Shown piece by piece: positions 1 to 64,000 of a stretch of DNA of 64,000 nt. Numbering within the stretch: position 1 is the first letter of the stretch; each line of letters starts with the position of its first letter. A program made the translations under genes and the position numbers. Source of the DNA: Halapricum desulfuricans (lineage in GTDB: Archaea > Halobacteriota > Halobacteria > Halobacteriales > Haloarculaceae). The notes beneath the pieces are model-generated. The model searched no databases, had not been told where the DNA came from, and saw only the letters and a program-made list of their open reading frames with translations. The DNA is taken from contig NZ_CP064788.1 in assembly GCF_017094525.1 (NCBI RefSeq), positions 2,093,030 to 2,157,029 on the forward strand, in the 5' to 3' direction.

Positions 1-273
1 CAGCAGATACGGAATCGTGCCGACGACAGCGGCCGTGAGCCACGCCAGCGACACGAACACCAGCGCCTCCCGGGGACCGATGTCGGGATCCGTATCGATC
101 CGCTCGAGCGCGAACCCAAGCGTCGTGACGAAAACGATAGAGAGCGCGAACACCCAGATGTCCTCCATATACACGACTGCGACGAACAGCGGCACGAACA
201 TCGTGACGGCGAGATACTTGAGGCCAGTGCCGAGAAGGCCGACACTCGCCTGCCAGTCCACTCGCCACGACAT
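1..273 (-). CDS. trkH: TrkH family potassium uptake protein, N-terminal part (cut by window edge)
   Basis: Reading the minus strand from the ATG at 273 gives 91 residues, open to the window edge. They include hydrophobic segments (about residues 14-34, 37-55 and 70-91) and the family-like end GTIPYLL, as in the first helices of TrkH/KtrB potassium channels. In this family the protein forms the membrane pore for K+ uptake and is gated by a cytoplasmic TrkA ring. It lies 80 bases downstream of trkA on the same strand, so the two probably form one unit. The potassium filter loops lie outside the window, so the call rests on this N-terminus, the context and the second trkH at 5527. A plus-strand open frame over the same bases looks like a shadow. 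Confidence 0.8.
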   Translation of the reverse strand, partial: MSWRVDWQASVGLLGTGLKYLAVTMFVPLFVAVVYMEDIWVFALSIVFVTTLGFALERIDTDPDIGPREALVFVSLAWLTAAVVGTIPYLL

Positions 274-353
274 ACGGGGAGGGAATCATTTCTGAGGTAT
301 CAAAGTATCGAAACGGTGGCCAGTGATGCGTACGAACTCTATCGCTTCCGGCT

Positions 354-1685
354 TCAGATCAATTCCATCGTCTCCTCGACGATCTCCTGTGCAGCAAAGA
401 CCACGATGTGATCGTCCTTCTCGATGACCGTGTCGCCACGCGGAATCACGTATGTTCCATCGCGGGCGATCGCGCCGATTACGACGCCGTCGGGGAGATC
501 TCTGATAGACTGACTGATCGGCCGATCCAGTAGCACGCTGCCGCTATCGACTTCGACTTCGATGACTTCCGCACGGTCGTGCTCGATGATGGCGACGTTC
601 TCGGCGTGTTGCTCTCGGGTGAACCGCGTAATCTCCTCGGCGATGGCTTCGCGGGGATTGACAGCGACGTCCACGCCGACGGCCTCGAAGAGGTCGCTGT
701 AATCGCCGTCTTCGACGACTGCGATAGAACGAGCGGCACCGAGTCGTTTTGAGAGGAGTGCCGAAAGGAGGTTCCGCTCGTCGCTGTCGAGCGTCGCGAT
801 GGCGACGTCGACGTCACCGATGTGTTCGCGCAAGAGGAACTCCTGGTCGGTCGGATCGTTCTGTAGCACGGTCGTCTTCGGGAGGGTCTCGGCCAGATAC
901 CTGGCTCGTTCCGGGTCGGGCTCAACGAGGCGGTTCGGGGTTCCCTTCTCATCGAGGAGTCTGGCCACCTCAAGCCCGATCTCGTTCCCGCCGACGATCA
1001 ACACGTCAGAGACGCCGTCGACGTCCGGTTCGATCGTCTGTGCGAAATCGCTGATGCTCCCGGGTGAACCGATCACGACCACGTCATCGTCGGTCTGCAA
1101 GCAGGTGTCACCACTCGGGATCACGACCTCGTCGTCTCGGATGATCGCCGCGAACGTTAGTGAATCGAACGTGTCGGCCTCCGCGACGGACATCCCGGTG
1201 ACCGGCGTCTCGTCGGTGATCCGGAATTCCGCCATCTGGATGAGACCGTCGGCGAACCGATCGACGTCCTCGGCACCGGGGAGCCCGATCACGCGGACGA
1301 TGCTCTGGGCGGCGAGCAAGTTCGTCCCGACCATGAGGTCGATCCCGAGTGCGCCTTTGGACTGACTCCAGGTGTCCAGAAACTTCGTGTTGCGGATGCG
1401 AGCGATCGTGAACGCGTCCGAGATCGTCTTGGCGGTCCCACAGGAAACGATGTTCGTCTCGTCGTCGTCCGTGCAGGCGATGAGGAGATCGGCGTCGTCG
1501 ATACCGGCCTCACGAAGCGTCTTCACGGACGCTCCGTCGCCTTCGACAGCCAGGACGTCGAGCGAATACGTCAGCGTGTCCACTCGCTCGCTGTCCAGAT
1601 CGATTACCATGACCTCGTGGTCACCGGCGAGACTCGCGGCGACTGACGAACCGACCTCGCCTGCACCGACGATCACGACGCGCAT
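354..1685 (-). CDS. trkA: TrkA potassium uptake regulator with two RCK modules
   Basis: This 443-residue protein is built as two RCK modules. The first Rossmann fold carries GAGEVG at residues 7-12, followed by a TrkA-C domain to about 215. The second Rossmann fold starts near 225 with GGNEIG, and a final TrkA-C domain ends the protein. TrkA proteins bind NAD(H) or ATP/ADP and gate the TrkH pore from the cytoplasm. The tandem arrangement is the usual full-length TrkA form, unlike the single-module 228-residue TrkA at 4844. The second dinucleotide motif departs from GxGxxG, so the second module may not bind nucleotide in the same way. It is transcribed toward the partial trkH at the left edge. 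Confidence 0.93.
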   Translation of the reverse strand: MRVVIVGAGEVGSSVAASLAGDHEVMVIDLDSERVDTLTYSLDVLAVEGDGASVKTLREAGIDDADLLIACTDDDETNIVSCGTAKTISDAFTIARIRNTKFLDTWSQSKGALGIDLMVGTNLLAAQSIVRVIGLPGAEDVDRFADGLIQMAEFRITDETPVTGMSVAEADTFDSLTFAAIIRDDEVVIPSGDTCLQTDDDVVVIGSPGSISDFAQTIEPDVDGVSDVLIVGGNEIGLEVARLLDEKGTPNRLVEPDPERARYLAETLPKTTVLQNDPTDQEFLLREHIGDVDVAIATLDSDERNLLSALLSKRLGAARSIAVVEDGDYSDLFEAVGVDVAVNPREAIAEEITRFTREQHAENVAIIEHDRAEVIEVEVDSGSVLLDRPISQSIRDLPDGVVIGAIARDGTYVIPRGDTVIEKDDHIVVFAAQEIVEETMELI

Positions 1686-1935
1686 TGTGGGCCCCCGTAT
1701 TCAGGCATTGGGTTCGCTGTAGCAGCGGATCTTACAAGTCGATTTCCCTCTCGAACGACACACCGCGATCTAGAACTGGCGCACCGAACAGTCGCGTGTT
1801 TCTCCCTACCCCGTGATATTGGGGGAGCAGACCCGGAGCCTAGTCGAACGAATTAAGAACGCCCTCAGGTAGAGTACAGATATGAGCACCGTCCGCAGGC
1901 TGCGGCAGTCGGATTCGACACACAGGTGATCTATC

Positions 1936-2382
1936 GTGTCTGACACACTGTTCAGTCGAGTGATCGTGCCAGTTGCCAGCATAGACGACGCACGCGCGAC
2001 GACGCGGGCGCTCGCCTCCCACGTCGACAGCGTTGCCGGGACGGTCGTCGCCGTCCACGTCGTCGAGAAGGCCGGCGGTGCGCCGGACAAAGCCTCCGTC
2101 GAGCAACGCGAACGCGACACCGAGGAGATGTTCGATATCGTTCGCGCACAGCTTGAGGGATACGACGTGAACCTGGAGACGGAGATCCTGTACGGAACGG
2201 ACGTCGCGGAGACGATCGTCGAAGCTGCCCACGAGATGGACGCCTCCTCGATCGTCTTCACACCGCGGGGCGGGAGCCGCTGGATTAGGCTGCTCGCCGG
2301 GGACGTCGCGCTGTCGCTGATCTCCGAGAGCGACCTCCCAGTCGTCGTCCTTCCCGACGAACCGGAGGTCGAAGACGGATGA
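1936..2382 (+). CDS. Universal stress protein (UspA family), single domain
   Basis: The 148-residue product begins MSDTLFSRVIVPVAS and has the alpha/beta fold pattern of UspA proteins through to a terminal DLPVVVLP strand. The usual ATP-binding signature G-2x-G-9x-G-S is degenerate: in TPRGGSRWIRLLAGD the first Gly is Thr and the final Ser is Asp. It may therefore not bind ATP in the normal way. The start is GTG; an in-frame ATG at 1882 is followed by a stop at 1927-1929, so translation must begin after that. The stop overlaps the ATG of the amino-acid permease (ATGA at 2379-2382), which points to translational coupling. It probably acts as a soluble companion of the USP domains fused to that permease. 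Confidence 0.88.
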   Translation: MSDTLFSRVIVPVASIDDARATTRALASHVDSVAGTVVAVHVVEKAGGAPDKASVEQRERDTEEMFDIVRAQLEGYDVNLETEILYGTDVAETIVEAAHEMDASSIVFTPRGGSRWIRLLAGDVALSLISESDLPVVVLPDEPEVEDG

Positions 2383-4775
2383 GCGCAGGCGATCAGGAAC
2401 TCGCTCGGGATCTGGGCTTTCTCGAGGCCTACACGATCGGCCTGGGGACGATGATCGGGGCTGGAATCTTCGTGCTCCCGAGCATCGCCGCCAAGCAGGC
2501 CGGGCCGGCGAGCATGGTGTCGTTTTTCTTCGGCGGAATGGTTTCGTTGCTCGCGGCGCTGTCGCTGTCGGAACTGGCGACTGGCATGCCCAAAGCCGGC
2601 GGGAGCTACTACTACGTCAACCGAGCGCTTGGCCCGTTCTTCGGAAGCATTGTCGGCTGGGGGATGTGGGCCGGGTTGACCTTCGCCAGCGCCTTCTATA
2701 TGATCGGGTTCGGCCAGTATTTCCTGTCGGGACTCGGGCCCTATATCCCGTTTCTGGCGGAGAGCGAGTTCGGCATCACCGTCGCCGCGCTCGTAATGGC
2801 CGCCATGCTGACGGGCGTCAACTACTACGGCGTTAAGGAGACCGGATCGTTACAGAACGTGATCGTCCTCTCGTTGGTCGGGCTCATTCTCGCATTTCTG
2901 ACGCTGGGCGCGCTCAGCGGTCCGACGATCGGGGAGTTCAATCCCTCGGGCTGGCCCGCAGTGGCCGCGACTATCGGGACGGTATACGTCTCGTTTATCG
3001 GATTCGAGGTGATTGCCACCAGCGCCGAGGAGATCAAGAACCCGAGCCGTAACCTCCCACTGGCAATGATCGCCGCCGTCGTGACGCCGACACTGATGTA
3101 CGTCGGCGTCATGTGGGTCTCGACCGGGACGCTGTCGATCGGCGCGCTCGACGCCTCGAACATTCCGGTCGCTGACGTCGCCGCGGAGTTCCTCCGCGGG
3201 TTCGCGTCGGCGATCCCCTTCGTCTCGGTGTCGCCGGGTGCGCTCAGTACGGCCGGGTCGATAGCCATGATCGTCGGCGCAGTGCTGGCGACGATCTCCT
3301 CAGCGAACGCGTCGATTCTCTCGGCCGCACGCGTTAACTTCGCGATGGGGCGTGACAAGATCCTCGTCGAATGGCTCAACGAGGTCCACGATCGGTTCCG
3401 AACGCCGTACCGGTCGATCACCGCGACGGGGATCATCACGCTGGTCCTCATCGCTGTGGGAGCCGGGATCGGGACGCTCGCGGAGGTGGCGAGTTTCATG
3501 TATCTCGTCACGTACGCCCTGGTTCACGTCGCCGTCGTGGTGCTCCGGCGAGCCGAGCCGGCCGACTACGAGCCCACTTTCCAGATCCCGAGCGTCCTGT
3601 ACCCGTTCGTTCCGATCCTCGGCGCGCTGGCCTGTCTCGCGGTCCTCTTCCAGATGATCGTCACCTTCGAGCCGATGGTGCTTCTCGGCGAGGGGGTTGT
3701 CGGCGTCGAGATCGCGCTGCCGTTCACGATCTCGATCGTTGGCATTATCGGTATCGGAATTATCGCCGCCGGGATTGCGTGGTATTACACCTACGCTCGC
3801 GATCGCGCACCGAGTCAGAGCCTGGTCGGCGACGCGATCGCTCCGGAGCCAGCCGCAGCCACGGGCAGCGACGGTCGCTATCGGGTCGTCGTCCCGGTCG
3901 CGAACCCCGAAACCGAGCGCGATCTCCTTCGGATGGCAGCCGCGAGTGCCCACGCCCACGAGGATGACAACGCCGAACTTATTGCGGTAAACGTCATCGA
4001 GGTCCCCCAGCAGACATCGCTCTCCCAAGACGTCGCCTTCGAGGAAGAGCGGGTCGAGCGCCAGCAGGAACTGCTGTCCGCTGCTCGTGACATCGCGGCT
4101 GAGTTGGATATCGGCCTGCGAACGCGGGCGATCGTCGGCCGCGACACCGGATCAGTGATCCTCGATGTCATCGAAGAGGAGGACGCAGACCACGTCTTCC
4201 TCGGGTGGAAGGGAAGTCGAAGCACCAGAGAGCACGTGCTGGGTTCGACGATCGATCCGGTCGTCGGCAGGGCGTCGTGTGACGCGACGCTGGTAAAACT
4301 CGGGCCGGAAGAGACGCCCGGCGAGGGCGACGTTATGGTGCTCGCAGGCGAAGGTCCCCACGCTCCGGTTGCCGCTCGCCGCGCAGCCGAGTTTGTCACC
4401 ACTGCCGGCGAGGACGCGACGCTCACGCTGTTGAACGTCCAGCAACCGGAAGACGGGGACGAAGACCAGTCCCCCGAAGATCGAGGGGAGGCGTTGATCG
4501 ACGATCTGGCCGAGCGGGCGGGCATCGAGTACATGCAGTACGACCGCCAGATCGTGGTCGCGGAAGACATCGAGGCGGCGATACTCGAAGCCGCCGACAA
4601 CTACGACACGATCTGTGTCGGTGCGACGCGGTCCGGCCCGGTCACGCAGGCGGTGTTCGGATCAGTTCCCGAAACCGTCGGCGAAGAGGTCGACCGGACG
4701 GTCGTCATGGCTCGCGGTCCCGAGGAGTCGACGATGTCGATCCGCGAGGCGATCGCTCGCCGCCTCTCCGTGTAG
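2379..4775 (+). CDS. APC family amino acid permease fused to two C-terminal universal stress domains
   Basis: This 798-residue protein has about 470 residues of multi-helix APC transporter. It opens with the substrate-site pattern GTMIGAGIF in helix 1 and has a conserved SFIGFEVIATSAEE segment mid-protein. Two cytoplasmic UspA domains follow, from about residue 498 and about residue 653. The first USP domain keeps a complete ATP-binding signature, GWKG then nine residues then GS (near 608). In the second, one glycine is replaced (GATR, near 748). The family moves amino acids or polyamines across the cytoplasmic membrane; the substrate is not readable here. The fused domains probably let ATP level or stress state adjust transport. 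It overlaps the upstream usp gene by four bases. Confidence 0.9.
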   Translation: MSAGDQELARDLGFLEAYTIGLGTMIGAGIFVLPSIAAKQAGPASMVSFFFGGMVSLLAALSLSELATGMPKAGGSYYYVNRALGPFFGSIVGWGMWAGLTFASAFYMIGFGQYFLSGLGPYIPFLAESEFGITVAALVMAAMLTGVNYYGVKETGSLQNVIVLSLVGLILAFLTLGALSGPTIGEFNPSGWPAVAATIGTVYVSFIGFEVIATSAEEIKNPSRNLPLAMIAAVVTPTLMYVGVMWVSTGTLSIGALDASNIPVADVAAEFLRGFASAIPFVSVSPGALSTAGSIAMIVGAVLATISSANASILSAARVNFAMGRDKILVEWLNEVHDRFRTPYRSITATGIITLVLIAVGAGIGTLAEVASFMYLVTYALVHVAVVVLRRAEPADYEPTFQIPSVLYPFVPILGALACLAVLFQMIVTFEPMVLLGEGVVGVEIALPFTISIVGIIGIGIIAAGIAWYYTYARDRAPSQSLVGDAIAPEPAAATGSDGRYRVVVPVANPETERDLLRMAAASAHAHEDDNAELIAVNVIEVPQQTSLSQDVAFEEERVERQQELLSAARDIAAELDIGLRTRAIVGRDTGSVILDVIEEEDADHVFLGWKGSRSTREHVLGSTIDPVVGRASCDATLVKLGPEETPGEGDVMVLAGEGPHAPVAARRAAEFVTTAGEDATLTLLNVQQPEDGDEDQSPEDRGEALIDDLAERAGIEYMQYDRQIVVAEDIEAAILEAADNYDTICVGATRSGPVTQAVFGSVPETVGEEVDRTVVMARGPEESTMSIREAIARRLSV

Positions 4776-4843
4776 TCGGTAACGCGCTCTGAGTCATCTG
4801 TGAGTCGATAGTTTTTCTATCCCCTCTCCACGACCAACCGATA

Positions 4844-5530
4844 ATGTATCTCATCATCGTCGGCGCGGGCGACATCGGAACGCCCCTGATCGAGATCGCG
4901 ACTCGGTCGGGCAACGAGGTTGTCGTCATTGAACGCGACGGCGCGAAGGCCGACCGGATCGCCAGCGAATACGACTGTCTCGTTCTAAACGCAGACGCGA
5001 CGGTGCGCGAAACGCTCGAGGACGCGGGAGCCGACCGGGCCGACGCGGTCATCTCCACGACTGATCAGGACGCGACGAACGTCATGGTCTGTCTTCTCGC
5101 AAAGGAGTTCGACGTGCCGAGCATCCTGTCGGTCGTTCACAACCCCGAGCACATGAGTCTCTTCCGACAGATCGGCGTGAACACGATGGAGAACCCCCAG
5201 CAACTTATCGCCGAGCACCTCTATCGGTCCGTCGCCCGTCCCGCTATCGTCGACTACATGCGGATCAGCGAGGAGGCCGAGGTGTTCGAGATCACCGTCA
5301 CTGAGGACGCACCGATTGCCGGTCGGACACTGCAGGAGGCTGCACAGGAGGGATACCTCACCGGCGACACACTCGTTGTTGCCATCGAACGTGAAGAATC
5401 GGACAAGCCGATCACCCCACGCGGGAACACCCGAATCAAAGCCGGTGACCTGCTGACTGTCTACTCGGCGGTCGGCGCGGATCCAGAGATCACCGACATC
5501 TTCGGCCATTACGAGGACACCACGGAATGA
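4844..5530 (+). CDS. trkA: Single-module TrkA (RCK_N plus RCK_C) potassium channel regulator
   Basis: The 228-residue protein starts MYLIIVGAGDIG, a GxGxxG Rossmann nucleotide site at residues 6-11. It continues as one RCK_N domain to about 120 and one TrkA-C domain from about 135. It should assemble as a ring under TrkH and open or close the pore in response to nucleotides. Its stop overlaps the start of trkH (ATGA at 5527-5530), so the pair is coupled. A short inverted repeat with a T5 loop (4807-4821) lies 22 bases before the start, at about the TATA position, so this gene may have its own promoter separate from the usp-permease pair. It is about half the length of the other TrkA in the window. 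Confidence 0.92.
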   Translation: MYLIIVGAGDIGTPLIEIATRSGNEVVVIERDGAKADRIASEYDCLVLNADATVRETLEDAGADRADAVISTTDQDATNVMVCLLAKEFDVPSILSVVHNPEHMSLFRQIGVNTMENPQQLIAEHLYRSVARPAIVDYMRISEEAEVFEITVTEDAPIAGRTLQEAAQEGYLTGDTLVVAIEREESDKPITPRGNTRIKAGDLLTVYSAVGADPEITDIFGHYEDTTE

Positions 5531-7080
5531 ACGGGACGAAAGCGACGCTCGGACGTGACATCGGCCGGATGCTCGAAGCGCTGGCTGGACTCGTCGGCGT
5601 CACGGCGGTCGTCGCACTCGTCTGGGGAGAGTTCTACGTCGTGCCCGCGCTTGCGGTCTCGGCGGCGATCCCGTTCGGCGTCGGGTACGCGCTGACGACG
5701 CTGTTCGAAGACGCCGAGGACCCCGGGAAACTCCACGGCATGATGGTCGCGGCCTCGGGCTGGTTCGCGGTCGCGCTGTTCGGCTCGCTGCCCTTCCTGC
5801 TGGTCGCCTGGACAGTCGAACTCGATCCGGCGCTGCTCTCAGTCCCATCTTCGGCCCGGACTTCGACGCTCGCGGCGTTCACGGAGCCGCTGAACGCGTT
5901 CTTCGAGAGCATGAGCGGCTTCACCGGGACTGGGCTGACCATGACCGACAACGAGGAGGTCCTGCCCCGGACGCTGCAGTGGTGGCGGTCGTTCATCGAG
6001 TGGGTCGGCGGCGTCGGCGTGATCGTCCTGACGACGGCGATTCTCGCCCGCCCCGGCAGCGGATCGCTGACGCTCTACGAGAGCGAGGCGCGCTCGGAGA
6101 AGATCCATCCCTCCATCGTCTCAACGGTCCGGACGATCTGGTGGATCTTCGTCCTCTTCACGTTCGTCTCGATCACGCTGCTGTGGCTGGCCGGGATGCC
6201 GATCTGGGGGGCGATCAACCACGGCATGACCGGGCTGGCGACCGGCGGGTTCTCGATCACCGACAACTCCATCGCGACCTACGACAGCGTCGCGATCGAC
6301 TTCGCGCTGCTGCCGATTATGACGCTCGGCTCGATCGCGTTTCCGATCCACTTTCTCATCCTCCGGGGCGACCTGAAGAACTTCTACACCGACCTCCAGA
6401 CGCGGTGGGTACTGGGCGGGTTCACCCTCGGCTCGGCGTTCCTCTGGGCGCTGGTGTACTTCGGCGGCACCTACGGCTCGGCGTTCACGGCGTTGCGTTA
6501 CGGACTGTTCCAGTTCGTCTCGGCGATGTCCTGTACGGGCTTTCAGACTGCCGTCAGCTCGACGAACGTCGCGCTGGGCAACTGGACGGCCGCCGCACAG
6601 CTGACCGTCGCCGGCGGAATGGTGGTCGGCGCAGCCGCGGGGTCGACCGTCGGCGGGATCAAACTGATCCGGCTAGCGACGCTGATCAAGGGTATCCAGC
6701 ACCGCGTCTCCGACGTGTTCTATCCCGCATCGGCAGTCCGACGGCTTGAGATCGACGGCCGTCGGCTGGACGAGCGCGAGGCCAGACGGGAGTTCGAGGA
6801 GGCGGGGATCATCGCCGTCCTCTGGGTCGCGTTCCTCACGGTCGCGATGTTCGTATTGTTGCCCGTCCTGCCGATGAGTGAGTACACCCTCGAGAACGTC
6901 ATCTTCGAGGTCGCCAGCGCCCAGGGCAACGTGGGCCTGTCCGCGGGGATCACCGGGCCGTCGATGCCCGATCTTGGGAAGGTCATGTTCCTGTTCAATA
7001 TGTGGATCGGCCGCCTGGAGATCATCCCCGTGCTGGTGTTGCTTCGGGTAATCTTCAGGCGCGGAGGTGTCTACCGATGA
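5527..7080 (+). CDS. trkH: TrkH family potassium uptake protein
   Basis: This 517-residue polytopic membrane protein has the four pore-loop repeats of the TrkH/KtrB superfamily. They can be seen as SGFTGTGLT (about residues 131-139), GMTGLATGGFS, SCTGFQTAVSS and AQGNVGLSAG. It forms the K+ conducting subunit in the cytoplasmic membrane; haloarchaea need strong K+ uptake because they keep molar internal KCl. It overlaps trkA upstream and a 66-residue membrane protein downstream, both by ATGA, so the three are probably made together. This is the second trkH in the window; the other runs off the left edge. Confidence 0.94.
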   Translation: MNGTKATLGRDIGRMLEALAGLVGVTAVVALVWGEFYVVPALAVSAAIPFGVGYALTTLFEDAEDPGKLHGMMVAASGWFAVALFGSLPFLLVAWTVELDPALLSVPSSARTSTLAAFTEPLNAFFESMSGFTGTGLTMTDNEEVLPRTLQWWRSFIEWVGGVGVIVLTTAILARPGSGSLTLYESEARSEKIHPSIVSTVRTIWWIFVLFTFVSITLLWLAGMPIWGAINHGMTGLATGGFSITDNSIATYDSVAIDFALLPIMTLGSIAFPIHFLILRGDLKNFYTDLQTRWVLGGFTLGSAFLWALVYFGGTYGSAFTALRYGLFQFVSAMSCTGFQTAVSSTNVALGNWTAAAQLTVAGGMVVGAAAGSTVGGIKLIRLATLIKGIQHRVSDVFYPASAVRRLEIDGRRLDEREARREFEEAGIIAVLWVAFLTVAMFVLLPVLPMSEYTLENVIFEVASAQGNVGLSAGITGPSMPDLGKVMFLFNMWIGRLEIIPVLVLLRVIFRRGGVYR

Positions 7081-7277
7081 ACGTCGAACGGATCCCGCTT
7101 ATCGGACAGGTACTCGAATCGGGTGCCGACGACCGTGTACTCGACGGCCTGTTGCTGTCGGGCCCGATCGTTATCGCGCTCATCGTCCTGCTGGGGCGGA
7201 ATCTGTTGACCGAAGGGATTGCCGTGACGTATCTGCTCGTGTTCGTCGGCTACGTGGCGTATCTGGGCCTGCAGTAA
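7077..7277 (+). CDS. Small two-helix membrane protein coupled to trkH
   Basis: The 66-residue protein starts at the ATG that overlaps the trkH stop (ATGA, 7077-7080). This start is chosen over a longer in-frame extension because the extension lies inside trkH. It contains two hydrophobic segments, about residues 24-41 and 47-65, and ends YVAYLGLQ. No known family is recognised. The tight coupling to trkA-trkH suggests an accessory subunit or assembly factor of the K+ transporter, but that is inferred only from position. It ends 25 bases before the convergent formate/nitrite-type gene. Confidence 0.72.
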   Translation: MNVERIPLIGQVLESGADDRVLDGLLLSGPIVIALIVLLGRNLLTEGIAVTYLLVFVGYVAYLGLQ

Positions 7278-7302
7278 ACGTCGTCCGCGGAGGGACACCC
7301 TC

Positions 7303-9111
7303 CTAGCGTCGCCCGAACAGCCGCCGCCAGAGGCTCCGCCCGTTCGACCGCTCCGCGATGACGACCGAGGCCTCGACCTCATCGAGGATGTCCAGATGGA
7401 GCGTGTTCCGGACCAGGCGCGCGAGGACGCCCCGCTCGCTCGCCCCGAGGAACAGCATCGTGTGGTCCTCGGCCTCGCGTTCGATCGCCGCCTCGATCTC
7501 ACCGGATTCGTCGACGATCATCTCGGCGTCCTCCAGCCCGTGGTCGATCGCCCAGTTCTCGAGGAACTGCTGGCCGTCTTCGGCGTCTTCGGGGCCGTCC
7601 GCGACGTACAGCAGCGTCACCTCCGTGTCTCCGACTGACTGCAGCGCGGACGCGACTTCCGCGCTCAACTCGGCGTTGGGGCCGCCGAGGGTCGGGAGCA
7701 GGATCCGCGAGGTGTCGATCCCCTGATCGTCGACGATCAGGAAGTCACACGGGAGTCGGTTCGTGAGTTCGCCGATCGGGCGCTCGGCGCGCGCGGCGTC
7801 CCACAGACGGTCCTCGCCCCAGCCCATCACGACGAGGTCGGCGTCGTCGCGGTCGGCGATCGTGAACAGCTCCTCGAACGATCGATGGGAGACGACCGTC
7901 GAGGTCTCGACGTCGACGTCGTACGCGTCGGCGACGCTGCAAACCTCAGAGAGCAACTGATCCGACTCCTCGACGAGCTCCCGACGGGAGTCGCTGTTGT
8001 ATCGGCTCCGGGACGGCGTTTGGACGACGTAGACGGCGTGGACGACGGCCTGTTCGTGGGCGCTGGCGATGGCGCTGGCGAACTCGACCAGCGGCTGTTC
8101 CGTTCGCGGGTTCGAGATCGGGACGAGGATCCGGTAGGTTCCTTCGTCGGTGCGGGCGTGTTTCGCCGCCGTGTCGATCACGGGGACGTACGAGCGCCCG
8201 GCGATCCCGCCGAGGAACCACTCGCGGATCGACAGCCGCCGATTTGCCCCCTCGAAGCGGGCCGACTCCAGCCGGTGTTCGGTCGTCTGGAAGTAGTTGA
8301 CCACGGTCACGAGCACCACGCCACCAGCAGTATTGCCGAGCAACACCGGAATGACGAAGTCCGTCATCCCGACCAAGATCGCCAGATCGCCCACGAATAC
8401 CAGATACAGCATTTCAGTGAACGAGACGACGACGTGGAACAGACCGCCGAGCGGGATCGCGAGGAAGGCGAGGTAGACGACGACCAGCCGGGAGATCGTA
8501 TCTCGCGCGCCGTACTCGACCCAGACGACGCCGGCGACGATCAGCCCGGCGAAGGCGGCCTTGGTAAACAGCACGGCGGGCGCGGTCTCGATACCTTTAT
8601 GCGCGATGTCGTAGGCCACTGTCGCTTCAGTTCCCGAGAGGACGCCGCCGTACGCCAGCGCGGCTGCTCCGAGTGCGCCTCCCGTGAAGTTCCCGGCCAG
8701 CACGACGACCCAGTTGCGCAGCAACGCCGGGACGCTCGCGAGACGCTCGATCGTGAGCGCGACCGGCGGCAGCGTGTTTTCGGTATACAGCTGGTAGCCG
8801 CCGATGATGATGTAGATGAACCCCAGCGGATACAGCAGCGCGCTCAAGATCGGATGTCCGTCAGTCGAGGCCGTCAGTGAGACGTACAGCAGGAAGGTGA
8901 TCGTGATCGCGAACCCGGCCGCCAGCCCGCTGAAGTACAGCTCCCGGCTCCCGGAGGTGATCTCCTCGTCGGCAGCGGCGATGATCCGCTGGAACACCTC
9001 GTCGCTCGAGAACCGGTCCCGGATGACTCGACCGGCAGCGGGTGCGCCACTTCGGGAGCGCTCGACGGCTTCCCGGACGCCTTCTTCGGGATCGACTTCG
9101 TCGTCGCTCAT
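7303..9111 (-). CDS. Formate/nitrite transporter family channel fused to two universal stress domains
   Basis: The roughly 602-residue protein starts at the ATG at 9111; another in-frame ATG at 9123 is possible. Residues 40-310 hold about six hydrophobic helices with family-like stretches such as LLGNTAGGVVLV and VVLAGNFTGGALG, typical of the pentameric FNT channels for formate, nitrite or related small anions. Two UspA domains follow, from about residue 325 (YRILVPISNP) and about residue 469 (RILLPTLGGP). Both lack an intact G-2x-G-9x-G-S site: GWGEDR in the first and GASERG in the second. They may therefore sense something other than ATP, or be structural. It faces the trk genes tail to tail. 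Its upstream region holds a nested palindrome at 9172-9250. Confidence 0.86.
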   Translation of the reverse strand: MSDDEVDPEEGVREAVERSRSGAPAAGRVIRDRFSSDEVFQRIIAAADEEITSGSRELYFSGLAAGFAITITFLLYVSLTASTDGHPILSALLYPLGFIYIIIGGYQLYTENTLPPVALTIERLASVPALLRNWVVVLAGNFTGGALGAAALAYGGVLSGTEATVAYDIAHKGIETAPAVLFTKAAFAGLIVAGVVWVEYGARDTISRLVVVYLAFLAIPLGGLFHVVVSFTEMLYLVFVGDLAILVGMTDFVIPVLLGNTAGGVVLVTVVNYFQTTEHRLESARFEGANRRLSIREWFLGGIAGRSYVPVIDTAAKHARTDEGTYRILVPISNPRTEQPLVEFASAIASAHEQAVVHAVYVVQTPSRSRYNSDSRRELVEESDQLLSEVCSVADAYDVDVETSTVVSHRSFEELFTIADRDDADLVVMGWGEDRLWDAARAERPIGELTNRLPCDFLIVDDQGIDTSRILLPTLGGPNAELSAEVASALQSVGDTEVTLLYVADGPEDAEDGQQFLENWAIDHGLEDAEMIVDESGEIEAAIEREAEDHTMLFLGASERGVLARLVRNTLHLDILDEVEASVVIAERSNGRSLWRRLFGRR

Positions 9112-9171
9112 CGCCCGCAACATACCACGGCAGCGACAAGGGTGTTTCCCCTCCTGACGCAGCCCGGAGTG

Positions 9172-9250
9172 ATACTGTCGGCTGTAACAAACTGAAGGAA
9201 TTCGCCACCCCGGGTGGCGAATATCGTTACGAACTTACAGCCGACAGTAT
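9172..9250 (-). repeat. Nested palindromic element, family 1, copy A
   Basis: The outer arms at 9172-9187 and 9235-9250 are perfect 16-base inverted repeats (ATACTGTCGGCTGTAA and its complement). The inner arms at 9200-9210 and 9212-9222 are perfect 11-base inverted repeats around one C. The spacers on both sides are 12 bases. Read on the minus strand it aligns along its whole length with the element at 34341-34420, including the stretch GGGGTGGCGAATTCC. It begins 61 bases upstream of the formate/nitrite-type gene start. Confidence 0.9.
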
Positions 9251-9455
9251 GAGCCCCCAGTATCCGGCCGGGATCACGTGATTTTTGTTTGTCCCCTCCC
9301 TATCGCTCGCTATGCAGGAACTGCGCGCCGTCGCAGTCCGCCCGAGAGTCGACAGCCAGCCGCGCGGTCCGGGCTGTCGTTGTCTGTGACTTCTCGCCCG
9401 TTTCGGTTCGACTATCAGACGCTACCAACGCGTTTCCGCAAGCCACCATCCACCA
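9251..9455. other. Gene-free stretch between palindrome and cysE
   Basis: With the palindrome this completes the roughly 340-base gap between two divergent genes. I see no coding region. It contains a T-rich patch (9282-9291), and a cysE promoter must lie in it, but no clear TATA box stands out. Confidence 0.5.
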
Positions 9456-10055
9456 ATGTTTGACCGAATCAGAGACGACATCCGAACCGCACGTGCCAAA
9501 GACCCGGCGGCGACGGACACTCTCGAGGTTCTACTCACGTACCCCGGGCTGCACGCGATCTGGCTGTATCGTATCGCTCACGCGCTCCACGAGCGCGGCT
9601 ACCAGTTGATCGCCCGCCTGTTGTCGCACCTCGGACGGTTTCTCACCGGCGTCGAGATCCACCCCGCCGCCGAGATCGGCGACCGCTTCTTTATCGATCA
9701 CGGCATGGGAACGGTCATCGGTGAGACCGCCGAGATCGGCGACGACGTGCTGATGTACCACGGGGTGACGCTGGGCGGCAAGTCGATGCGCCGGGAGAAG
9801 CGCCATCCGACGCTCGAAGACGGCGTCACGATCGGCGCGGACGCGACGCTTCTCGGCGACATCACGATCGGCGAGAACGCCAGCGTCGGTGCCGGATCGG
9901 TCGTCGTCGAGGACGTGCCACCGAAGACGACCGCCGCCGGCAACCCCGCCCACCCGGTAGGCGACAAGGAAGTCCCGCTGACCGAGGACACCCTCGCGAA
10001 CGGCGACGCACTTCTCGGAGCGGACTGCTGTGACGACAACAGTGGTCTCGAGTGA
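9456..10055 (+). CDS. cysE: Serine O-acetyltransferase
   Basis: This 199-residue protein has a short helical N-terminus and a left-handed beta-helix of hexapeptide repeats (about residues 65-165). It carries the characteristic [14 protein letters not shown] region near residue 80 and GVTLGGK shortly after. It transfers an acetyl group from acetyl-CoA to L-serine, giving O-acetylserine for cysteine synthesis. It is shorter than the enterobacterial CysE because the long N-terminal helical domain is reduced, as is common in archaeal and Gram-positive forms. The acidic tail after about residue 175 includes a CC pair of unknown role. The metX-metY genes 3 kb away also belong to sulfur amino acid synthesis. 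Confidence 0.9.
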
Positions 10056-10155
10056 GCCGTAAGCGGCAGGAGTCACCCGCTGAATCAAGATAGCGCGCGG
10101 CTTCGAGCCAACCCGTCGGACAAAGACTATGTCGGTCCCCCGAGTCACGGTCGGT

Positions 10156-10356
10156 ATGTCCCAACGGTTACCGATCGAGGAACGCGACCAGCGAAACGTC
10201 CTCGTCGTCGCGGCGATCATGGCAGTGGTCATCGCCCTCACTCTCAACGAGCCGGCACAAGTCCGCGTCGTTGTTGGGGCGATGATGGGTGTGTTCAGCG
10301 GTCTCGTCTACCTGGTCGTGACGCTCGTCCTCAGGCGCTTCATCGATGCGTACTGA
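10156..10356 (+). CDS. Small two-helix membrane protein, unknown function
   Basis: From the ATG at 10156 this encodes 66 residues beginning MSQRLPIEERDQRN. It has two hydrophobic segments, about residues 15-32 and 38-58, and ends RRFIDAY. An in-frame start at 10129 would add nine residues. I do not recognise a family. It stands alone between cysE and the Orc-like gene, and a family 2 palindromic element begins five bases after its stop, which could act as its 3' structure. Confidence 0.65.
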   Translation: MSQRLPIEERDQRNVLVVAAIMAVVIALTLNEPAQVRVVVGAMMGVFSGLVYLVVTLVLRRFIDAY

Positions 10357-10360
10357 TACC

Positions 10361-10429
10361 GGTGGCTATACCATTTCGAAATGATTCACCACGCCGTCGT
10401 GCAAGAGATATTTACGAACGTATAACTCC
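10361..10429 (+). repeat. Palindromic element, family 2, copy 1
   Basis: It starts with GGTGGCTATACCATTT (10361-10376), identical to 50593-50608. A central hairpin CACG-CCGT-CGTG lies at 10390-10401. Near the end, ACGAACGTATAACTCC resembles the tail of the other copy. The outer pairing GGCTATA/TATA is weaker here than in copy 2. Confidence 0.7.
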
Positions 10430-10534
10430 CTGTATGATCCTCGCCGCGACTCTTCCCACAGAACCTGTTGAACTGGGATCAAATCATTTTTTATTCCCGG
10501 CGGGCCAGTAGTAGTTAGAGAATAACGATTAACG

Positions 10535-11710
10535 ATGGACCTCGCACAGCGGATCAGGCGTCGGCGGCGGCGAGGAGCCGACCGGCCGATCGTTCTCGAT
10601 TACGAGCCGTTGAATCCGGTCGCACACGTGCAGGAGCCGGTCGGTCGCGGGCCGATCTTCGAGCGACTGCTCGATCACCTGGACCCGGTTTTCGACGGGA
10701 CGCTCCCCCCGAACGTGTACGTCTGGGGGCCGCCGGGCAGCGGCAAGTCGGCGATCGTCACGGCGCTGTTCGATCGGCTCAAGTCGATGACGGTCCAGCC
10801 ACACGCGGTGATACACACCTCGACGCGCGCTCAGACGACCGAGTTACCGACGTTCGTCTACGTCGATACCCGGACTGCGAACAGCGAGTTCCAGCTGTAT
10901 CACCGGGCGCTGCAGGCCGTCTCGAAGGGGGACGTCCCACGACAGGGCGTGAGCACGGCCGAACTCCAGTCGCGGCTGAACGAAGCGATCAGTGGGGGGC
11001 CAGGGGTCGTACTGGCCGTCGACCACGTCGGCGAGTCCGAATCGCTCTTGATCGAAGACGTGACCGGCTGGTTCGAGCCGTTCGGCCGGTCCGTCTCGCT
11101 CGTGCTCGTCGGCCGGCCACCGGACAGCGACGGCGAGAAGTGGACGGACGCAGAGATCGAGATCCCTGGCTACGGACAGCAGGTGCTGATCGACATCCTG
11201 ATGACTCGCGGGTCGGACGCACTCGCGCGGGACGCGCTGCAACACTCGCAGGCACGACAGATCGCGTCCTGGGCGGGCGGGGACGCACACGACGCGCTAG
11301 CGGCACTGTTCGGAGGGGCCGATCAGGCCGACGCCGCCGGCGTCGAGCACGTCCGCGACAAGGACATACAGGCCGGGATCGACGCAGTCCCCACGCCGTG
11401 TGTCCCGCTCGGTGTCGTCCTCTCGCTGCGAGACAATCGCCAGCGCGTGCTACGTGAACTGCTCAATCTCGGTTCCGAAGACCGGGGGTCCGTCACCGCG
11501 ACGACGGAAGCGATCGCCGCGACCGACGACATCGACCTCTCGCCGGGGACCGTCAAGCGGTTCCTCTACGAACTGGCGGAACGTGGGGTCGTCGAGCGGG
11601 TCTCTTCGTCACGCACGAAGGGTCACGGACGACCGCCCAGCAGGGTCGAACCCAGATTTCCGACGCTGGTGTTCCGGCGGCTGTACGACCTGCAGACCAG
11701 CCAGCGATAG
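10535..11710 (+). CDS. Orc1/Cdc6-like AAA+ ATPase
   Basis: This 391-residue protein has a Walker A motif GPPGSGKSA (about residues 64-72) after a Cdc6-like lead-in. A Walker B-like strand GVVLAVDHVGES follows near 157, a sensor-1-like strand VLVGRPPD near 190, and a winged-helix domain in the last 90 residues. Family members bind origin repeats and help load the replicative helicase, and haloarchaea carry many paralogues. The Walker B second acidic residue is His here (DH instead of DE), so ATP hydrolysis may be weakened, and this may be a non-initiator paralogue. No clear origin repeats are visible upstream. The N-terminus is unusually arginine-rich (residues 6-14). Confidence 0.8.
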   Translation: MDLAQRIRRRRRRGADRPIVLDYEPLNPVAHVQEPVGRGPIFERLLDHLDPVFDGTLPPNVYVWGPPGSGKSAIVTALFDRLKSMTVQPHAVIHTSTRAQTTELPTFVYVDTRTANSEFQLYHRALQAVSKGDVPRQGVSTAELQSRLNEAISGGPGVVLAVDHVGESESLLIEDVTGWFEPFGRSVSLVLVGRPPDSDGEKWTDAEIEIPGYGQQVLIDILMTRGSDALARDALQHSQARQIASWAGGDAHDALAALFGGADQADAAGVEHVRDKDIQAGIDAVPTPCVPLGVVLSLRDNRQRVLRELLNLGSEDRGSVTATTEAIAATDDIDLSPGTVKRFLYELAERGVVERVSSSRTKGHGRPPSRVEPRFPTLVFRRLYDLQTSQR

Positions 11711-12685
11711 TCACTCGGGGACGCGACTCCGATCGCCGGTTCCCTGGGTGAGACCGCTCGCGAGTGCGCCTTTCAGCACCACGTCGTCACCGAGATTGGT
11801 CAACGTGATGTCGGGAATGTTGATGAACACGTGGTCTTCGAGCCGTTCGCGGATGGGGTCGAGGACGAGTTCCTCGTTGTTGAGCGCGACGCTCCCGCCG
11901 ACGTAGATGACCAGCGGCGCGTAGGAGTGGATGAGGTTCGCAAAGCCCTGAACGTTCCAGTCGGTCACTCGCTCGATGACGTGATCGGCGAACGCGTCCT
12001 CGCCGGCGTGTTCGTAGATGTCGATCGCGGAGAAGTCGTCGTCCAGCACGTCCATCTCCGTCTCCCAGTCTTCGGTCTCGTAGAGCCGTCTGGCGTATCG
12101 GGGAATGTTCTGCCCCGACGCGTAGGCCTCCCAGTGGCCGGGTTTCCCACAGCCACACTCCATGAACCCGTCCGGATCGAGCGTGATGTGTCCGACCTCG
12201 CCCGCGTTGCCGTCCCAGCCGCTCAGGACGTTCCCGTCGACGCAGACGCCGGCACCGATCCCCGTGGAGATCGTCAGATAGATCATGCTGGTGGGGTTGC
12301 GCTCGCTGTAGAACCGCTCGCCGATCACGCCAGCGACCGTGTCGTTGTGAAGGTGGACGTTGTCGGTCTCGACGAGGTTCCGAATCGGCCCGACCAGCGG
12401 GATCCGGTCGATGCTGTCGGGCAAGTTCGACGGGTTCTCGACGATCCCCTCCGACAGGTTGAGCGGACCGATCGATCCGATCCCGACCCCTCGAAGGTCA
12501 GTCGGATCGACGCCTGCGTCGTCGCACGCGAGTCGAAGGGTTTCGAGGACGCCCTCGGTGACCGTGACTCCGGTCGGCCCCTGCGGCGTCCGCTGTTTGT
12601 GTGAGCCCAGTTCCGCGCCAGTCTCGTCGCCGACGATGGCGCGCACGTTCGTCGCGCCCAGGTCGACCCCTGCGTATGTACCCAT
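11711..12685 (-). CDS. ROK family sugar kinase (glucokinase-like)
   Basis: This 324-residue protein, from the ATG at 12685, starts MGTYAGVDLGATNVRAIVG, the ATP phosphate-binding loop of ROK kinases. It carries a zinc-site-like CGCGKPGHWE segment near residue 175, where the usual second cysteine pair is partly replaced by His. The region ISTGIGAGV and the aspartate in LHNDTVAG match the sugar-binding and catalytic part. Members phosphorylate glucose or related sugars with ATP; this one is most likely a glucokinase feeding sugar breakdown with pyk and fba elsewhere in the window. It runs convergent to the Orc-like gene, whose stop lies directly next to its own. Confidence 0.82.
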   Translation of the reverse strand: MGTYAGVDLGATNVRAIVGDETGAELGSHKQRTPQGPTGVTVTEGVLETLRLACDDAGVDPTDLRGVGIGSIGPLNLSEGIVENPSNLPDSIDRIPLVGPIRNLVETDNVHLHNDTVAGVIGERFYSERNPTSMIYLTISTGIGAGVCVDGNVLSGWDGNAGEVGHITLDPDGFMECGCGKPGHWEAYASGQNIPRYARRLYETEDWETEMDVLDDDFSAIDIYEHAGEDAFADHVIERVTDWNVQGFANLIHSYAPLVIYVGGSVALNNEELVLDPIRERLEDHVFINIPDITLTNLGDDVVLKGALASGLTQGTGDRSRVPE

Positions 12686-12821
12686 ACTATCGGCGTATCG
12701 TCCTTGCCACACTTAACTGCACATATTTACTCGCCAGAGGGTGTGAATTTGTACTGACAGGTCCGGCAGACTGAGGTGTATCCCTCAGATATCGAATCGC
12801 GTGACGAGCGCCGGGGGCCGA

Positions 12822-14030
12822 TCAGGTGGAAAAGAGGCTGTTGTGGACAGGTGCGAACTCGCGGCTCTCCTCGGTCTCGTCGTCGACAGTGTCGGAGACT
12901 GCCGTGCCGTCGACGCCGTCCGCGAGGAAGTCCGACAGCGGCGGGCCGACGTTGCCGGGCTCGACCAGAAAGGCGTCGTGGCCGTGGTCGGACTCGACGA
13001 CGTGGTGGGCCGTCTCGACGTCGGCGTCTCTGAGTGACTCGGCCAGCGTTTCGGCCTGGTCGACGGTGAAGTGCCAGTCGGCGGTAAACGACATCACCAG
13101 GGCCTCGCCGTCGAACGCGGCGAGCGCGTCGCTGTCCGATTCGAAGCCCGAAGCGAGGTCGTAGTTGTCCATCGCGCGGGTCAGATAAAGGTAGCTGTTG
13201 GCATCGAACCGCTCGACGAACCGTTCGGCCTGATAATCAAGATAGGACTCGACGTCCCTGTAGGGGAAAAACGACGCCGCAGGGTCGGCCGGGAACGAGC
13301 GCATGGCGTCCCGGCCGGCCGCTCGACGGCCGAACTTCTTCTCCATGCTGGCTTTCGAGAGGTACATGACGTGGCCGATCTGGCGGGCGAGCGCGAGTCC
13401 GTCGTCGGGGTCTGGGCCGGCGTAGTAGTCGCCGCCGTTCCAGTCGGGATCGGTCGTGATCGCCCGGCGTGCGATCGCGTCGAACGCGAGACACTGCGAG
13501 TCGACCCGTGCGGCGGCCGCGATCGGGGCGATCCGATCGACGTGGTCGGGGTGGCGTTTGGCCCACTCGAGGACGTTCATCCCGCCGACGCTGCCGCCAA
13601 CGACGGCGTGCAGTGCGGGGATCCCGAGTTCGTCCAGCAGTTCACGCTGGGCGTCCGTCCAGTCGCCGATCGTCACCGGCGGGAAGTCCGTCCCGTAGGG
13701 CTCGCCCGTCTCGGGGTTCTCGCTCGCGGGGCCGGTCGTCCCGTAGCAGGAGCCGGGGACGTTCGCACAGACGACGTAGTACTCGTTGGTGTCGATCGCC
13801 TTCCCGGGGCCGACGATGTCGTCCCACCAGGCCCGGGCCTGGCCGCTCGTCTCGGTCGCGTCCCGGTGGCTGGCGACGTGGGCACTGCCGGTCAGGGCGT
13901 GACAGACGAGCACCGCGTTGTCGCCGGTGAACTCCCCGTAGGCCTCGTAGGCGACCTCCAGTTCGGGGATCGACTCTCCGCACTCGAACTCGAACTCGCC
14001 CAGCGAGACCGTCCCGCGCTCGACCTCCAT
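12822..14030 (-). CDS. metX: Homoserine O-acetyltransferase
   Basis: The 402-residue alpha/beta hydrolase-fold protein has the nucleophile elbow GGSVGGMN (Ser near residue 144) and the terminal histidine region ESDHGHDAF (near 348). It also has the conserved opening [14 protein letters not shown]. It acetylates homoserine with acetyl-CoA, the first committed step of methionine synthesis by direct sulfhydrylation. It starts two bases after the stop of metY on the same strand, so the two form an operon and act in sequence: MetX makes O-acetylhomoserine, which MetY uses. An Asp/Glu-rich tail beyond about residue 370 is typical haloarchaeal decoration. Confidence 0.92.
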
Positions 14031-14032
14031 GC

Positions 14033-15322
14033 TTACTCGATGCCCGCTTGGAGGTCCGCAATGATGTCTCTGGCGTCTTCGATCCCGACCGACAGGCGAA
14101 CGAGGTCGGGCGTGACCCCGCTCGCGCGCTGCTCGCTCTCGCTCAACTGGGCGTGGGTCGTCGAGGCCGGATGGATGATCAGCGTCTTCGCGTCGCCGAC
14201 GTTGGCCAGGAACTGCGCGAGTTCGGTCTCTTCACAGAGCCGTTTGCCCGCCTCGTAGCCGCCGTCCAGTCCGAACGCGATCATGCCGCCGAACCCACCC
14301 TCGAGGTATTCGGTCGCGTTGTCGTGGGTCTCGTGGCTCGCCAGTCCGGGGTAACTGACCCAGTCGACTTGCTCGTGGTCCGCGAGCCACGCCGCGACGC
14401 GGGCGGCGTTCTCACAGTGGCGTTCCATCCGCACGGAAAGCGTCTCGAGGCCCTGCAGCGTCTGCCAGGCGTCGAACGGCGTCTGGCCGTCGCCCAGACT
14501 CCTGACCGCGCGCTGTCGGGCGGCCACGCTGAAGGCCCGATCGCCGAACCGTTCGACGAAGTTCACCCCGAACGCCGGGTTTTCGCCCCCGATTTCCGGA
14601 TATTTCTCCGCGTGTTCCTGCCAGGGAAAGGAGCCACCGTCGACGAGCACGCCGCCAATCGTCGTCCCCGACCCGTGGATCCACTTGGTCGTCGACTCCC
14701 AGACCAGATCGGCACCGCGTTCGAGCGGCCGCGCGAGCGCGGGCGTCGCGAACGTGTTGTCGACCAACAGCGGGACGCCGTGCTCGTGAGCGACCGCGGC
14801 GACGCGTTCGATGTCCGGCGTCACCAGCGACGGGTTGGCGATCGTCTCGACGTGGACGTACGCCGTCCGATTGTCGATCGCCTCGGCGTAGGCGTCGTAC
14901 TCGAGCGTGTTGACGAAGCGAGCCTCGATGCCACGACGACTCGCCGTCTTCGTGAAGTAACTGTGGGTCCCCCCGTAGATCGAGGACGCGGAGACGATAT
15001 TGTCGCCCGCCTCGGCCAGCAGGAACGTGGCTGCGTCCAGCGCGGCCATCCCGGACCCGGTCGCGACGGCGTCGACCCCGCCTTCGAGATCGGCCAGCCG
15101 CGTTTCGAGGAGCCGAACGGTCGGATTGTCGAACCGCGAGTAGATGTTCCCCTCGGCCTGTAGCGCGTACTGCTCCGCCGCGCGATCGGCGTCTTCGAAC
15201 GCGTAGGACGTCGTCTGGTAGATCGGTGGAGCGACCGCCCCCGTCTCCGGGTCCGGTCGCTGACCCGCGTGGACACAGCGCGTTCCGAACCGCTGTGGCC
15301 CCGTCGAATCCTGATCAGTCAT
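14033..15322 (-). CDS. metY: O-acetylhomoserine sulfhydrylase (aminocarboxypropyltransferase)
   Basis: This 429-residue protein belongs to the Cys/Met metabolism PLP-enzyme family. It has an N-terminal [14 protein letters not shown] segment, the Tyr/Arg region [12 protein letters not shown], and the PLP lysine in [11 protein letters not shown] (near residue 213). It condenses O-acetylhomoserine with sulfide to give homocysteine. The length and the insert around 225-260 fit the MetY type rather than MetB/MetC. It is first in the metY-metX operon. A TATA-like box at 15348-15356 and a palindrome overlapping it lie upstream, placed for a leaderless or short-leader mRNA. Confidence 0.92.
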
Positions 15323-15347
15323 GTACTATACTCATATCTCTTTAGAC

Positions 15348-15356
15348 TTCTATAAC
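15348..15356 (-). promoter_or_regulatory. TATA-like box of metY-metX
   Basis: On the minus strand it reads TTATAGAAG, about 26-30 bases before the metY ATG at 15322. That spacing fits a leaderless haloarchaeal promoter. Confidence 0.55.
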
Positions 15357-15364
15357 TGCCAGTT
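15354..15364. promoter_or_regulatory. Palindrome AACTGCCAGTT at the metY promoter
   Basis: This is a perfect 11-base inverted repeat with a central C. It overlaps the upstream edge of the metY TATA-like box, where the TFB recognition element should be. That position fits an operator for a sulfur or methionine regulator; no regulator gene is adjacent. Confidence 0.45.
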
Positions 15365-15505
15365 ACGGCAATATTCGCAGCGGCCCCGAGCAGGTGAACC
15401 GACTGACCGGTTGGTCACGTTGCTGATAGCGAACATCGCCGGCTAGGACAGGAGCCATCGCTGTCAGCGAAAGCGTTATTCGAGCGATACGCGTTGCGGG
15501 AAACG

Positions 15506-17071
15506 ATGGGATTCTCACGGCTCGCGCTCGCTCTCGCGATAGCGAGTCTCGCTGTCATCGCCGGAGGGACGGTCGGTTCGGCGACTCTCGGCGATACCGT
15601 GATGGCCTCACCCACGTCGAACACGGCTGTCGAGAACAGCACCGGCGAAGCGGCGACGACGAGCATGGACCGTGGCACTCTGCCGGACCCGCCCGAAGAC
15701 AGGATCGGCTGGGAGGGCGGCTACTGGTACAACGAGTCCATCAATGTCGAGCAGTCGGACGGGCTCTCGGCGGCCGAACTCCAGCGATACAAGTACCGGA
15801 CGATGGCCCGACTGGAGGAGATCCGCGGGCTGGAGTTCACCGACGACGTCGAGATCGAGTTCATCGGGACGGAGGCGGTCGCCGATCGCACCGAGAACGA
15901 TATTTCCCAGTTTCGCGGCTCCGACCGGCAGTGGGAGGCGCTGTTCGTCGTCGGTGAGGACCGCGAGGCCGACCGGGTCGTCTTCGAGACCCTCGTCGGA
16001 CGGGTTGCCGGCTGGGCCGCCGAGGAAGGGTCGGAGTCGGTCGTCCTGATCACCGACGACCCCGACGAGCCGACGGCCCCGCCGAGGCTGCTGGCCCACG
16101 AGCTGGCACACGTCCTGCAACACCAGCAGTTCGACCTCGACGCCGACCGCTACCGACGGGAGACGCTGGACGGCGAACACGCAAAAGACGCTCTGGTCGA
16201 GGGCGAGGCGAGCTATCTGGACGGCGTCTACCAACAGTACTGCGCCAACGGATCGTGGGACTGTGTCGGCGGTGGGTCGTTCGCGACCGCTCGCGGCGAC
16301 GTCGAGCGAGATCTGCTTCCCTATCTCGGAGCGCCGTACACGCTCGGGAGCCAGTACGTCGGCCACCTGATCGATCGAGGCGGGTTCGACGCCGTCGACG
16401 ACGCCCACCGGAACCCGCCGGAATACAGCGTCACCGCGCTCCACCGCGAGCGGACAGAGCGCGCACGTCGGGCCGGGATCTCGCCGGCGGCGACGTTGAC
16501 CGTGCCCGACAGGTCGAACGACGAGTGGACGCGCCGGGAGGGTCCCGACCGCGTCGGTGCGATGGCACTGACGGCCTCGATCGGCGACGACGCGCTCGCC
16601 TGGCGCAACGGGGTGCTCTATTCGTATACCGACGGATCGGCCGGCGGCTACGTCTGGGCGACCCGCTGGTCGAACGAGACGACCGCGGAGGCGTTCGCCG
16701 AGGCGTACCGTCAGCGAGTCCGATCCCACGGCGGTACACAGCGCACGGCGGCAGTCTGGGAGATCACGACCGGGCCGTTCGCCGACGCGTTTTCGATCGG
16801 GCGAACGGGAGCCACAGTTCGAATCGTAAACGCGCCGTCCATCGAGGGTCTCGACGCGATTCACGCCGGAGCCGGGCCGTCGGAGCAGGACGGTTCGACG
16901 CCTCAAAACACCGCGTCAGCGACGTCGGCAGGCGATACGGGATCACCGACGTCGGCCGACCCGACGACGACGAGCCCCGCGACAGCCGACGGCGACGGTC
17001 CCGGGTTCGGGGTCGTCGCGTCGCTGGTCGCGCTGTTCGCTGTCGGAGTTGCGAGACGAAAAACGACCTAG
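15506..17071 (+). CDS. Secreted surface protein with metallopeptidase-like HELAH motif and PGF-CTERM tail
   Basis: The 521-residue protein, from the ATG at 15506 (an in-frame TTG lies at 15494), has a hydrophobic signal peptide over residues 3-22. It has a gluzincin-like zinc motif HELAH (near residue 199) with a downstream VEGEA glutamate about 30 residues later. It ends in a Thr/Ser/Asp-rich linker and a C-terminal tripartite tail: PGF, then a hydrophobic helix, then RR. The PGF-CTERM tail marks it for archaeosortase processing and lipid anchoring at the cell surface. It resembles the haloarchaeal Hvo_1808 surface family. Peptidase activity is inferred only from the motif spacing. Confidence 0.8.
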   Translation: MGFSRLALALAIASLAVIAGGTVGSATLGDTVMASPTSNTAVENSTGEAATTSMDRGTLPDPPEDRIGWEGGYWYNESINVEQSDGLSAAELQRYKYRTMARLEEIRGLEFTDDVEIEFIGTEAVADRTENDISQFRGSDRQWEALFVVGEDREADRVVFETLVGRVAGWAAEEGSESVVLITDDPDEPTAPPRLLAHELAHVLQHQQFDLDADRYRRETLDGEHAKDALVEGEASYLDGVYQQYCANGSWDCVGGGSFATARGDVERDLLPYLGAPYTLGSQYVGHLIDRGGFDAVDDAHRNPPEYSVTALHRERTERARRAGISPAATLTVPDRSNDEWTRREGPDRVGAMALTASIGDDALAWRNGVLYSYTDGSAGGYVWATRWSNETTAEAFAEAYRQRVRSHGGTQRTAAVWEITTGPFADAFSIGRTGATVRIVNAPSIEGLDAIHAGAGPSEQDGSTPQNTASATSAGDTGSPTSADPTTTSPATADGDGPGFGVVASLVALFAVGVARRKTT

Positions 17072-17355
17072 TGGTCGTGACCAGTGAGCTCGCCGTAGCT
17101 CGCGCCGAACCGTTCCTCGAACAGCTCCATCGTCAGTTCCTCCGCGTCTTTGACCTCCTGTGGCGGTTCGCCCTGTCCGTGGTGGATCGCGCCGTGGATC
17201 CGCTGGGCGAGTCCGAACATGGCGATGTCGCCGATGATCTCGGCGGGCGTCTCACCCTCCTCCTCGCGGAGCATCTCGATCATCGCGATCGGCACGGTAA
17301 GTTCGTCGGTCGTATCGTCGTCTTCGATCGTCAACGTGACGGTCTCTTCGGCCAT
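17068..17355 (-). CDS. Conserved acidic haloarchaeal protein, unknown function
   Basis: The 95-residue soluble protein begins MAEETVTLTIEDDD and ends GELTGHDH. It is rich in Glu and Asp, with no membrane segment, and reads as a helix-rich small domain (residues 20-90). I recognise it only as a typical conserved haloarchaeal hypothetical, possibly one of the small DUF families. Its stop overlaps the end of the convergent surface-protein gene by four bases. The thioredoxin reductase-like gene lies 57 bases upstream on the same strand. Confidence 0.7.
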   Translation of the reverse strand: MAEETVTLTIEDDDTTDELTVPIAMIEMLREEEGETPAEIIGDIAMFGLAQRIHGAIHHGQGEPPQEVKDAEELTMELFEERFGASYGELTGHDH

Positions 17356-17412
17356 ACGCCGCTTTCGACGAGCGTACTCAAGGGTCTTCGGGTCTGGAAC
17401 GGGACAGCGCGG

Positions 17413-18462
17413 TCAGTCGTCAGTCTGTGCCGTCTCGACGCCTGCCTCGCCGACCGGCTCGATCGATTCGAGGTACTCGTCGGCGTCGAGCGCCGCCTTA
17501 CAGCCCATCCCGGCGGCCGTCACGGCCTGCTGGTAGTGATAATCGACGACGTCGCCAGCGCCGAAGATCCCGTCGACGCCGGTCCGGGTCTGGCCGCCGC
17601 CGGTCCCACCTTCGGTCTGAACGTAGCCTGCATCGTCCAGTTCGACGCCCGTCGCTTCGAGATAGCTCGTGTTCGGCGTGTGTCCGATCGCCAGAAAGAC
17701 CGCGCCGACGTCCAGCTCGAAGCGTTCGACGTCCTCGCTCCGTCCGGCGTCGAGTTTCTCCGTCGGGTGACCGTCCGGGTGGCGGACCAGCGAGACGTGG
17801 TCGACGCCGTCGGCCTGCGTGCCGTGGATCTCGGTCGCCTCGGTGTTTCTCAGCAACTCGACGTCGCCCTCGTCGACTTTCTCCATAATGCGGTCGACCC
17901 AGTAATCCTCCGCCCGGAAGTTCTCGCGCCGATGCGCGATGTAGACGGTATCGGCGAACTTCGTCAGGAAGTTGGCCTCTTCCATTGCCGCGTCGCCGCC
18001 GCCGATTACGAGCATATCCTTCCCGCGGAAGAATGCCCCGTCACAGGTCGCACACGTCGAGACGCCGTAGCCCATCAACTCGTCCTCGCCGGGGATGCCG
18101 AGCGTCCGCGCGCTCGCGCCGGACGCCGCGATGAACGCGTCGGCGAAAAGCGTCTCCCCGTTCGTGAGTTCGATCTGGATCGGATCACCCGCCTCCACCG
18201 TCTCGACGACGCCGTTGCGTACCTCAGCCCCGAACCGCTTGGCCTGCGCTTTCATGTTGTTGATGAGGTCGGGACCGCCGATCCCCTCCGGGAACCCGGG
18301 GTAGTTCTCGACGTCAGTGGTCAGTGTCAGTTGTCCGCCCGGTTCGTCGCCTTCCAGGACGAGCGGGTCGTTGTTCGCGCGCGCTGCGTAGATCCCGGCC
18401 GTCAGACCGGCGATGCCCGTGCCGGCGATGACGAGCCGGCGACGGTTGGCCTCCCCAGACAT
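17413..18462 (-). CDS. trxB: Thioredoxin reductase-like NAD(P)/FAD-dependent oxidoreductase
   Basis: From the ATG at 18462 this is 349 residues. A longer open frame extends upstream but reads as non-coding. It has an N-terminal FAD-binding GTGIAG site (about residues 10-15), the redox-active disulfide CATC in STCATCDGAFF (near 140), and a second nucleotide-binding site GGGDAAMEEA (near 158). A terminal FAD-binding motif GIFGAGDV follows. These are the features of low-molecular-weight thioredoxin reductases, which pass electrons from a pyridine nucleotide to thioredoxin. The length exceeds the usual 310-320 residues because of acidic insertions. Confidence 0.9.
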   Translation of the reverse strand: MSGEANRRRLVIAGTGIAGLTAGIYAARANNDPLVLEGDEPGGQLTLTTDVENYPGFPEGIGGPDLINNMKAQAKRFGAEVRNGVVETVEAGDPIQIELTNGETLFADAFIAASGASARTLGIPGEDELMGYGVSTCATCDGAFFRGKDMLVIGGGDAAMEEANFLTKFADTVYIAHRRENFRAEDYWVDRIMEKVDEGDVELLRNTEATEIHGTQADGVDHVSLVRHPDGHPTEKLDAGRSEDVERFELDVGAVFLAIGHTPNTSYLEATGVELDDAGYVQTEGGTGGGQTRTGVDGIFGAGDVVDYHYQQAVTAAGMGCKAALDADEYLESIEPVGEAGVETAQTDD

Positions 18463-18834
18463 GACCGGAGGTACTGCCGGCCGCGATTTGTACCTTGTGT
18501 TGCCGGCACGCTGCAAGCGAAAACAGCCGAACGCCGGCTCCGAACGGCCGACCTCGTCGTCGCGCGGCGGGTGAAGTGGGACGGGAGCCACCTGCATCGA
18601 ATCCCGTACTTGTCGGTGTGTTCGACGAGACGTTCGACATGCTGGGGTACCGAATCGTTTCGAGGTGCGTGGCCACTCCGCGATATCGGCACCAATTGCC
18701 GGAGCCATGGGAGACGGTCACCTGCCGCAGACCGAGGACGGTCTAACAAGCTTGATATTCCCCGAGAGTCCAGTTTCGAGGTATGCCCAACGGACACGGC
18801 AGCGACTTTTCGGCAGCCCTGGAGGGGAACAGCG
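18463..18834. other. Divergent intergenic region between trxB and pyk
   Basis: This is 372 bases without a credible gene. Open frames here are in-frame extensions of trxB and pyk with non-coding character. It must hold both promoters. A Shine-Dalgarno-like GGAGG lies just before pyk. No strong TATA box can be singled out. Confidence 0.5.
18821..18825 (+). promoter_or_regulatory. Ribosome binding site fixing the pyk start
   Basis: GGAGG sits nine bases before the ATG at 18835. It supports that start over the much longer open frame reaching back to 16255. Confidence 0.7.
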
Positions 18835-20586
18835 ATGCGTAACGCCAAGATCGTCTGTACGCTCGGCCCGGCCTCGGATTCGCTGGCGGGGATCACCGAC
18901 CTCGCAGAGGCCGGCATGTCGGTCGCCCGACTCAACGCCAGCCACGGCTCGCCCGAGGAACGCCGGGAGACCATCGCCCGGGTTCGCGAGGTCGACCAGC
19001 AGGTCGACCACCCCGTCGCCGTCATGCACGACATCCCCGGCCCCGAAGTCCGGACCGCCGACATCGACGAACCCATCCACCTGGCAGCCGATTCCCGCGT
19101 CCGCTTCTACCAGGGCGACGACGCCACCCCCGACGCGGTCGGGCTCTCGCTCGACATCTCCGCCGTCGAACCGGGCGACCGCGTCCTGCTCGACGACGGC
19201 CGCATCGAAACCACCGTCGAGGACGTCGACGGCTCGGACGTCTACGCCCGCGTCGAAAACGGCGGTGACCTGCAAGCCCGCAAGGGCGTCAACATCCCCG
19301 GCGTCGAACTCGGCCTCCCCACCGTCACCGAAAAGGACCGCCAGGAACTCAAAGTCGCCGCCGAAGAACAAGTCGATCTTGTCGCCGCCTCGTTCGTCCG
19401 GGACGGCGCCGACATCCGCGAAATCGCCGACACCCTCAACGAGTTCGGCGCCGACATCCCCATCGTCGCCAAGATCGAACGCGCCGGCGCCGTCCAAAAC
19501 CTCGACAGCATCATCGACGAAGCCTACGGCATCATGGTCGCCCGCGGCGACCTCGGCGTCGAACTTCCCCTTGAGGTCGTTCCACTCTATCAAAAGCGGA
19601 TCATCCGCAAGTGCAACGAGGCGGGCGTGCCCGTCATCACCGCCACCGAAATGCTCGACTCGATGGTCGAGGCCCGCCGCCCCACCCGCGCCGAAGCCTC
19701 CGACGTCGCCAACGCCGTCCTCGACGGCACCGACGCGGTCATGCTCTCGGGCGAAACCGCCATCGGCGACCACCCCGCCCGCGTCGTCGACACCATGGCC
19801 AGCATCGTCGAAGAGGTCGAACACAGCGAGGAGTACGAAACCGTCCGCGAACAGCGGATTCCAAAAGCGGAAGACACTCGGGCCGACGCGCTGGCCCACG
19901 CCGCGCGCTTCCTCGCCGAGGACGTCGACGCCGCCGCGATCGTCGCCGCCAGCGAGTCGGGCCACTCCGCGCTGAAAATGGCCAAGTTCCGCCCCGGTGT
20001 CCCCATCATCGCCTCGACGCCCAACGATCGCGTCCGACGGCGACTCGCCCTCTCCTGGGGTATCCACCCGACCTCCACTCCCTACACCACCGAAGGGGCC
20101 GACGCCATCATCCAGAACTCTGTCCAGTCGGCGCTCGAAACCGATATCGCGCGAAGCGGTGACACGCTCATCGTCGTGTCGGGCATGATGACCGAACTCG
20201 ACGGGATCGGAACGTCGAACATGCTCAAGATCCACGTCGCGGCCGAAACCATCGTCTCGGGGACCGCCATCGTCAGCGGCCTCGTCACGGGCGAACTCCA
20301 CCGCGTCGAGGACGGCGATTTCTCGACCGTGCCCGAGGGAGCGATCGCAGTGATCGCAGAAGAATACGACGGCGAATTGACCGGTGACGCCGAACACGTC
20401 CGCGGTATCGTCAGCGGCGAAAGCGACGTGACCAGCAGTCACGGTGCCGTCATGGCACGCGAACTGGATCTCCCGATGATCGGTGAAGCCGATGTCCCCG
20501 ACGACATCGACGACGGAACCGTCGTCACGCTCGACGCCGAGCGCGCCGTCCTCTACCGCGACGCCGTCGGCGATCGCGACGAATAG
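18835..20586 (+). CDS. pyk: Pyruvate kinase with C-terminal phosphohistidine-type domain
   Basis: This 583-residue enzyme starts MRNAKIVCTLGPAS. It carries the family motifs NASHGSPEER, the catalytic AKIERAGAVQN strand with its lysine, MVARGDLGVELPLE and ATEMLDSM. Beyond the usual 475 or so residues it has an extra domain (from about 490) like the PEP-utilising enzyme mobile domain. Its SSHGAVMAREL segment, near 535, resembles the phosphohistidine region. It makes ATP and pyruvate from PEP and ADP. The first two-thirds are strongly C-ending in third positions (GCC, CCC, GAA), while the last third uses codons like the neighbours, a visible change near 19850. The start is fixed by GGAGG at 18821. 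Confidence 0.93.
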   Translation: MRNAKIVCTLGPASDSLAGITDLAEAGMSVARLNASHGSPEERRETIARVREVDQQVDHPVAVMHDIPGPEVRTADIDEPIHLAADSRVRFYQGDDATPDAVGLSLDISAVEPGDRVLLDDGRIETTVEDVDGSDVYARVENGGDLQARKGVNIPGVELGLPTVTEKDRQELKVAAEEQVDLVAASFVRDGADIREIADTLNEFGADIPIVAKIERAGAVQNLDSIIDEAYGIMVARGDLGVELPLEVVPLYQKRIIRKCNEAGVPVITATEMLDSMVEARRPTRAEASDVANAVLDGTDAVMLSGETAIGDHPARVVDTMASIVEEVEHSEEYETVREQRIPKAEDTRADALAHAARFLAEDVDAAAIVAASESGHSALKMAKFRPGVPIIASTPNDRVRRRLALSWGIHPTSTPYTTEGADAIIQNSVQSALETDIARSGDTLIVVSGMMTELDGIGTSNMLKIHVAAETIVSGTAIVSGLVTGELHRVEDGDFSTVPEGAIAVIAEEYDGELTGDAEHVRGIVSGESDVTSSHGAVMARELDLPMIGEADVPDDIDDGTVVTLDAERAVLYRDAVGDRDE

Positions 20587-20761
20587 CTGTCGGCCGGCGA
20601 TCGCTCCGGACACGAATCCGATTTCGGCCGAACCCAACCACAACCTCACGGCGACGACGCCTGACGAAGCGCTCGACCTGTACCTGCGAGAACGGAATAC
20701 TGAACCACTTTGTCGCTGGTGCAACGGGGTAGTCAAATCATCAGTCAGGTATCCGGGAGAA

Positions 20762-20768
20762 TTTATAA
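20762..20768 (+). promoter_or_regulatory. Strong TATA-like box facing the tRNA-Pro antisense strand
   Basis: TTTATAA lies on the plus strand. A transcript would start near 20790 and run antisense through the tRNA gene toward the isomerase at 20960. The box is nearly palindromic, so its direction is uncertain. Confidence 0.4.
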
Positions 20769-20813
20769 GGAACGTACTCACGTCTTGCGAATCCAAAACG
20801 ACTGTGGGAGAAG

Positions 20814-20886
20814 TGGGCCGGCGCAGATTCGAACTGCGGTTACGGCCACCCGAAGGCCGAAGGATACCAAGCTACCCCACCGGCCC
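20814..20886 (-). tRNA. tRNA-Pro, anticodon CGG
   Basis: The minus strand folds as a 73-base cloverleaf. The acceptor is GGGCCGG/CCGGCCC with discriminator A. The anticodon stem CGGCC/GGCCG closes the loop TTCGGGT, giving anticodon CGG (proline). The T arm is CGCAG-TTCGAAT-CTGCG. The 3' CCA is not encoded and no intron is seen. Confidence 0.95.
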
Positions 20887-20911
20887 GCACGTGGACGAAA
20901 GAGAGTGGACC

Positions 20912-20917
20912 CTTTAA
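20912..20917 (-). promoter_or_regulatory. Likely TATA box of tRNA-Pro
   Basis: Read on the minus strand it is TTAAAG, 25 bases before the first tRNA base. This is the expected spacing for an archaeal promoter. Confidence 0.5.
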
Positions 20918-20959
20918 CGATTGCGAAAAGCCCTCCACGCGGGCCCGTCTTGTCGAGGT

Positions 20960-21739
20960 ATGGGACTCGAACTCGGCTTCGTCACGCAGACGACGATGCA
21001 CTACACCGACGCGCTCCCGGCCGCGACGGCGATGAACGCCGACTACGTCGAACTGCTGCTCGACGGCCACCACGAACGGTCGACGCTCGATGCGGACGCC
21101 ATCGCCGAAACCGCCACGGAACACGAACTCGACCTGCTCGTCCACCTCCCGTTCGGCTTCGACGTCGGCTCGCCGTACGAGCACGTCCGCGAGGGGGCGA
21201 TCCGCGAGCTCTCGGCCGCCCTGGAGACGGCGGCCGCATTCGACGCACGGAAAGCGGTCGTCCACGCGAGCAGCGACGCCTGGAGCCCGGCCTGGGAGGC
21301 CGAGTCCGTCCAGGGCACGATCGTCGACGCGCTCGCGGAACTGGAGGTCGTGGCCGGAGAGTACGGGATCGAACTCTGCGTCGAGAACGTCCCCGGTGAG
21401 TGGTTCGGCCTCGCGGAGTTCCCTCGACTGTTCGAGGCGACCGACGTCTCGATGACCTTCGACACGGGCCACGCGTACGTCGAGGGCTACGACGCGGCCG
21501 AGCAGGCGGCGTTCGTCGCCGAGCACGCCGATCGGATCAGCCACGTCCACGTCAACGACGTTCGCACCCGGACCGACGATCACGTCCCGATCGGCTCGGG
21601 CGTGCTCGATTTCGGCCGGATCGTCCGACCGCTGGCGACGGCGACGCTCTCGGCGGAGGTGTTCACCCCCTCCTACGAGTACGTCGCCACGAGCCTGAAC
21701 AACCTCCGCCGGCAGGTCGAGGCGCTCGACAGTCCATAG
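20960..21739 (+). CDS. Sugar phosphate isomerase/epimerase-like TIM-barrel protein
   Basis: The 259-residue protein, from the ATG at 20960, reads as an AP-endonuclease 2 type TIM barrel. Candidate metal ligands are in HLPFGFDVGS, VVHASSD, CVENVPGEW (Glu), TFDTGHAY (Asp/His) and SHVHVNDVRTRTDDH. The family covers xylose isomerase-like sugar epimerases and endonuclease IV; the specific substrate cannot be told. An open frame extends 13 codons upstream to 20921 but overlaps the tRNA promoter region, so the shorter start is preferred. It is convergent with trmY, with a three-base gap. Confidence 0.8.
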   Translation: MGLELGFVTQTTMHYTDALPAATAMNADYVELLLDGHHERSTLDADAIAETATEHELDLLVHLPFGFDVGSPYEHVREGAIRELSAALETAAAFDARKAVVHASSDAWSPAWEAESVQGTIVDALAELEVVAGEYGIELCVENVPGEWFGLAEFPRLFEATDVSMTFDTGHAYVEGYDAAEQAAFVAEHADRISHVHVNDVRTRTDDHVPIGSGVLDFGRIVRPLATATLSAEVFTPSYEYVATSLNNLRRQVEALDSP

Positions 21740-21742
21740 GGG

Positions 21743-22336
21743 TCAATACTGGGTGTAGCCGTCGGTGTCGAGCCAGTTGTGCGCGACGGAAATCGCGTGG
21801 TCGGCGTGCAGCGGCCGCGGACCGAGCCGGACTCGGGCGTCGGCCCGTTCGGCGATCAGATCGACCTCCTCGTCGGTGAAATTACGGTGATCCGAGAGGA
21901 CGAACACCGGGTCCTCCGGGACGGATACCTCGACCGCCGGAGCGCCGCCCTCGTGGAGCTGGACGATCGGCCCCTCACGTGCGAGGCGGTCGAGCGTCGC
22001 TTCGAGGTCCATTCGGTAGACCGCGACGCCAGGCGAAGGCTCGGCCGGCTGGTGGCCGATCGCGTCGTCCCGACTGTCCAGTGCCGATCGGAGCAGTGCG
22101 GCGATCGAGCGCTCGTCGGGGTGGAGGTTCCTGACAGTCGCGCCGTCGACGCTGACGGTCACGCCGTCGATGACCAGGTGGACTCGGGTGTCCTCGCGGA
22201 TCCCGTGGCTCTGTAGCAGTGCTGCGTTGAGCGCGCGAGCGAGCAGGTCCATTCGGCCGGCCTCGCTGGCGAGCGCGTCCAGCGGGAAGTCGGCACTCGC
22301 GGGCGCGTCGTGGGCGACGACGAGAAACTGACGCAT
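21743..22336 (-). CDS. trmY: tRNA pseudouridine(54) N1-methyltransferase
   Basis: The 197-residue protein, from the ATG at 22336, begins MRQFLVVAHDAP. It has the SPOUT-knot C-terminal pattern with VFVLSDHRNFTDEE (near 150) and the closing SVAHNWLDTDGY. TrmY methylates N1 of pseudouridine 54 in archaeal tRNA T-loops, using S-adenosylmethionine, to give m1-Psi in place of the bacterial ribothymidine. The length matches the family (about 195-200). The upstream in-frame extension to 22408 overlaps the ModE-like gene and is discounted. It is the second gene after the regulator on the same strand. Confidence 0.9.
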   Translation of the reverse strand: MRQFLVVAHDAPASADFPLDALASEAGRMDLLARALNAALLQSHGIREDTRVHLVIDGVTVSVDGATVRNLHPDERSIAALLRSALDSRDDAIGHQPAEPSPGVAVYRMDLEATLDRLAREGPIVQLHEGGAPAVEVSVPEDPVFVLSDHRNFTDEEVDLIAERADARVRLGPRPLHADHAISVAHNWLDTDGYTQY

Positions 22337-22404
22337 ACCCGAACCACGCGTCGGGAGGGTTTTTGGCTGTCGGTCCCGGATACCGCTCGATCGCCGGCCC
22401 GGCT

Positions 22405-23109
22405 TCACCGCGGAATCGCCCGGATCGTCATCGCCTTCAGCGATGCGACGACCGGATCGCCGACGGCCAGATCGAGTAGCTCGAGACTCCGGCAGGTCAC
22501 GAGCGCCGCCAGCGGTCGTTCCGCACCCACGTCGACGGTGACGGTCGCGACCGCCTCGCCCGCGTCGATATCGGTCACGGTCCCCGAGAGGCGGTTTCGG
22601 GCGCTGGTTTCGGCAGCCATCGGTGCGGCGTCCGGCGACTGCAAGGTCACCGCGTCGGCCCTGATCGATACCTGGACTGTCTCGGCGTCGGCCTCGACCA
22701 GCGCCCGGAGTTCGCCCGCGTCGGTCTCGACGACGCCGAGTTCGCCAGTCCGCTCGACGACGCGCCCCTCCAGAACGGTCTCGTCGGTCTCGGCGACGCC
22801 CGAATACTCCGCTCGCAGGCGATCGAATCGCGCCAGCAGCGTCTCCGCGAGGTCGGTCAACTCGCTGCCGCCGCCGCTGGCCCCGCCGCGCTGGCGATCG
22901 AGCAGCGGGCCGAACGCGTCCTCGAGCGTCGAGAGCCGCTTGTGTGCCCGGGAATAGGACCGGCCCAGCGACTGAGCGGCGGCGTTCAGCGATCCGGCCT
23001 CGGCGACGGCCCGAAGTAGCGCCGCGTCCCTGTCCTCGAACGCCACTCCGTCGGCGTACAGCCGCGCCGCGAAATCCGCGCTCGGGGACTCGCCGCCGTA
23101 ACGACTCAT
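22405..23109 (-). CDS. ModE-like molybdate/tungstate-responsive regulator (HTH plus TOBE domains)
   Basis: This 234-residue protein has a ModE-type winged helix at about residues 20-95, with AGSLNAAAQSLGRSYSRAHKR as the recognition region. Two TOBE/Mop-like oxyanion-binding segments follow; the second is recognisable as NRLSGTVTDIDAG and ALVTCRSLELL. ModE proteins bind molybdate or tungstate and then DNA, controlling uptake operons. It is divergent from the wtpABC operon with a 58-base gap holding the perfect palindrome CATAACGGTTATG, a likely shared operator and autoregulatory site. Confidence 0.87.
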   Translation of the reverse strand: MSRYGGESPSADFAARLYADGVAFEDRDAALLRAVAEAGSLNAAAQSLGRSYSRAHKRLSTLEDAFGPLLDRQRGGASGGGSELTDLAETLLARFDRLRAEYSGVAETDETVLEGRVVERTGELGVVETDAGELRALVEADAETVQVSIRADAVTLQSPDAAPMAAETSARNRLSGTVTDIDAGEAVATVTVDVGAERPLAALVTCRSLELLDLAVGDPVVASLKAMTIRAIPR

Positions 23110-23132
23110 GGCTAGAGGTTCGTTGGTGACCC

Positions 23133-23145
23133 CATAACGGTTATG
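23133..23145. promoter_or_regulatory. Palindromic operator candidate between modE-like gene and wtpA
   Basis: CATAACGGTTATG is a perfect inverted repeat centred on G. It lies 24 bases from the regulator start and 23 bases from the wtpA start. The half-site ATAACG/CGTTAT resembles bacterial ModE sites. The overlap with both core promoters suggests repression of both genes. Confidence 0.6.
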
Positions 23146-23167
23146 TCCGGGTTAGCGAAAGAGCGAT

Positions 23168-24103
23168 ATGTCTATGCCGAAACAACGGTCGCGTCGGGCT
23201 CTCCTCAAATCGATGACCGGTGGTATGGTGGTCGGCCTCGCGGGCTGTCTCGGGCCTGAGTCGTCGGTCAGTGTTCTCTCCGCGGGCAGTCTCGCGGCGA
23301 CGTTCGAGGATCACGTGGGGCCGGCCTTCAAGTCCGAGACCGATATCACCGTTCAGGGCGAGTATTTCGGCTCGAACGCCGTCATGCGGATGGTCGAAGA
23401 CGAGACGAAACACCCCGACGTGGTCGTCAGCGCGGACGCGACGCTGCTGCGTGATCGACTCGTCGGAACACACACAGACTGGGACGTCGAGTTCGCGACG
23501 AACGTCCTCGGTATCGGCTACAACACCGACACGGAGTTCGGGTCGGGAATGGCCGCAGGCGAACATGAGTGGTACGATCTCATTCGCGAAACTGACCAAG
23601 GGGACATTGCCATCAGTAACCCCAAACAGGACCCGCTGGGATATCGCGCCTGGCAGGCGTTTGGCCTCGCCGAACGCGAGCACGACATCGAGGGGTTTCG
23701 AGAAGAGGTGTGGGACCTCGTCGAACAGGTGGCCGAAGAACCACAGGTGCTCGGCGGTGTCGAGGGGGGCTCCAGAGCGGGTGCAGTCGTCTACGGGAAT
23801 ATGGCCCGCGATCACGACATTCCCTTCGAGCCGTTCCCGGCGGCGTACAACTTCGCCGACCCGTCGCTCGCCGATCACTACGCGACCGCCGAGTATACGT
23901 TCGAAGACGGGACGACTGTCGAGGGGCGACCGATACTGTACAACGCGACAGTGCTCGACCGCGCGGACGCGCCCGAGAACGGCCGCAGGCTGGTCGAATT
24001 TCTCGCAAACAATCCCGACGACGTGCTCGGGGCGGCAGGACTCGCGACGGCAGATAGCCTCCCCCGCGCTCACGGAACTCTCCCGGATGGACTGACAATA
24101 TGA
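23168..24103 (+). CDS. wtpA: Tungstate/molybdate ABC transporter substrate-binding lipoprotein
   Basis: The 311-residue protein has a twin-arginine signal (SRRALLKS) and lipobox (VGLAGC, Cys near residue 27), so it is exported folded and lipid-anchored. The mature part reads SVLSAGSLAATFEDHVGPAF and later VVVSADATLL, GIGYNTDTEF, ISNPKQDPLGYR and GGVEGGSRAGAV, the WtpA/ModA class II oxyanion-binding pattern. It captures tungstate or molybdate outside the cell for WtpBC. A second in-frame ATG lies two codons later. The ModE-like gene upstream supports the substrate. Confidence 0.9.
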   Translation: MSMPKQRSRRALLKSMTGGMVVGLAGCLGPESSVSVLSAGSLAATFEDHVGPAFKSETDITVQGEYFGSNAVMRMVEDETKHPDVVVSADATLLRDRLVGTHTDWDVEFATNVLGIGYNTDTEFGSGMAAGEHEWYDLIRETDQGDIAISNPKQDPLGYRAWQAFGLAEREHDIEGFREEVWDLVEQVAEEPQVLGGVEGGSRAGAVVYGNMARDHDIPFEPFPAAYNFADPSLADHYATAEYTFEDGTTVEGRPILYNATVLDRADAPENGRRLVEFLANNPDDVLGAAGLATADSLPRAHGTLPDGLTI

Positions 24104-24143
24104 GACTGATCCGACGGACAACAATGCCCGACGGCCAAGAACT

Positions 24144-24953
24144 ATGAGTACGTACACGCGGACAACCTGGACAGCGCGCTCGACACTACTCGTGCCGGCG
24201 CTTCTGGGCGGGTTGTTGCTGGTCTACGTGGCTGTGCCGTTCGTGGCGTTTCTCGCTCGGACCGGAACGGCGGACGTCTTCGCCAGATTAGTCGAACCAC
24301 AGGCACGAATAGCGATCCGAAACTCACTCCTGACGGCGACGACCTCGACGATAGTGGCAACGGTGCTGGGCGTCCCGCTGGCGTACGTCCTCGCCCGCCG
24401 ATCGTTCCCCGGGAAGCGCCTGCTCGAGGGACTGATCATCCTGCCGCTGGTGTTGCCCCCGGTGGTCGCCGGCGCGATGCTCCTGACGGCGTTCGGCCGG
24501 TTCACACCGATCGGCGCGACAGCCTACGCAGTCGGGATCGAACTGACTGGCAGTTTCATCGGGATCGTCCTGGCACAGACGTTCGTCGCCGCCCCCTTCG
24601 TCGTCGTCACCGCCAGGGCCGGGTTCGGCGCGATCGACGAGCGGCTCGAACGCGCCTCGCGCTCGCTGGGGTACACGGCGCTCGGCACGTTCAGACACGT
24701 CGCGCTCCCGCTGGCCCGCGGGGCGATCCTCGCGGGAGTCACGCTCACGTTCGCCCGTGCGATGGGCGAGTTCGGCGCGACGTACATGGTCGCGTCGAAC
24801 CCCCGGACGATGCCGACGCGCATCTGGGTCGACTTCATCAACGGCGGGATCGACGCCGTCGTCCCGGTCGGGCTGGCACTGCTGGCCGTGACGCTGGCGG
24901 TTCTGGCCGTCGTTCAACGAGTCGGGCGGGTTCCGACGGTGATCGATCGATGA
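24144..24953 (+). CDS. wtpB: Tungstate/molybdate ABC transporter permease
   Basis: The 269-residue protein has about six membrane helices and a BPD-type coupling loop near residue 175 (ASRSLGYTALGTFRHVALPLARGAI). It belongs to the ModB/WtpB/CysT family. It forms the membrane channel receiving oxyanion from the binding protein at 23168. Its stop overlaps the ATP-binding gene (ATGA at 24950-24953), so the two subunits are coupled. The 40-base gap after wtpA contains no obvious terminator. Confidence 0.9.
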   Translation: MSTYTRTTWTARSTLLVPALLGGLLLVYVAVPFVAFLARTGTADVFARLVEPQARIAIRNSLLTATTSTIVATVLGVPLAYVLARRSFPGKRLLEGLIILPLVLPPVVAGAMLLTAFGRFTPIGATAYAVGIELTGSFIGIVLAQTFVAAPFVVVTARAGFGAIDERLERASRSLGYTALGTFRHVALPLARGAILAGVTLTFARAMGEFGATYMVASNPRTMPTRIWVDFINGGIDAVVPVGLALLAVTLAVLAVVQRVGRVPTVIDR

Positions 24954-26017
24954 CGCTCGAAGTGACCGGTCTCACGCACCGATACGGGGACGAACTCGCC
25001 CTCGAAGACGTCTCTTTCGAGGTCGGTGCCGGCGAGATGGTCGGACTGCTCGGCCCGAGTGGCTGTGGCAAGACGACGACCGTCCAGACCATCGCCGGCC
25101 ACGTGAACCCGACTGCTGGGGAGATACACCTGCGTGGTGCGGACATCACGGCCGACCCGCCCGAGCGAAGAGACGTGGGCATCGTCTTCCAGGAGCCGAC
25201 GCTGTTTCCCCACATGACCGTCGCCGAAAACGTCGCCTACGGGCTTCGTCCGGCCGGGGTCGATCCGGACGAGCGGGCGGCGATCGTCGATAGCTATCTC
25301 GAACTCGTATCGCTGTCCGAACAGCGCGAGGCGATGCCGGCGGCGCTGTCCGGCGGGCAGAAACGACGTGTCGAACTCGCGCGGGCGCTGGCACCGCAGC
25401 CGGACGTCCTGTTGCTCGACGAGCCGCTGTCCGCACTCGATCGGGGGCTTCGAGACCGGTTGCGCGAGGAGATCGCACGGATCCAGCGCGAGACCAACGT
25501 CACGACGCTGTACGTCACGCACGATCAGGAAACGGCGATGGCGCTGTCCGACCGACTCGTCGTGATGAGCGATGGACAGGTCGACGGCGTCGGCGAACCA
25601 CGGGAACTGTACGAGTCACCGCCGACGCCGTTTGTGGCCTCATTTCTCGGCCGGTCGACGCGGCTTCCGGTCACGCCGCCCGGCAACCCGGGGCTCACGC
25701 TCGAGAGCCGAGCGCTGGCCGGCGACGGTGGCACTCCTGCCGACACGGGTCTCATCTGTCTCGCCCGTCCGAACGATCTCACGCTCCTCGACAGCGAGCG
25801 GACGGAAACCGAACACACACTGGCCGGCGTCGTCGATCGCGTCACCGACCTCGGCACGCGTTACGAGGTCGTCCTCGTGCTGGATGCCGGCGGTGAGCTG
25901 GTCGTCGAAACCCAGCGCGTGCAGCTGGAGCCGGGTGAGCGGGCGCGCTGTACAATCGACAGGACGGATCTGCTGCTGTTCGAGGAGTCGTCCGGGCGTG
26001 TCGGCCCCGTGAGCTGA
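24950..26017 (+). CDS. wtpC: Tungstate/molybdate ABC transporter ATP-binding protein
   Basis: The 355-residue ATPase has Walker A GPSGCGKTT (about residues 34-42), Q-loop FQEPTLFPHMT, signature LSGGQKRR, Walker B DVLLLDEPLSALD and switch His in YVTHDQ. A C-terminal TOBE-like domain (from about 235) may sense the oxyanion or bind regulators, as in ModC-type subunits. It powers WtpB. It is the last gene of the operon; the convergent chemotaxis gene ends 25 bases away. Confidence 0.93.
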   Translation: MTLEVTGLTHRYGDELALEDVSFEVGAGEMVGLLGPSGCGKTTTVQTIAGHVNPTAGEIHLRGADITADPPERRDVGIVFQEPTLFPHMTVAENVAYGLRPAGVDPDERAAIVDSYLELVSLSEQREAMPAALSGGQKRRVELARALAPQPDVLLLDEPLSALDRGLRDRLREEIARIQRETNVTTLYVTHDQETAMALSDRLVVMSDGQVDGVGEPRELYESPPTPFVASFLGRSTRLPVTPPGNPGLTLESRALAGDGGTPADTGLICLARPNDLTLLDSERTETEHTLAGVVDRVTDLGTRYEVVLVLDAGGELVVETQRVQLEPGERARCTIDRTDLLLFEESSGRVGPVS

Positions 26018-26042
26018 CCTCAGGAGCGTGATGGCGAACGAC

Positions 26043-27743
26043 TCAGTCGTCGGGACTCGCCACAGACCGCGTCGGTGCCCCGCGGCGACTGGGGTCCGAA
26101 TCGACGGTGAACGATTCGAGGCGCTCGGCGAGCGTGGCGGCGTCGGCCGACAGGTCCTCGACAGCGCCGGTGACCGTCTCGATGGTCGCCGTCTGCTGTT
26201 GGGCCGCCGCCGCGCCGTCCTCTGCTTCAGCGGCTGTCTGCTCGCTGATCGAAGCGACCTCGTCGACCAGATCGACGACCTCGGTCGCCGTCTCAGCCTG
26301 ATCGTCCGTCGCCGCACTGATCTCCTGGAGACCGCCGTCGATCTCCTCGACGAGCGAGACGATGTCCTCGAAGTCCCCGACAGCGTCCTCGACAGAACGG
26401 GCCGTCGTATCGACCTGCTCAGTCATATCCTCGACATCGCTGACAGTCGATTCGGAGGTCGCCTGAACGGTCTCGATCCGATCGGAGATGTCGCTCGCCG
26501 CGTCAGCCGTCTCCCCGGCGAGGCCCTTGATCTCCTCGGCGACGACGCCGAATCCCTCCCCAGCCTCGCCCGCGCGTGCGGCCTCGATCGAGGCGTTGAG
26601 CGCGAGCATGTTCGTCTCGGCGGCGATCTCGTCGATAAAGGAGACGATCTCGTCGATCTCGCGGATCTCCTCGGCCAACTGTTCGACGGCGCTGGCCGTC
26701 TCGTCGATCCGCGTTTCGAGGACGCGCAACTCCTCGATGGCCTCGCTTGCGGCGTCCTGACCGGACTGACCGCGCTCGGCGGCCGTACTCGCGGTGCCGG
26801 CAACCTCATCAGCGGAGGCCGCGATCTCTTCGACGGTCGCCGAGAGGTCGTTCATCGCTTCCGAGACAGTACGCAGCTGGTCCGTTTGATCAGCGGCTCC
26901 ATCGCTGATTTCTTGGACGGAGCGGGCGACCTCGTCGCTGGCGTCGCTGATCTCCGCGACGCTGGCATCGACCTCGTCGCTGGCGGTATCGACGCGCTCG
27001 GCGAACGCGACGACGTCACCGAGCGTCTCCGCGAGCGTCGTGACCAGCGCGTTGTAGTTGTCGACGACGTCCCGGTAGGCGTCGTCTTCGAGCTGGAGGG
27101 CGGCTTCGTCGATCGTCGCGGTCAGATCGCCGTCACGGGCACGCTCGGCGGCGTCGCCGAACGCCGAGACGAGGTCGTCGAGTCGATCCGAGCGCCGCTC
27201 CAGGCGCTCGGTCATCTCCTGAAGCTCCGTCGTGTACTCGGTGAGGCTGTCGTTCATCTCCCGGAGCGACGCGCCGAAATCGCCGGGCACGTCCCGATCG
27301 AGCACCTCGGCGTCGAACTCCTGGCGAGCGAGGGCGTCGGCCTGGTCCGCGACGACGTGCAGGTACGCCTGCATCTCGGCGAACTCGTCAGTGAGATCGC
27401 CGAGTTCGTCGTCCTGCTCGAGTCGCCGGACGTCCGTCGAGAAGTCGCCCTCCGCGATGGCGGTCGCGTGTTCTTCGAGACGCTCGATCGGTTCGATCAT
27501 GTCCCAGCGCGTGATGATGACCGTGTTGATAAACGCCACGACAGCCACACCCAGGAGGACGAGCGCCAGCCCGATCCGGACCACACCACTGAAAAACAGC
27601 GAAACGAGAACCAGCGTTACCGAGATCGAAAACTGGATGACGACCGCAGCCAGCACCTTCCGCTCGACTGACTGCGTGACGCCGATCCGGTCCATCATCC
27701 ACCAGAGAGTGTCCGTATACAGGTCGACAAGTGATGGTGCCAT
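26043..27743 (-). CDS. Methyl-accepting chemotaxis transducer with two helices and almost no outside domain
   Basis: This 566-residue protein has two hydrophobic helices close together (about residues 29-49 and 53-73), a HAMP domain (about 73-125), a helical linker and an MCP signalling domain. The MCP hairpin tip reads IDEIAAETNMLALNASIEAARAG (near 350). It should signal to CheA/CheW. With no sizeable extracellular domain it must sense through its membrane helices, a partner protein or the cytoplasm, a layout shared with rhodopsin transducers; no rhodopsin gene is seen nearby. The mRNA is probably leaderless from the TATA-like box at 27763. Confidence 0.88.
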   Translation of the reverse strand: MAPSLVDLYTDTLWWMMDRIGVTQSVERKVLAAVVIQFSISVTLVLVSLFFSGVVRIGLALVLLGVAVVAFINTVIITRWDMIEPIERLEEHATAIAEGDFSTDVRRLEQDDELGDLTDEFAEMQAYLHVVADQADALARQEFDAEVLDRDVPGDFGASLREMNDSLTEYTTELQEMTERLERRSDRLDDLVSAFGDAAERARDGDLTATIDEAALQLEDDAYRDVVDNYNALVTTLAETLGDVVAFAERVDTASDEVDASVAEISDASDEVARSVQEISDGAADQTDQLRTVSEAMNDLSATVEEIAASADEVAGTASTAAERGQSGQDAASEAIEELRVLETRIDETASAVEQLAEEIREIDEIVSFIDEIAAETNMLALNASIEAARAGEAGEGFGVVAEEIKGLAGETADAASDISDRIETVQATSESTVSDVEDMTEQVDTTARSVEDAVGDFEDIVSLVEEIDGGLQEISAATDDQAETATEVVDLVDEVASISEQTAAEAEDGAAAAQQQTATIETVTGAVEDLSADAATLAERLESFTVDSDPSRRGAPTRSVASPDD

Positions 27744-27762
27744 ATCCGGATCTCTCGAGGCA

Positions 27763-27770
27763 TTTTAATA
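27763..27770 (-). promoter_or_regulatory. TATA box of the chemotaxis transducer
   Basis: It reads TATTAAAA on the minus strand, 20-27 bases before the ATG at 27743. The spacing implies a leaderless mRNA. Confidence 0.6.
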
Positions 27771-27801
27771 GGTTTGGCGTCCCGTTTTCGAGAATTGAAA
27801 A

Positions 27802-27825
27802 TCGAAGTTGTGGTCACCACTTCGA
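27802..27825. promoter_or_regulatory. Imperfect palindrome upstream of gltB
   Basis: It is centred on the perfect 11-base repeat GTGGTCACCAC (27810-27820), extended by TCGAAG/TTCGA with a small bulge. It lies just upstream of a TATA-like CTTTATT (27830-27836). Confidence 0.45.
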
Positions 27826-27865
27826 CCGCCTTTATTGACCGTGATAGATATTATTTCCCTTATTT

Positions 27866-27879
27866 GGACTTAATAGTCC
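27866..27879. promoter_or_regulatory. Inverted repeat GGACT-TAAT-AGTCC before gltB
   Basis: Five-base arms flank TAAT, about 40-65 bases before the start. It may be an operator near the transcription start or a small hairpin in the leader. Confidence 0.4.
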
Positions 27880-27931
27880 CTTTCTCCTTGTAGGTCAGCC
27901 TCTTATCCCCTCAGTCGTCATGGAGTATCAC

Positions 27932-30900
27932 ATGACCCGAAATAGCACACACGGCGCACAGGGGCAACACTGCTGTGGGCCGGGGTCCGACGCACGCGCT
28001 AACTGCGGCGTCGGGGTCGTCATGGACCTCGACGACGGCGGCGGCTCGTGGGTCGTACAGGACGCACTGGAGCTGCTCGAGAACCTCGAACACCGGGGTA
28101 CGACCGGGGCAGAGGAAAACACCGGCGACGGGGCCGGGATCAAGCTCCGGATTCCGCACGCGTTCTTCAGCGACATCGTCGACACGGCACTGCCCGAACC
28201 GGGCGCGTACGCGGTCGGGACGGTCTTCTTTCCGACGGCGAACGAAGAACGAGACCGCCTCATGGACATCGTCGAGGAACAACTCGCCGACGAGGGGCTG
28301 GACGTGCTGGCATGGCGGCGGGTCCCGACGAACAACGACGGACTGGGCGCGACGGCGCTGGAAAGCGAGCCGGACGTCTGGCAGGTCTTCGTCGAGTCCG
28401 CGACGGGCCGGACCGGCGACGCGTTCGGTCGACAGCTGTACGTCGCCCGTCGCGTGCTGGAAAACCACGTCGCGCAAGCAGACCTCCCGGGCAGCGACCG
28501 GTTTTACGTCGTCTCGCTCGATCACGAGACCGTCGACTACAAGGGCCTGCTGAAGGCCGAACAGTTGCCCGACTACTACCCCGATCTCACCGACGAGCGC
28601 GTCGAGTCGACGTTCGCGATGGTCCACGCCCGGTTCTCGACGAACACGCTCGGCGCGTGGCATCTCGCCCATCCCTACCGGCGGATCGTCCACAACGGCG
28701 AGTTCAACACCATCCGGGGCAACATCAACTGGATGCGCGCCCGCGAGACCGATCTCGCGACCGACGCGTTCGACGACGTGACGCCCGGAGAGGGGTCGGC
28801 GATCGAGAAACTCCTGCCGGTGATCGACGACCCCGACCAGTCCGACACTGCAAGCGTCGACAACGCTCTGGAACTGCTCCTGCAATCGGGACGGGACCTC
28901 CCGCACGCGCTTCGGCTGTTGATTCCCGAGGCCTGGCGACACGAGGACAACGACCTCTCCCGGGCGCGTCGGGAATTCTACGACTACCACGCGTCGCTGG
29001 TCGAACCCTGGGACGGGCCGGCACTCGTCGCCGCGACCGACGGCGACCGTGTCGGGGCCGTGCTCGATCGCAACGGGCTGCGACCCGCTCGCTACGATGT
29101 GCTCGAAAACGGGACGCTGGTGATGGCGAGCGAGGCCGGCGCGCTCGATTACGAGCCCGAGGAGATCCGCGAACGCGGCCGTCTCCAGCCCGGACAGTGT
29201 TTCCTCGCCGATCCCGAGGAGGGGCGGGTCATACCTGACGAGGAGGTCTTCGACGACCTCGTCGACGAAAAGTACGGCGAGTGGGTCGAAAACGAGCAGG
29301 TACGACTGTCCGATCTCACGGGCGAGGAATACGACACCCGCCACGGGGTCGACGAACTTCGCAACCAGCAGGCGCTGTTCGGGTACACCTACGACGAGGT
29401 CGATCACCTGCTCGAGCCGATGGCCGAGTCCGGTAAGGACCCGGTCGGTTCGATGGGCGACGACACGCCGCTGTCGGTGCTCGCCCAGCACAACCGGCCG
29501 CTGGCCAGCTACTTCAAGCAGCTGTTCGCACAGGTGACGAACCCGCCGCTGGACTACATCCGCGAGGAGATCGTCACCTCCCTGGAGACCCGCATCGGCA
29601 ACCAGCGAAACCTGCTTGCGGAGACCCCGGCCCACGCCCGCCAGCTGGTCGCCGACTCGCCGATCCTCACTGACGCCGAAACGGCCGCGATCAAGTCACT
29701 CGACGCCAACGGTCTGTCGTCGCGGGCGCTCGACACCACGTTCGATCCCGACAGCGATCTGGAGACGGCGGTCGAAGACCTCCGGGACGCGGCGACCGAC
29801 GCGGCCCGGGCCGGGACGGACGTGCTCGTGCTCTCGGACGCGGCCGCCGGCGACGACCGGATACCGATTCCGAGTTTACTCGCGGTCGGCGGCGTTCACC
29901 ACCACCTCGTTCGCAACGGACTGCGAAACCGGGTCGGGCTGGTCGTCGAGTCGGCCGACCCCCGGACGGTCCACCAGCACGCGACGCTGGTCGGCTACGG
30001 TGCGGACGCGATCAACCCCTACCTCGCCTACCGGACGATCGAGGATCTGGTCGCCGGACCGGAAGGAGCCGATCGGCGGGAGGCGATCGAGGCGTACGTT
30101 ACGGCGCTTGAAGACGGTCTGCTCAAGACGATGGCCAAGATGGGCATCTCGACGCTTGAGAGCTATCAGGGCGCACAGATCTTCGAGGCCGTCGGACTGG
30201 CCTCGGACTTCGTCGCCGAGTACTTCGAGGGGACGACTACCCGCACCGAAGGGATTGGAATCGACGAACTGGACGGCGATCTTCGCGATCGGTTTGCGGT
30301 CGCCTTCGAGGGGGACGCCGACATGGAGCGCCAGGGCGAGTTCGAGTTCCGCTCCGGGGGGATCCACCACCAGTGGAACCCCGAGACGACGGGCAAACTC
30401 CAGCAGGCCGTCCGGGCGGGCGACTACGACACGTACCGGGAGTTCGCCGCCGCGATCAACGAACAGGACGAGACGCTGCAGACCCTGCGCGGCTTGCTGG
30501 AGTTCGAGACTGACGCCCGCGAGTCGATCCCGATCGAGGCGGTCGAACCGGTCGAGGAGATCGTTACGCGCTTCGAGACGGCGGCGATGTCGCTGGGCTC
30601 GCTCTCGCCGGAGGCCCACGAGAACCTCGCGAAGGCGATGAACCGCATCGGCGCACACTCGAACACCGGCGAGGGCGGCGAGCCGCCGGAACGGTTCCAC
30701 ACCGAGACCGAATCGAAGACCAAGCAGGTCGCCTCCGGCCGGTTCGGCGTCACCTCGGCGTACCTCTCAGCGGCCGAGGAGCTCCAGATCAAGATGGCTC
30801 AGGGGTCGAAACCCGGAGAGGGCGGCCATCTCCCGGGCGAGAAAGTCAACGAGATGATCGCGGAGGTCCGTCACGCGACGCCGGGGGTCGGGCTCATCTC

Positions 30901-32500
30901 GCCGCCGCCCCTGCACGACATCTACTCCATCGAAGACCTCAAACAGTTGATCCACGACCTCAAGGCGAGCAACCCCGAGGCGGACGTCAACGTCAAGCTC
31001 GTCGCCGAGGACGGCATCGGGACCATCGCGGCCGGCGTCGCGAAGGCCAACGCCGACGTGGTTCACATCTCGGGTCGCTCGGGCGGCACCGGCGCCTCGC
31101 CAAAGACGTCGATCAAGAACGCCGGCCTGCCCTGGGAACTCGGGCTCGCGGAGGCCAACCGCACTCTCCGGGCGACGGGACTGCGCTCGCGGATCAAGGT
31201 CACGACCGACGGCGGACTCAAGACCGGGCGCGACGTGGCCGTCGCGGCGTTGCTCGGCGCGGAGGGCTACGCCTTCGGGACTGCGCCGCTCGTCACGGAG
31301 GGCTGTGTGATGGCCCGGCAGTGTCACCAGAACACCTGTCCGGTCGGCGTGGCGACCCAGAAAGAGGAGCTCCGCGAGCGCTTCCCCGGCGAGCCCGACC
31401 ACGTCATCAACTACATGACCTTCGTCGCTCGGGAGCTCCGGGAGATCATGGCCGAGCTCGGCTTCGCCGAACTGGACGAGATGATCGGCCGCGTCGAGTT
31501 GCTCTCCCAGCGCGAGGACGTCGATCACCCGAAGGCAAAGAGGCTCGACCTCTCGGCGATCACCGAACCGCCCGTCGAGAGCGACGACCGGATCAAGACC
31601 CGCGAGCAGACCCACGACGTCGACGACCAGCTCGACTGGGGGCTACTCGAGGAGATCGGCGACGCGATCGAGGCTGGCGAGCCGGTCGCGCTGGCCGGGG
31701 CCGTCGACAACGTCGACCGGGCGGTCGGGGCGACGATCTCGAGCCGCGTCTCCCGGGCGCACGGACCGGACGGGCTGCCCGAGGACACGATCCAGCTCGA
31801 TTTCGACGGGACCGCCGGACAGAGCTTCGGCGCGTTCCTCGCCAGTGGCGTGACGATGCGGCTGACCGGATCCGGCAACGATTACGTCGGCAAGGGTCTG
31901 TCGGGCGGCAAGCTCATCGTCGACACGCCGGAGGGTGCGGCCTACGACCCCGCCGAGAACGTCGTCGTCGGTAACGTCGCGCTGTACGGCGCGACCGGTG
32001 GTGAGATGTACGTCAACGGTCGGGGCGGCGAGCGCTTCGCCGTCCGCAACTCCGGGGTGAAAGGCGTCGTCGAGGGCGTCGGCGACCACGGCTGTGAGTA
32101 CATGACCGGCGGCGCGATCGCCGTGCTCGGCGAGACGGGCAAGAACTTCGCCGCGGGGATGTCCGGCGGCATCGCGTACGTCTACGATCCCGAGGGGACG
32201 CTCGCCGAGCGGGCCAACGCGGGGATGGTCACGCTGTCCGATCAGCTCGATCCCGCGGACCGTCGGCTGCTCCGGCGACTCCTCGAGAATCACGCCGAAT
32301 ACACCGACTCGGCACGCGCGAAGGAACTCCTCGCGGACTGGGAGTCGGCACTCGGGGCGTTCGTTCGCGTGCTCCCGGAGGCGTACGCCGAAGCCATCGA
32401 AGCACGACCCGACGCCGACGTCCGGTCCGATCTGCCTGCGCCGGCGGCTGCCGACGTCGACTCGGAGTCCGGCGAATTCCCGGCCTCGACCGACGACTGA
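27932..32500 (+). CDS. gltB: Glutamate synthase, large subunit (single-chain type)
   Basis: The roughly 1522-residue enzyme uses the ATG at 27932, preceded by GGAG at 27922-27925; an in-frame ATG at 27920 would add four residues. An N-terminal propeptide precedes the glutaminase nucleophile Cys in ANCGVGVVMDL (near 25). The class II amidotransferase domain runs to about 420. A central domain, the FMN-binding synthase barrel and the 3Fe-4S cysteine cluster CVMARQCHQNTCPVG (near 1130) follow, then the C-terminal beta-helix. It makes two glutamates from glutamine and 2-oxoglutarate. No small subunit gltD lies in the window, so it may take electrons from ferredoxin. Confidence 0.94.
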   Translation: MTRNSTHGAQGQHCCGPGSDARANCGVGVVMDLDDGGGSWVVQDALELLENLEHRGTTGAEENTGDGAGIKLRIPHAFFSDIVDTALPEPGAYAVGTVFFPTANEERDRLMDIVEEQLADEGLDVLAWRRVPTNNDGLGATALESEPDVWQVFVESATGRTGDAFGRQLYVARRVLENHVAQADLPGSDRFYVVSLDHETVDYKGLLKAEQLPDYYPDLTDERVESTFAMVHARFSTNTLGAWHLAHPYRRIVHNGEFNTIRGNINWMRARETDLATDAFDDVTPGEGSAIEKLLPVIDDPDQSDTASVDNALELLLQSGRDLPHALRLLIPEAWRHEDNDLSRARREFYDYHASLVEPWDGPALVAATDGDRVGAVLDRNGLRPARYDVLENGTLVMASEAGALDYEPEEIRERGRLQPGQCFLADPEEGRVIPDEEVFDDLVDEKYGEWVENEQVRLSDLTGEEYDTRHGVDELRNQQALFGYTYDEVDHLLEPMAESGKDPVGSMGDDTPLSVLAQHNRPLASYFKQLFAQVTNPPLDYIREEIVTSLETRIGNQRNLLAETPAHARQLVADSPILTDAETAAIKSLDANGLSSRALDTTFDPDSDLETAVEDLRDAATDAARAGTDVLVLSDAAAGDDRIPIPSLLAVGGVHHHLVRNGLRNRVGLVVESADPRTVHQHATLVGYGADAINPYLAYRTIEDLVAGPEGADRREAIEAYVTALEDGLLKTMAKMGISTLESYQGAQIFEAVGLASDFVAEYFEGTTTRTEGIGIDELDGDLRDRFAVAFEGDADMERQGEFEFRSGGIHHQWNPETTGKLQQAVRAGDYDTYREFAAAINEQDETLQTLRGLLEFETDARESIPIEAVEPVEEIVTRFETAAMSLGSLSPEAHENLAKAMNRIGAHSNTGEGGEPPERFHTETESKTKQVASGRFGVTSAYLSAAEELQIKMAQGSKPGEGGHLPGEKVNEMIAEVRHATPGVGLISPPPLHDIYSIEDLKQLIHDLKASNPEADVNVKLVAEDGIGTIAAGVAKANADVVHISGRSGGTGASPKTSIKNAGLPWELGLAEANRTLRATGLRSRIKVTTDGGLKTGRDVAVAALLGAEGYAFGTAPLVTEGCVMARQCHQNTCPVGVATQKEELRERFPGEPDHVINYMTFVARELREIMAELGFAELDEMIGRVELLSQREDVDHPKAKRLDLSAITEPPVESDDRIKTREQTHDVDDQLDWGLLEEIGDAIEAGEPVALAGAVDNVDRAVGATISSRVSRAHGPDGLPEDTIQLDFDGTAGQSFGAFLASGVTMRLTGSGNDYVGKGLSGGKLIVDTPEGAAYDPAENVVVGNVALYGATGGEMYVNGRGGERFAVRNSGVKGVVEGVGDHGCEYMTGGAIAVLGETGKNFAAGMSGGIAYVYDPEGTLAERANAGMVTLSDQLDPADRRLLRRLLENHAEYTDSARAKELLADWESALGAFVRVLPEAYAEAIEARPDADVRSDLPAPAAADVDSESGEFPASTDD

Positions 32501-32617
32501 TCGTCGCTCGTCCCTCCGCGCAGCCGCTCTGGCTCCCTTCCACTCGGGGCGTCCGTACTGCGAACCTCGCGTCCGGGATCGGCAGGGACTAGTGTCCCGA
32601 ACACGTTCGATCGGGCG

Positions 32618-33256
32618 ATGCCACGGGCGAAGCTCACGCTGACGGTGCCGGAGGAGGTGTGGCTGGGCGAACTCGCTCGCCTGTACCCGGACGCGACGTT
32701 CAGAGTGCTCGCGGCGCTGAGCGACGACGTCGACGCCGGGGTCGGGCTCGCGGAGGTCGTCGCCGAGGACACGTCGGCGGTGCTCTCGAAGATGGCGGGC
32801 TACGAGGACGTGACCGACATCGACCGCCTGCAGGAAGAGGACGGGAAGGTCCTCATCCGGTTCCGGACGACGATGCCGCTGTTGCTCTTCCCGGCCCGCG
32901 ACTCGGGGATCCCGCTGGAGATGCCCTTCGAAATCAGCGACGGCGAGGCCGTCTGGGAGGTGACGGCTCCGCAGGACCGGCTGTCGGCACTGGGCGAGCA
33001 ACTGGATCAGTTCGACATCGGCTACACGGTCGATTACATCCACCAGCACGTCACCGAGGAACCGCTGTTGACCGACCGCCAGCGCCGACTCGTCGTCGAG
33101 GCCGTCGAGGCCGGCTACTACGACACGCCGCGCGAGAGCTCGCTGACCGAACTGGCGGAGGAAGTCGACATCGCGAAATCGACCGCCAGCGAGACGCTCC
33201 ACCGCGCCGAGGAACAGATCGTCAAGGAGTACGTCACGCAACTCGAATCTGAGTAG
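32618..33256 (+). CDS. Bat-type helix-turn-helix regulator
   Basis: The 212-residue protein has an N-terminal alpha/beta sensing region (residues 1-150). Its C-terminal HTH_10 domain is marked by LLTDRQRRLVVEAVEAGYYD and SLTELAEEVDIAKSTASE, then LHRAEEQIVKEYV. This is the DNA-binding unit of the haloarchaeal bacterio-opsin activator family, here without PAS or GAF domains. It likely controls genes in response to an unknown signal; targets cannot be read from context. It follows gltB by 117 bases on the same strand and is convergent with the dioxygenase-like gene. Confidence 0.85.
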   Translation: MPRAKLTLTVPEEVWLGELARLYPDATFRVLAALSDDVDAGVGLAEVVAEDTSAVLSKMAGYEDVTDIDRLQEEDGKVLIRFRTTMPLLLFPARDSGIPLEMPFEISDGEAVWEVTAPQDRLSALGEQLDQFDIGYTVDYIHQHVTEEPLLTDRQRRLVVEAVEAGYYDTPRESSLTELAEEVDIAKSTASETLHRAEEQIVKEYVTQLESE

Positions 33257-33287
33257 CGGCTACGTTCCGCCTGCTCCGGAGGAGCGG

Positions 33288-34301
33288 CTACGATCCGTCT
33301 GCTTCCGGACGCGGCACAGTCACGTCGGCCAGTTCCGACTCGATCTCGTCGCGTCGCGTTTCGAACTCGCCGGGGAGGACGAGTCGCTCGCCCAGCGACT
33401 CGAGCGGTTCGTCGCTGGTGTAACCCGGATCGCTGGTCGCTAACTCGAAGAGGACGCCGCCGAACGCCCGGAAGTACACCGACCGGAACCAGTGGCGGTC
33501 GATCTGTCTGGTCGGGTTCAGCCCGGCCTCCCGGACGGCCGACCGCATCGCCAGCTGGTCGTCGTCGGTCGGCGTCTGGAAGGCGACGTGATGGACCGTC
33601 CCGTGGCCCTGCCGCCCGCGGTCGGTCGTCCGGACGAGGTCGACGTACGTCCCGACGGGACCCGTCGCCGCGAACCGCCTGCTATCTGAGTCGCTCGCTG
33701 TGGACATGACCGATCCCAGTTCGTCGAACCCCATCGTCCGGAGGAGTCCGGCCGTCGGGTCGGGGTCGGACAGCGCCAGCGTCACCGAGTGAAAGCCCCG
33801 GATCGCCGCGTCTTCGGGAACGAAGCCCGTCCACGGCACGGTCGGGTCGTCGTCGGGGATCGGCACGGCGACCAGTTCGAGCGCCAGCCCGTCCGGATCG
33901 CGGAACGGCAGGACGGTCTCGCTGCGGCCGTCGCCACTCGCGTCGGCCCTCTCGCCCGCGTCGACGGATCGCTCGAACCGATCGCCGTGTTCGACGCCGC
34001 GGTCCTCGAAGCGTCGCTCCCAGTACTCGAGGCTTCCTTCCGGGACGCGAAACGCCGTCCGGGAGGCCTGTCCGGCACCGGCCTGACCGGCCGGGAGGTC
34101 CTTCCACGGGAAAAACGTCATGCTCGTGCCGGGCGTGCCCTCGGCGTCGGCGAAAAAGAAATGATACGTTCCGGGATCGTCCTGGTTGACCGAGCGCTTG
34201 ACCAGCCGGAGGCCGAGCGTCTCGACCCAGAAGTCGAGGTTCCGCTGGGGATCGCTCGCGATGCAGGTGACGTGGTGGATGCCGGGCGTCGGATCTGTCA
34301 T
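33288..34301 (-). CDS. VOC family ring-cleaving dioxygenase-like protein
   Basis: From the ATG at 34301 this is 337 residues with two glyoxalase/VOC modules. The first starts IHHVTCIASDPQRNLDFW (metal His near 8) and the second near residue 165 (FHSVTLALSDP). Further metal-site regions are VHHVAFQTP and GVLFELATSDPGY. The family includes extradiol dioxygenases and related metal enzymes that cleave aromatic rings or act on hydroquinones. The real substrate is unknown. The family 1 palindrome at 34341-34420 begins 40 bases upstream. Confidence 0.82.
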   Translation of the reverse strand: MTDPTPGIHHVTCIASDPQRNLDFWVETLGLRLVKRSVNQDDPGTYHFFFADAEGTPGTSMTFFPWKDLPAGQAGAGQASRTAFRVPEGSLEYWERRFEDRGVEHGDRFERSVDAGERADASGDGRSETVLPFRDPDGLALELVAVPIPDDDPTVPWTGFVPEDAAIRGFHSVTLALSDPDPTAGLLRTMGFDELGSVMSTASDSDSRRFAATGPVGTYVDLVRTTDRGRQGHGTVHHVAFQTPTDDDQLAMRSAVREAGLNPTRQIDRHWFRSVYFRAFGGVLFELATSDPGYTSDEPLESLGERLVLPGEFETRRDEIESELADVTVPRPEADGS

Positions 34302-34340
34302 TGCATCCAGTAGGATACGGGGGGACTTGAATTCGTGCTG

Positions 34341-34420
34341 ATACTGCCGGCTATCCGTTCGTCGAGATAGTCGCCACACTGGGGTGGCGAATTCCAGTGA
34401 AATGGGATAGCCGGCAGTAT
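34341..34420 (+). repeat. Nested palindromic element, family 1, copy B
   Basis: The outer arms at 34341-34356 and 34405-34420 are perfect 16-base inverted repeats (ATACTGCCGGCTATCC and its complement). The inner arms are TCGCCAC at 34371-34377 and GTGGCGA at 34384-34390. The 14-base spacers are equal. Compared with copy A, changed bases in the outer arms occur on both sides and keep pairing. Confidence 0.9.
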
Positions 34421-34459
34421 GCCGTGCGTGTCACCGGGCCGTCAATAGCGGGACCGTGG

Positions 34460-35518
34460 CTACTGGGGAGCAACGGCCGCGCCGTCGTCACTGGAGCGGT
34501 AGATCGCCTCGACGAGTCGCTGGACCGTCAGCGCCTGCTCGACGGTGTTGCGATCGGGGTCCTCGCCGGCCGTGACGGCCTCGAAAAACGCCTGTTGTTC
34601 CGCCGCGTGGCCGTCGTACTCGGCGGTCTCGACGGTCGTCGTGCGGTGCTGATCGACGCCGTGATCGACCGACTCGTACAGCGTCAGGTCTCCGTTCATG
34701 TCCAGATACGCACCGCCGTCGGTCCCGCGGAGTCGGAACGCCGTCTCGTCGGTTCGGTTGGCGGCCCACGCGACGTCGAGCGAGATCGTCGCGTCGTCGG
34801 CGGTTCGGAGCTGTGCCGTGACCGAGTCCTCGACGCTGACGGTCCCGTCGTCGCCGCCCCAGCCCTCGACGTCGACGTAGTCCTCGCGCTGTCCGAACGT
34901 CGACCGGGCGACACCGCTGACCTCCTCGACGTCCGGGAACGCGAGCAGCGAGAGCACGAGATCCAGCGCGTGCACGCCGATGTCGATCAGCGCACCGCCG
35001 CCGGCGACGTCGGCGTCGGTGAACCACGTCCCCTGCCCGGGGACGCCCCGGCGACGGACGTAGGTCGCGTCGACGTGCTGGATCGTCCCGAAGAAGCCGT
35101 CCTCGCGGGAGGCCGCGAGCGCCTCGGCGCGCGGATCGAACCGGTTGTGGAATCCGACCATACAGACCGCGTTGGACTCCGCTGCCGCCGCCGCGATCCG
35201 CTCGGCGCTCTCGAGGGTGTGTGCCAGGGGTTTCTCGACGAGCACCGAACAGCCGGCCTGCAACGCGCCGACGGCGTATGCCTCGTGGTAGGCGTTAGGC
35301 GTCGTGACGATCACCGCATCGACCGCGTCGTAGAAGCTGGTTCGGTCGGTGTAGGTCTCGGCCCCGTACTCGGTCTCGAAGCGCGTTCGCGCGGACGGAT
35401 CGACGTCCAGTCCGGCGACCAGTCGCGCGTCGTTTTCGGCCACGAGGTCGGCGTGATAGGAGCCGATCCCGCCGAGGCCGACGATCCCGACGCGCGGAGG
35501 AGTGCTGGTAGTTGCCAT
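34460..35518 (-). CDS. Gfo/Idh/MocA family oxidoreductase
   Basis: The 352-residue protein has an N-terminal Rossmann fold with GIVGLGGIGSYHADL (about residues 10-24). The family signature VEKPLAHTLESAERI (near 95) is followed by a C-terminal alpha/beta domain with GGGALIDIGVHALDL (near 170), where conserved Asp and His form the active-site region. These enzymes oxidise or reduce sugars and polyols with NAD(P). The substrate is not readable. It lies 69 bases downstream of grpE on the same strand, which may be coincidental. Confidence 0.88.
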   Translation of the reverse strand: MATTSTPPRVGIVGLGGIGSYHADLVAENDARLVAGLDVDPSARTRFETEYGAETYTDRTSFYDAVDAVIVTTPNAYHEAYAVGALQAGCSVLVEKPLAHTLESAERIAAAAAESNAVCMVGFHNRFDPRAEALAASREDGFFGTIQHVDATYVRRRGVPGQGTWFTDADVAGGGALIDIGVHALDLVLSLLAFPDVEEVSGVARSTFGQREDYVDVEGWGGDDGTVSVEDSVTAQLRTADDATISLDVAWAANRTDETAFRLRGTDGGAYLDMNGDLTLYESVDHGVDQHRTTTVETAEYDGHAAEQQAFFEAVTAGEDPDRNTVEQALTVQRLVEAIYRSSDDGAAVAPQ

Positions 35519-35587
35519 GTCCGATGCGGACGGGCGAGAACCCTCAAAGTGTCGATGCCGTCGCAGCCGGAGGCAACGGTCCCGCGG

Positions 35588-36394
35588 TCACTCGTCGCCG
35601 TCGCTGACGGCGACCTGCGCGGTGCGGATGACTTTCCCGCCCATCTCGTAGCCCGGTCGGTGGACGTCCGCGATCGTTCCCTCCGGCTGGTCGCTGTCCA
35701 TGCGGACGAGTACCTCGTGGCGTTCGGGGTCGACCTCGTCGCCGCGTTCGGGCTCGATCGACTCGACGTTCTCGTCTTCGAGGACGCGGTCGAACTGCTT
35801 GAGCGTCGTCTCGATCCCGTCGCGGATGTCGGCGTCTTCGTCCTGTTCGAGCGCGCGCTTGAGGTTGTCCCGGACGTCGAGCAGGCGCGTGACCAGGTCC
35901 TCGGTCGCGCGGGCCTTCTCCTCCTCGCGTCGCTTCTGCATCCGCTTTTTGTAGTTCTCGAAGTCGGCCTGCTTGCGCTTGAGCCGGGACCGAAGCGACT
36001 CGACCTCCTCCTCGTAGTCGTCGCGCTCGGCCTCGAGCGCTTCGACCTCGAACCGGAGCGAGGCGATCTCGTCGGCGATCGCTTCCGGATCGCTCGACTC
36101 GACGTGTTCGACCAGCTCCTCGGCCACGTCGAGGTCGTCTTCGACCTCCGATTCAGTCCCCTCCAGCCCTACGTCGTCGTCCGACCCGCCGTCTTCGGAG
36201 TCGTCAATTTCCTCGGGCGTTTCGTCGTCGCTCACTCCGTCATCGGCCCCGGAGTCGGCCGCTTCGCTCCCGTCGCCTGCCGGGGCCGTTTCGCCGTTCG
36301 GGTCGCTCTCCGTCGCAACGCTGTCGTCGCCTTCCGACCGCTCGTCGTCGCGCTCGGCCACGTCTCCGTCGGACATCCCTTCCTGGTCAGTCAT
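35588..36394 (-). CDS. grpE: GrpE nucleotide exchange factor
   Basis: The 268-residue protein, from the ATG at 36394, has a long Asp/Glu-rich N-terminal region (about 1-95). A coiled-coil segment (about 100-170) and the GrpE head follow, with FENYKKRMQKRREEEKARA, LLDVRDNLKRALEQ and HRPGYEMGGKVIRTAQV as signatures. It drives ADP release from the DnaK chaperone. Its acidic extension makes it longer than the bacterial form of about 200 residues. A TATA-like box at 36419 fits a leaderless mRNA. dnaK and dnaJ are not next to it in this window. Confidence 0.93.
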   Translation of the reverse strand: MTDQEGMSDGDVAERDDERSEGDDSVATESDPNGETAPAGDGSEAADSGADDGVSDDETPEEIDDSEDGGSDDDVGLEGTESEVEDDLDVAEELVEHVESSDPEAIADEIASLRFEVEALEAERDDYEEEVESLRSRLKRKQADFENYKKRMQKRREEEKARATEDLVTRLLDVRDNLKRALEQDEDADIRDGIETTLKQFDRVLEDENVESIEPERGDEVDPERHEVLVRMDSDQPEGTIADVHRPGYEMGGKVIRTAQVAVSDGDE

Positions 36395-36418
36395 GTACGG
36401 ACAAAGCCGATACGGCGG

Positions 36419-36424
36419 TAAAAG
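36419..36424 (-). promoter_or_regulatory. TATA-like box of grpE
   Basis: It reads CTTTTA on the minus strand, 25-30 bases before the grpE ATG. The spacing is that of leaderless haloarchaeal promoters. Confidence 0.45.
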
Positions 36425-36573
36425 CATTGATACTGCGGTTGATACCGGTCGTGTGTCGAACATCGTACCGAACGGGTATCCAGCAGAATCGCAGCGACTC
36501 GCCGGGGACAGCCCGATCCCGATTCCGCATCAATTATTACGGCGGCGAGTAAATACTGAGGCGGTGACAACGA

Positions 36574-37569
36574 ATGCCATTCTACGGCGGTAGCGAACTC
36601 AGTGAGGTGTACGACAGGGCGCTGGAAGAGGACTTCGGGCTAGTCGCCAGCAACGTCGCCGAGCCGGACGTGATGATGGGGCTGATGGAGGGTGCCGCCT
36701 CCGTCGATTCGGACCTGCTCATCCAGTTGAGCGCCGGCGCGTGTCGGTTCGCCGGCAACGGCGACGCCGAGGCCGGACTGCGCGCGATGGGCAACTACAT
36801 CGAGACCATCGCCGAGCAGTACGACATCGGCGTGTTCCTCAACATGGACCACCAGACGGACATGGAGTTCATCGAGATGCAGGTCGAGAGCGACATCCCC
36901 TCCTCGATCATGATCGACGCCTCCCACGAGGACTTCGAGGAGAACATCCGCCAGTCCAAGAAGGTCGTCGACATGATCGAAGAGAAAGACGCCGACATCC
37001 TCGTCGAGGCCGAGCTCGGCCAGATCAAGGGCGTCGAAGACGAGATCGAGGCCGAGGAGGCCTTCTACACGGACCCCGACGACGCCGTCGAGTTCGTCGA
37101 GCGCACCGGCGCGGACCTGCTCGCGATCTCGGTCGGCACCCAGCACGGCGTCGCCAAGGGCAAGGATCTGGAACTGCGCCCGGACCTGGCCAGCGAGATC
37201 AGCGAGACGCTGGCCGATCACGGCCTGGAGATCCCGCTCGTGCTCCACGGCACCTCCGGGCTCCAGCCGGCCCAGGTCGAGGACATGATGGGTCGCGGCA
37301 TCTGCAAGATGAACAAAGACACTCGCTACCAGTACGAGTACACGCGGACGCTGTTCGATCACTACCTCGACCACAAGGACGAGATCGTCCCGCCGGAAGG
37401 CGTCGAGGACCAACGCGACAGCTTCTACAACGACGTCGACTGGTCGCCTAACAAGGACCACTTCGACCCGCGCGTCGGCGGTCGACTCGTCCGCGAGCGC
37501 ATCGAAGAGGTCCACGCCGACCTCGCGGAACTGTCGGGCTCGGCCGGCAACTCGATGTTCCCCAATTGA
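36574..37569 (+). CDS. fba: Class II fructose-bisphosphate aldolase
   Basis: This 331-residue protein shows the class II, metal-dependent aldolase pattern. It has [13 protein letters not shown] (near 90), [13 protein letters not shown] (near 112), [13 protein letters not shown] (near 145), [13 protein letters not shown] (His near 189) and VLHGTSGLQ (His near 226). It splits fructose 1,6-bisphosphate into triose phosphates in glycolysis or the reverse in gluconeogenesis. The [16 protein letters not shown] segment matches the phosphate-binding part of the haloarchaeal type. With pyk and the ROK kinase it makes part of central carbon metabolism in this window. The accessory region begins after its stop. 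Confidence 0.92.
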
Positions 37570-37648
37570 AGAAATCGAAGCGGGACACCGTTTTTGGGGA
37601 CACCGGCGATATGCCGGCACTTCGCATTTTGAGTATGTGTGCGTTAGA

Positions 37649-37655
37649 TTTATTT
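37649..37655 (+). promoter_or_regulatory. TATA box of the Tat lipoprotein gene
   Basis: TTTATTT ends 26 bases before the ATG at 37681, fitting a leaderless mRNA. It supports ATG 37681 over the in-frame TTG at 37678. Confidence 0.6.
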
Positions 37656-37680
37656 CAGATGCAGCAGAACAACGACATTG

Positions 37681-38727
37681 ATGGAACGCTCACGTCGGGC
37701 TTTCATGCGACTAGGCGGGGCTACAGCTGCAACGACTGTAGCTGGACTCGCGGGCTGTTCGTCGCTGACAAATCCGTCGGGTGGTAATGGCAATGGTAAT
37801 AGTGACAGTAGTGAGGTGTTAGGCTACCTTCCACAAGGAATCGCGTATGCCGGCCGTGGGGACGTCACGCGTACGCTCAACGATTCTGCAGTGACACAGT
37901 TCACGAACGATATCCTGGATCAGTTCGCCGAAAATGAGTACTATTCAGGGCCAACGAACAAACAAGAGCTCCTGACTTCCGTCTCCAACAACGCTGGCAT
38001 TGAGCTCAGTGGCGCGAGTACGGCGGCCGGCTTCGGTAAATACGCGGGCTCGGAGACCGCGACGCGCGGACCCTACTACGGACTCTACTTTGAGGCAGAC
38101 TGGTCGCCTGACGAAGTTGTAAATGCGCTGGAATCTGGCGGCCTCCAGTTCACCGAGGGGGAGTACAGCGGGCAGACACTTTATGAAGCAGGCAGGGAGT
38201 ATCAGCCGCTCTGGCTAGGGGTGGCTGGTGACGATGCCTACGTGCTGGCCACCGAAATAGCCACAAAAGACACGCTTGACGTGTCTGCGGGCAATATGGA
38301 TAGCGTCGGGGGAGAGATGAGCAATGCATTTAGCGCTATCCGTGACGCGCCGTTCAAATTTGTCGCGGAGATGCCAACGAATCAACTCCCCGAGTCGGGG
38401 ATCGAAGTCGGTGGCTCCTCAATCGACCCAAAGCGCTTCGCCACAGTCACCCACGTGACGGGCATTGCGTACCACGAAGACGACACCGCGGGTATTACGC
38501 TTACCTTTTTGACTGGGGGTTCAGGCGATGCTGAAGACGTTGCGAACGCTCTCCGAGGCGTGATCGCCGCAGCCGCAGAGAGGACTCAGAACGAGACGGT
38601 CGCGAACGCAATGAATGACACGTCGATAAATACTGATAAATCGACTGTCGTCGTGGAGGCGTCTGGTTCGGTTGATCGCGCAACGCGAGTTATAACAGCC
38701 ATCTTCGGTCTGCTCTTCGGGCTGTGA
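37681..38727 (+). CDS. Tat-exported lipoprotein, unknown function, linked to an ABC-2 transporter
   Basis: The 348-residue protein has a twin-arginine signal (RSRRAFMRLGG), a lipobox (LAGC, Cys near 26) and a Gly/Asn/Ser linker. A large mature domain follows, starting EVLGYLPQGIAYAGRGDV. The far C-terminus is hydrophobic (RVITAIFGLLFGL), perhaps a second membrane contact. The YLP-then-alpha/beta pattern recalls DUF3352-like surface proteins, but I do not claim a family. Codon use is less G+C rich than in the flanking core genes. It is followed after 36 bases by an ABC permease and ATPase on the same strand, so it may be their extracytoplasmic partner. Confidence 0.7.
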   Translation: MERSRRAFMRLGGATAATTVAGLAGCSSLTNPSGGNGNGNSDSSEVLGYLPQGIAYAGRGDVTRTLNDSAVTQFTNDILDQFAENEYYSGPTNKQELLTSVSNNAGIELSGASTAAGFGKYAGSETATRGPYYGLYFEADWSPDEVVNALESGGLQFTEGEYSGQTLYEAGREYQPLWLGVAGDDAYVLATEIATKDTLDVSAGNMDSVGGEMSNAFSAIRDAPFKFVAEMPTNQLPESGIEVGGSSIDPKRFATVTHVTGIAYHEDDTAGITLTFLTGGSGDAEDVANALRGVIAAAAERTQNETVANAMNDTSINTDKSTVVVEASGSVDRATRVITAIFGLLFGL

Positions 38728-38763
38728 TCCGCCGCGACGAATCCAAATACCGCCGACCTCTAA

Positions 38764-39831
38764 ATGAACATTCCCACCTTTCTGCGGAAGGAACTGACGT
38801 GGAGCAGACACCGGCTGCTTACCATTGCCATCCTGTTCCTGGTGGTGCCCGGTGTATTCGCTGCAGGGACTGTCTTCTTCGAGCACACGCTCCCCGAGAA
38901 CGCCCCTGTTGCAGTCGTCCCGGCTTCGGATAACGTCTCTCAGAACAGCCTTGACATTGCTCGCGCTGGCGTGACGTTCACCTCCGACCCGCGCATCGTT
39001 AACTCATTCGAGACGGCGTCGCGCCAGTTACAGCGGGAGCAGGTGTATGCCATCATTGAAGTGCCACCGAACATCGGCGCACCAAATGCCACGGCGACAA
39101 TTGACGTGTACATTGATGGTCGGATCACCATCTTCCGCTTACCCTCCCGGGCAATCGTCTCCGGGCTCTCAACGTCGCTTGATCAGGTGGTTGCGGGCGA
39201 AGTCGATACTGATCGGCACGTCATCGGACAGAAAGCATCCCTCTCTGAGTATATGCTGCCGACGTTTCTGATGCTAGTAGTGATGCTCGCAGCGTTCGTC
39301 TACCTGCCAACGCTTCTCGCACGCGAAGCACACGTCCTAGATCGACTCCGCACGAAGTCTTCAATCCAGTCAGTCGTCGCGGCGAAGCTGCTCTTTGTAT
39401 CCGTATTGATAGTGGTGAGTATTGGGGTTATGTATCTGGTCGGAGTGTTACTCGGGTACTCACTGGAGCCACTTTCTCTGATCGCTGTTGGGGTATATCT
39501 TCTCACGTTCCTCACACTCGCGTCTCTCGCGAGCGCTGTCTCGTTCGTGACACGCTTCTCGACGGCAGGCCGTGTGAGTAGCGTCGCTATCTTTCTCGCG
39601 CTCATCCCACTGTCGAATCTCGCCTATCCCGCCGGCTTCTTCTCGCCGCTGAGCAAGACCATCGCTCGGTTAAATCCGTTACACTACTCGATGATCATCG
39701 CGCGGACAGCGTTGCTAAAGGAATCTCGTGTGGCGGTGTTCGCCGACTGGCTTGGGGTCCTCCTTGCCATCACACTCGCGTGTATTGGTATCCTCACACT
39801 ATCCATCCGGTACTACGAATGGGAAAGCTAA
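38764..39831 (+). CDS. ABC-2 type transporter permease
   Basis: The 355-residue protein has one N-terminal helix (about residues 18-40) and a roughly 120-residue extracytoplasmic domain. Five more helices follow (about 165-190, 205-235, 240-265, 275-300 and 325-350). This is the topology of ABC-2 exporters of the NatB/drug-export group. It probably moves a lipid, peptide, drug or ion outward; the cargo is unknown. It overlaps the ATPase gene by one base (TAATG at 39829-39833), so the pair is coupled. Codon use shows many A/T third positions, unlike its surroundings. Confidence 0.82.
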   Translation: MNIPTFLRKELTWSRHRLLTIAILFLVVPGVFAAGTVFFEHTLPENAPVAVVPASDNVSQNSLDIARAGVTFTSDPRIVNSFETASRQLQREQVYAIIEVPPNIGAPNATATIDVYIDGRITIFRLPSRAIVSGLSTSLDQVVAGEVDTDRHVIGQKASLSEYMLPTFLMLVVMLAAFVYLPTLLAREAHVLDRLRTKSSIQSVVAAKLLFVSVLIVVSIGVMYLVGVLLGYSLEPLSLIAVGVYLLTFLTLASLASAVSFVTRFSTAGRVSSVAIFLALIPLSNLAYPAGFFSPLSKTIARLNPLHYSMIIARTALLKESRVAVFADWLGVLLAITLACIGILTLSIRYYEWES

Positions 39832-40493
39832 TGGAGCCGATCACACTCACGAACGTCCGGAAAGAGTATGGGCCAACGAGCGCGCTTGCTGACGTCTCGC
39901 TCAGGTTCGAACCGGGAACTGTTCATGTGCTTGTTGGGCCAAACGGATCAGGAAAGACGACGCTGTTCCGCGTACTACTGGGGTTAACACGGCCAGATGA
40001 AGGGCAAATTTCGGTACCCGACGTCACGATCGGGTGTGGGTTTCAAACTCCACGGGTGTATCCCGGACTGACAACCGGCGAGAACCTCTCGCTTTTCGCT
40101 GAGCTTGTAGACGCACGTGAGGAGTGGGTCGAAACCCTCATTACGGACTTCGGGCTGGCTCGTGTCCGCCACCGGGAGGCACACGCACTCTCGGCGGGCT
40201 TCGCCAAGCGCCTAGACATCGCGATCGCATTGGTTGGCGAGCCTGACGTGGTGTTACTTGACGAGCCCGTTGCTGATATCGACAGGGAGTACCGAACACG
40301 TATTCGAGGCCTGTTGGGCGAGTATGTCTCCGACGAACGCGTGGTGATTCTCGCGACGCATCGACTGGCTGAGTTCGAGCCCCTTATAGATATATTGACA
40401 ATTCTGAAAGGGGGGAAAGTAATCGCGTCCGACTCCATAGAGCGTCTCTCTACCGATCTGCCCGCCCACTACGCAGCGCTGATCTCGGAGTGA
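39831..40493 (+). CDS. ABC transporter ATP-binding protein
   Basis: The 220-residue ATPase, starting at the ATG overlapping the permease stop, has Walker A GPNGSGKTT (near 36), Walker B PDVVLLDEPVADID (near 145) and switch His in LATHRLAE. The signature is LSAGFAKRLD rather than LSGGQ, a common variant in ABC-2 exporters. It powers the permease at 38764. An in-frame extension back to 39780 lies inside the permease and is rejected. The ISH8-type element is inserted 75 bases after its stop. Confidence 0.88.
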   Translation: MEPITLTNVRKEYGPTSALADVSLRFEPGTVHVLVGPNGSGKTTLFRVLLGLTRPDEGQISVPDVTIGCGFQTPRVYPGLTTGENLSLFAELVDAREEWVETLITDFGLARVRHREAHALSAGFAKRLDIAIALVGEPDVVLLDEPVADIDREYRTRIRGLLGEYVSDERVVILATHRLAEFEPLIDILTILKGGKVIASDSIERLSTDLPAHYAALISE

Positions 40494-40558
40494 CGATGCG
40501 CAGGACGTTCACTTCTGACGTCGATCCCTACTCGTGTTTAGTAAAAGCGCTACGCACG

Positions 40559-40568
40559 GTGGCACGGT
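40559..40568 (+). repeat. Target site duplication, left copy
   Basis: GTGGCACGGT directly before the IS element is repeated exactly at 41972-41981. Confidence 0.9.
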
Positions 40569-40587
40569 CATCCGTCTTTAGCTAAGA
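40569..40587 (+). repeat. Left terminal inverted repeat of the ISH8-type element
   Basis: CATCCGTCTTTAGCTAAGA pairs with 41953-41971 at 18 of 19 positions. Confidence 0.93.
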
Positions 40588-40653
40588 GAAGAACCGCAGT
40601 ACAGCAGTAGCTTATCGAGGCTTCTTTTCGAGAGGAATGAGGAGGTGTCGGTT

Positions 40654-41958
40654 GTGCACACCAAAACCTCCTCATCGAGAGTTATGCGTCGGCTCACTAC
40701 ACTGTTTCCCTCCGAGTTCCTCAAAGAGCACGCCGAGGAACTCGGCGTGGTCGAACGAGAGGGAAAACTCCAGGTTCCAGTCCTCGTGTGGGCGCTCGTG
40801 TTCGGCTTCGCCGCAGGCGAGAGCCGAACACTCGCTGGGTTCAGACGCAGCTACAACTCCACAGCTGACGAAACGATCTCGCCCGGTGGCTTCTATCACC
40901 GGTTGACACCGACGCTGGCGGAGTACCTCCGCGACCTCGTTGAGCGCGGTCTCGACGAGGTCGCTGTTCCCGACGCTGTTGACGCTGATATCGACCGATT
41001 CAGGGACGTGATGATTGCTGATGGAACGGTGTTGCGGCTCCACGAGTTCCTCTCTGATGAGTTCCAAGCCCGTCACGAGGAGCAGGCTGGAGCGACGCTC
41101 CACCTGCTCCATAACGCCACCGACAAGACAATTGAACGGATCGACGTAACAGACGAGAAAACGCACGACAGCACGTTGTTCAATACAGGTTCGTGGCTGC
41201 AAGGACGGCTCGTTTTGCTCGATCTAGCGTACTTCAAGTACCGCCGCTTCGCGTTAATCGACGAGAACGACGGCTACTTCGTGAGTCGGCTGAAGAAGAG
41301 CGCGAACCCGGTGATAACAGAGGAATTACGGGAATGGCGCGGGCGCGCCATTCCCTTGGAGGGCAAGCAGATCCACGATGTGGTCGATGACCTCTCGCGG
41401 AAGTACATCGACGTAGAGGTCGAGGCGGAGTTCAAGCGAGGACCGTACGAAGGGACGCGCTCGCTGGATACGAAGCGGTTCCGCGTCGTCGGCGTCCGCG
41501 ACGAGGACGCCGACGACTACCATCTCTACATCACGAATCTGCCGAGAGAGGAGTTTCTCCCGGCAGATCTAGCAACGCTGTATCGGTGTCGCTGGGAAGT
41601 AGAAACGTTGTTCCGTGAGCTGAAGACACAGTACGAACTGGATGAATTCGACACAAGCGACCCGGATGTCGTGGAGATTCTGCTGTATGCGGCGTTGCTG
41701 TCACTGCTGGTGAGTCGTGAGCTGTTGGATCTGGTCACCGAGCAGGCTGACGATGAGATCGTGTTTCCGCCGGAACGCTGGGCGGCGACCTTCCGGTCGC
41801 ACGCCCAGCTCATCCTCCACGAACTCGGTGAGTACCTTGGCTACTCGCCACCGCCGCTGTTGGAGCGGCTGATCGAAGACGCACAGAAGATCCACCAGCA
41901 ACGACCGATCTTACAAGAGACGCTCGCTACCGCCACGCAACCGAGGTGTGAGTCTTAG
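40654..41958 (+). CDS. IS4 family (ISH8-type) transposase
   Basis: The 434-residue transposase begins at the GTG at 40654, chosen because GGAGGTG (40641-40647) lies six bases upstream. An in-frame GTG at 40645 or ATG at 40684 are alternatives. DDE residues appear in MIADGTVLRL (near 113), LLDLAYFKYR (near 190) and the IS4 Y-R-E-K signature YRCRWEVETLFRELK (near 315). It cuts and pastes the element between its inverted repeats. The frame is intact and the stop codon lies inside the right repeat. There is no sign of decay, so the element may still be active. Confidence 0.94.
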   Translation: MHTKTSSSRVMRRLTTLFPSEFLKEHAEELGVVEREGKLQVPVLVWALVFGFAAGESRTLAGFRRSYNSTADETISPGGFYHRLTPTLAEYLRDLVERGLDEVAVPDAVDADIDRFRDVMIADGTVLRLHEFLSDEFQARHEEQAGATLHLLHNATDKTIERIDVTDEKTHDSTLFNTGSWLQGRLVLLDLAYFKYRRFALIDENDGYFVSRLKKSANPVITEELREWRGRAIPLEGKQIHDVVDDLSRKYIDVEVEAEFKRGPYEGTRSLDTKRFRVVGVRDEDADDYHLYITNLPREEFLPADLATLYRCRWEVETLFRELKTQYELDEFDTSDPDVVEILLYAALLSLLVSRELLDLVTEQADDEIVFPPERWAATFRSHAQLILHELGEYLGYSPPPLLERLIEDAQKIHQQRPILQETLATATQPRCES

Positions 41959-41971
41959 CTAAAGACGAATG
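41953..41971 (-). repeat. Right terminal inverted repeat of the ISH8-type element
   Basis: TCTTAGCTAAAGACGAATG is the inverted partner of 40569-40587. The transposase stop codon at 41956-41958 is part of it. Confidence 0.93.
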
Positions 41972-41981
41972 GTGGCACGGT
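41972..41981 (+). repeat. Target site duplication, right copy
   Basis: GTGGCACGGT is identical to 40559-40568, which shows simple insertion without later rearrangement. Confidence 0.9.
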
Positions 41982-42004
41982 AAAGTACCTCGGGTCAAGT
42001 GGTT

Positions 42005-42049
42005 CGAGAATCCCCGATTCTCGTCATCTGCTCACGGCGCTTGCGCCGT
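42005..42049. repeat. Two adjacent perfect hairpins after the IS element
   Basis: CGAGAATC-CCC-GATTCTCG lies at 42005-42023, and ACGGCGC-TT-GCGCCGT at 42034-42049. They are in the non-coding strip between the IS insertion and the GNAT gene. They may be transcript ends or a remnant of another mobile element. Confidence 0.6.
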
Positions 42050-42143
42050 TCGAAGGTTCGTGAGACTTCGTCCCGCTCCTATCACGGGAATCTTCGGTTT
42101 CCGAACGGCCCCGAGGCACTCGGTCTATGTTTTCTGTAACGAC

Positions 42144-43307
42144 CTAGAAGAACTCCCGCAACTGGACTTTTTCGGACGGAAACAGCTTCGAGAGCGTCCC
42201 ACCAGTCGCTTGGTCACAGTCCAGGCCGCGCCCGCACACGTCTGACACATCTCGATACCCGACGAGCAACTGTGCCAGCGTCCCCACGTCGACAATCGCG
42301 TCCGGCTGGGTCTGCGTCGGCTCGCACGTCCCAGTGGTGTCCTCGACACCGAGTTCGAGCCGGTGATCGTCCCCGACCGGATCAGTGACCTCGAAGCTAA
42401 CGCGCGCGTCGACGCCGTCGGGATAGGGAAGCGACTTCAGCGCGAGCGCCGGATCCGTGACCCGAATCATCGGCCCGGCGTGAATCGAACACGAAACGGC
42501 ATCGGGATCCACGACCCTGTCGAGCAACGCGGCTTCCTCGGCGAGCGTGAGTTCGACGCGATCGACTTGCGAGTCGTGGGTGCCGAGCAGGCCGAGCAGG
42601 TGATCCCGCGCGTCTCGATCAGCCGCCGAGAAGTCCTCGGTGCGGAGCACGTCGTCTTCGCCCGCCGTTTCGAAAGTGTAGGTGACGTACCCGCGAGGCT
42701 CTCCGCCGTCGAGCCATGCGTAGGCCCAGGGCGACTCGTCGCCGAAGGTGCGGTCGCGCCACCACTGTTCGCTCCGGCGGATCGACAGCGTCGTTCCCTC
42801 GCCGTGGGCGCGCTGGACGGCTTCGAGTCGCTCCCAGTCGTCGGGGCCGACGCGCTCGTAGGTGCCGCGCTCGGTCGTGGCTGCGGCCGCGAGTTGCTTG
42901 GGTGGCAGTTCGTAGGTGGTGTAGCGGTTTGCGACCGCCCAGCCGAACTGCCGGTAGAAAGCGTGTTCGAATGGCCACAGCGCCGCCAGTCCGAGCTCGC
43001 GATCGCGCGCTTCCGCGAGTAGCCCGTCGAGCAGTCGCTCGACGTTGCCCGACCGGCGGTGTTCCGGCGGCGAGGAGACGGCGGCGATCCCGCCGATCGT
43101 CGTCCAGGACCCGCGGAGCCGCGCGTCGAGTTCGTACAGCGCGCCCGTCGCGATGAGTCGGTCACCCTCGTAGAGGCCATACCGATCCGCGATCCGCTCG
43201 GGAACGGTCAGTTCCGACTGGGGCCCGTCTTCCGGATGGAAGGCGTACTGGACGAGCCGGCGATACCGCTCGATATCGGAGTCGGGAACGCGTCGAACGC
43301 TCGGCAT
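42144..43307 (-). CDS. Eis-like GNAT family N-acetyltransferase
   Basis: This 387-residue protein has an N-terminal GNAT fold with the acetyl-CoA loop SSPPEHRRSGNVERLL (near 78-93). A second GNAT-like module (about 165-280) and a sterol-carrier-like C-terminal domain follow. This three-part layout is that of the Eis/enhanced-survival acetyltransferases. It moves acetyl groups from acetyl-CoA to an amine on a small molecule or protein; the substrate is unknown. It is on the same strand as the M50 protease and TraB genes, 21 bases away, so the three may be cotranscribed. Confidence 0.85.
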   Translation of the reverse strand: MPSVRRVPDSDIERYRRLVQYAFHPEDGPQSELTVPERIADRYGLYEGDRLIATGALYELDARLRGSWTTIGGIAAVSSPPEHRRSGNVERLLDGLLAEARDRELGLAALWPFEHAFYRQFGWAVANRYTTYELPPKQLAAAATTERGTYERVGPDDWERLEAVQRAHGEGTTLSIRRSEQWWRDRTFGDESPWAYAWLDGGEPRGYVTYTFETAGEDDVLRTEDFSAADRDARDHLLGLLGTHDSQVDRVELTLAEEAALLDRVVDPDAVSCSIHAGPMIRVTDPALALKSLPYPDGVDARVSFEVTDPVGDDHRLELGVEDTTGTCEPTQTQPDAIVDVGTLAQLLVGYRDVSDVCGRGLDCDQATGGTLSKLFPSEKVQLREFF

Positions 43308-43328
43308 GCGACTGCGATGGAGTGGCTC

Positions 43329-43976
43329 CTACAAGACGCTTCCCAACGGCCGGAGGAAGAACGCGATCGCCCCGCCGATCGTCGGGACGGCACTCGCGGC
43401 CCACACCGGCCGACTCCAGCGCATGACCTTCTTGCCGTCCAGGGGCCCGAACGGGAGCATGTTGAACCCGGCCAGCAGGACGTTGATGATCATGCCGAGA
43501 TAGCCGATCGTTCTCAGCAGATCGAACCCGGCGGCCTCACCGCCGATCCAGACTCCGGCGAAGACGGCAACCAGCGCGACGTTGACGGCCGGGCCGGCCA
43601 GCGCGATCAGACCCTGCTCGCGGGCCGTGATCCGCCCGCGGTGATAGACCGCGCCAGGCGCGGCGAACAGAAAGCCCGCGAGACCCGCCATCACAGCCAG
43701 AAAGAGCATGCTGTAGTCGGCGCGGAACTCCGCGAGCTGGCCGTAATGGACCGCGACGACCTTGTGGGCAAGTTCGTGCAGGAGAAAGCCGATCCCGGCG
43801 GTGAGCATGCTGAGGACGAACCCGACACCCAGAATCGAGAGCGCGCCCGTAGACGGGACCCCGCCGAACAGCGACCGGACAACGCCGTTGAAGTAAAAGG
43901 CCGTGAACGCTACGCCGAGCGCGACCCAGGCGACGGCGAGATCGCGGCGTTCGCGCCGACTGAAACGGATATCCAT
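43329..43976 (-). CDS. M50 family (site-2 type) membrane metalloprotease
   Basis: The 215-residue protein, from the ATG at 43976, has about five helices. It carries the zinc motif HELAHKVVAVHYG (near residue 67) inside a helix and the second ligand motif NMLPFGPLDGKKV (near 178). These are the two halves of the intramembrane active site in site-2 proteases. It cuts membrane-bound substrates, often to release a regulator. Its ATG overlaps the stop of the TraB gene (TGATG), so the two are coupled. A longer open frame upstream is a shadow of traB. Confidence 0.88.
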   Translation of the reverse strand: MDIRFSRRERRDLAVAWVALGVAFTAFYFNGVVRSLFGGVPSTGALSILGVGFVLSMLTAGIGFLLHELAHKVVAVHYGQLAEFRADYSMLFLAVMAGLAGFLFAAPGAVYHRGRITAREQGLIALAGPAVNVALVAVFAGVWIGGEAAGFDLLRTIGYLGMIINVLLAGFNMLPFGPLDGKKVMRWSRPVWAASAVPTIGGAIAFFLRPLGSVL

Positions 43977-45565
43977 CACGAGATCACGTCCAGCACGATG
44001 CGCGCACCGTTTTCGACGCCGTCCAGCATCAGGTCGACGATCCCAGCGATTCCACCGACGTCCGCGGACATGTACGGGAGTACGACGAACACGAAGCCGT
44101 AGCTTGCGATCATGCTGCCGACGTTGGTCATCGCGACGATCGCGATCAACCGGAAGAGCGGGACATCGGTCAGCCGGCTGTAGAGTTCGCCGAGCGGGGC
44201 CTCCTCGTCGCTGACGATCTCGTTGAGCGTGGAGATGTCGGCGATGTTGACGTCGATGTAGCGCAACTCGACGTAGCCGGCGAACCAGCCCGGCGCGAGC
44301 AGGGGATTGACGCTGGTCAGCCAGGCGATACCGCCCCCGACCAGCGCAGAGGGCCAGTGAGCCCCTGCAAGTTTCGCCAGACTCAGCGCGGCGATCCCGT
44401 TGACCAGGAACCACGCGACGAGCAGTCGGATCACCCACCCCTCTCTCGCGCCGCCGAGGACGAGAAGTCCGAAGAAGACGGCGAACCCGACCGTGAACAG
44501 GTAGCCGAAGAGCTTGTACAGCGAGAACCGCTTCTGCTTGAGCGTCCCTGTGATCGACTCCATCGACGGGAGCCGTTCGGGGTTGTCGAGATACGACTGG
44601 ATGCCAGCGCGGTGGCCCGCGCCGACGACGGCGACGACGTCGTAGCCCGCCTCGCGCAGGGCGACCAGCCGGTGGGCGATGAAGGCGTCGCGCTCGTCAA
44701 TCAGCGCCTCCGCGCCGCCGGGCGAGAACTGGCGGAACTCCTCCATCATCGCTGAGACGACGTCCGTGTCGGTCAGTTCCTCGATATCGAACTCCTCGTA
44801 CTCGGTGTCGGTATCGAGCGCGTACGCCAGCAGCGCGGCGATCGGGAGCCCGACCAGCAGCGCGACCGCTGCCGCGAGCAACGCGCCGTCGAGCAACACC
44901 AGCAGCGACCCGCCGACCAGCGGGACAGCGTCGGCGAGGCCGGGCGTCAACAGGAGCGGGCCGGCGATGAGTTCCGCCCCGAGCGCGAGGAAGACCCCGA
45001 GGAACGCGCCGACTCCGAGCCCCGCCTCCAGCGTTCCGAACATTCCGGCCAGCAGGCCGCCGAACATCGTCGCCTTCTCCCGGGTCGAGAGACGCCGCCA
45101 GAAACGCTGGATCGTCGTCTGGATGTCCCGATCGACCAGCGCGACGCCGAGACCGTGTTCCTCGGCGGTCTCGACGGCGGCCATCATGTCCGCGCCGGGT
45201 TTGATGTCGAACCGTTCGCCCAGCCGCGTCTGGACGTACGACAGCATCCAGTAGGCCAGAAACTGAAAGACCGTGTTGCCGTGCAGGAGATCGCTCGCGT
45301 CGAGGTCCTCGGGCGTCTCGCCTTTCATCTGGCGGTAGCGACCCTCGTCGAGTTCGACGGCCACGACGTCCGGCCGGCGCTCGGCGATCGTCCCCTCGAC
45401 CTCCTCGACGCTCTTCGAGGAGACGTGGGCCGTCCCGACGAGTTCGACGCTCCCCTCGCCTTCGGACGGTTCAAGTCGCTGAACGGTGGTCTCACCGCCC
45501 GGTGACGGCGGCCGCTCCGACGCCACCCCCTCGGGATCGCCCCCCGAGTTACCGTGATCACTCAT
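43976..45565 (-). CDS. TraB/PrgY family membrane protein
   Basis: This 529-residue protein has an acidic disordered N-terminus and a TraB domain. The domain is marked by VELVGTAHVSSKSVEEV (near 42), VAVELDEGRYRQM (near 70) and VAVVGAGHRAGI (near 318). Several helices lie in the middle (about 165-250) and the C-terminal half. The bacterial relative PrgY limits pheromone activity, and the fold is related to TIKI metalloproteases. The archaeal role is unsettled. Coupling with an M50 protease suggests a shared task in membrane protein or peptide processing. Confidence 0.85.
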   Translation of the reverse strand: MSDHGNSGGDPEGVASERPPSPGGETTVQRLEPSEGEGSVELVGTAHVSSKSVEEVEGTIAERRPDVVAVELDEGRYRQMKGETPEDLDASDLLHGNTVFQFLAYWMLSYVQTRLGERFDIKPGADMMAAVETAEEHGLGVALVDRDIQTTIQRFWRRLSTREKATMFGGLLAGMFGTLEAGLGVGAFLGVFLALGAELIAGPLLLTPGLADAVPLVGGSLLVLLDGALLAAAVALLVGLPIAALLAYALDTDTEYEEFDIEELTDTDVVSAMMEEFRQFSPGGAEALIDERDAFIAHRLVALREAGYDVVAVVGAGHRAGIQSYLDNPERLPSMESITGTLKQKRFSLYKLFGYLFTVGFAVFFGLLVLGGAREGWVIRLLVAWFLVNGIAALSLAKLAGAHWPSALVGGGIAWLTSVNPLLAPGWFAGYVELRYIDVNIADISTLNEIVSDEEAPLGELYSRLTDVPLFRLIAIVAMTNVGSMIASYGFVFVVLPYMSADVGGIAGIVDLMLDGVENGARIVLDVIS

Positions 45566-45693
45566 CGGCCCCTAGTAGCAGGCCTGACTCTCTTACGGTT
45601 GTCGGAGTGGATGAACCGATCGTCCGCGAGACGATACGCCACAGCGACTGACGAGACGACAGCCTGTGAAAAGACGCTTACCTGTGCGCCCGA

Positions 45694-45837
45694 TCACTCC
45701 CGCGCGACGGCGATGTTCTGCATCCTGCTCCCGCAGGTCGGGCACACGAAGTAGCTCTCCGTCGTCGAGATTCGCTTTCCGCACTCGAGACATTCGTAGC
45801 GCGATTCAGTCGGTGTGTAGGGATCTCTCCCGAGCAT
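45694..45837 (-). CDS. Small zinc-ribbon protein (rubrerythrin-like domain)
   Basis: The minus strand from the ATG at 45837 encodes 47 residues starting MLGRDPYTPTESRYECLECG. Two CxxC pairs (CLEC and CPTC, residues 16-19 and 32-35) form a zinc ribbon or rubredoxin-like knuckle. Very short proteins of this kind are common in haloarchaea and are often annotated as rubrerythrin-like domain proteins. The role is unknown, perhaps metal-dependent binding to nucleic acid or protein. It stands alone between traB and the methyltransferase. Confidence 0.8.
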   Translation of the reverse strand: MLGRDPYTPTESRYECLECGKRISTTESYFVCPTCGSRMQNIAVARE

Positions 45838-45919
45838 GGTTGTGAACACCACTCACACAGTAATAACGGTTTTGTGGAAACGCTTGCCCAGTATATGAGG
45901 AAATATTAGGAGTATATAG

Positions 45920-46477
45920 CTATTCGAGGCGCGCGGACAGGACGAACGTTTCACGGCGGTCGTCAGCCCGGTCGACATCGAATCCGGCAGATTCGAGGGC
46001 GCTCGCGGCCTCGGCGGCGTCGAATCGCTCACTCAGTGGCGGGCCGCGCTCGCCTGCCCCTGCGCCACCCCAGTCGGCGATCCCGACGCGTGCGCCGGGT
46101 CGGCAGACGCGTGCCAGTTCCGCCAGCGACTCCTCGCTCGCGAACTCGTGGTAGGTCATCGTCGAGTACGCGCCGTCGAGCGCGTCGTCCTCGAAGGGCA
46201 AATCGCCGACTTCGGCAGTCACCGGCTCGACGTTTTCCGGCAGCCCCTTCTGGCGGTAATGGCTGTGCATCTCTTCCTGCACGTCGACTGCATACACGTG
46301 TCCGACATACGGTGCGATCTCGTCCGTATAAAAGCCCGTACCGCTCCCGAGATCGGCGACCGTCGACTCCCCGTCCGGATCGAACAGGGCGAGCAACTCG
46401 TCGATCGAGACGTACTTGAACCGCTCTTGGTCTTCCAGTCCGGCCGCCTGACTGCTGTCGAACGTGTGAAATCCCAT
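45920..46477 (-). CDS. Class I SAM-dependent methyltransferase
   Basis: The 185-residue protein, from the ATG at 46477, starts MGFHTFDSSQAAGLEDQERF. It has the SAM-binding motif VADLGSGTGFYTDEIAPYVG (near residue 40), an acidic end of strand 2 (YAVDVQEEM) and VGIADWGGAG later. Small cytosolic methyltransferases of this type have varied substrates and this one cannot be assigned. The TATA box at 46502-46507 is spaced for a leaderless mRNA and supports this ATG over a longer frame from 46525. Confidence 0.85.
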   Translation of the reverse strand: MGFHTFDSSQAAGLEDQERFKYVSIDELLALFDPDGESTVADLGSGTGFYTDEIAPYVGHVYAVDVQEEMHSHYRQKGLPENVEPVTAEVGDLPFEDDALDGAYSTMTYHEFASEESLAELARVCRPGARVGIADWGGAGAGERGPPLSERFDAAEAASALESAGFDVDRADDRRETFVLSARLE

Positions 46478-46501
46478 GTCAGGTATACGGAGACGAACGC
46501 G

Positions 46502-46507
46502 TTTATA
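46502..46507 (-). promoter_or_regulatory. TATA box of the methyltransferase gene
   Basis: It reads TATAAA on the minus strand, 25 bases before the ATG at 46477. Confidence 0.65.
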
Positions 46508-46626
46508 CTGGCGGGAGGCGGACAATTTCGAGACTGTCGGCCGATGTCGTCCCTGAAGTAACCATATTTATTTACTCTATTTTGCTTTAGAAACGCTTAT
46601 GGATTGATGCGGCAAATATTGCTTCA

Positions 46627-47784
46627 ATGAGTCCGAACGACCGCGACGGACAGGCGAAGTGGGCGACCGCCACACGACGGAAGGTCATCGGTTCCATCGG
46701 AGCACTCGGCGTCGCCGGCGTCGCCGGCTGCACGAGCAGCGGGACTGAGGACGAAGCCCCGAGCAGCGGGACCGACGACGAGAGTCCGGGCGGGGGGACT
46801 GAAAGCACAAACACGGTCGAAGACGCGACGAGCCGGACAGTGACGGTGCCATCGACCGTCGAGGACGTGGTCGCCGTCGGGCCCGGGATGCTCAACCTCG
46901 TCGCGATGCTCGACGCTGTCGAGATGGTCGCCGGCGTCGAAAAGCCCGAACACACCTGGGCACGAAACATTCCGTACAACATCGCAAACCCCGAGTTACG
47001 CGAACGGCAAGTCATCGGTCCGCACAAGGGCGGCGACGCGGAACTCATCGCCGAGGCCGACCCGGACGTGGTCGTCGCGACGTATTTCACGGCCGGGACG
47101 GCCAATCAGCTTCAGGGGAAAATCGACTGCCCGGTCGTCGTCATCAAGGCCGACAGTCGGCCGTTGCACCGTCTCGACGGGGCTTACGAGGACCTTCGTT
47201 TCCTGGCGGACATGCTCGGACGGAGCGACCGGGCTGAAGCGGTCGTTGAGTTCTTCGAGTCTCGGCGCGAGGACCTCCGACAGCGCAGCGAGGGCGTCTC
47301 CCAGGCACGGCGTCCGGTGGCGTACTACGCCGGACGGAGCTCCGAGGGCGGTGCGGGTGCGACCTCCACCCAGCACCCGTTCGCGCCTTTCGCGTTCGTG
47401 GGGGCGGACAACGCCGCCGACGCCATCGAGGGTCACAAGACGGTCAGCGAAGAGGAACTGCTCCGGTGGGATCCCGACGTGGTCTTCGTCGCCGGTTCGA
47501 ACCGTGATCGGGTCCTCGAGGCGTTCGATTCCGGCAAATACGCGACGCTCAGTGCCGTGGAGTCCGGCGACCTGTACGGGCTCTTGCCGACCCGATTCTA
47601 CGGGAACCTCTACGGAAATACGCTCGCTGATGCCTATTACGTCGGTTCCGTGCTCTACCCGGACGCCTTCAGCGACGTCGATCCGATCGAGCAGGCAAAC
47701 GAGATCCACCGGACGCTGTTCGGGACCGCTGTCTACGACCAGTTGGCCGAACAGTTCGGTGGCTTCGAGCAGCTGACGGTGTGA
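46627..47784 (+). CDS. Cobalamin/iron-siderophore type ABC transporter substrate-binding lipoprotein
   Basis: This 385-residue protein has a Tat signal (TRRKVIGS), a lipobox (GVAGC, Cys near 36) and an acidic linker. Two TroA-like lobes follow, seen in TVPSTVEDVVAVGPGMLNLVAML and later WDPDVVFVAGSNRD. This class III binding fold captures vitamin B12, haem or ferric siderophores; which one cannot be decided from sequence alone. It is first in a three-gene operon with a FecCD/BtuC permease and an ATPase. AT-rich promoter sequence (ATATTTATTT, 46564-46573) lies upstream. Confidence 0.85.
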   Translation: MSPNDRDGQAKWATATRRKVIGSIGALGVAGVAGCTSSGTEDEAPSSGTDDESPGGGTESTNTVEDATSRTVTVPSTVEDVVAVGPGMLNLVAMLDAVEMVAGVEKPEHTWARNIPYNIANPELRERQVIGPHKGGDAELIAEADPDVVVATYFTAGTANQLQGKIDCPVVVIKADSRPLHRLDGAYEDLRFLADMLGRSDRAEAVVEFFESRREDLRQRSEGVSQARRPVAYYAGRSSEGGAGATSTQHPFAPFAFVGADNAADAIEGHKTVSEEELLRWDPDVVFVAGSNRDRVLEAFDSGKYATLSAVESGDLYGLLPTRFYGNLYGNTLADAYYVGSVLYPDAFSDVDPIEQANEIHRTLFGTAVYDQLAEQFGGFEQLTV

Positions 47785-47785
47785 G

Positions 47786-48904
47786 ATGGCCGGGTCCGAC
47801 GAATCGGCCCAGGCGTCCGAGGGGACGACCCGGCAGGCCGAGGGGGCGGCTCAGCGGTATCTCTCCCGGGTTGACAGGCGACGACAGTTCCTCGTGGGGT
47901 CGGGCATCGCGCTGGCGATCGCCTCGCTGGCCGCGGTCGCACTCGGGCCGACGACGATCGCGCCCGGAGACGTGGTCCGGATCGTCCTCGCCGGACCGAA
48001 CGTTGAGACGGTCGACGCGACGATCGTCTGGAACATCCGACTGCCGCGGGTCGTCGGGGCGATCGTCATCGGTGTGGGCCTGTCGCTCGCGGGCACAGTC
48101 ATGCAGAGCGTCCTCAACAATCCCCTCGGATCGCCGTACACGCTGGGGCTATCCCACGCCGCGATGTTCGGCGCGGCGGTCGCAATCGTCGGCCTCGACG
48201 GAGGCACGATGGCGGCCGAATCGCTCGGACTCGGCGCATTCGACCCGTACGTGGTGACTGCCAGTGCCTTTCTCGCGTCGATGGCGTCGGCCGGCATCAT
48301 CCTGGCGCTGGCGAAGTACCGCGGCGCGTCGCCGGAGACGATGATCCTGACCGGGATCGCGATCGGCTCGCTGTGTACCGCGGCCACGACTGCGATCCAG
48401 TATTTCGCCTCGCAGAGCGATCTGGCCTCGATCGTGTTCTGGTCGTTCGGCGACGTCGGTCGGATGACCTGGCGCACTGTGGGGATCCTGACGGTCGTCG
48501 TCGTCCTCGGTCTGGGCTACACGCTCCGGCACAGCTGGACGTACAACGCGCTGGACGCGGGCGACGAAACCGCCCGGAGCGTCGGCGTGAACGTCGACGC
48601 GGCCCGCAACCGCGGGATGGTCCTCGCGTCGCTGATCACGGCCCTTGCGGTAGCGTTCGTCGGCATCGTCGGGTTCGTCGGGCTGGTGGTCCCGCACCTC
48701 GTCCGGAAAGTGATCGGCAACGACAAAGCCTTCCTGTTGCCGGCGTCGGCGTCCGTCGGGGCGCTGTTGCTCGTCGTCTCCGATACCGCCGCCCGGACGG
48801 CACTGGCACCGACGGTGTTGCCGGTCGGGATCGTCACCTCGTTCGTCGGTGCACCGTTTTTCATCTACCTCGTCGTCCGCGGCAAGGAGTACTGGAGCCA
48901 ATGA
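47786..48904 (+). CDS. FecCD/BtuC-type ABC transporter permease
   Basis: The 372-residue permease has about ten helices and an extra polar N-terminus of about 35 residues. Family stretches include VWNIRLPRVVGAIVIGVGLSLAG (near 72), NPLGSPYTLG and FVGIVGFVGLVVPHLVRK (near 290). It forms the channel for B12 or siderophore import together with the binding protein one base upstream. It is followed after 16 bases by the ATPase gene. The start ATG at 47786 immediately follows the upstream stop. Confidence 0.9.
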   Translation: MAGSDESAQASEGTTRQAEGAAQRYLSRVDRRRQFLVGSGIALAIASLAAVALGPTTIAPGDVVRIVLAGPNVETVDATIVWNIRLPRVVGAIVIGVGLSLAGTVMQSVLNNPLGSPYTLGLSHAAMFGAAVAIVGLDGGTMAAESLGLGAFDPYVVTASAFLASMASAGIILALAKYRGASPETMILTGIAIGSLCTAATTAIQYFASQSDLASIVFWSFGDVGRMTWRTVGILTVVVVLGLGYTLRHSWTYNALDAGDETARSVGVNVDAARNRGMVLASLITALAVAFVGIVGFVGLVVPHLVRKVIGNDKAFLLPASASVGALLLVVSDTAARTALAPTVLPVGIVTSFVGAPFFIYLVVRGKEYWSQ

Positions 48905-48920
48905 CCGGGAGGAACCACAG

Positions 48921-49694
48921 ATGACGATCACGGTCCGAGACGCGACGCTCGCGTACGACACGACACCGGTCCTCGAGGACGTGAGCCTCCGGGTCGAGGA
49001 CGGCCAGCTCCTGGGATTGCTCGGTCCCAACGGCGTGGGCAAGACCTCGCTGTTGCGGGCGATCGACGGCCTGCTCGAACCCGAGCGCGGACAGATAACC
49101 CTCGACGGCGTCGAGGTCGACGATCTGTCCCGAAAGGAAATAGCCAGACAGATCGGCTATCTCCCGCAGGTCGAGCGCGCCGAGACCCATTCGACCGTCT
49201 TCGAGACGGTGTTGCTCGGGCGGACGCCGCACTTCGGCTGGCGGCCCGACGAGACCGACAGGCAGGCCGTCCAGCGAGCGCTGGAGCGTCTCGGGATCGC
49301 GGATCTCGCAACGCGACCGATGGCGACGCTCAGCGGGGGCCAGCGCCGCACGGCCCTGCTCGCACGGGCGCTGGTTGGCGGGCCCGAGGCGCTGTTGCTC
49401 GACGAACCGACCAGCGGGCTCGATCTCAAACACCAGCACGAGGTCATGGGTCGGCTCCGCTCGGCCGTACACGAGTCCGATCGGGCCGGCGTCGTCGCGA
49501 TCCACGACCTCGATCTCGCGACCCGGTTCTGTGACCGCTACGCGCTGCTGTCGGACGGCGGCGTGTTCGCGGCCGGCGGCAAGGACGTCCTGACCGCCGA
49601 GGCCATCGAGACGGTCTACGACATCCCCGTGGAGGTCGTCACGCGGAACGGACACCGCGAGATCGTTCCGACTGAACCCGACGGCGGCTGGTAG
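48921..49694 (+). CDS. ABC transporter ATP-binding protein (BtuD/FecE type)
   Basis: The 257-residue ATPase, from the ATG at 48921, has Walker A GPNGVGKTS (near 36), Q-loop LPQVERAETHSTVFETVL, signature LSGGQRRTAL, Walker B PEALLLDEPTSGLD and switch His in VVAIHDLD. The typical FecE tail VYDIPVEV closes the sequence. It powers the permease at 47786. The in-frame extension to 48849 lies inside the permease gene. The convergent NTPase gene ends about 30 bases later. Confidence 0.92.
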   Translation: MTITVRDATLAYDTTPVLEDVSLRVEDGQLLGLLGPNGVGKTSLLRAIDGLLEPERGQITLDGVEVDDLSRKEIARQIGYLPQVERAETHSTVFETVLLGRTPHFGWRPDETDRQAVQRALERLGIADLATRPMATLSGGQRRTALLARALVGGPEALLLDEPTSGLDLKHQHEVMGRLRSAVHESDRAGVVAIHDLDLATRFCDRYALLSDGGVFAAGGKDVLTAEAIETVYDIPVEVVTRNGHREIVPTEPDGGW

Positions 49695-49725
49695 CGGCCC
49701 CGGGCGTACCGATCGCGGTGGTCGG

Positions 49726-50232
49726 TCACCGCCCGAGCAACTGCGCGACGACGCGATCGGGCAGCGCCGAGCGGTTCGACGGGGTCACTTCGATTATCTC
49801 GGGAGACTGCTCGTCGGGAAACGCGTCGGCGACGAACCCGGTCAGCCCCGTCCGGACGGAAACCAATACGCCGCGGAAGCGATCGGGGCGGAGGTCATCG
49901 AGCAGCGGGGCGAACCCGCCGCCGCGCTGTTCGAGACGACCGATCTCGTCCGCGACGAGCACGTCACCGTCCTGCCGAGCGAGATTGAGCCCGCGCTTGA
50001 TCGCGGCCGGGTCGATCGTGTAGCGCCCCACCTCGATACCGTCGGCGTCGTCGGCCTGCGTCGCGAAAGGGATCCGTTCGTCCGTCCCGGCGGCGACAAG
50101 TTCGAGTCGTTCGGGCCCGCCGGCGGTGTAGAACCCGACGGGCGTCACGCCACGCTGGCGGAGCCGCGAGACTGTCGCCTCGACGACGGTCGTCTTTCCG
50201 GCGTTGCGGTCGCCAGTCAGGAGCACGTGCAT
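49726..50232 (-). CDS. THEP1-like nucleoside-triphosphatase
   Basis: The 168-residue P-loop protein starts MHVLLTGDRNAGKTTVVE (Walker A at residues 6-15). It carries the THEP1 Walker B-like pattern VLVADEIGRLEQRGGGFAPLL (near 90), where the Glu and Asp match the family. Family members hydrolyse various nucleoside triphosphates in vitro and their cell role is unclear. Here it faces the B12/siderophore transporter genes tail to tail. Haloarchaeal neighbourhoods may indicate a link to cofactor handling, but that is inference. The length fits the family (160-190). Confidence 0.83.
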   Translation of the reverse strand: MHVLLTGDRNAGKTTVVEATVSRLRQRGVTPVGFYTAGGPERLELVAAGTDERIPFATQADDADGIEVGRYTIDPAAIKRGLNLARQDGDVLVADEIGRLEQRGGGFAPLLDDLRPDRFRGVLVSVRTGLTGFVADAFPDEQSPEIIEVTPSNRSALPDRVVAQLLGR

Positions 50233-50354
50233 CGGTGTGCAGGTGTCGGCGTTGACCTATCGATAGCGTTCGGTCGTGGTGGGTCTTCCGATCGCCCGGC
50301 GTCGCCCGGCCGAGCGTCGAGACGTTCAAATGCATGCCCGACCTCGGGACACGT

Positions 50355-50540
50355 ATGGCCACTGTCGTACCCCCCTCCCGGCGCGAGTGTGAACGGTGTG
50401 GACGCGTCGACGTCTGGGACGACGAACGAATGAACTGGACGATCCTCGAAAAAGATAGCGAAAAACTCGCCGGCGACCCACAGTGCATCCACGAGTGGGA
50501 TATCAACGGATCGTACAACCCGTTCGAATCCGACGAGTGA
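50355..50540 (+). CDS. Small Cys-containing haloarchaeal protein with HEWD segment
   Basis: The 61-residue protein, from the ATG at 50355, reads MATVVPPSRRECERCGRVDV and later QCIHEWDINGSYNPFESDE. A CxxC pair, one more Cys and a His near the end suggest a small zinc site. The HEWDINGSYNPF stretch is a conserved mark of a small haloarchaeal family (HEWD proteins). Function is unknown. An in-frame ATG at 50334 would add seven residues. Confidence 0.75.
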   Translation: MATVVPPSRRECERCGRVDVWDDERMNWTILEKDSEKLAGDPQCIHEWDINGSYNPFESDE

Positions 50541-50592
50541 GCAACACCGACGAGCTTCGCTCGGGTGAGCAGTCCCGATCACCCGTCAAACT

Positions 50593-50654
50593 GGTGGCTA
50601 TACCATTTTGATCTGGCACGCCGACGTGCCGGCTTTCTTTGCGAACTTATAGCC
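50593..50654 (+). repeat. Palindromic element, family 2, copy 2
   Basis: It opens with GGTGGCTATACCATTT, identical to 10361-10376. The outer arms GGCTATA (50596-50602) and TATAGCC (50648-50654) are perfect inverted repeats. The central hairpin is GGCACG-CCGA-CGTGCC (50615-50630). It lies 52 bases downstream of the HEWD gene, in a 257-base gap that is otherwise featureless. Confidence 0.75.
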
Positions 50655-50797
50655 TATCAAACGCGGAGTGTCGATTCGAAGCAGGTCAACCGCCTCGGGG
50701 TCAAGCCCCGTGGCATCCGCCTCGTACCGCCTGTGAAAACGTCCCGTCTCTTCACCCGCAGCCCTGCAGACGACTTCGTTCTCGTCGTCGCGGTCGT

Positions 50798-50971
50798 CTA
50801 GTCTTTCATCTGCTGGAGTTTGTCCAGCAGTTCGTCCTGGTCCGCTTCGGCTTCGAAGTCGACGCGCCCGTCGTGGTCGTTGTTGTGGACGTTGACGGCT
50901 TCGTCGTCGTCGTAATCGGCGTCGCTTTGCTGGTTCTCCTGCTCGGATTCGTCGTAACTACCGAAGCCCAT
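50798..50971 (-). CDS. Small acidic haloarchaeal protein, probably DUF5786
   Basis: The minus strand from the ATG at 50971 encodes 57 residues. It begins MGFGSYDESEQENQQ, has an Asp-rich centre, and ends in the helix DQDELLDKLQQMKD. It has no membrane segment or cysteine. The opening sequence is typical of a short conserved haloarchaeal family that I believe is DUF5786. Function is unknown. It is divergent from the carbonic anhydrase gene, sharing a 121-base promoter region. Confidence 0.75.
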   Translation of the reverse strand: MGFGSYDESEQENQQSDADYDDDEAVNVHNNDHDGRVDFEAEADQDELLDKLQQMKD

Positions 50972-51092
50972 TGTATCTGCTACTAGCGGCGGCGCGGGGA
51001 AAAGTCATCGGACTTCGAGACACGCGTGCCTGAAAGTCACTATCAGACGCGCAGTCGATAGCCTCAATGCGGGTGCCCGTTTCGGCCCCTGT

Positions 51093-51779
51093 ATGAATCA
51101 GACTCTCGTCGACCTTCTGGAGCGCAACCTCGTTCACGCCGAGACGTTCGAGGGACGTTTCGACGACGTGCAGGACGGCCAGCGGCCCGACGCTGTCACC
51201 GTCTGCTGTTCGGATTCGCGGGTGCTACAGGACGGGATGTGGGACAACGACCGGCCGGGGCAGCTCTTTACGTGTGCCAACATCGGCAATCGCGTCGTTC
51301 AGCGGACGGCCGAGGGCGAGGTCGTCTCCGGCGACGTGCTCTATCCGATCGCTCACACCGGGACCGAACTCGCGATCGTCGTCGGTCACACGGGCTGTGG
51401 CGCGGTCACGGCGACGTACGATCAGTTGACCGAGGGGCTCTCGGAACCGCCCGGTATCGAACACTCGATCGGGTTGCTGGCCCCCCAACTTCAGGACGGA
51501 GTCGAGGCACTCCCGGACGGCATCGACCGCGAGACGGCGATCAACCGGCTCGTCGAGTACAACGTCGACCGACAGGTCGAACTGCTCGTCGAGAGCGACG
51601 ACGTTCCGGACTCGGTCACCGCGGTCGGCGTCGTCTACGACTTTCAGGATGTCTACAGTGGGCGGCGCGGTGAAGTACACGTCGTCAACGTCGACGGGAC
51701 GCGAGCGGTCGATGCCCTCCGACGGGCGTATCCCGAACTCGCGGACAGAGTCAACCGCCTCTGGGAATACGACCGGTAG
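51093..51779 (+). CDS. Beta-class carbonic anhydrase
   Basis: This 228-residue protein has the zinc-binding pattern CCSDSRV (Cys and Asp-Arg pair near residue 39) and GHTGCGAVTA (His and Cys near 99-102). NIGNRV lies between them. It interconverts CO2 and bicarbonate, probably supplying bicarbonate to carboxylases such as the PEP carboxylase at 59898. It has no signal peptide, so it acts in the cytoplasm. Length and motifs fit the beta class fully. It is tail to tail with the aCPSF1 gene, whose stop codon directly follows its own. Confidence 0.93.
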   Translation: MNQTLVDLLERNLVHAETFEGRFDDVQDGQRPDAVTVCCSDSRVLQDGMWDNDRPGQLFTCANIGNRVVQRTAEGEVVSGDVLYPIAHTGTELAIVVGHTGCGAVTATYDQLTEGLSEPPGIEHSIGLLAPQLQDGVEALPDGIDRETAINRLVEYNVDRQVELLVESDDVPDSVTAVGVVYDFQDVYSGRRGEVHVVNVDGTRAVDALRRAYPELADRVNRLWEYDR

Positions 51780-53699
51780 CTACAGGAACCTGAACGTCTC
51801 AAGGTTCTTCGGCGCGAACGTCCGCAGGTTGTACTCGTGATACAGCGCCGAGGACAGGTCCTGCACGGACGATTCGTCGCCGTGGACACAGAGGACCTTC
51901 TCCGGACGGGGATTCATCGTCTTCACGAAGTTCTCCAGACCCTGACGGTCGGCGTGGCCGGAGAAGCCGTCGACAGTCTCGACGTCCATTCGCATTTTCA
52001 TCGTGTTCGACCGGCCGGTACCGTTGCCGACGGGGATCTCGTCCCAGCCGTTCTGGATCCGCCGGCCGAGCGTCCCCTGGGCCTGATACCCGACGAACAC
52101 GAGTTTCGAGTCCGCATCCGAGCCGAGGTGTTCGAGCCAGGACATGATCGGACCGCCGGTGACCATCCCCGACGTCGAGAGGATGATCGCCGGATCGCCA
52201 TCGGCGACCTCCCGGCGCTCGTCTTCGCCGCCGTCGATGTGGTTGAACTGCTCGGCGAGGAACGGGTTCTCGTCCTCGTGGAAGATCCGATCCCGCAGAT
52301 CGTCGCGCAGGTACTCCGGATAGGTCGTGTGGATGGCCGTCGCCTCCCAGATCATCCCGTCCAGGTGAACCGGCATCTCCGGGATATCGCCCTCCCGCAT
52401 CGCCTCTTCGAGGACGAGCATGATCTCCTGGGAGCGGCCGACCGCGAACGCGGGAATCAGGATCTTCCCGTCCTTCTCGTAGGTGTCGTTGATGACCTCC
52501 TTGAGTTTGCGCTCGGAGTCTTCCTGGTCGGTCTGGTAGTCGTTGCGGCCGCCGTAGGTCGATTCGAGGACGAGCGTCTCGACGCGCGGGAACTCGTTGA
52601 CCGCGCCGTTGAACAGCCGAGTGTCCTCGTAGTGGATGTCGCCGGAGAAGGCGATGTTGTACAGGCCGTCGCCGATGTGGAAGTGCGCGATCGACGAGCC
52701 GAGGATGTGCCCGGCGTTGTGCAGCGTGAGCTTGATGTCCGGGGAGATGTCGGTCACGTCGCCGTACTCGATCGGGATGGTGTGCTTGATCGCCTCCCGG
52801 ACCATCTCCGAGTCGTACGGCGGGGTGCGTCCCTCCTTGGCGGCGACGTCGAGGTAATCCAGCGTGAGCAGCCCCATCAGATCGCGGGTCGGCTCCGTCG
52901 TGTAGATCGGGCCGTCGTAACCGTACTTGAACAGCAGCGGAATGAGCGCCGAGTGATCGAGGTGGGCGTGAGTCAGTACGACGGCGTCAAGCGAACTCGC
53001 GCCGGCACCGAGCGCTTCCGGCACTTGGAGGTAGGGCACTTCCCCTTCGGCGCCCGGCTTGTCGCCACAGTCGACCAGCACGCGCGTCTCGGGCGTCGAG
53101 ACGATGAACGCCGCTCGGCCGACTTCCCGGCAGCAGCCGAGCGTCGTGATCCGGACCCACTGGTCGTCGGACATCTCCTCGCGGTGGATCTGGCGACCGA
53201 TCCGCTCCAGGATGTCGCGGCGTTCGTCGCGCTCCTGCTTGAGGAAGTTCCGGACGTTCGCCACCGTCGAGGACTCGATCGGCGGGGTCCGAACGACCTC
53301 GGGCGTCCATCCGACCTCCTGTGTAATCTCGCGCATCGTCGCGCCGTGGCGACCGATCACGAGGCCCGGTTTCTCGGCCTCGATGACGACCTCGCCGGTG
53401 TCGGCGTGGAAGTCGAGGTCCGTGACACCTGCCTGCTCGGGGATAACCGACTCGATCTGCTCGCGTGCGTCCTCGGGTCGAGTGAGCACATCCGGGTCGG
53501 GACGGACGGTGATCCGCTTGCGCAGTTTCGAGGCGAGCCGCCGGACGAGGTCGCCGTCCTGGGCGAACTGCTTGGGATCGCGCGTGTAAACGACCAGTTC
53601 CGGCCCCTCGAACGTGACGTCCGAAATCGAGATGCCGGCCGGTACCTCGTTGCGAATCGTTTCCTCAATCTCCTCGAGTTTCTGGTCTACCCTGCTCAT
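51780..53699 (-). CDS. Archaeal cleavage/termination nuclease aCPSF1 (beta-CASP)
   Basis: The 639-residue protein has an N-terminal KH-type RNA-binding region (to about 150, with VIGRHGATMREI). A metallo-beta-lactamase domain with LTHAHLDHS follows (near 240). The beta-CASP insert and the late motifs STYGGRN, GFSGHADRQ and CVHGDES complete it. In archaea this enzyme cuts nascent RNA at U-rich ends and drives transcription termination, and it is nearly universal and essential. Length (about 635-640) and domain order match the family. It lies convergent to carbonic anhydrase. Confidence 0.95.
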   Translation of the reverse strand: MSRVDQKLEEIEETIRNEVPAGISISDVTFEGPELVVYTRDPKQFAQDGDLVRRLASKLRKRITVRPDPDVLTRPEDAREQIESVIPEQAGVTDLDFHADTGEVVIEAEKPGLVIGRHGATMREITQEVGWTPEVVRTPPIESSTVANVRNFLKQERDERRDILERIGRQIHREEMSDDQWVRITTLGCCREVGRAAFIVSTPETRVLVDCGDKPGAEGEVPYLQVPEALGAGASSLDAVVLTHAHLDHSALIPLLFKYGYDGPIYTTEPTRDLMGLLTLDYLDVAAKEGRTPPYDSEMVREAIKHTIPIEYGDVTDISPDIKLTLHNAGHILGSSIAHFHIGDGLYNIAFSGDIHYEDTRLFNGAVNEFPRVETLVLESTYGGRNDYQTDQEDSERKLKEVINDTYEKDGKILIPAFAVGRSQEIMLVLEEAMREGDIPEMPVHLDGMIWEATAIHTTYPEYLRDDLRDRIFHEDENPFLAEQFNHIDGGEDERREVADGDPAIILSTSGMVTGGPIMSWLEHLGSDADSKLVFVGYQAQGTLGRRIQNGWDEIPVGNGTGRSNTMKMRMDVETVDGFSGHADRQGLENFVKTMNPRPEKVLCVHGDESSVQDLSSALYHEYNLRTFAPKNLETFRFL

Positions 53700-53882
53700 G
53701 GCTGGACAAGACGACGCGACACGTACGCACCGCGGCTGGTCGCCGCAGTCCTCGTGTCGTGATAACTGCTGGATAAGACTGTCATATCTGGCGAGTTGAC
53801 TGCATGTCGGTGTACCACTCCGGACGCTCGCGACGCGATGGCCCGGAAAACCGATCTATACCTGTTCGTATTTCCCTCCGAT

Positions 53883-53889
53883 TATAAAA
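53883..53889 (+). promoter_or_regulatory. TATA box setting the start of the gene at 53913
   Basis: The box TATAAAA is followed 23 bases later by an ATG, the spacing of leaderless haloarchaeal genes. It shows that the in-frame region before 53913 is promoter rather than protein. Confidence 0.65.
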
Positions 53890-53912
53890 GCCTTCGCAAA
53901 GAACTGCCGTCG

Positions 53913-54398
53913 ATGAGACTGACACGCGAGGCCGTCCGCGCCGAATACGAGTGGGTCCGTGATCGGGGCTCGGACGTCGTGCCGATCGTCAACACGGTCC
54001 GGTCGGATCTCGGTGAAGCGTTCGGGACGACGGTCGATCCGATCGGGATCGGACAGTACGACGACGCCGTCGACGCGGTCTTCGCCGACGGCGACCGGGC
54101 CGTCAACGTCGCCGCGCTCGTGGGCCTGCTGCGAGACCTCGACGTACCGGGCGATTACCCGGGATTCGTCGTCGACGAGTTGCTCGCGCGCGAACTGGCG
54201 GCGATGATCGCCGGCGAGCAACCCCTGCGCCTGCTCGCCGAGGCGACGTTTCACTACGCGGACGTGTACACCCACGGCGACGCCGACGACCCCGCCGGCC
54301 TCGACGACCTCGACGCGGCCCTTGCTGCCGGCGTTCAGACGCGCCTGCCCGGCTGGGAGTGGCAAGCGACGGACAGTCCGTTCGGTATCGACGACTAG
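53913..54398 (+). CDS. Conserved protein of unknown function
   Basis: From the ATG at 53913 this encodes 161 residues starting MRLTREAVRAEYEWVRDRGS. It is soluble, acidic and mostly helical. A longer frame starts at 53838, but its first 25 codons are rich in Lys, Tyr and Phe and overlap a strong TATA box, so the shorter start is preferred. I recognise no domain. The last part (TRLPGWEWQATDSPFGID) has conserved-looking Trp and Gly residues. It precedes the HerA-like ATPase by 92 bases on the same strand. Confidence 0.7.
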   Translation: MRLTREAVRAEYEWVRDRGSDVVPIVNTVRSDLGEAFGTTVDPIGIGQYDDAVDAVFADGDRAVNVAALVGLLRDLDVPGDYPGFVVDELLARELAAMIAGEQPLRLLAEATFHYADVYTHGDADDPAGLDDLDAALAAGVQTRLPGWEWQATDSPFGIDD

Positions 54399-54490
54399 CA
54401 ATCGGCTCTCCCCGCGACTCGCTCGGCTGTCGCTTTGCCGAGAGGTGTCTGACTGAGAGTTATGCCCGATGGAACGGTCATGTGACACAT

Positions 54491-56152
54491 ATGAGCGACG
54501 AGCGGACGATCACGGTCGCGGAGGTGAGCGACGGCCCGGGCGGTTCCGGCGAACCCGGCTCCGACGTCTCGCTCCCAGTTATCGAGTTACTGACTGGTCG
54601 AGGATTTGTCACTGGAAAAAGTGGTAGCGGTAAGAGTAACACCGCCTCGGTCATCGCCGAGAACCTGCTCGACTCCGGGTTCGGCCTGTTGATCGTCGAC
54701 ATCGACGGCGAGTACTACGGTCTCAAAGAGGAATACGAGATCCTCCACGTCGGGGCCGACGAGGAGTGTGACATTCAGGTAACGACCGAGCACGCCGAGA
54801 AGATCGCGGGGCTGGCCCTCGAGGAGAACGTGCCGATCATTCTGGACATCTCGTCGTTCCTGGACGACGACGAGGCCGAACAGTTGCTGACTGAGGTCTC
54901 GAAACACCTCTTCGCGAAGGCCAAGAAGCTCAAACAGCCGTTCCTGTTGCTGGTCGAGGAGGTCCACGAGTGGATCCCCGAAAACGGGTCGGTCAGCGAG
55001 GCCGGCAAGATGCTGATCAAGATCGGCAAGCGCGGGCGCAAACACGGACTCGGCGTCGTCGGGATCAGCCAGCGCCCCGCCGACGTCAAGAAAGACTACA
55101 TCACTCAGTGTGACTGGCTCGTCTGGCATCGATTGACGTGGAACAACGACACGAAGGTCGTCCGGCGCGTACTCGACGGTGAGTACGCCGACGCGGTCGA
55201 GGACCTCGGCGACGGCGAGGCCTTCCTGATGACCGACTGGTCGGAGTCGATTCGGCGAGTGCAGTTCCATCGCAAGCAGACCTTCGACGCCGGGGCGACG
55301 CCCGGGCTGGACGACTTCGAGCGCCCGGAACTGAAGTCCGTCAGCGACGATCTCGTCTCGGAGCTACAGGAGATCAGCGAGGAGGAGCGCCAGCGCGAGG
55401 ACACGATCGCGGAACTGCGGGAGGAACTGGACAAGAAGAACTCCCGGATCGCCGAACTCGAGCGCGAACTCCAGGACGCGCGCGACCTGAGCCGGATGGC
55501 CGACCAGTTCGTCGACGCGATGTTGGATCAGGTCGAGGGTGCCAGCCCCGGCCGGACCGAGACCGAGCGCATGCGCGCCCGTCGACAGCGCCGCGAGGAG
55601 CAGGACACGACCGACGAGGAGGCGCTCGAGTTCGAGCCGTTCGAGGCGCCCGCTGACCTCGAGGAGTCGGCCGACGCGCTGGATTTTTCCGACGCCGACA
55701 TGCCGGCGTTCGGGTTCGAGACCGGATCGCACGGTTCCGAAGGCAGCGACGACGAGGCGATCGCCGAGGCGGTCGGAGCCGTCGACGGGACCGACGAATC
55801 GTCGGTCGATCGCCCGATGCCGGCCGCGGTGTCGTCGCTTCGAACGGAGATCCGGAACCTCGACGAGAAGGCTCGACGGATGCTGGCGCACTACGACGAG
55901 CAGGGGCCGGCGACGCCGCTCGACGCACATTTCGTCGCCGGGGGGACTGGCGACCGGACTGACGCCTACGCACACAACCGGCGGCTCCGGACTGCGGGGC
56001 TGATCGAACACGTCGGCCGCGGGAACTACGACGTCTGTCTCCGGAAGCGACTCGACGAGACGACGAACGGCCGACTCGCTGAGAACGAACTCGACGCGTT
56101 CCGGGACGAACTGGCTATCGCCTTCGGTCGAACCGATAGCGACCGGGACTAG
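54491..56152 (+). CDS. HerA-like ATPase (DUF87) with coiled coil and C-terminal winged-helix-like region
   Basis: The 553-residue protein, from the ATG at 54491, has Walker [12 protein letters not shown] (near 40), Walker [15 protein letters not shown] (near 155) and [16 protein letters not shown] (near 197). These are typical of HerA/FtsK-type DNA translocases in the DUF87 group. A coiled coil (about 290-340) leads to an acidic linker and a terminal domain (about 440-550). HerA works with NurA on DNA ends; no nurA gene is seen here, so a role in DNA translocation is inferred from the motor only. Its stop overlaps the convergent DUF2391 gene. Confidence 0.86.
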
Positions 56153-56712
56153 CTCCCCGGAAGGATGTCGCCCAGGGCCGCACCGATCGACATGGGGACG
56201 AACGCGACCGCGACGTTCGCGAGCGCGACGGCCGGCCGACTCCAGTCGACACGCCCCCATGCAGTCAGCAGTACTACAGCCAGCAGAAACGAGATCGTGA
56301 GAACGCCGGCGAGTCGGAGTGGAACGACTCCGAACAGCCGGCGCCTGACGCGCACGTCCTGAATCTCCGCGACGTACAGCACTCCGGTCGTGATCGCCAG
56401 CGCGGACAGGGCAGTGCCGACAAGAAGCAGTGGGCGGGTCGCGAGGAACGCGCCGATCTCGCCCGTGCCGCCCTCGACGGCCATCGGGATCCCGAACAGC
56501 AGCGCACCGAGCAGTGCCTCCGTCGCATCCGCGCGATCAAACCCCCAGATGACGCGTCCGAACGCGGCGTCGGAACGGGACGCCTCCGAAGCGACTGTCA
56601 TCGCCGCTTCGACCTGTTCGCGCTCCGTTTCGGAGTCGACTGTCTCGGCCAGTTCCTCGAGCCGGTCGAAGACGTCCCCGATGTCGGGGTGGTCGGAGTC
56701 TCCAGTACTCAT
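56149..56712 (-). CDS. DUF2391-type membrane protein
   Basis: The 187-residue protein, from the ATG at 56712, has a helical acidic N-terminus (1-65). About four membrane helices follow (about 67-85, 87-108, 125-145 and 155-180). The segment [22 protein letters not shown] is typical of this integral membrane family. Function is unknown. A longer frame to 56820 is rejected because it crosses the promoter region shared with tfb. Its 3' end overlaps the HerA-like gene by four bases, tail to tail. Confidence 0.78.
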
Positions 56713-56839
56713 GGTGATCGCCGTCCGGCCAGTAGGATCGATATGGCCATGGAGAACCCCGACAGCGCGCGAGCGGTTAACACTGCCGGCGGTAGGCAGT
56801 TCCCGGACGGGATTTTTCACTGGTTGTCACGAGGCAAAC

Positions 56840-56845
56840 TTTATC
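56840..56845 (+). promoter_or_regulatory. TATA box of tfb
   Basis: TTTATC ends 26 bases before the ATG at 56872, consistent with a leaderless or near-leaderless mRNA. Confidence 0.6.
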
Positions 56846-56871
56846 ACTGCTGTGCATCCCTAGTTGAAAAC

Positions 56872-57828
56872 ATGGAACGTTCCAGTCGGCAGCGCGAGCG
56901 AGTGGCCACCGACGAGGACACGACGGAACAGGACGAGCGCGAGCAGTGTCCGGAGTGTGGCTCGACATCGCTGATCGCGAGCGCGGACGGGGGCGAACTG
57001 GTGTGTGACGACTGCGGGCTGGTGGTGGAGGAAGGGACGATCGATCGGGGGCCCGAGTGGCGGGCGTTCAATCACGGCGAGCGCCAGGAGAAATCCCGCG
57101 TCGGCGCGCCGACGACGAAGACGATGCACGACAAGGGGTTGACGACGACGATCGACTGGAAGGACAAGGACGCCTACGGCCGGTCGATCTCCTCGAAAAA
57201 GCGCAGTCAGATGCACCGACTGCGTCGCTGGCAAGAGCGGATCCGGACGAAGGACGCCGGCGAGCGCAACCTGCAGTTTGCCCTCTCTGAAGTCGACCGC
57301 ATGGCCTCGGCGCTGGGCGTCCCGCGATCGGTTCGGGAGGTCGCGTCGGTGATCTACCGGCGGGCGCTTGACGACGACCTCATCCGCGGCCGGTCGATCG
57401 AGGGCGTCGCCACCGCGGCGCTGTATGCCGCCTGCCGACAGGAGGACATCCCGCGCAGTCTCGAGGAGGTCTCGGACGTCTCGCGGGTCGAACAGAAAGA
57501 GATCGGCCGGACGTATCGCTACATCGCCCAGGAACTCGGGTTGAAGATGAAGCCGGTCGATCCGAAGAAGTACGTCCCGCGGTTCTGCTCGTCGCTCGAA
57601 CTGACCGAAGAGGTCCAGTCGAAGGCCAACGAGATTATCGACGTGACCGCCGAGAAGGGCCTGCTCTCGGGCAAATCGCCGACCGGCTACGCCGCCGCCG
57701 CGATCTACGCCGCCTCGCTGCTCTGCAACGAGAAGAAGACCCAGCGCGAGGTCGCAGACGTCGCGCAGGTCACCGAAGTCACCATCCGAAACCGCTATCA
57801 GGAACAGATCGAAGCGATGGGACTGTAA
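56872..57828 (+). CDS. tfb: Transcription initiation factor IIB (TFB)
   Basis: This 318-residue protein has an acidic N-terminus, then a zinc ribbon (CPECGS and CDDCGL, residues 26-50). The B-finger/linker region includes [13 protein letters not shown] and [16 protein letters not shown]. Two cyclin folds follow (about 120-215 and 215-318), ending with an HTH-like [19 protein letters not shown] joins TBP at TATA boxes and recruits RNA polymerase. Haloarchaea have several TFB paralogues, and which one this is cannot be told. The start at 56872 is set by the TATA box at 56840. Confidence 0.95.
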
Positions 57829-57860
57829 TCGCGGCGCGAAACTACTCTCGATCGGCGTGA

Positions 57861-59141
57861 CTACTCCTCGACGACTTCGATCCCGCGGTTGTTCACGGCG
57901 GCGGGGTCGAGCCCGACTTCCTCGAGGAACTGCTTGTACTCGCGTTCGCACTTCTCTGCCTTTTGCTGGCGCTCGGAGGCGCGGTCACACAGCGCGACCA
58001 GATCCTCGGGCACGTCGTTGGTATAGACGATCCAGTGGTTGATCAGATCCGAGAGGCGGCGAATCGGCGAGGTGAAGTGGCCGTAGATCTCGAAGTTCAG
58101 CGCGTGGTGGCCGCCGAAGGGGTCGTTCATGTACTTGGCGCGGGGCATGACTTTCATCACGGCCCACTGGATCTTGTCCAGCTGGCGCGCCGGGGCCTGT
58201 TCGAGGGTGGCGTTGACGGCCTTCCGGGGGTCGTCCCACGCACTGCCGGGGATCGAGACGCCGTCCAGTTCCTGGATCTCCTGCAGGGCCTCGTCCCACT
58301 CCTCGGGCGCGGGTTGGGGGTGAACGCGGTACATCGCCTCGACGCCGCGGTCCCACATGAGTTCGTGCGTGACGGCCTTGTTGGCCTTGAGCATGCACTC
58401 CTCGATGATGGTGTGGGCGCGGTCGCGCTTGGGATTAAGGACGAGCGAGCCGTCTTCCTTGCGCTGTTCGTGCATGCTGTCGGCCAGCTCCCACACCGCC
58501 GAGAGGTCGTCGTGCAGCGGCGCGTCGGGGTCGTCGAGTCGGTTCTCGGCCTGCGTGTAGGTCAGCCGCTCGTCGCTCTGAATGACCGACTTGTAGATCT
58601 CGATGGTCTCGTAGGAGAGGGTCTCGGGATCGAGGTGCATCTCGACGGTGTGGGCCAGCCGGTCCTCCTCGGGCACCAGCGAGCAGACAGTCTCGGCGAG
58701 GATCGGCGGCAGCATGTGGACCGTGTAGGCGGGCAGATAGACCGTGTTCCCGCGCTCGACGGCCTCGCTCCACATCGCCGTCTCGGGATTGACGTAATGG
58801 GTCACGTCGGCGATGTGGACCCACAGGACGATCTCGTCGTCGCGCACGTCGATCGAGAGGGCATCGTCGAAGTCCTGTGCGTCGATCGGGTCGACGGTGA
58901 AGGCGGTCTTCTCCCGCAGGTCGCGGCGCTCGTCGACTTCGCTCTGGATCTCTTCCTGGACGTCGGTCGTCCGTTGTTCGGCCTCTTCGAGGACCTCCGG
59001 TGGGAACGCGTCGCGGATGTCGAACTTCTCGAACAGCTCCTCGCGCTTGTTCTCCAGATGGCGGGCCAGTTCCTCGTCGATCTCCACGGGGCCCTGCCCC
59101 TCGGCGGTCCCGGCCTCGGCCTGGGCGGACTCGTCGGTCAT
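57861..59141 (-). CDS. rnr: RNB domain ribonuclease (RNase R/VacB-like), short form
   Basis: The 426-residue protein, from the ATG at 59141, has the RNB catalytic motif DPIDAQDFDDALSI (near 85), with the metal-binding aspartates present. YLPAYTVHMLPP and HFTSPIRRLSDLINH follow, typical of the family. It degrades RNA from the 3' end. It lacks the cold-shock and S1 domains seen in bacterial RNase R (about 800 residues), as is usual in halophilic archaea, where few exosomes are present and this enzyme is essential. It is convergent with tfb. Confidence 0.9.
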   Translation of the reverse strand: MTDESAQAEAGTAEGQGPVEIDEELARHLENKREELFEKFDIRDAFPPEVLEEAEQRTTDVQEEIQSEVDERRDLREKTAFTVDPIDAQDFDDALSIDVRDDEIVLWVHIADVTHYVNPETAMWSEAVERGNTVYLPAYTVHMLPPILAETVCSLVPEEDRLAHTVEMHLDPETLSYETIEIYKSVIQSDERLTYTQAENRLDDPDAPLHDDLSAVWELADSMHEQRKEDGSLVLNPKRDRAHTIIEECMLKANKAVTHELMWDRGVEAMYRVHPQPAPEEWDEALQEIQELDGVSIPGSAWDDPRKAVNATLEQAPARQLDKIQWAVMKVMPRAKYMNDPFGGHHALNFEIYGHFTSPIRRLSDLINHWIVYTNDVPEDLVALCDRASERQQKAEKCEREYKQFLEEVGLDPAAVNNRGIEVVEE

Positions 59142-59253
59142 GGCTTCCGATAGGCCCACCCCGTAGGTAGGCGTTTCGACAGGCCGGCAAGCGTCAGCGA
59201 CCCTCGGCACGGACAAACGGTCGTTTTAACCTCGTCGGCGGCAAGCGTCTCGT

Positions 59254-59769
59254 ATGAACGTCAAGTCCCGACACCACCTCCGGGCGGACGCCATCGACGA
59301 GATCGTCGAGGCCGTCCGGGAGACGCTGGGGGTCGAAATCGACGCGGACAGCTTCGAGAAGGTCGAGTTCGAGGACAGCGACTGGGACGTCGTCCTCGTG
59401 GACGGCGAACCGGCCGTCCTGTATCTGGACAGCGAGGCGCAGGGTGACTCGGCGCAAAACGGCGATGTCAGACCGTTCCTCACGGTCAGGGGAGCCAACG
59501 AGTACCCGCCGGAACGGAACGTCGTCACCGTCGACGCCGGCGCGGTCTCGTTCGTCTCGGACGGGGCCGACGTGATGCGCCCCGGGATCGTCGAGGCCGA
59601 CGACTCCATCGAGGCGGGCGATCTGGTCGTGATCGCCGAGGAGACCCACGGAAAGGTGCTGGCGATCGGGCGCGCCCGGGTCGACAGCGAGGAGATGCTC
59701 GGCGACGAGGGCAAGGTCGTCGACTCGATCCATCACGTCGGCGACGAACTGTACGAGTTCGTCGCGTAG
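59254..59769 (+). CDS. PUA domain RNA-binding protein
   Basis: The 171-residue protein starts MNVKSRHHLRADAIDEI, a small N-terminal domain like that of MCT-1/Tma20-type proteins. It continues with a PUA domain from about 85 (NVVTVDAGAVSFVSDGADVMRPGIV). PUA domains bind structured RNA. In eukaryotes MCT-1 acts in translation recycling or initiation, and the archaeal role is probably related. The TTTTAA motif about 30 bases before the ATG (near 59224) fits a leaderless mRNA. It is divergent from the RNB nuclease. Confidence 0.85.
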   Translation: MNVKSRHHLRADAIDEIVEAVRETLGVEIDADSFEKVEFEDSDWDVVLVDGEPAVLYLDSEAQGDSAQNGDVRPFLTVRGANEYPPERNVVTVDAGAVSFVSDGADVMRPGIVEADDSIEAGDLVVIAEETHGKVLAIGRARVDSEEMLGDEGKVVDSIHHVGDELYEFVA

Positions 59770-59869
59770 GATCGCCCGATTGCATAGGCCGGTCCAGCTT
59801 GTTTCGCGAGCGGTGACGAGCGCGGCGAACCGTTCGACGCGGAAAACGGTGGTTGCAAGTGAAAACTCC

Positions 59870-59874
59870 TATAT
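59870..59874 (+). promoter_or_regulatory. TATA box of PEP carboxylase
   Basis: TATAT ends 24 bases before the ATG at 59898. The spacing supports a leaderless mRNA. Confidence 0.5.
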
Positions 59875-59897
59875 GATCGTTCGAGAGACGGTAATAT

Positions 59898-61376
59898 ATG
59901 CCGGACCCACCGCGCGTACTCAGCACGCAACATCCAGACAACGCGACGGTTCCGTTCTTCGCGGAGGGCGAAGTGATCGAGGGCGAAGACGAGATTCAGG
60001 AGGCCTATTACGCGTACTCGCACCTCGGCGCGGACGAACAGATGTGGGACTTCGAGGGGAAGGAGGGCGACGAGTACGCAGTCAAGAAACTCCTGTCGCG
60101 GTTCGATCAGTACTTCCTGGACTCGAAACTGGGCGAGGACGTCCGCCTGACGGTCCGCGGTCCGAATCCGGACGTCGAGAAGGCCGAGGCGAAGATCTTG
60201 CTGGAGATTCTCGAGAGCATCCCGCGGTCGTACGACGCGGCGGAGCTGTTCTACGACGAGCACGACGAAGGCGTCGTGCCGCCGATTTTCGAGGTCATCA
60301 TCCCGATGGTGACCGACGCCGACCAGCTCAATGCCGTCCACGACTACTACGAGCAGTTCGTCGTCGCCAAGGGCGACGAGGAACTGCTGGACGGGCGAAC
60401 GGTCTCGGAGTGGGTCGGCGACTTCCGGCCGAACTCGATCAACGTCATCCCGCTGATCGAGGACCGCGAGCACATGCTCGCCGCCGACGAGATCATCCGA
60501 GGCTATGTCGAGGGTCGTGACGTCGACGCCCAGCGGGTCTTTCTGGCGCGTTCCGACCCGGCGCTCAACTACGGGTCGCTGTCGGCGGACCTGATCAACA
60601 AGGTCTCCATGCAGCGACTGTACGACATGGCCGAGGAGGAAGACATCGACATCTACCCGATGCTTGGGGCCGGTTCGGCACCGTTCCGGGGCAACCTCTC
60701 GCCGACGACCGTCGAGGCGACGCTCGACGCGTGGCCGGAGGTCGAGACGTACACCGTCCAGTCGGCGTTCAAGTACGATTACCCGGTCGAAACGGTCCAG
60801 GGAGCTATCGAGACGCTGCGGTCGGCCCCGGAGAGCCGACACGAGGAGCGTATCGACGAGGAGCGCGCCCTGGAAGTCGTCGACGCCGTCGAGGACGTCT
60901 ACGCCGAGCAGGTCGAACAGGTCGCGCCGCTGGTCAACCGGATCGCCGAGTACACGCCCAAGCGACGGGCCCGCAAGCTCCACGTCGGGCTGTTCGGCTA
61001 CTCCCGGGAGGTCGGCGAGACCCAGCTCCCGCGGGCGATTACCTACACTGCGACGCTGTACAGCATCGGCTTCCCGCCGACGCTGATGGGGCTTGCCGGC
61101 CTCTCGGAGGAAGACATCGCGTTCGTCGAGGAAGCGTTCCCGCGGTTCTTCGAGACGCTTGCGGACGCGGCCCGGTACTACAACCCCCGGTCGCAACTGG
61201 TCTTGCCGCTGGACGAGGAGCGTGCGACCGCCGGCCTGGATCTGGTCGACGTCGATCCCGACCCCCAGCACCGGTCGGCGACCGACGACGTCATCGACGC
61301 GCTGAACCGCGAGGACGCCGACGCCGTGCGTGCCGGAATCGTCCGGGCCGCCCAGATCCGGCAGTTCCTCGGGTAA
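59898..61376 (+). CDS. ppcA: Archaeal-type phosphoenolpyruvate carboxylase
   Basis: This 492-residue enzyme starts with the archaeal PEPC hallmark STQHPDNAT (near 9). It has EVIIPMVTDADQLN (near 134), RSDPALNYG, MLGAGSAPFRGNLSP (near 255) and a C-terminal GLAGLSEEDIAF. It adds bicarbonate to PEP to give oxaloacetate, replenishing the citric acid cycle. Length (about 490-500) separates it from the roughly 900-residue bacterial PEPC. It competes with pyruvate kinase (18835) for PEP, and the carbonic anhydrase at 51093 can supply its bicarbonate. Confidence 0.94.
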   Translation: MPDPPRVLSTQHPDNATVPFFAEGEVIEGEDEIQEAYYAYSHLGADEQMWDFEGKEGDEYAVKKLLSRFDQYFLDSKLGEDVRLTVRGPNPDVEKAEAKILLEILESIPRSYDAAELFYDEHDEGVVPPIFEVIIPMVTDADQLNAVHDYYEQFVVAKGDEELLDGRTVSEWVGDFRPNSINVIPLIEDREHMLAADEIIRGYVEGRDVDAQRVFLARSDPALNYGSLSADLINKVSMQRLYDMAEEEDIDIYPMLGAGSAPFRGNLSPTTVEATLDAWPEVETYTVQSAFKYDYPVETVQGAIETLRSAPESRHEERIDEERALEVVDAVEDVYAEQVEQVAPLVNRIAEYTPKRRARKLHVGLFGYSREVGETQLPRAITYTATLYSIGFPPTLMGLAGLSEEDIAFVEEAFPRFFETLADAARYYNPRSQLVLPLDEERATAGLDLVDVDPDPQHRSATDDVIDALNREDADAVRAGIVRAAQIRQFLG

Positions 61377-61389
61377 TTTTCCTCGCCGA

Positions 61390-64000
61390 TCACGCCGGCC
61401 GTGCGTGGAATTCGAAGCGTGCGCCGCCGGACTCGCTCTCGGTCACAGACGAGGTCCAGCCATGGGCCGCCGCGATGTCCGAGACGATCGAGAGGCCGAG
61501 CCCAGTTCCGCCGTCGTTGGTCGTGTAGCCGTGTTCGAAGACGGCGTCACGTGCGTCTTCGGGAATTCCGACACCGTCGTCGGCGACGTAGAAGCCGTCC
61601 GCCGTGGTCCCGATCCGGACGGTCACGTCTTCGCCGCCGTGTTCGACAGCGTTGCGGAAGAGATTCTCAAGTAACTGAGCCAGCCGATCGCTGTTCGCTT
61701 CGGTCGTCTCGCTGGTCTCGCAGTCGACGATCAGGTCGGCGTTGCCGGTCCGGACGTACCCCCAGCTCTCGCGAGCGACGGTCGCCAGCGAGACCACGCT
61801 CGTCTGGGTTACCGTTCCGGGCTGTCGAGCCAGCGTCAGGATGTCGTCGATCAGTTCTTCGATCCGGGTCAGCGCGTCGTCGGCCTTCCGGAAGTGTTCG
61901 TCAGCGCCGGTCTGCTGAGCGACGTCGAGCATCCCGATGGCGATCGAAAGCGGATTGCGGAGGTCGTGGGCGACGACGCTGGCGAACTCGTCGAGCCGTT
62001 CGTTCTGGCGAGCCAGTTCGCGCTCGCGCTCACGGAGTTGCTGTTCGCGCTCCGCTCGGGTCATCGCGGCCTCGACGGCCCCACCGAGTATCTGAAAGAG
62101 GTCGATGTCGATGTCGTCGAAAGCGGCGACGTCCACCGATCCGGTGGCGATGACGCCGATGTCGCCGACTGGAACCGCCATACACGACCGGAGCGGCGAC
62201 AGCTCGTCTTCGGCGTGTTCGGTCGCCGTGATGTCCTCGACGACCCGCATCTCCCCGTGCTCGAAGACCCACCACGGGAGGCTGTCGTCCCGGCTGATCG
62301 TTGGCGGGGAATCGACGATGCGTTCGCCGGTCTCGGAGACTGCGGTCGGGACGAGTTCGTCCGCAGATTCGTCGTAGCGCCACAGCGTGGCGGCCGGCAA
62401 CTCGAGGACGTCTTCGACTGCATCGACTGCGATCGCGGCTATCTCGGAGACTGTCTCCGCGACGGACAGCTCCTGACTGGCCCTGTGAAGGCCCCGGAGT
62501 CGCTGTTCGAGGCGCTTGCGCTCGGTCACGTCGCGCTGGATGGCCACAAACGCCTCGATTTCGCCGCTGTCGTCCTCGATGGGCGTGATCGTCTGGTCGG
62601 CGTAGTAGATCTCACCGGACTTGCGGCGGTCCTGGATTTCGGCGTGCCACGTCTCACCCGAAAGGATCGTGTTCCACATCTCCTCGTAGTACGCTTCGCC
62701 CAGCACGTCCGAGCGGATCAGACGCGGCGTCTCACCGATCGCCTCGTCGGCACTGTAACCGGTTATCTCCTCAAACGTCGAGTTCACGTATTCGATCGTC
62801 GCGTCGGTGTCGGTAATATAGATCCCGTGGCCGGCAGACTCGACAGCGTTTTCGAACGTGCGCAGCTCGCGCTCGGTCTCTTTCAGCCCCGTGATGTCCG
62901 TCGCAACGCCCAGGACCGCCCGGTCGTCTGACTCGACCGGCTCGAACGGGATCTTGCGCGTCTCCAGGACGCGTTTCTCGCCATCTGGATACGTGAGTGT
63001 CTCCTCGGGAATCGTCTTGGACTCGCCCGATTCGATCACCTCGCGGTCGTCGGCCCGGAACTGTTCGGCCTCAGTCTCGGAGTTGGCCAGTTCGGCGTCG
63101 GTGGCCCCTTCGATCGCCTCGACTGTGGTCCCGTAGGCTTGCGCGAGGCCTTCGTTTGCGAACAGGTACTCGCCGGACTCGCCTTTGGCGAACACCAGTT
63201 GCGGGAGCAGGTCAATGAGCTGGCGGAGTCGCTTCCGGCTTCGGTCTAACTGTTGCTCCAGCCGCTTGCGCTCGGTGATGTCAGTCGCGACGACGAGGGC
63301 CCGACGCTCGTCTCCGTGTGGCGTCTCAAGGGGCTGTATCTCCGTCCGGACAGTCCGTTTCTCGCCGCCGGCGTCGACGAACGTATCTTCGGGGATCGTC
63401 TTCGCCTCGCCGGACTCGATCACTGCCAAGTCGTCAGCCCGGAAGTCCCGATGATCGCTCTCTGTGGCGTACTCTTCGTCAGTCGATCCCTCGAGCTCCG
63501 CTGGTGAGGTGCCGTAGACATCGGCAGCAGCTCCGTTCGCGAGGAGATAGCGGCCGCCGCTGTCCTTGACGAACACCTGCTGGGGCAGGGCGTCGATGAC
63601 TACCCGGAGGTATCGTTCGTTCGTCTGGGCCTTCTGACGGGCGGCCCGTCGACTTACTTCCCGGCCGATCCACTGCGCGAGCAGCCGCACGAATGTGCGA
63701 TCGTGCTCGGAGACGGACGGGGTGTCGTCGTCGAACCCGGCAAAGCTGATCGCGCCGTACACACCGTCCGACGCGTCGATCGGAACACCGACGAACGTCT
63801 CGACCGACCGGTCACGATAGACCGGATGCGCGTCAGCGATGACATCCGAGGCGGTCCTGACGGTATCGACCGCTCCGTCCGACATCTCTGCACAGATCGT
63901 GCCGGTCATATCGAATCGTTCACCGGCCCCAACGGTCAGGTCCGGCGCATCGGCCGCGCGGACGGTATATCCGTCGTCGAACTCCGCGACGATGCCGGCG
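61390..64000 (-). CDS. PAS/GAF sensor histidine kinase, N-terminus beyond window
   Basis: The frame runs from the stop at 61390 past the ATG at 63909 to the window edge (about 30 more codons, reading IVAEFDDGYTVRAADAP), so the true start lies outside. Visible domains, numbered from 63909, are the rest of a GAF domain (1-90), three PAS domains (about 100-215, 225-335 and 340-460), a second GAF (about 470-620), and a HisKA dimer with AHDLRNPLSIAIG (near 655). An ATPase domain with ENLFRNAVEHG and GTGLGLSIV follows. No membrane helix is visible, so it is probably cytoplasmic. No response regulator is adjacent. It is convergent with ppcA. Confidence 0.9.
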   Translation of the reverse strand, partial: AGIVAEFDDGYTVRAADAPDLTVGAGERFDMTGTICAEMSDGAVDTVRTASDVIADAHPVYRDRSVETFVGVPIDASDGVYGAISFAGFDDDTPSVSEHDRTFVRLLAQWIGREVSRRAARQKAQTNERYLRVVIDALPQQVFVKDSGGRYLLANGAAADVYGTSPAELEGSTDEEYATESDHRDFRADDLAVIESGEAKTIPEDTFVDAGGEKRTVRTEIQPLETPHGDERRALVVATDITERKRLEQQLDRSRKRLRQLIDLLPQLVFAKGESGEYLFANEGLAQAYGTTVEAIEGATDAELANSETEAEQFRADDREVIESGESKTIPEETLTYPDGEKRVLETRKIPFEPVESDDRAVLGVATDITGLKETERELRTFENAVESAGHGIYITDTDATIEYVNSTFEEITGYSADEAIGETPRLIRSDVLGEAYYEEMWNTILSGETWHAEIQDRRKSGEIYYADQTITPIEDDSGEIEAFVAIQRDVTERKRLEQRLRGLHRASQELSVAETVSEIAAIAVDAVEDVLELPAATLWRYDESADELVPTAVSETGERIVDSPPTISRDDSLPWWVFEHGEMRVVEDITATEHAEDELSPLRSCMAVPVGDIGVIATGSVDVAAFDDIDIDLFQILGGAVEAAMTRAEREQQLRERERELARQNERLDEFASVVAHDLRNPLSIAIGMLDVAQQTGADEHFRKADDALTRIEELIDDILTLARQPGTVTQTSVVSLATVARESWGYVRTGNADLIVDCETSETTEANSDRLAQLLENLFRNAVEHGGEDVTVRIGTTADGFYVADDGVGIPEDARDAVFEHGYTTNDGGTGLGLSIVSDIAAAHGWTSSVTESESGGARFEFHARPA

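Follow-up and report, generated by a model that had tools for sequence, protein, structure and literature searches.

Two nested palindromes in a 64,000-nucleotide stretch of the Halapricum desulfuricans chromosome (the window, hereafter) raise the question of what they are and of why both of their arms have changed together. In the original prediction they were placed at positions 34341-34420 and 9172-9250, and two origins were offered: a short palindrome that is mobile and copied in trans by a transposase, or a structured RNA. Both positions are right, the two sequences align over 79-80 bases, and the inner TCGCCAC/GTGGCGA stem and the paired changes in the arms (T/C with A/G, and GTAA/ATCC with TTAC/GGAT) are present as described. 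The outer arms do pair, but over 15 bp instead of the proposed 16, because the outermost A...T pair belongs to a target duplication, TN[A]...[T]NA; likewise, the spacers regarded as symmetric are equal in length but are not complementary to each other. As single strands, these palindromes fold with z-scores of −6.6 to −9.4, and no shuffled sequence was equally stable. Of the two origins proposed, a palindrome mobilised in trans is the better one.

Copies of the element in the window

Four copies were found within the window, with the following features:

34342..34419, plus strand: element copy 1, 78 bp, the copy of the original prediction (80.8 bits, E=4e-26)
34339..34341, strand not applicable: left target duplication of copy 1, TGA, a single site in the congener G005 (locus L228)
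34420..34422, strand not applicable: right target duplication of copy 1, now TGC, one change from TGA
34342..34356, plus strand: left outer arm of copy 1, 15 bases, paired with 34405-34419
34405..34419, plus strand: right outer arm of copy 1, from folding and family covariation
34371..34377, plus strand: left side of the inner stem of copy 1, TCGCCAC, inner helix covarying across the family
34384..34390, plus strand: right side of the inner stem of copy 1, GTGGCGA, inner helix covarying across the family
9173..9249, minus strand: element copy 2, 77 bp (88.6 bits, E=6.4e-29)
9170-9172 and 9250-9252: target duplication of copy 2, TGA/TGA
10357..10434, minus strand: element copy 3, full-length and diverged, 78 bp (41 bits, E=8e-12)
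10354-10356 and 10435-10437: target duplication of copy 3, TGA/TGA
50590..50660, minus strand: element copy 4, a degenerate remnant (34 bits, E=2e-9)

Copy 1 belongs to a divergent subfamily with the TIR TACTGCCGGCTATCC. Copy 3 stands exactly at the TGA end of an open frame on the plus strand (10084-10356), and the model match of copy 4 covers 50596-50654, corresponding to model positions 8-71. The only tRNA gene within the window, tRNA-Pro (CGG), is located at 20813-20886 on the minus strand.

Boundaries and target site

The element is 78 bp long and runs from TACTGNYGGCTRTA to TAYAGCCRNCAGTA. Alignment of 46 own-genome copies with their flanks revealed that the base preceding the leading A recurs, with few exceptions, after the final T, and this recurrence defines the element as TACTG...CAGTA inside a duplicated TNA. 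Comparison of flanks for 183 copies in 191 loci showed identical 3-bp flanks in 151 of them (53 of 57 in the genus and 98 of 126 elsewhere), nearly all being TNA, and the preferred target is C-TNA-G, with C before and G after the triplet.

Empty sites were found in a close relative, the congener G005, where orthologous positions carry a single TNA. This is the case for the window copy at 34342-34419, whose site reads GCTGA|CGTGCG in G005 vs CTGA-element-TGCCGTGCG when occupied, and also for loci L035 and L013. Two sites (L008 and L009) are occupied in G005 as well, where the matching flanks adjoin copies of that genome, which indicates that insertions have accumulated over time. At three loci (L011, L023, and L037) an older, diverged copy directly adjoins the left flank with one TNA in common, so the same target is used repeatedly. 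Separately, loci L001 and L002 have 15 bases of right flank in common, with unequal flanks at L002 (TGA/TTA), a pattern that recombination between two copies could leave.

Copy number and distribution

With a looser pattern, 58 copies were detected on the 2.89-Mb Halapricum chromosome. A strict pattern, consisting of both tips with 40-60 bases between them, recovered 41 copies in the same genome, vs none for the reversed-pattern control. Fourteen own-genome copies are identical in sequence and many more are 95-99% alike by BLAST, indicating that the spread is recent. Strict copies are also present in four of the five congeners. Across Halobacteriales, matches occurred in 23 of the 194 genomes, spread over 11 of the 66 genera, at 0 to 62 copies per genome. 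When 84,980 prokaryote species were scanned, the matches listed were exclusively haloarchaeal. The element is found on haloarchaeal plasmids as well. Lengths are mostly 77-80 bp (70-80 over the haloarchaeal range), and 88 of the 126 copies outside the genus set are exactly 78 bp long.

The many copies, the exact TNA duplication and the empty sites in a congener support the mobile palindrome moved in trans that had been suggested. We consider it highly probable that the element is a non-autonomous DNA transposon (MITE) of 78 bp, made of two TIRs of ~39 bp placed back to back. It is short and lacks a transposase gene, it has TIRs and a duplicated target, and it is multicopy and mobile; its 3-bp TNA duplication is the one expected of an IS5/IS1031 or PIF-Harbinger derivation. 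The halves are nearly symmetric, and each would be a complete transposase-binding end, with nothing between the two. A DDE-type transposase encoded elsewhere may bind each half at two contact zones, putatively the TACTGNYGGCTRTA tip, which is invariant, and an inner zone, AAGA..TTCG, that is conserved; it would then excise or copy the element and integrate it at TNA through a cut staggered by 3 bp. If both ends have to serve one enzyme as identical sites, this would account for the nested palindrome, the paired changes in the arms and the constant length.

Search for a partner transposase

We infer the class of this enzyme (target-duplicating, DDE-type, acting in trans) from the 3-bp duplication alone. 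Among the listed ends of the genus, no inverted pair was found around a transposase at insertion-sequence distance, and the ends listed for 14 further genomes likewise gave no transposase with such a pair around it. Inspection of 60 DDE_Tnp_1 (PF01609) loci, 30 from the genus and 30 from ten copy-bearing genomes, revealed none with these ends or with a convincing TNA duplication around ends of its own; a weak 13/18 end pair at one of them (L350) is probably due to chance. For PF13586, 22 genomes gave no match over the cut-off and one sub-threshold match, and PF13359 had no matches in 12 genomes.

Several other candidates were discarded. A DDE transposase gene of the IS4/ISH8-like type, with ends CATCCGTCTTTAGC, is located at 40645-41958 in the window and has five copies in its own genome; another copy interrupts a 78-bp element at G000:2844057. 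This last one was rejected as a parent because it sits inside a copy and has its own ends. Solitary intact ends were considered as ends of a larger transposon, and those examined were decayed copies or lay beside host genes. As for viral carriage, the sole match on a viral contig was an unrelated palindrome, and neither a half-element match nor a phage match was obtained.

A different type of mover was also considered, namely a host-encoded or otherwise undescribed, non-mobile archaeal enzyme that would recognise the 78-bp double hairpin and home to stop codons, as a counterpart of the REPIN/RAYT system built on a target-duplicating enzyme; we regard this as unlikely. Quite improbable, in turn, is a REPIN-like element in the proper sense, that is, a hairpin that a Y1 (RAYT-type) transposase of the host would mobilise as single-stranded DNA, the hairpin itself being under selection. 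The form of the element resembles that of REPINs, which were described with two conserved tips in inverted orientation and constantly spaced, compensatory changes in a hairpin spacer, a high copy number and mostly non-coding sites (PMC3116915). However, the 78-bp element clearly duplicates 3 bp of its target, and no Y1_Tnp match was obtained in two copy-rich genomes, G106 with 62 copies and G053 with 26. Six other genomes had 15 Y1 loci, none of them flanked by a paired element. A 3-bp target duplication is not known for REPINs.

Origin of the paired changes in the arms

In 98 distinct 78-mers, pairing across the dyad is near complete at positions 1-14 and 29-35, whereas in the spacer (15-28) it mostly corresponds to the expectation from composition, with the exception of position 23. 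In the 15-bp arms, 95% of cells are paired. The top covarying column pairs (6-73, 33-46, 12-67, 35-44, and 29-50) all lie on the dyad. For 41 diverse sequences the covariation score was 0.254, in comparison with 0.102 for shuffled and at most 0.086 for slid alignments, and 13 of 24 pairs showed double changes. The tip is invariant (TACTG, GGCT), with covariation at positions 6 and 12 and in the inner helix at 29-35. Positions 16 and 63 are almost never complementary, being mostly G/G or C/C, and this conserved mismatch implies that the two halves are distinct and the ends not identical. In addition, several copies of one subfamily are changed on one side only at position 15 (GTAC...TTAC). Mini-hairpins in the spacers, forming a cloverleaf when seen by eye, were dismissed, since the spacers have no supporting covariation.

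The original prediction took these paired changes as the mark of a folded RNA or single-stranded DNA under selection, as opposed to a simple binding site. The covariation is real, yet two inverted ends that have to bind one and the same transposase would be expected to covary too. Selection on RNA pairing predicts an excess of G.U over A.C among one-sided changes on the transcribed strand, and in copies at stop codons the mRNA strand had 12 of each. Furthermore, recent own-genome copies showed 18 changes in 48 stem positions vs one in 26 spacer positions, the reverse of what conservation of the stems would give. These two results do not support selection on an RNA fold, and no match to known RNA families was found in Rfam. 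On the other hand, each 39-bp half combines the invariant tip with a conserved inner zone (T17, G20T21, A23A24G25A26, and T29-G32). We prefer to regard the covariation as a symmetric constraint at the DNA level, by which both ends would match one bipartite transposase end; hairpin-templated conversion between arms, or cruciform recognition, may contribute.

Two further observations concern individual copies. One chimera (L052:2473-2550) has a left half of the TACTGCC subfamily and a right half of the TACTGGT subfamily, which suggests recombination between copies at the centre. At loci L042 and L043, the inner stem-loop has lost 6 bases in two independent deletions, which is what palindrome-induced slippage would produce.

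Insertions at stop codons

Gene calls made with a simple codon-model caller placed 48 of 130 insertions (37%) exactly on a stop codon, 73 between genes and nine within predicted genes; among 12 plasmid copies with RefSeq annotation, six were located exactly at a CDS end. Stop codons thus took 48 of the 121 non-coding insertions (40%), in comparison with 8.5% of non-coding TNA sites (p=3e-20). When only CTNAG was considered, the values were 60% of insertions vs 26% of sites (p=2e-5). The odds ratio was 3.3 against non-coding TNA sites up to 67 nt downstream, and it fell to 1.9 (p=0.014) once the C and G context was matched. Strong homing to stop codons was consequently rejected, since matching the target context removes most of the raw excess. 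The pattern is mostly explained by the C-TNA-G target motif together with tolerance, with a possible modest residual preference for stop codons beyond target context. As TGA and TAA are themselves TNA sites and the duplication rebuilds the stop, insertions at gene ends would be harmless and persist.

These data also bear on a structured RNA or 3′-end element (a terminator or mRNA stabiliser) spread by transposition and kept at gene ends. The strong hairpin, the covariation in both helices and the frequency of copies at stop codons are in its favour. However, besides the absence of wobble preference, the rapid recent change in the stems and the reduced excess at stop codons, the polarity of the element relative to the abutting gene is random (24 vs 19), no T-run lies 3′ of it, and orthologous sites in the congener have no copies; we therefore hold this explanation to be very improbable. 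A site dispersed over the genome, bound by a nucleoid, replication or segregation protein and mobile by chance, would suit the nested dyad symmetry, the fixed spacing and the wide clade, but is hardly credible given its patchy presence among genomes and the target duplication at most sites.

Relation to known elements

A 3-bp TNA/TWA duplication is characteristic of the IS5 family, of IS1031-type elements and of Tourist/PIF-Harbinger MITEs. The 78-bp MITE resembles them in this duplication, whereas no transposase with matching ends was found in the copy-bearing genomes searched. Among haloarchaea, the MITE families of Haloquadratum walsbyi have ends related to known transposons, and haloarchaeal MITEs are likewise short and gene-less, with TIRs, target duplication, many copies and the need for a transposase in trans (PMC3119063). 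In contrast to the H. walsbyi families, the element described here had no partner found, is only 78 bp long, and is a nested palindrome throughout. The Haloquadratum SMR-A/B elements (~110 bp for SMR-A) are also short, with prominent inverted ends unlike those of known transposons and up to 54 copies, but they do not duplicate the target, and SMR-A inserts at PATE/IS605 palindromes (PMC3119063); the 78-bp element duplicates TNA, at C-TNA-G and often at stop codons.

The accessible text of a 2024 review of prokaryotic MITEs names haloarchaeal ones in Halobacterium and Haloquadratum only and does not contain the phrase "stop codon" (PMC10969869). No earlier description of the 78-bp family was found in the literature searched, with most subscription papers and ISfinder outside it.

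The element represents a very small MITE under structural constraint, which is widespread in Halobacteria and seemingly consists of just two transposase ends; as the searches yielded no partner for it, it poses the question of which enzyme moves it. It also provides a clean natural case in which insertion at stop codons is tolerated, with the TNA duplication rebuilding the stop. Finally, it calls for caution in the use of compensatory changes, since these are commonly taken as proof of RNA structure but also arise in the arms of inverted-repeat transposons.
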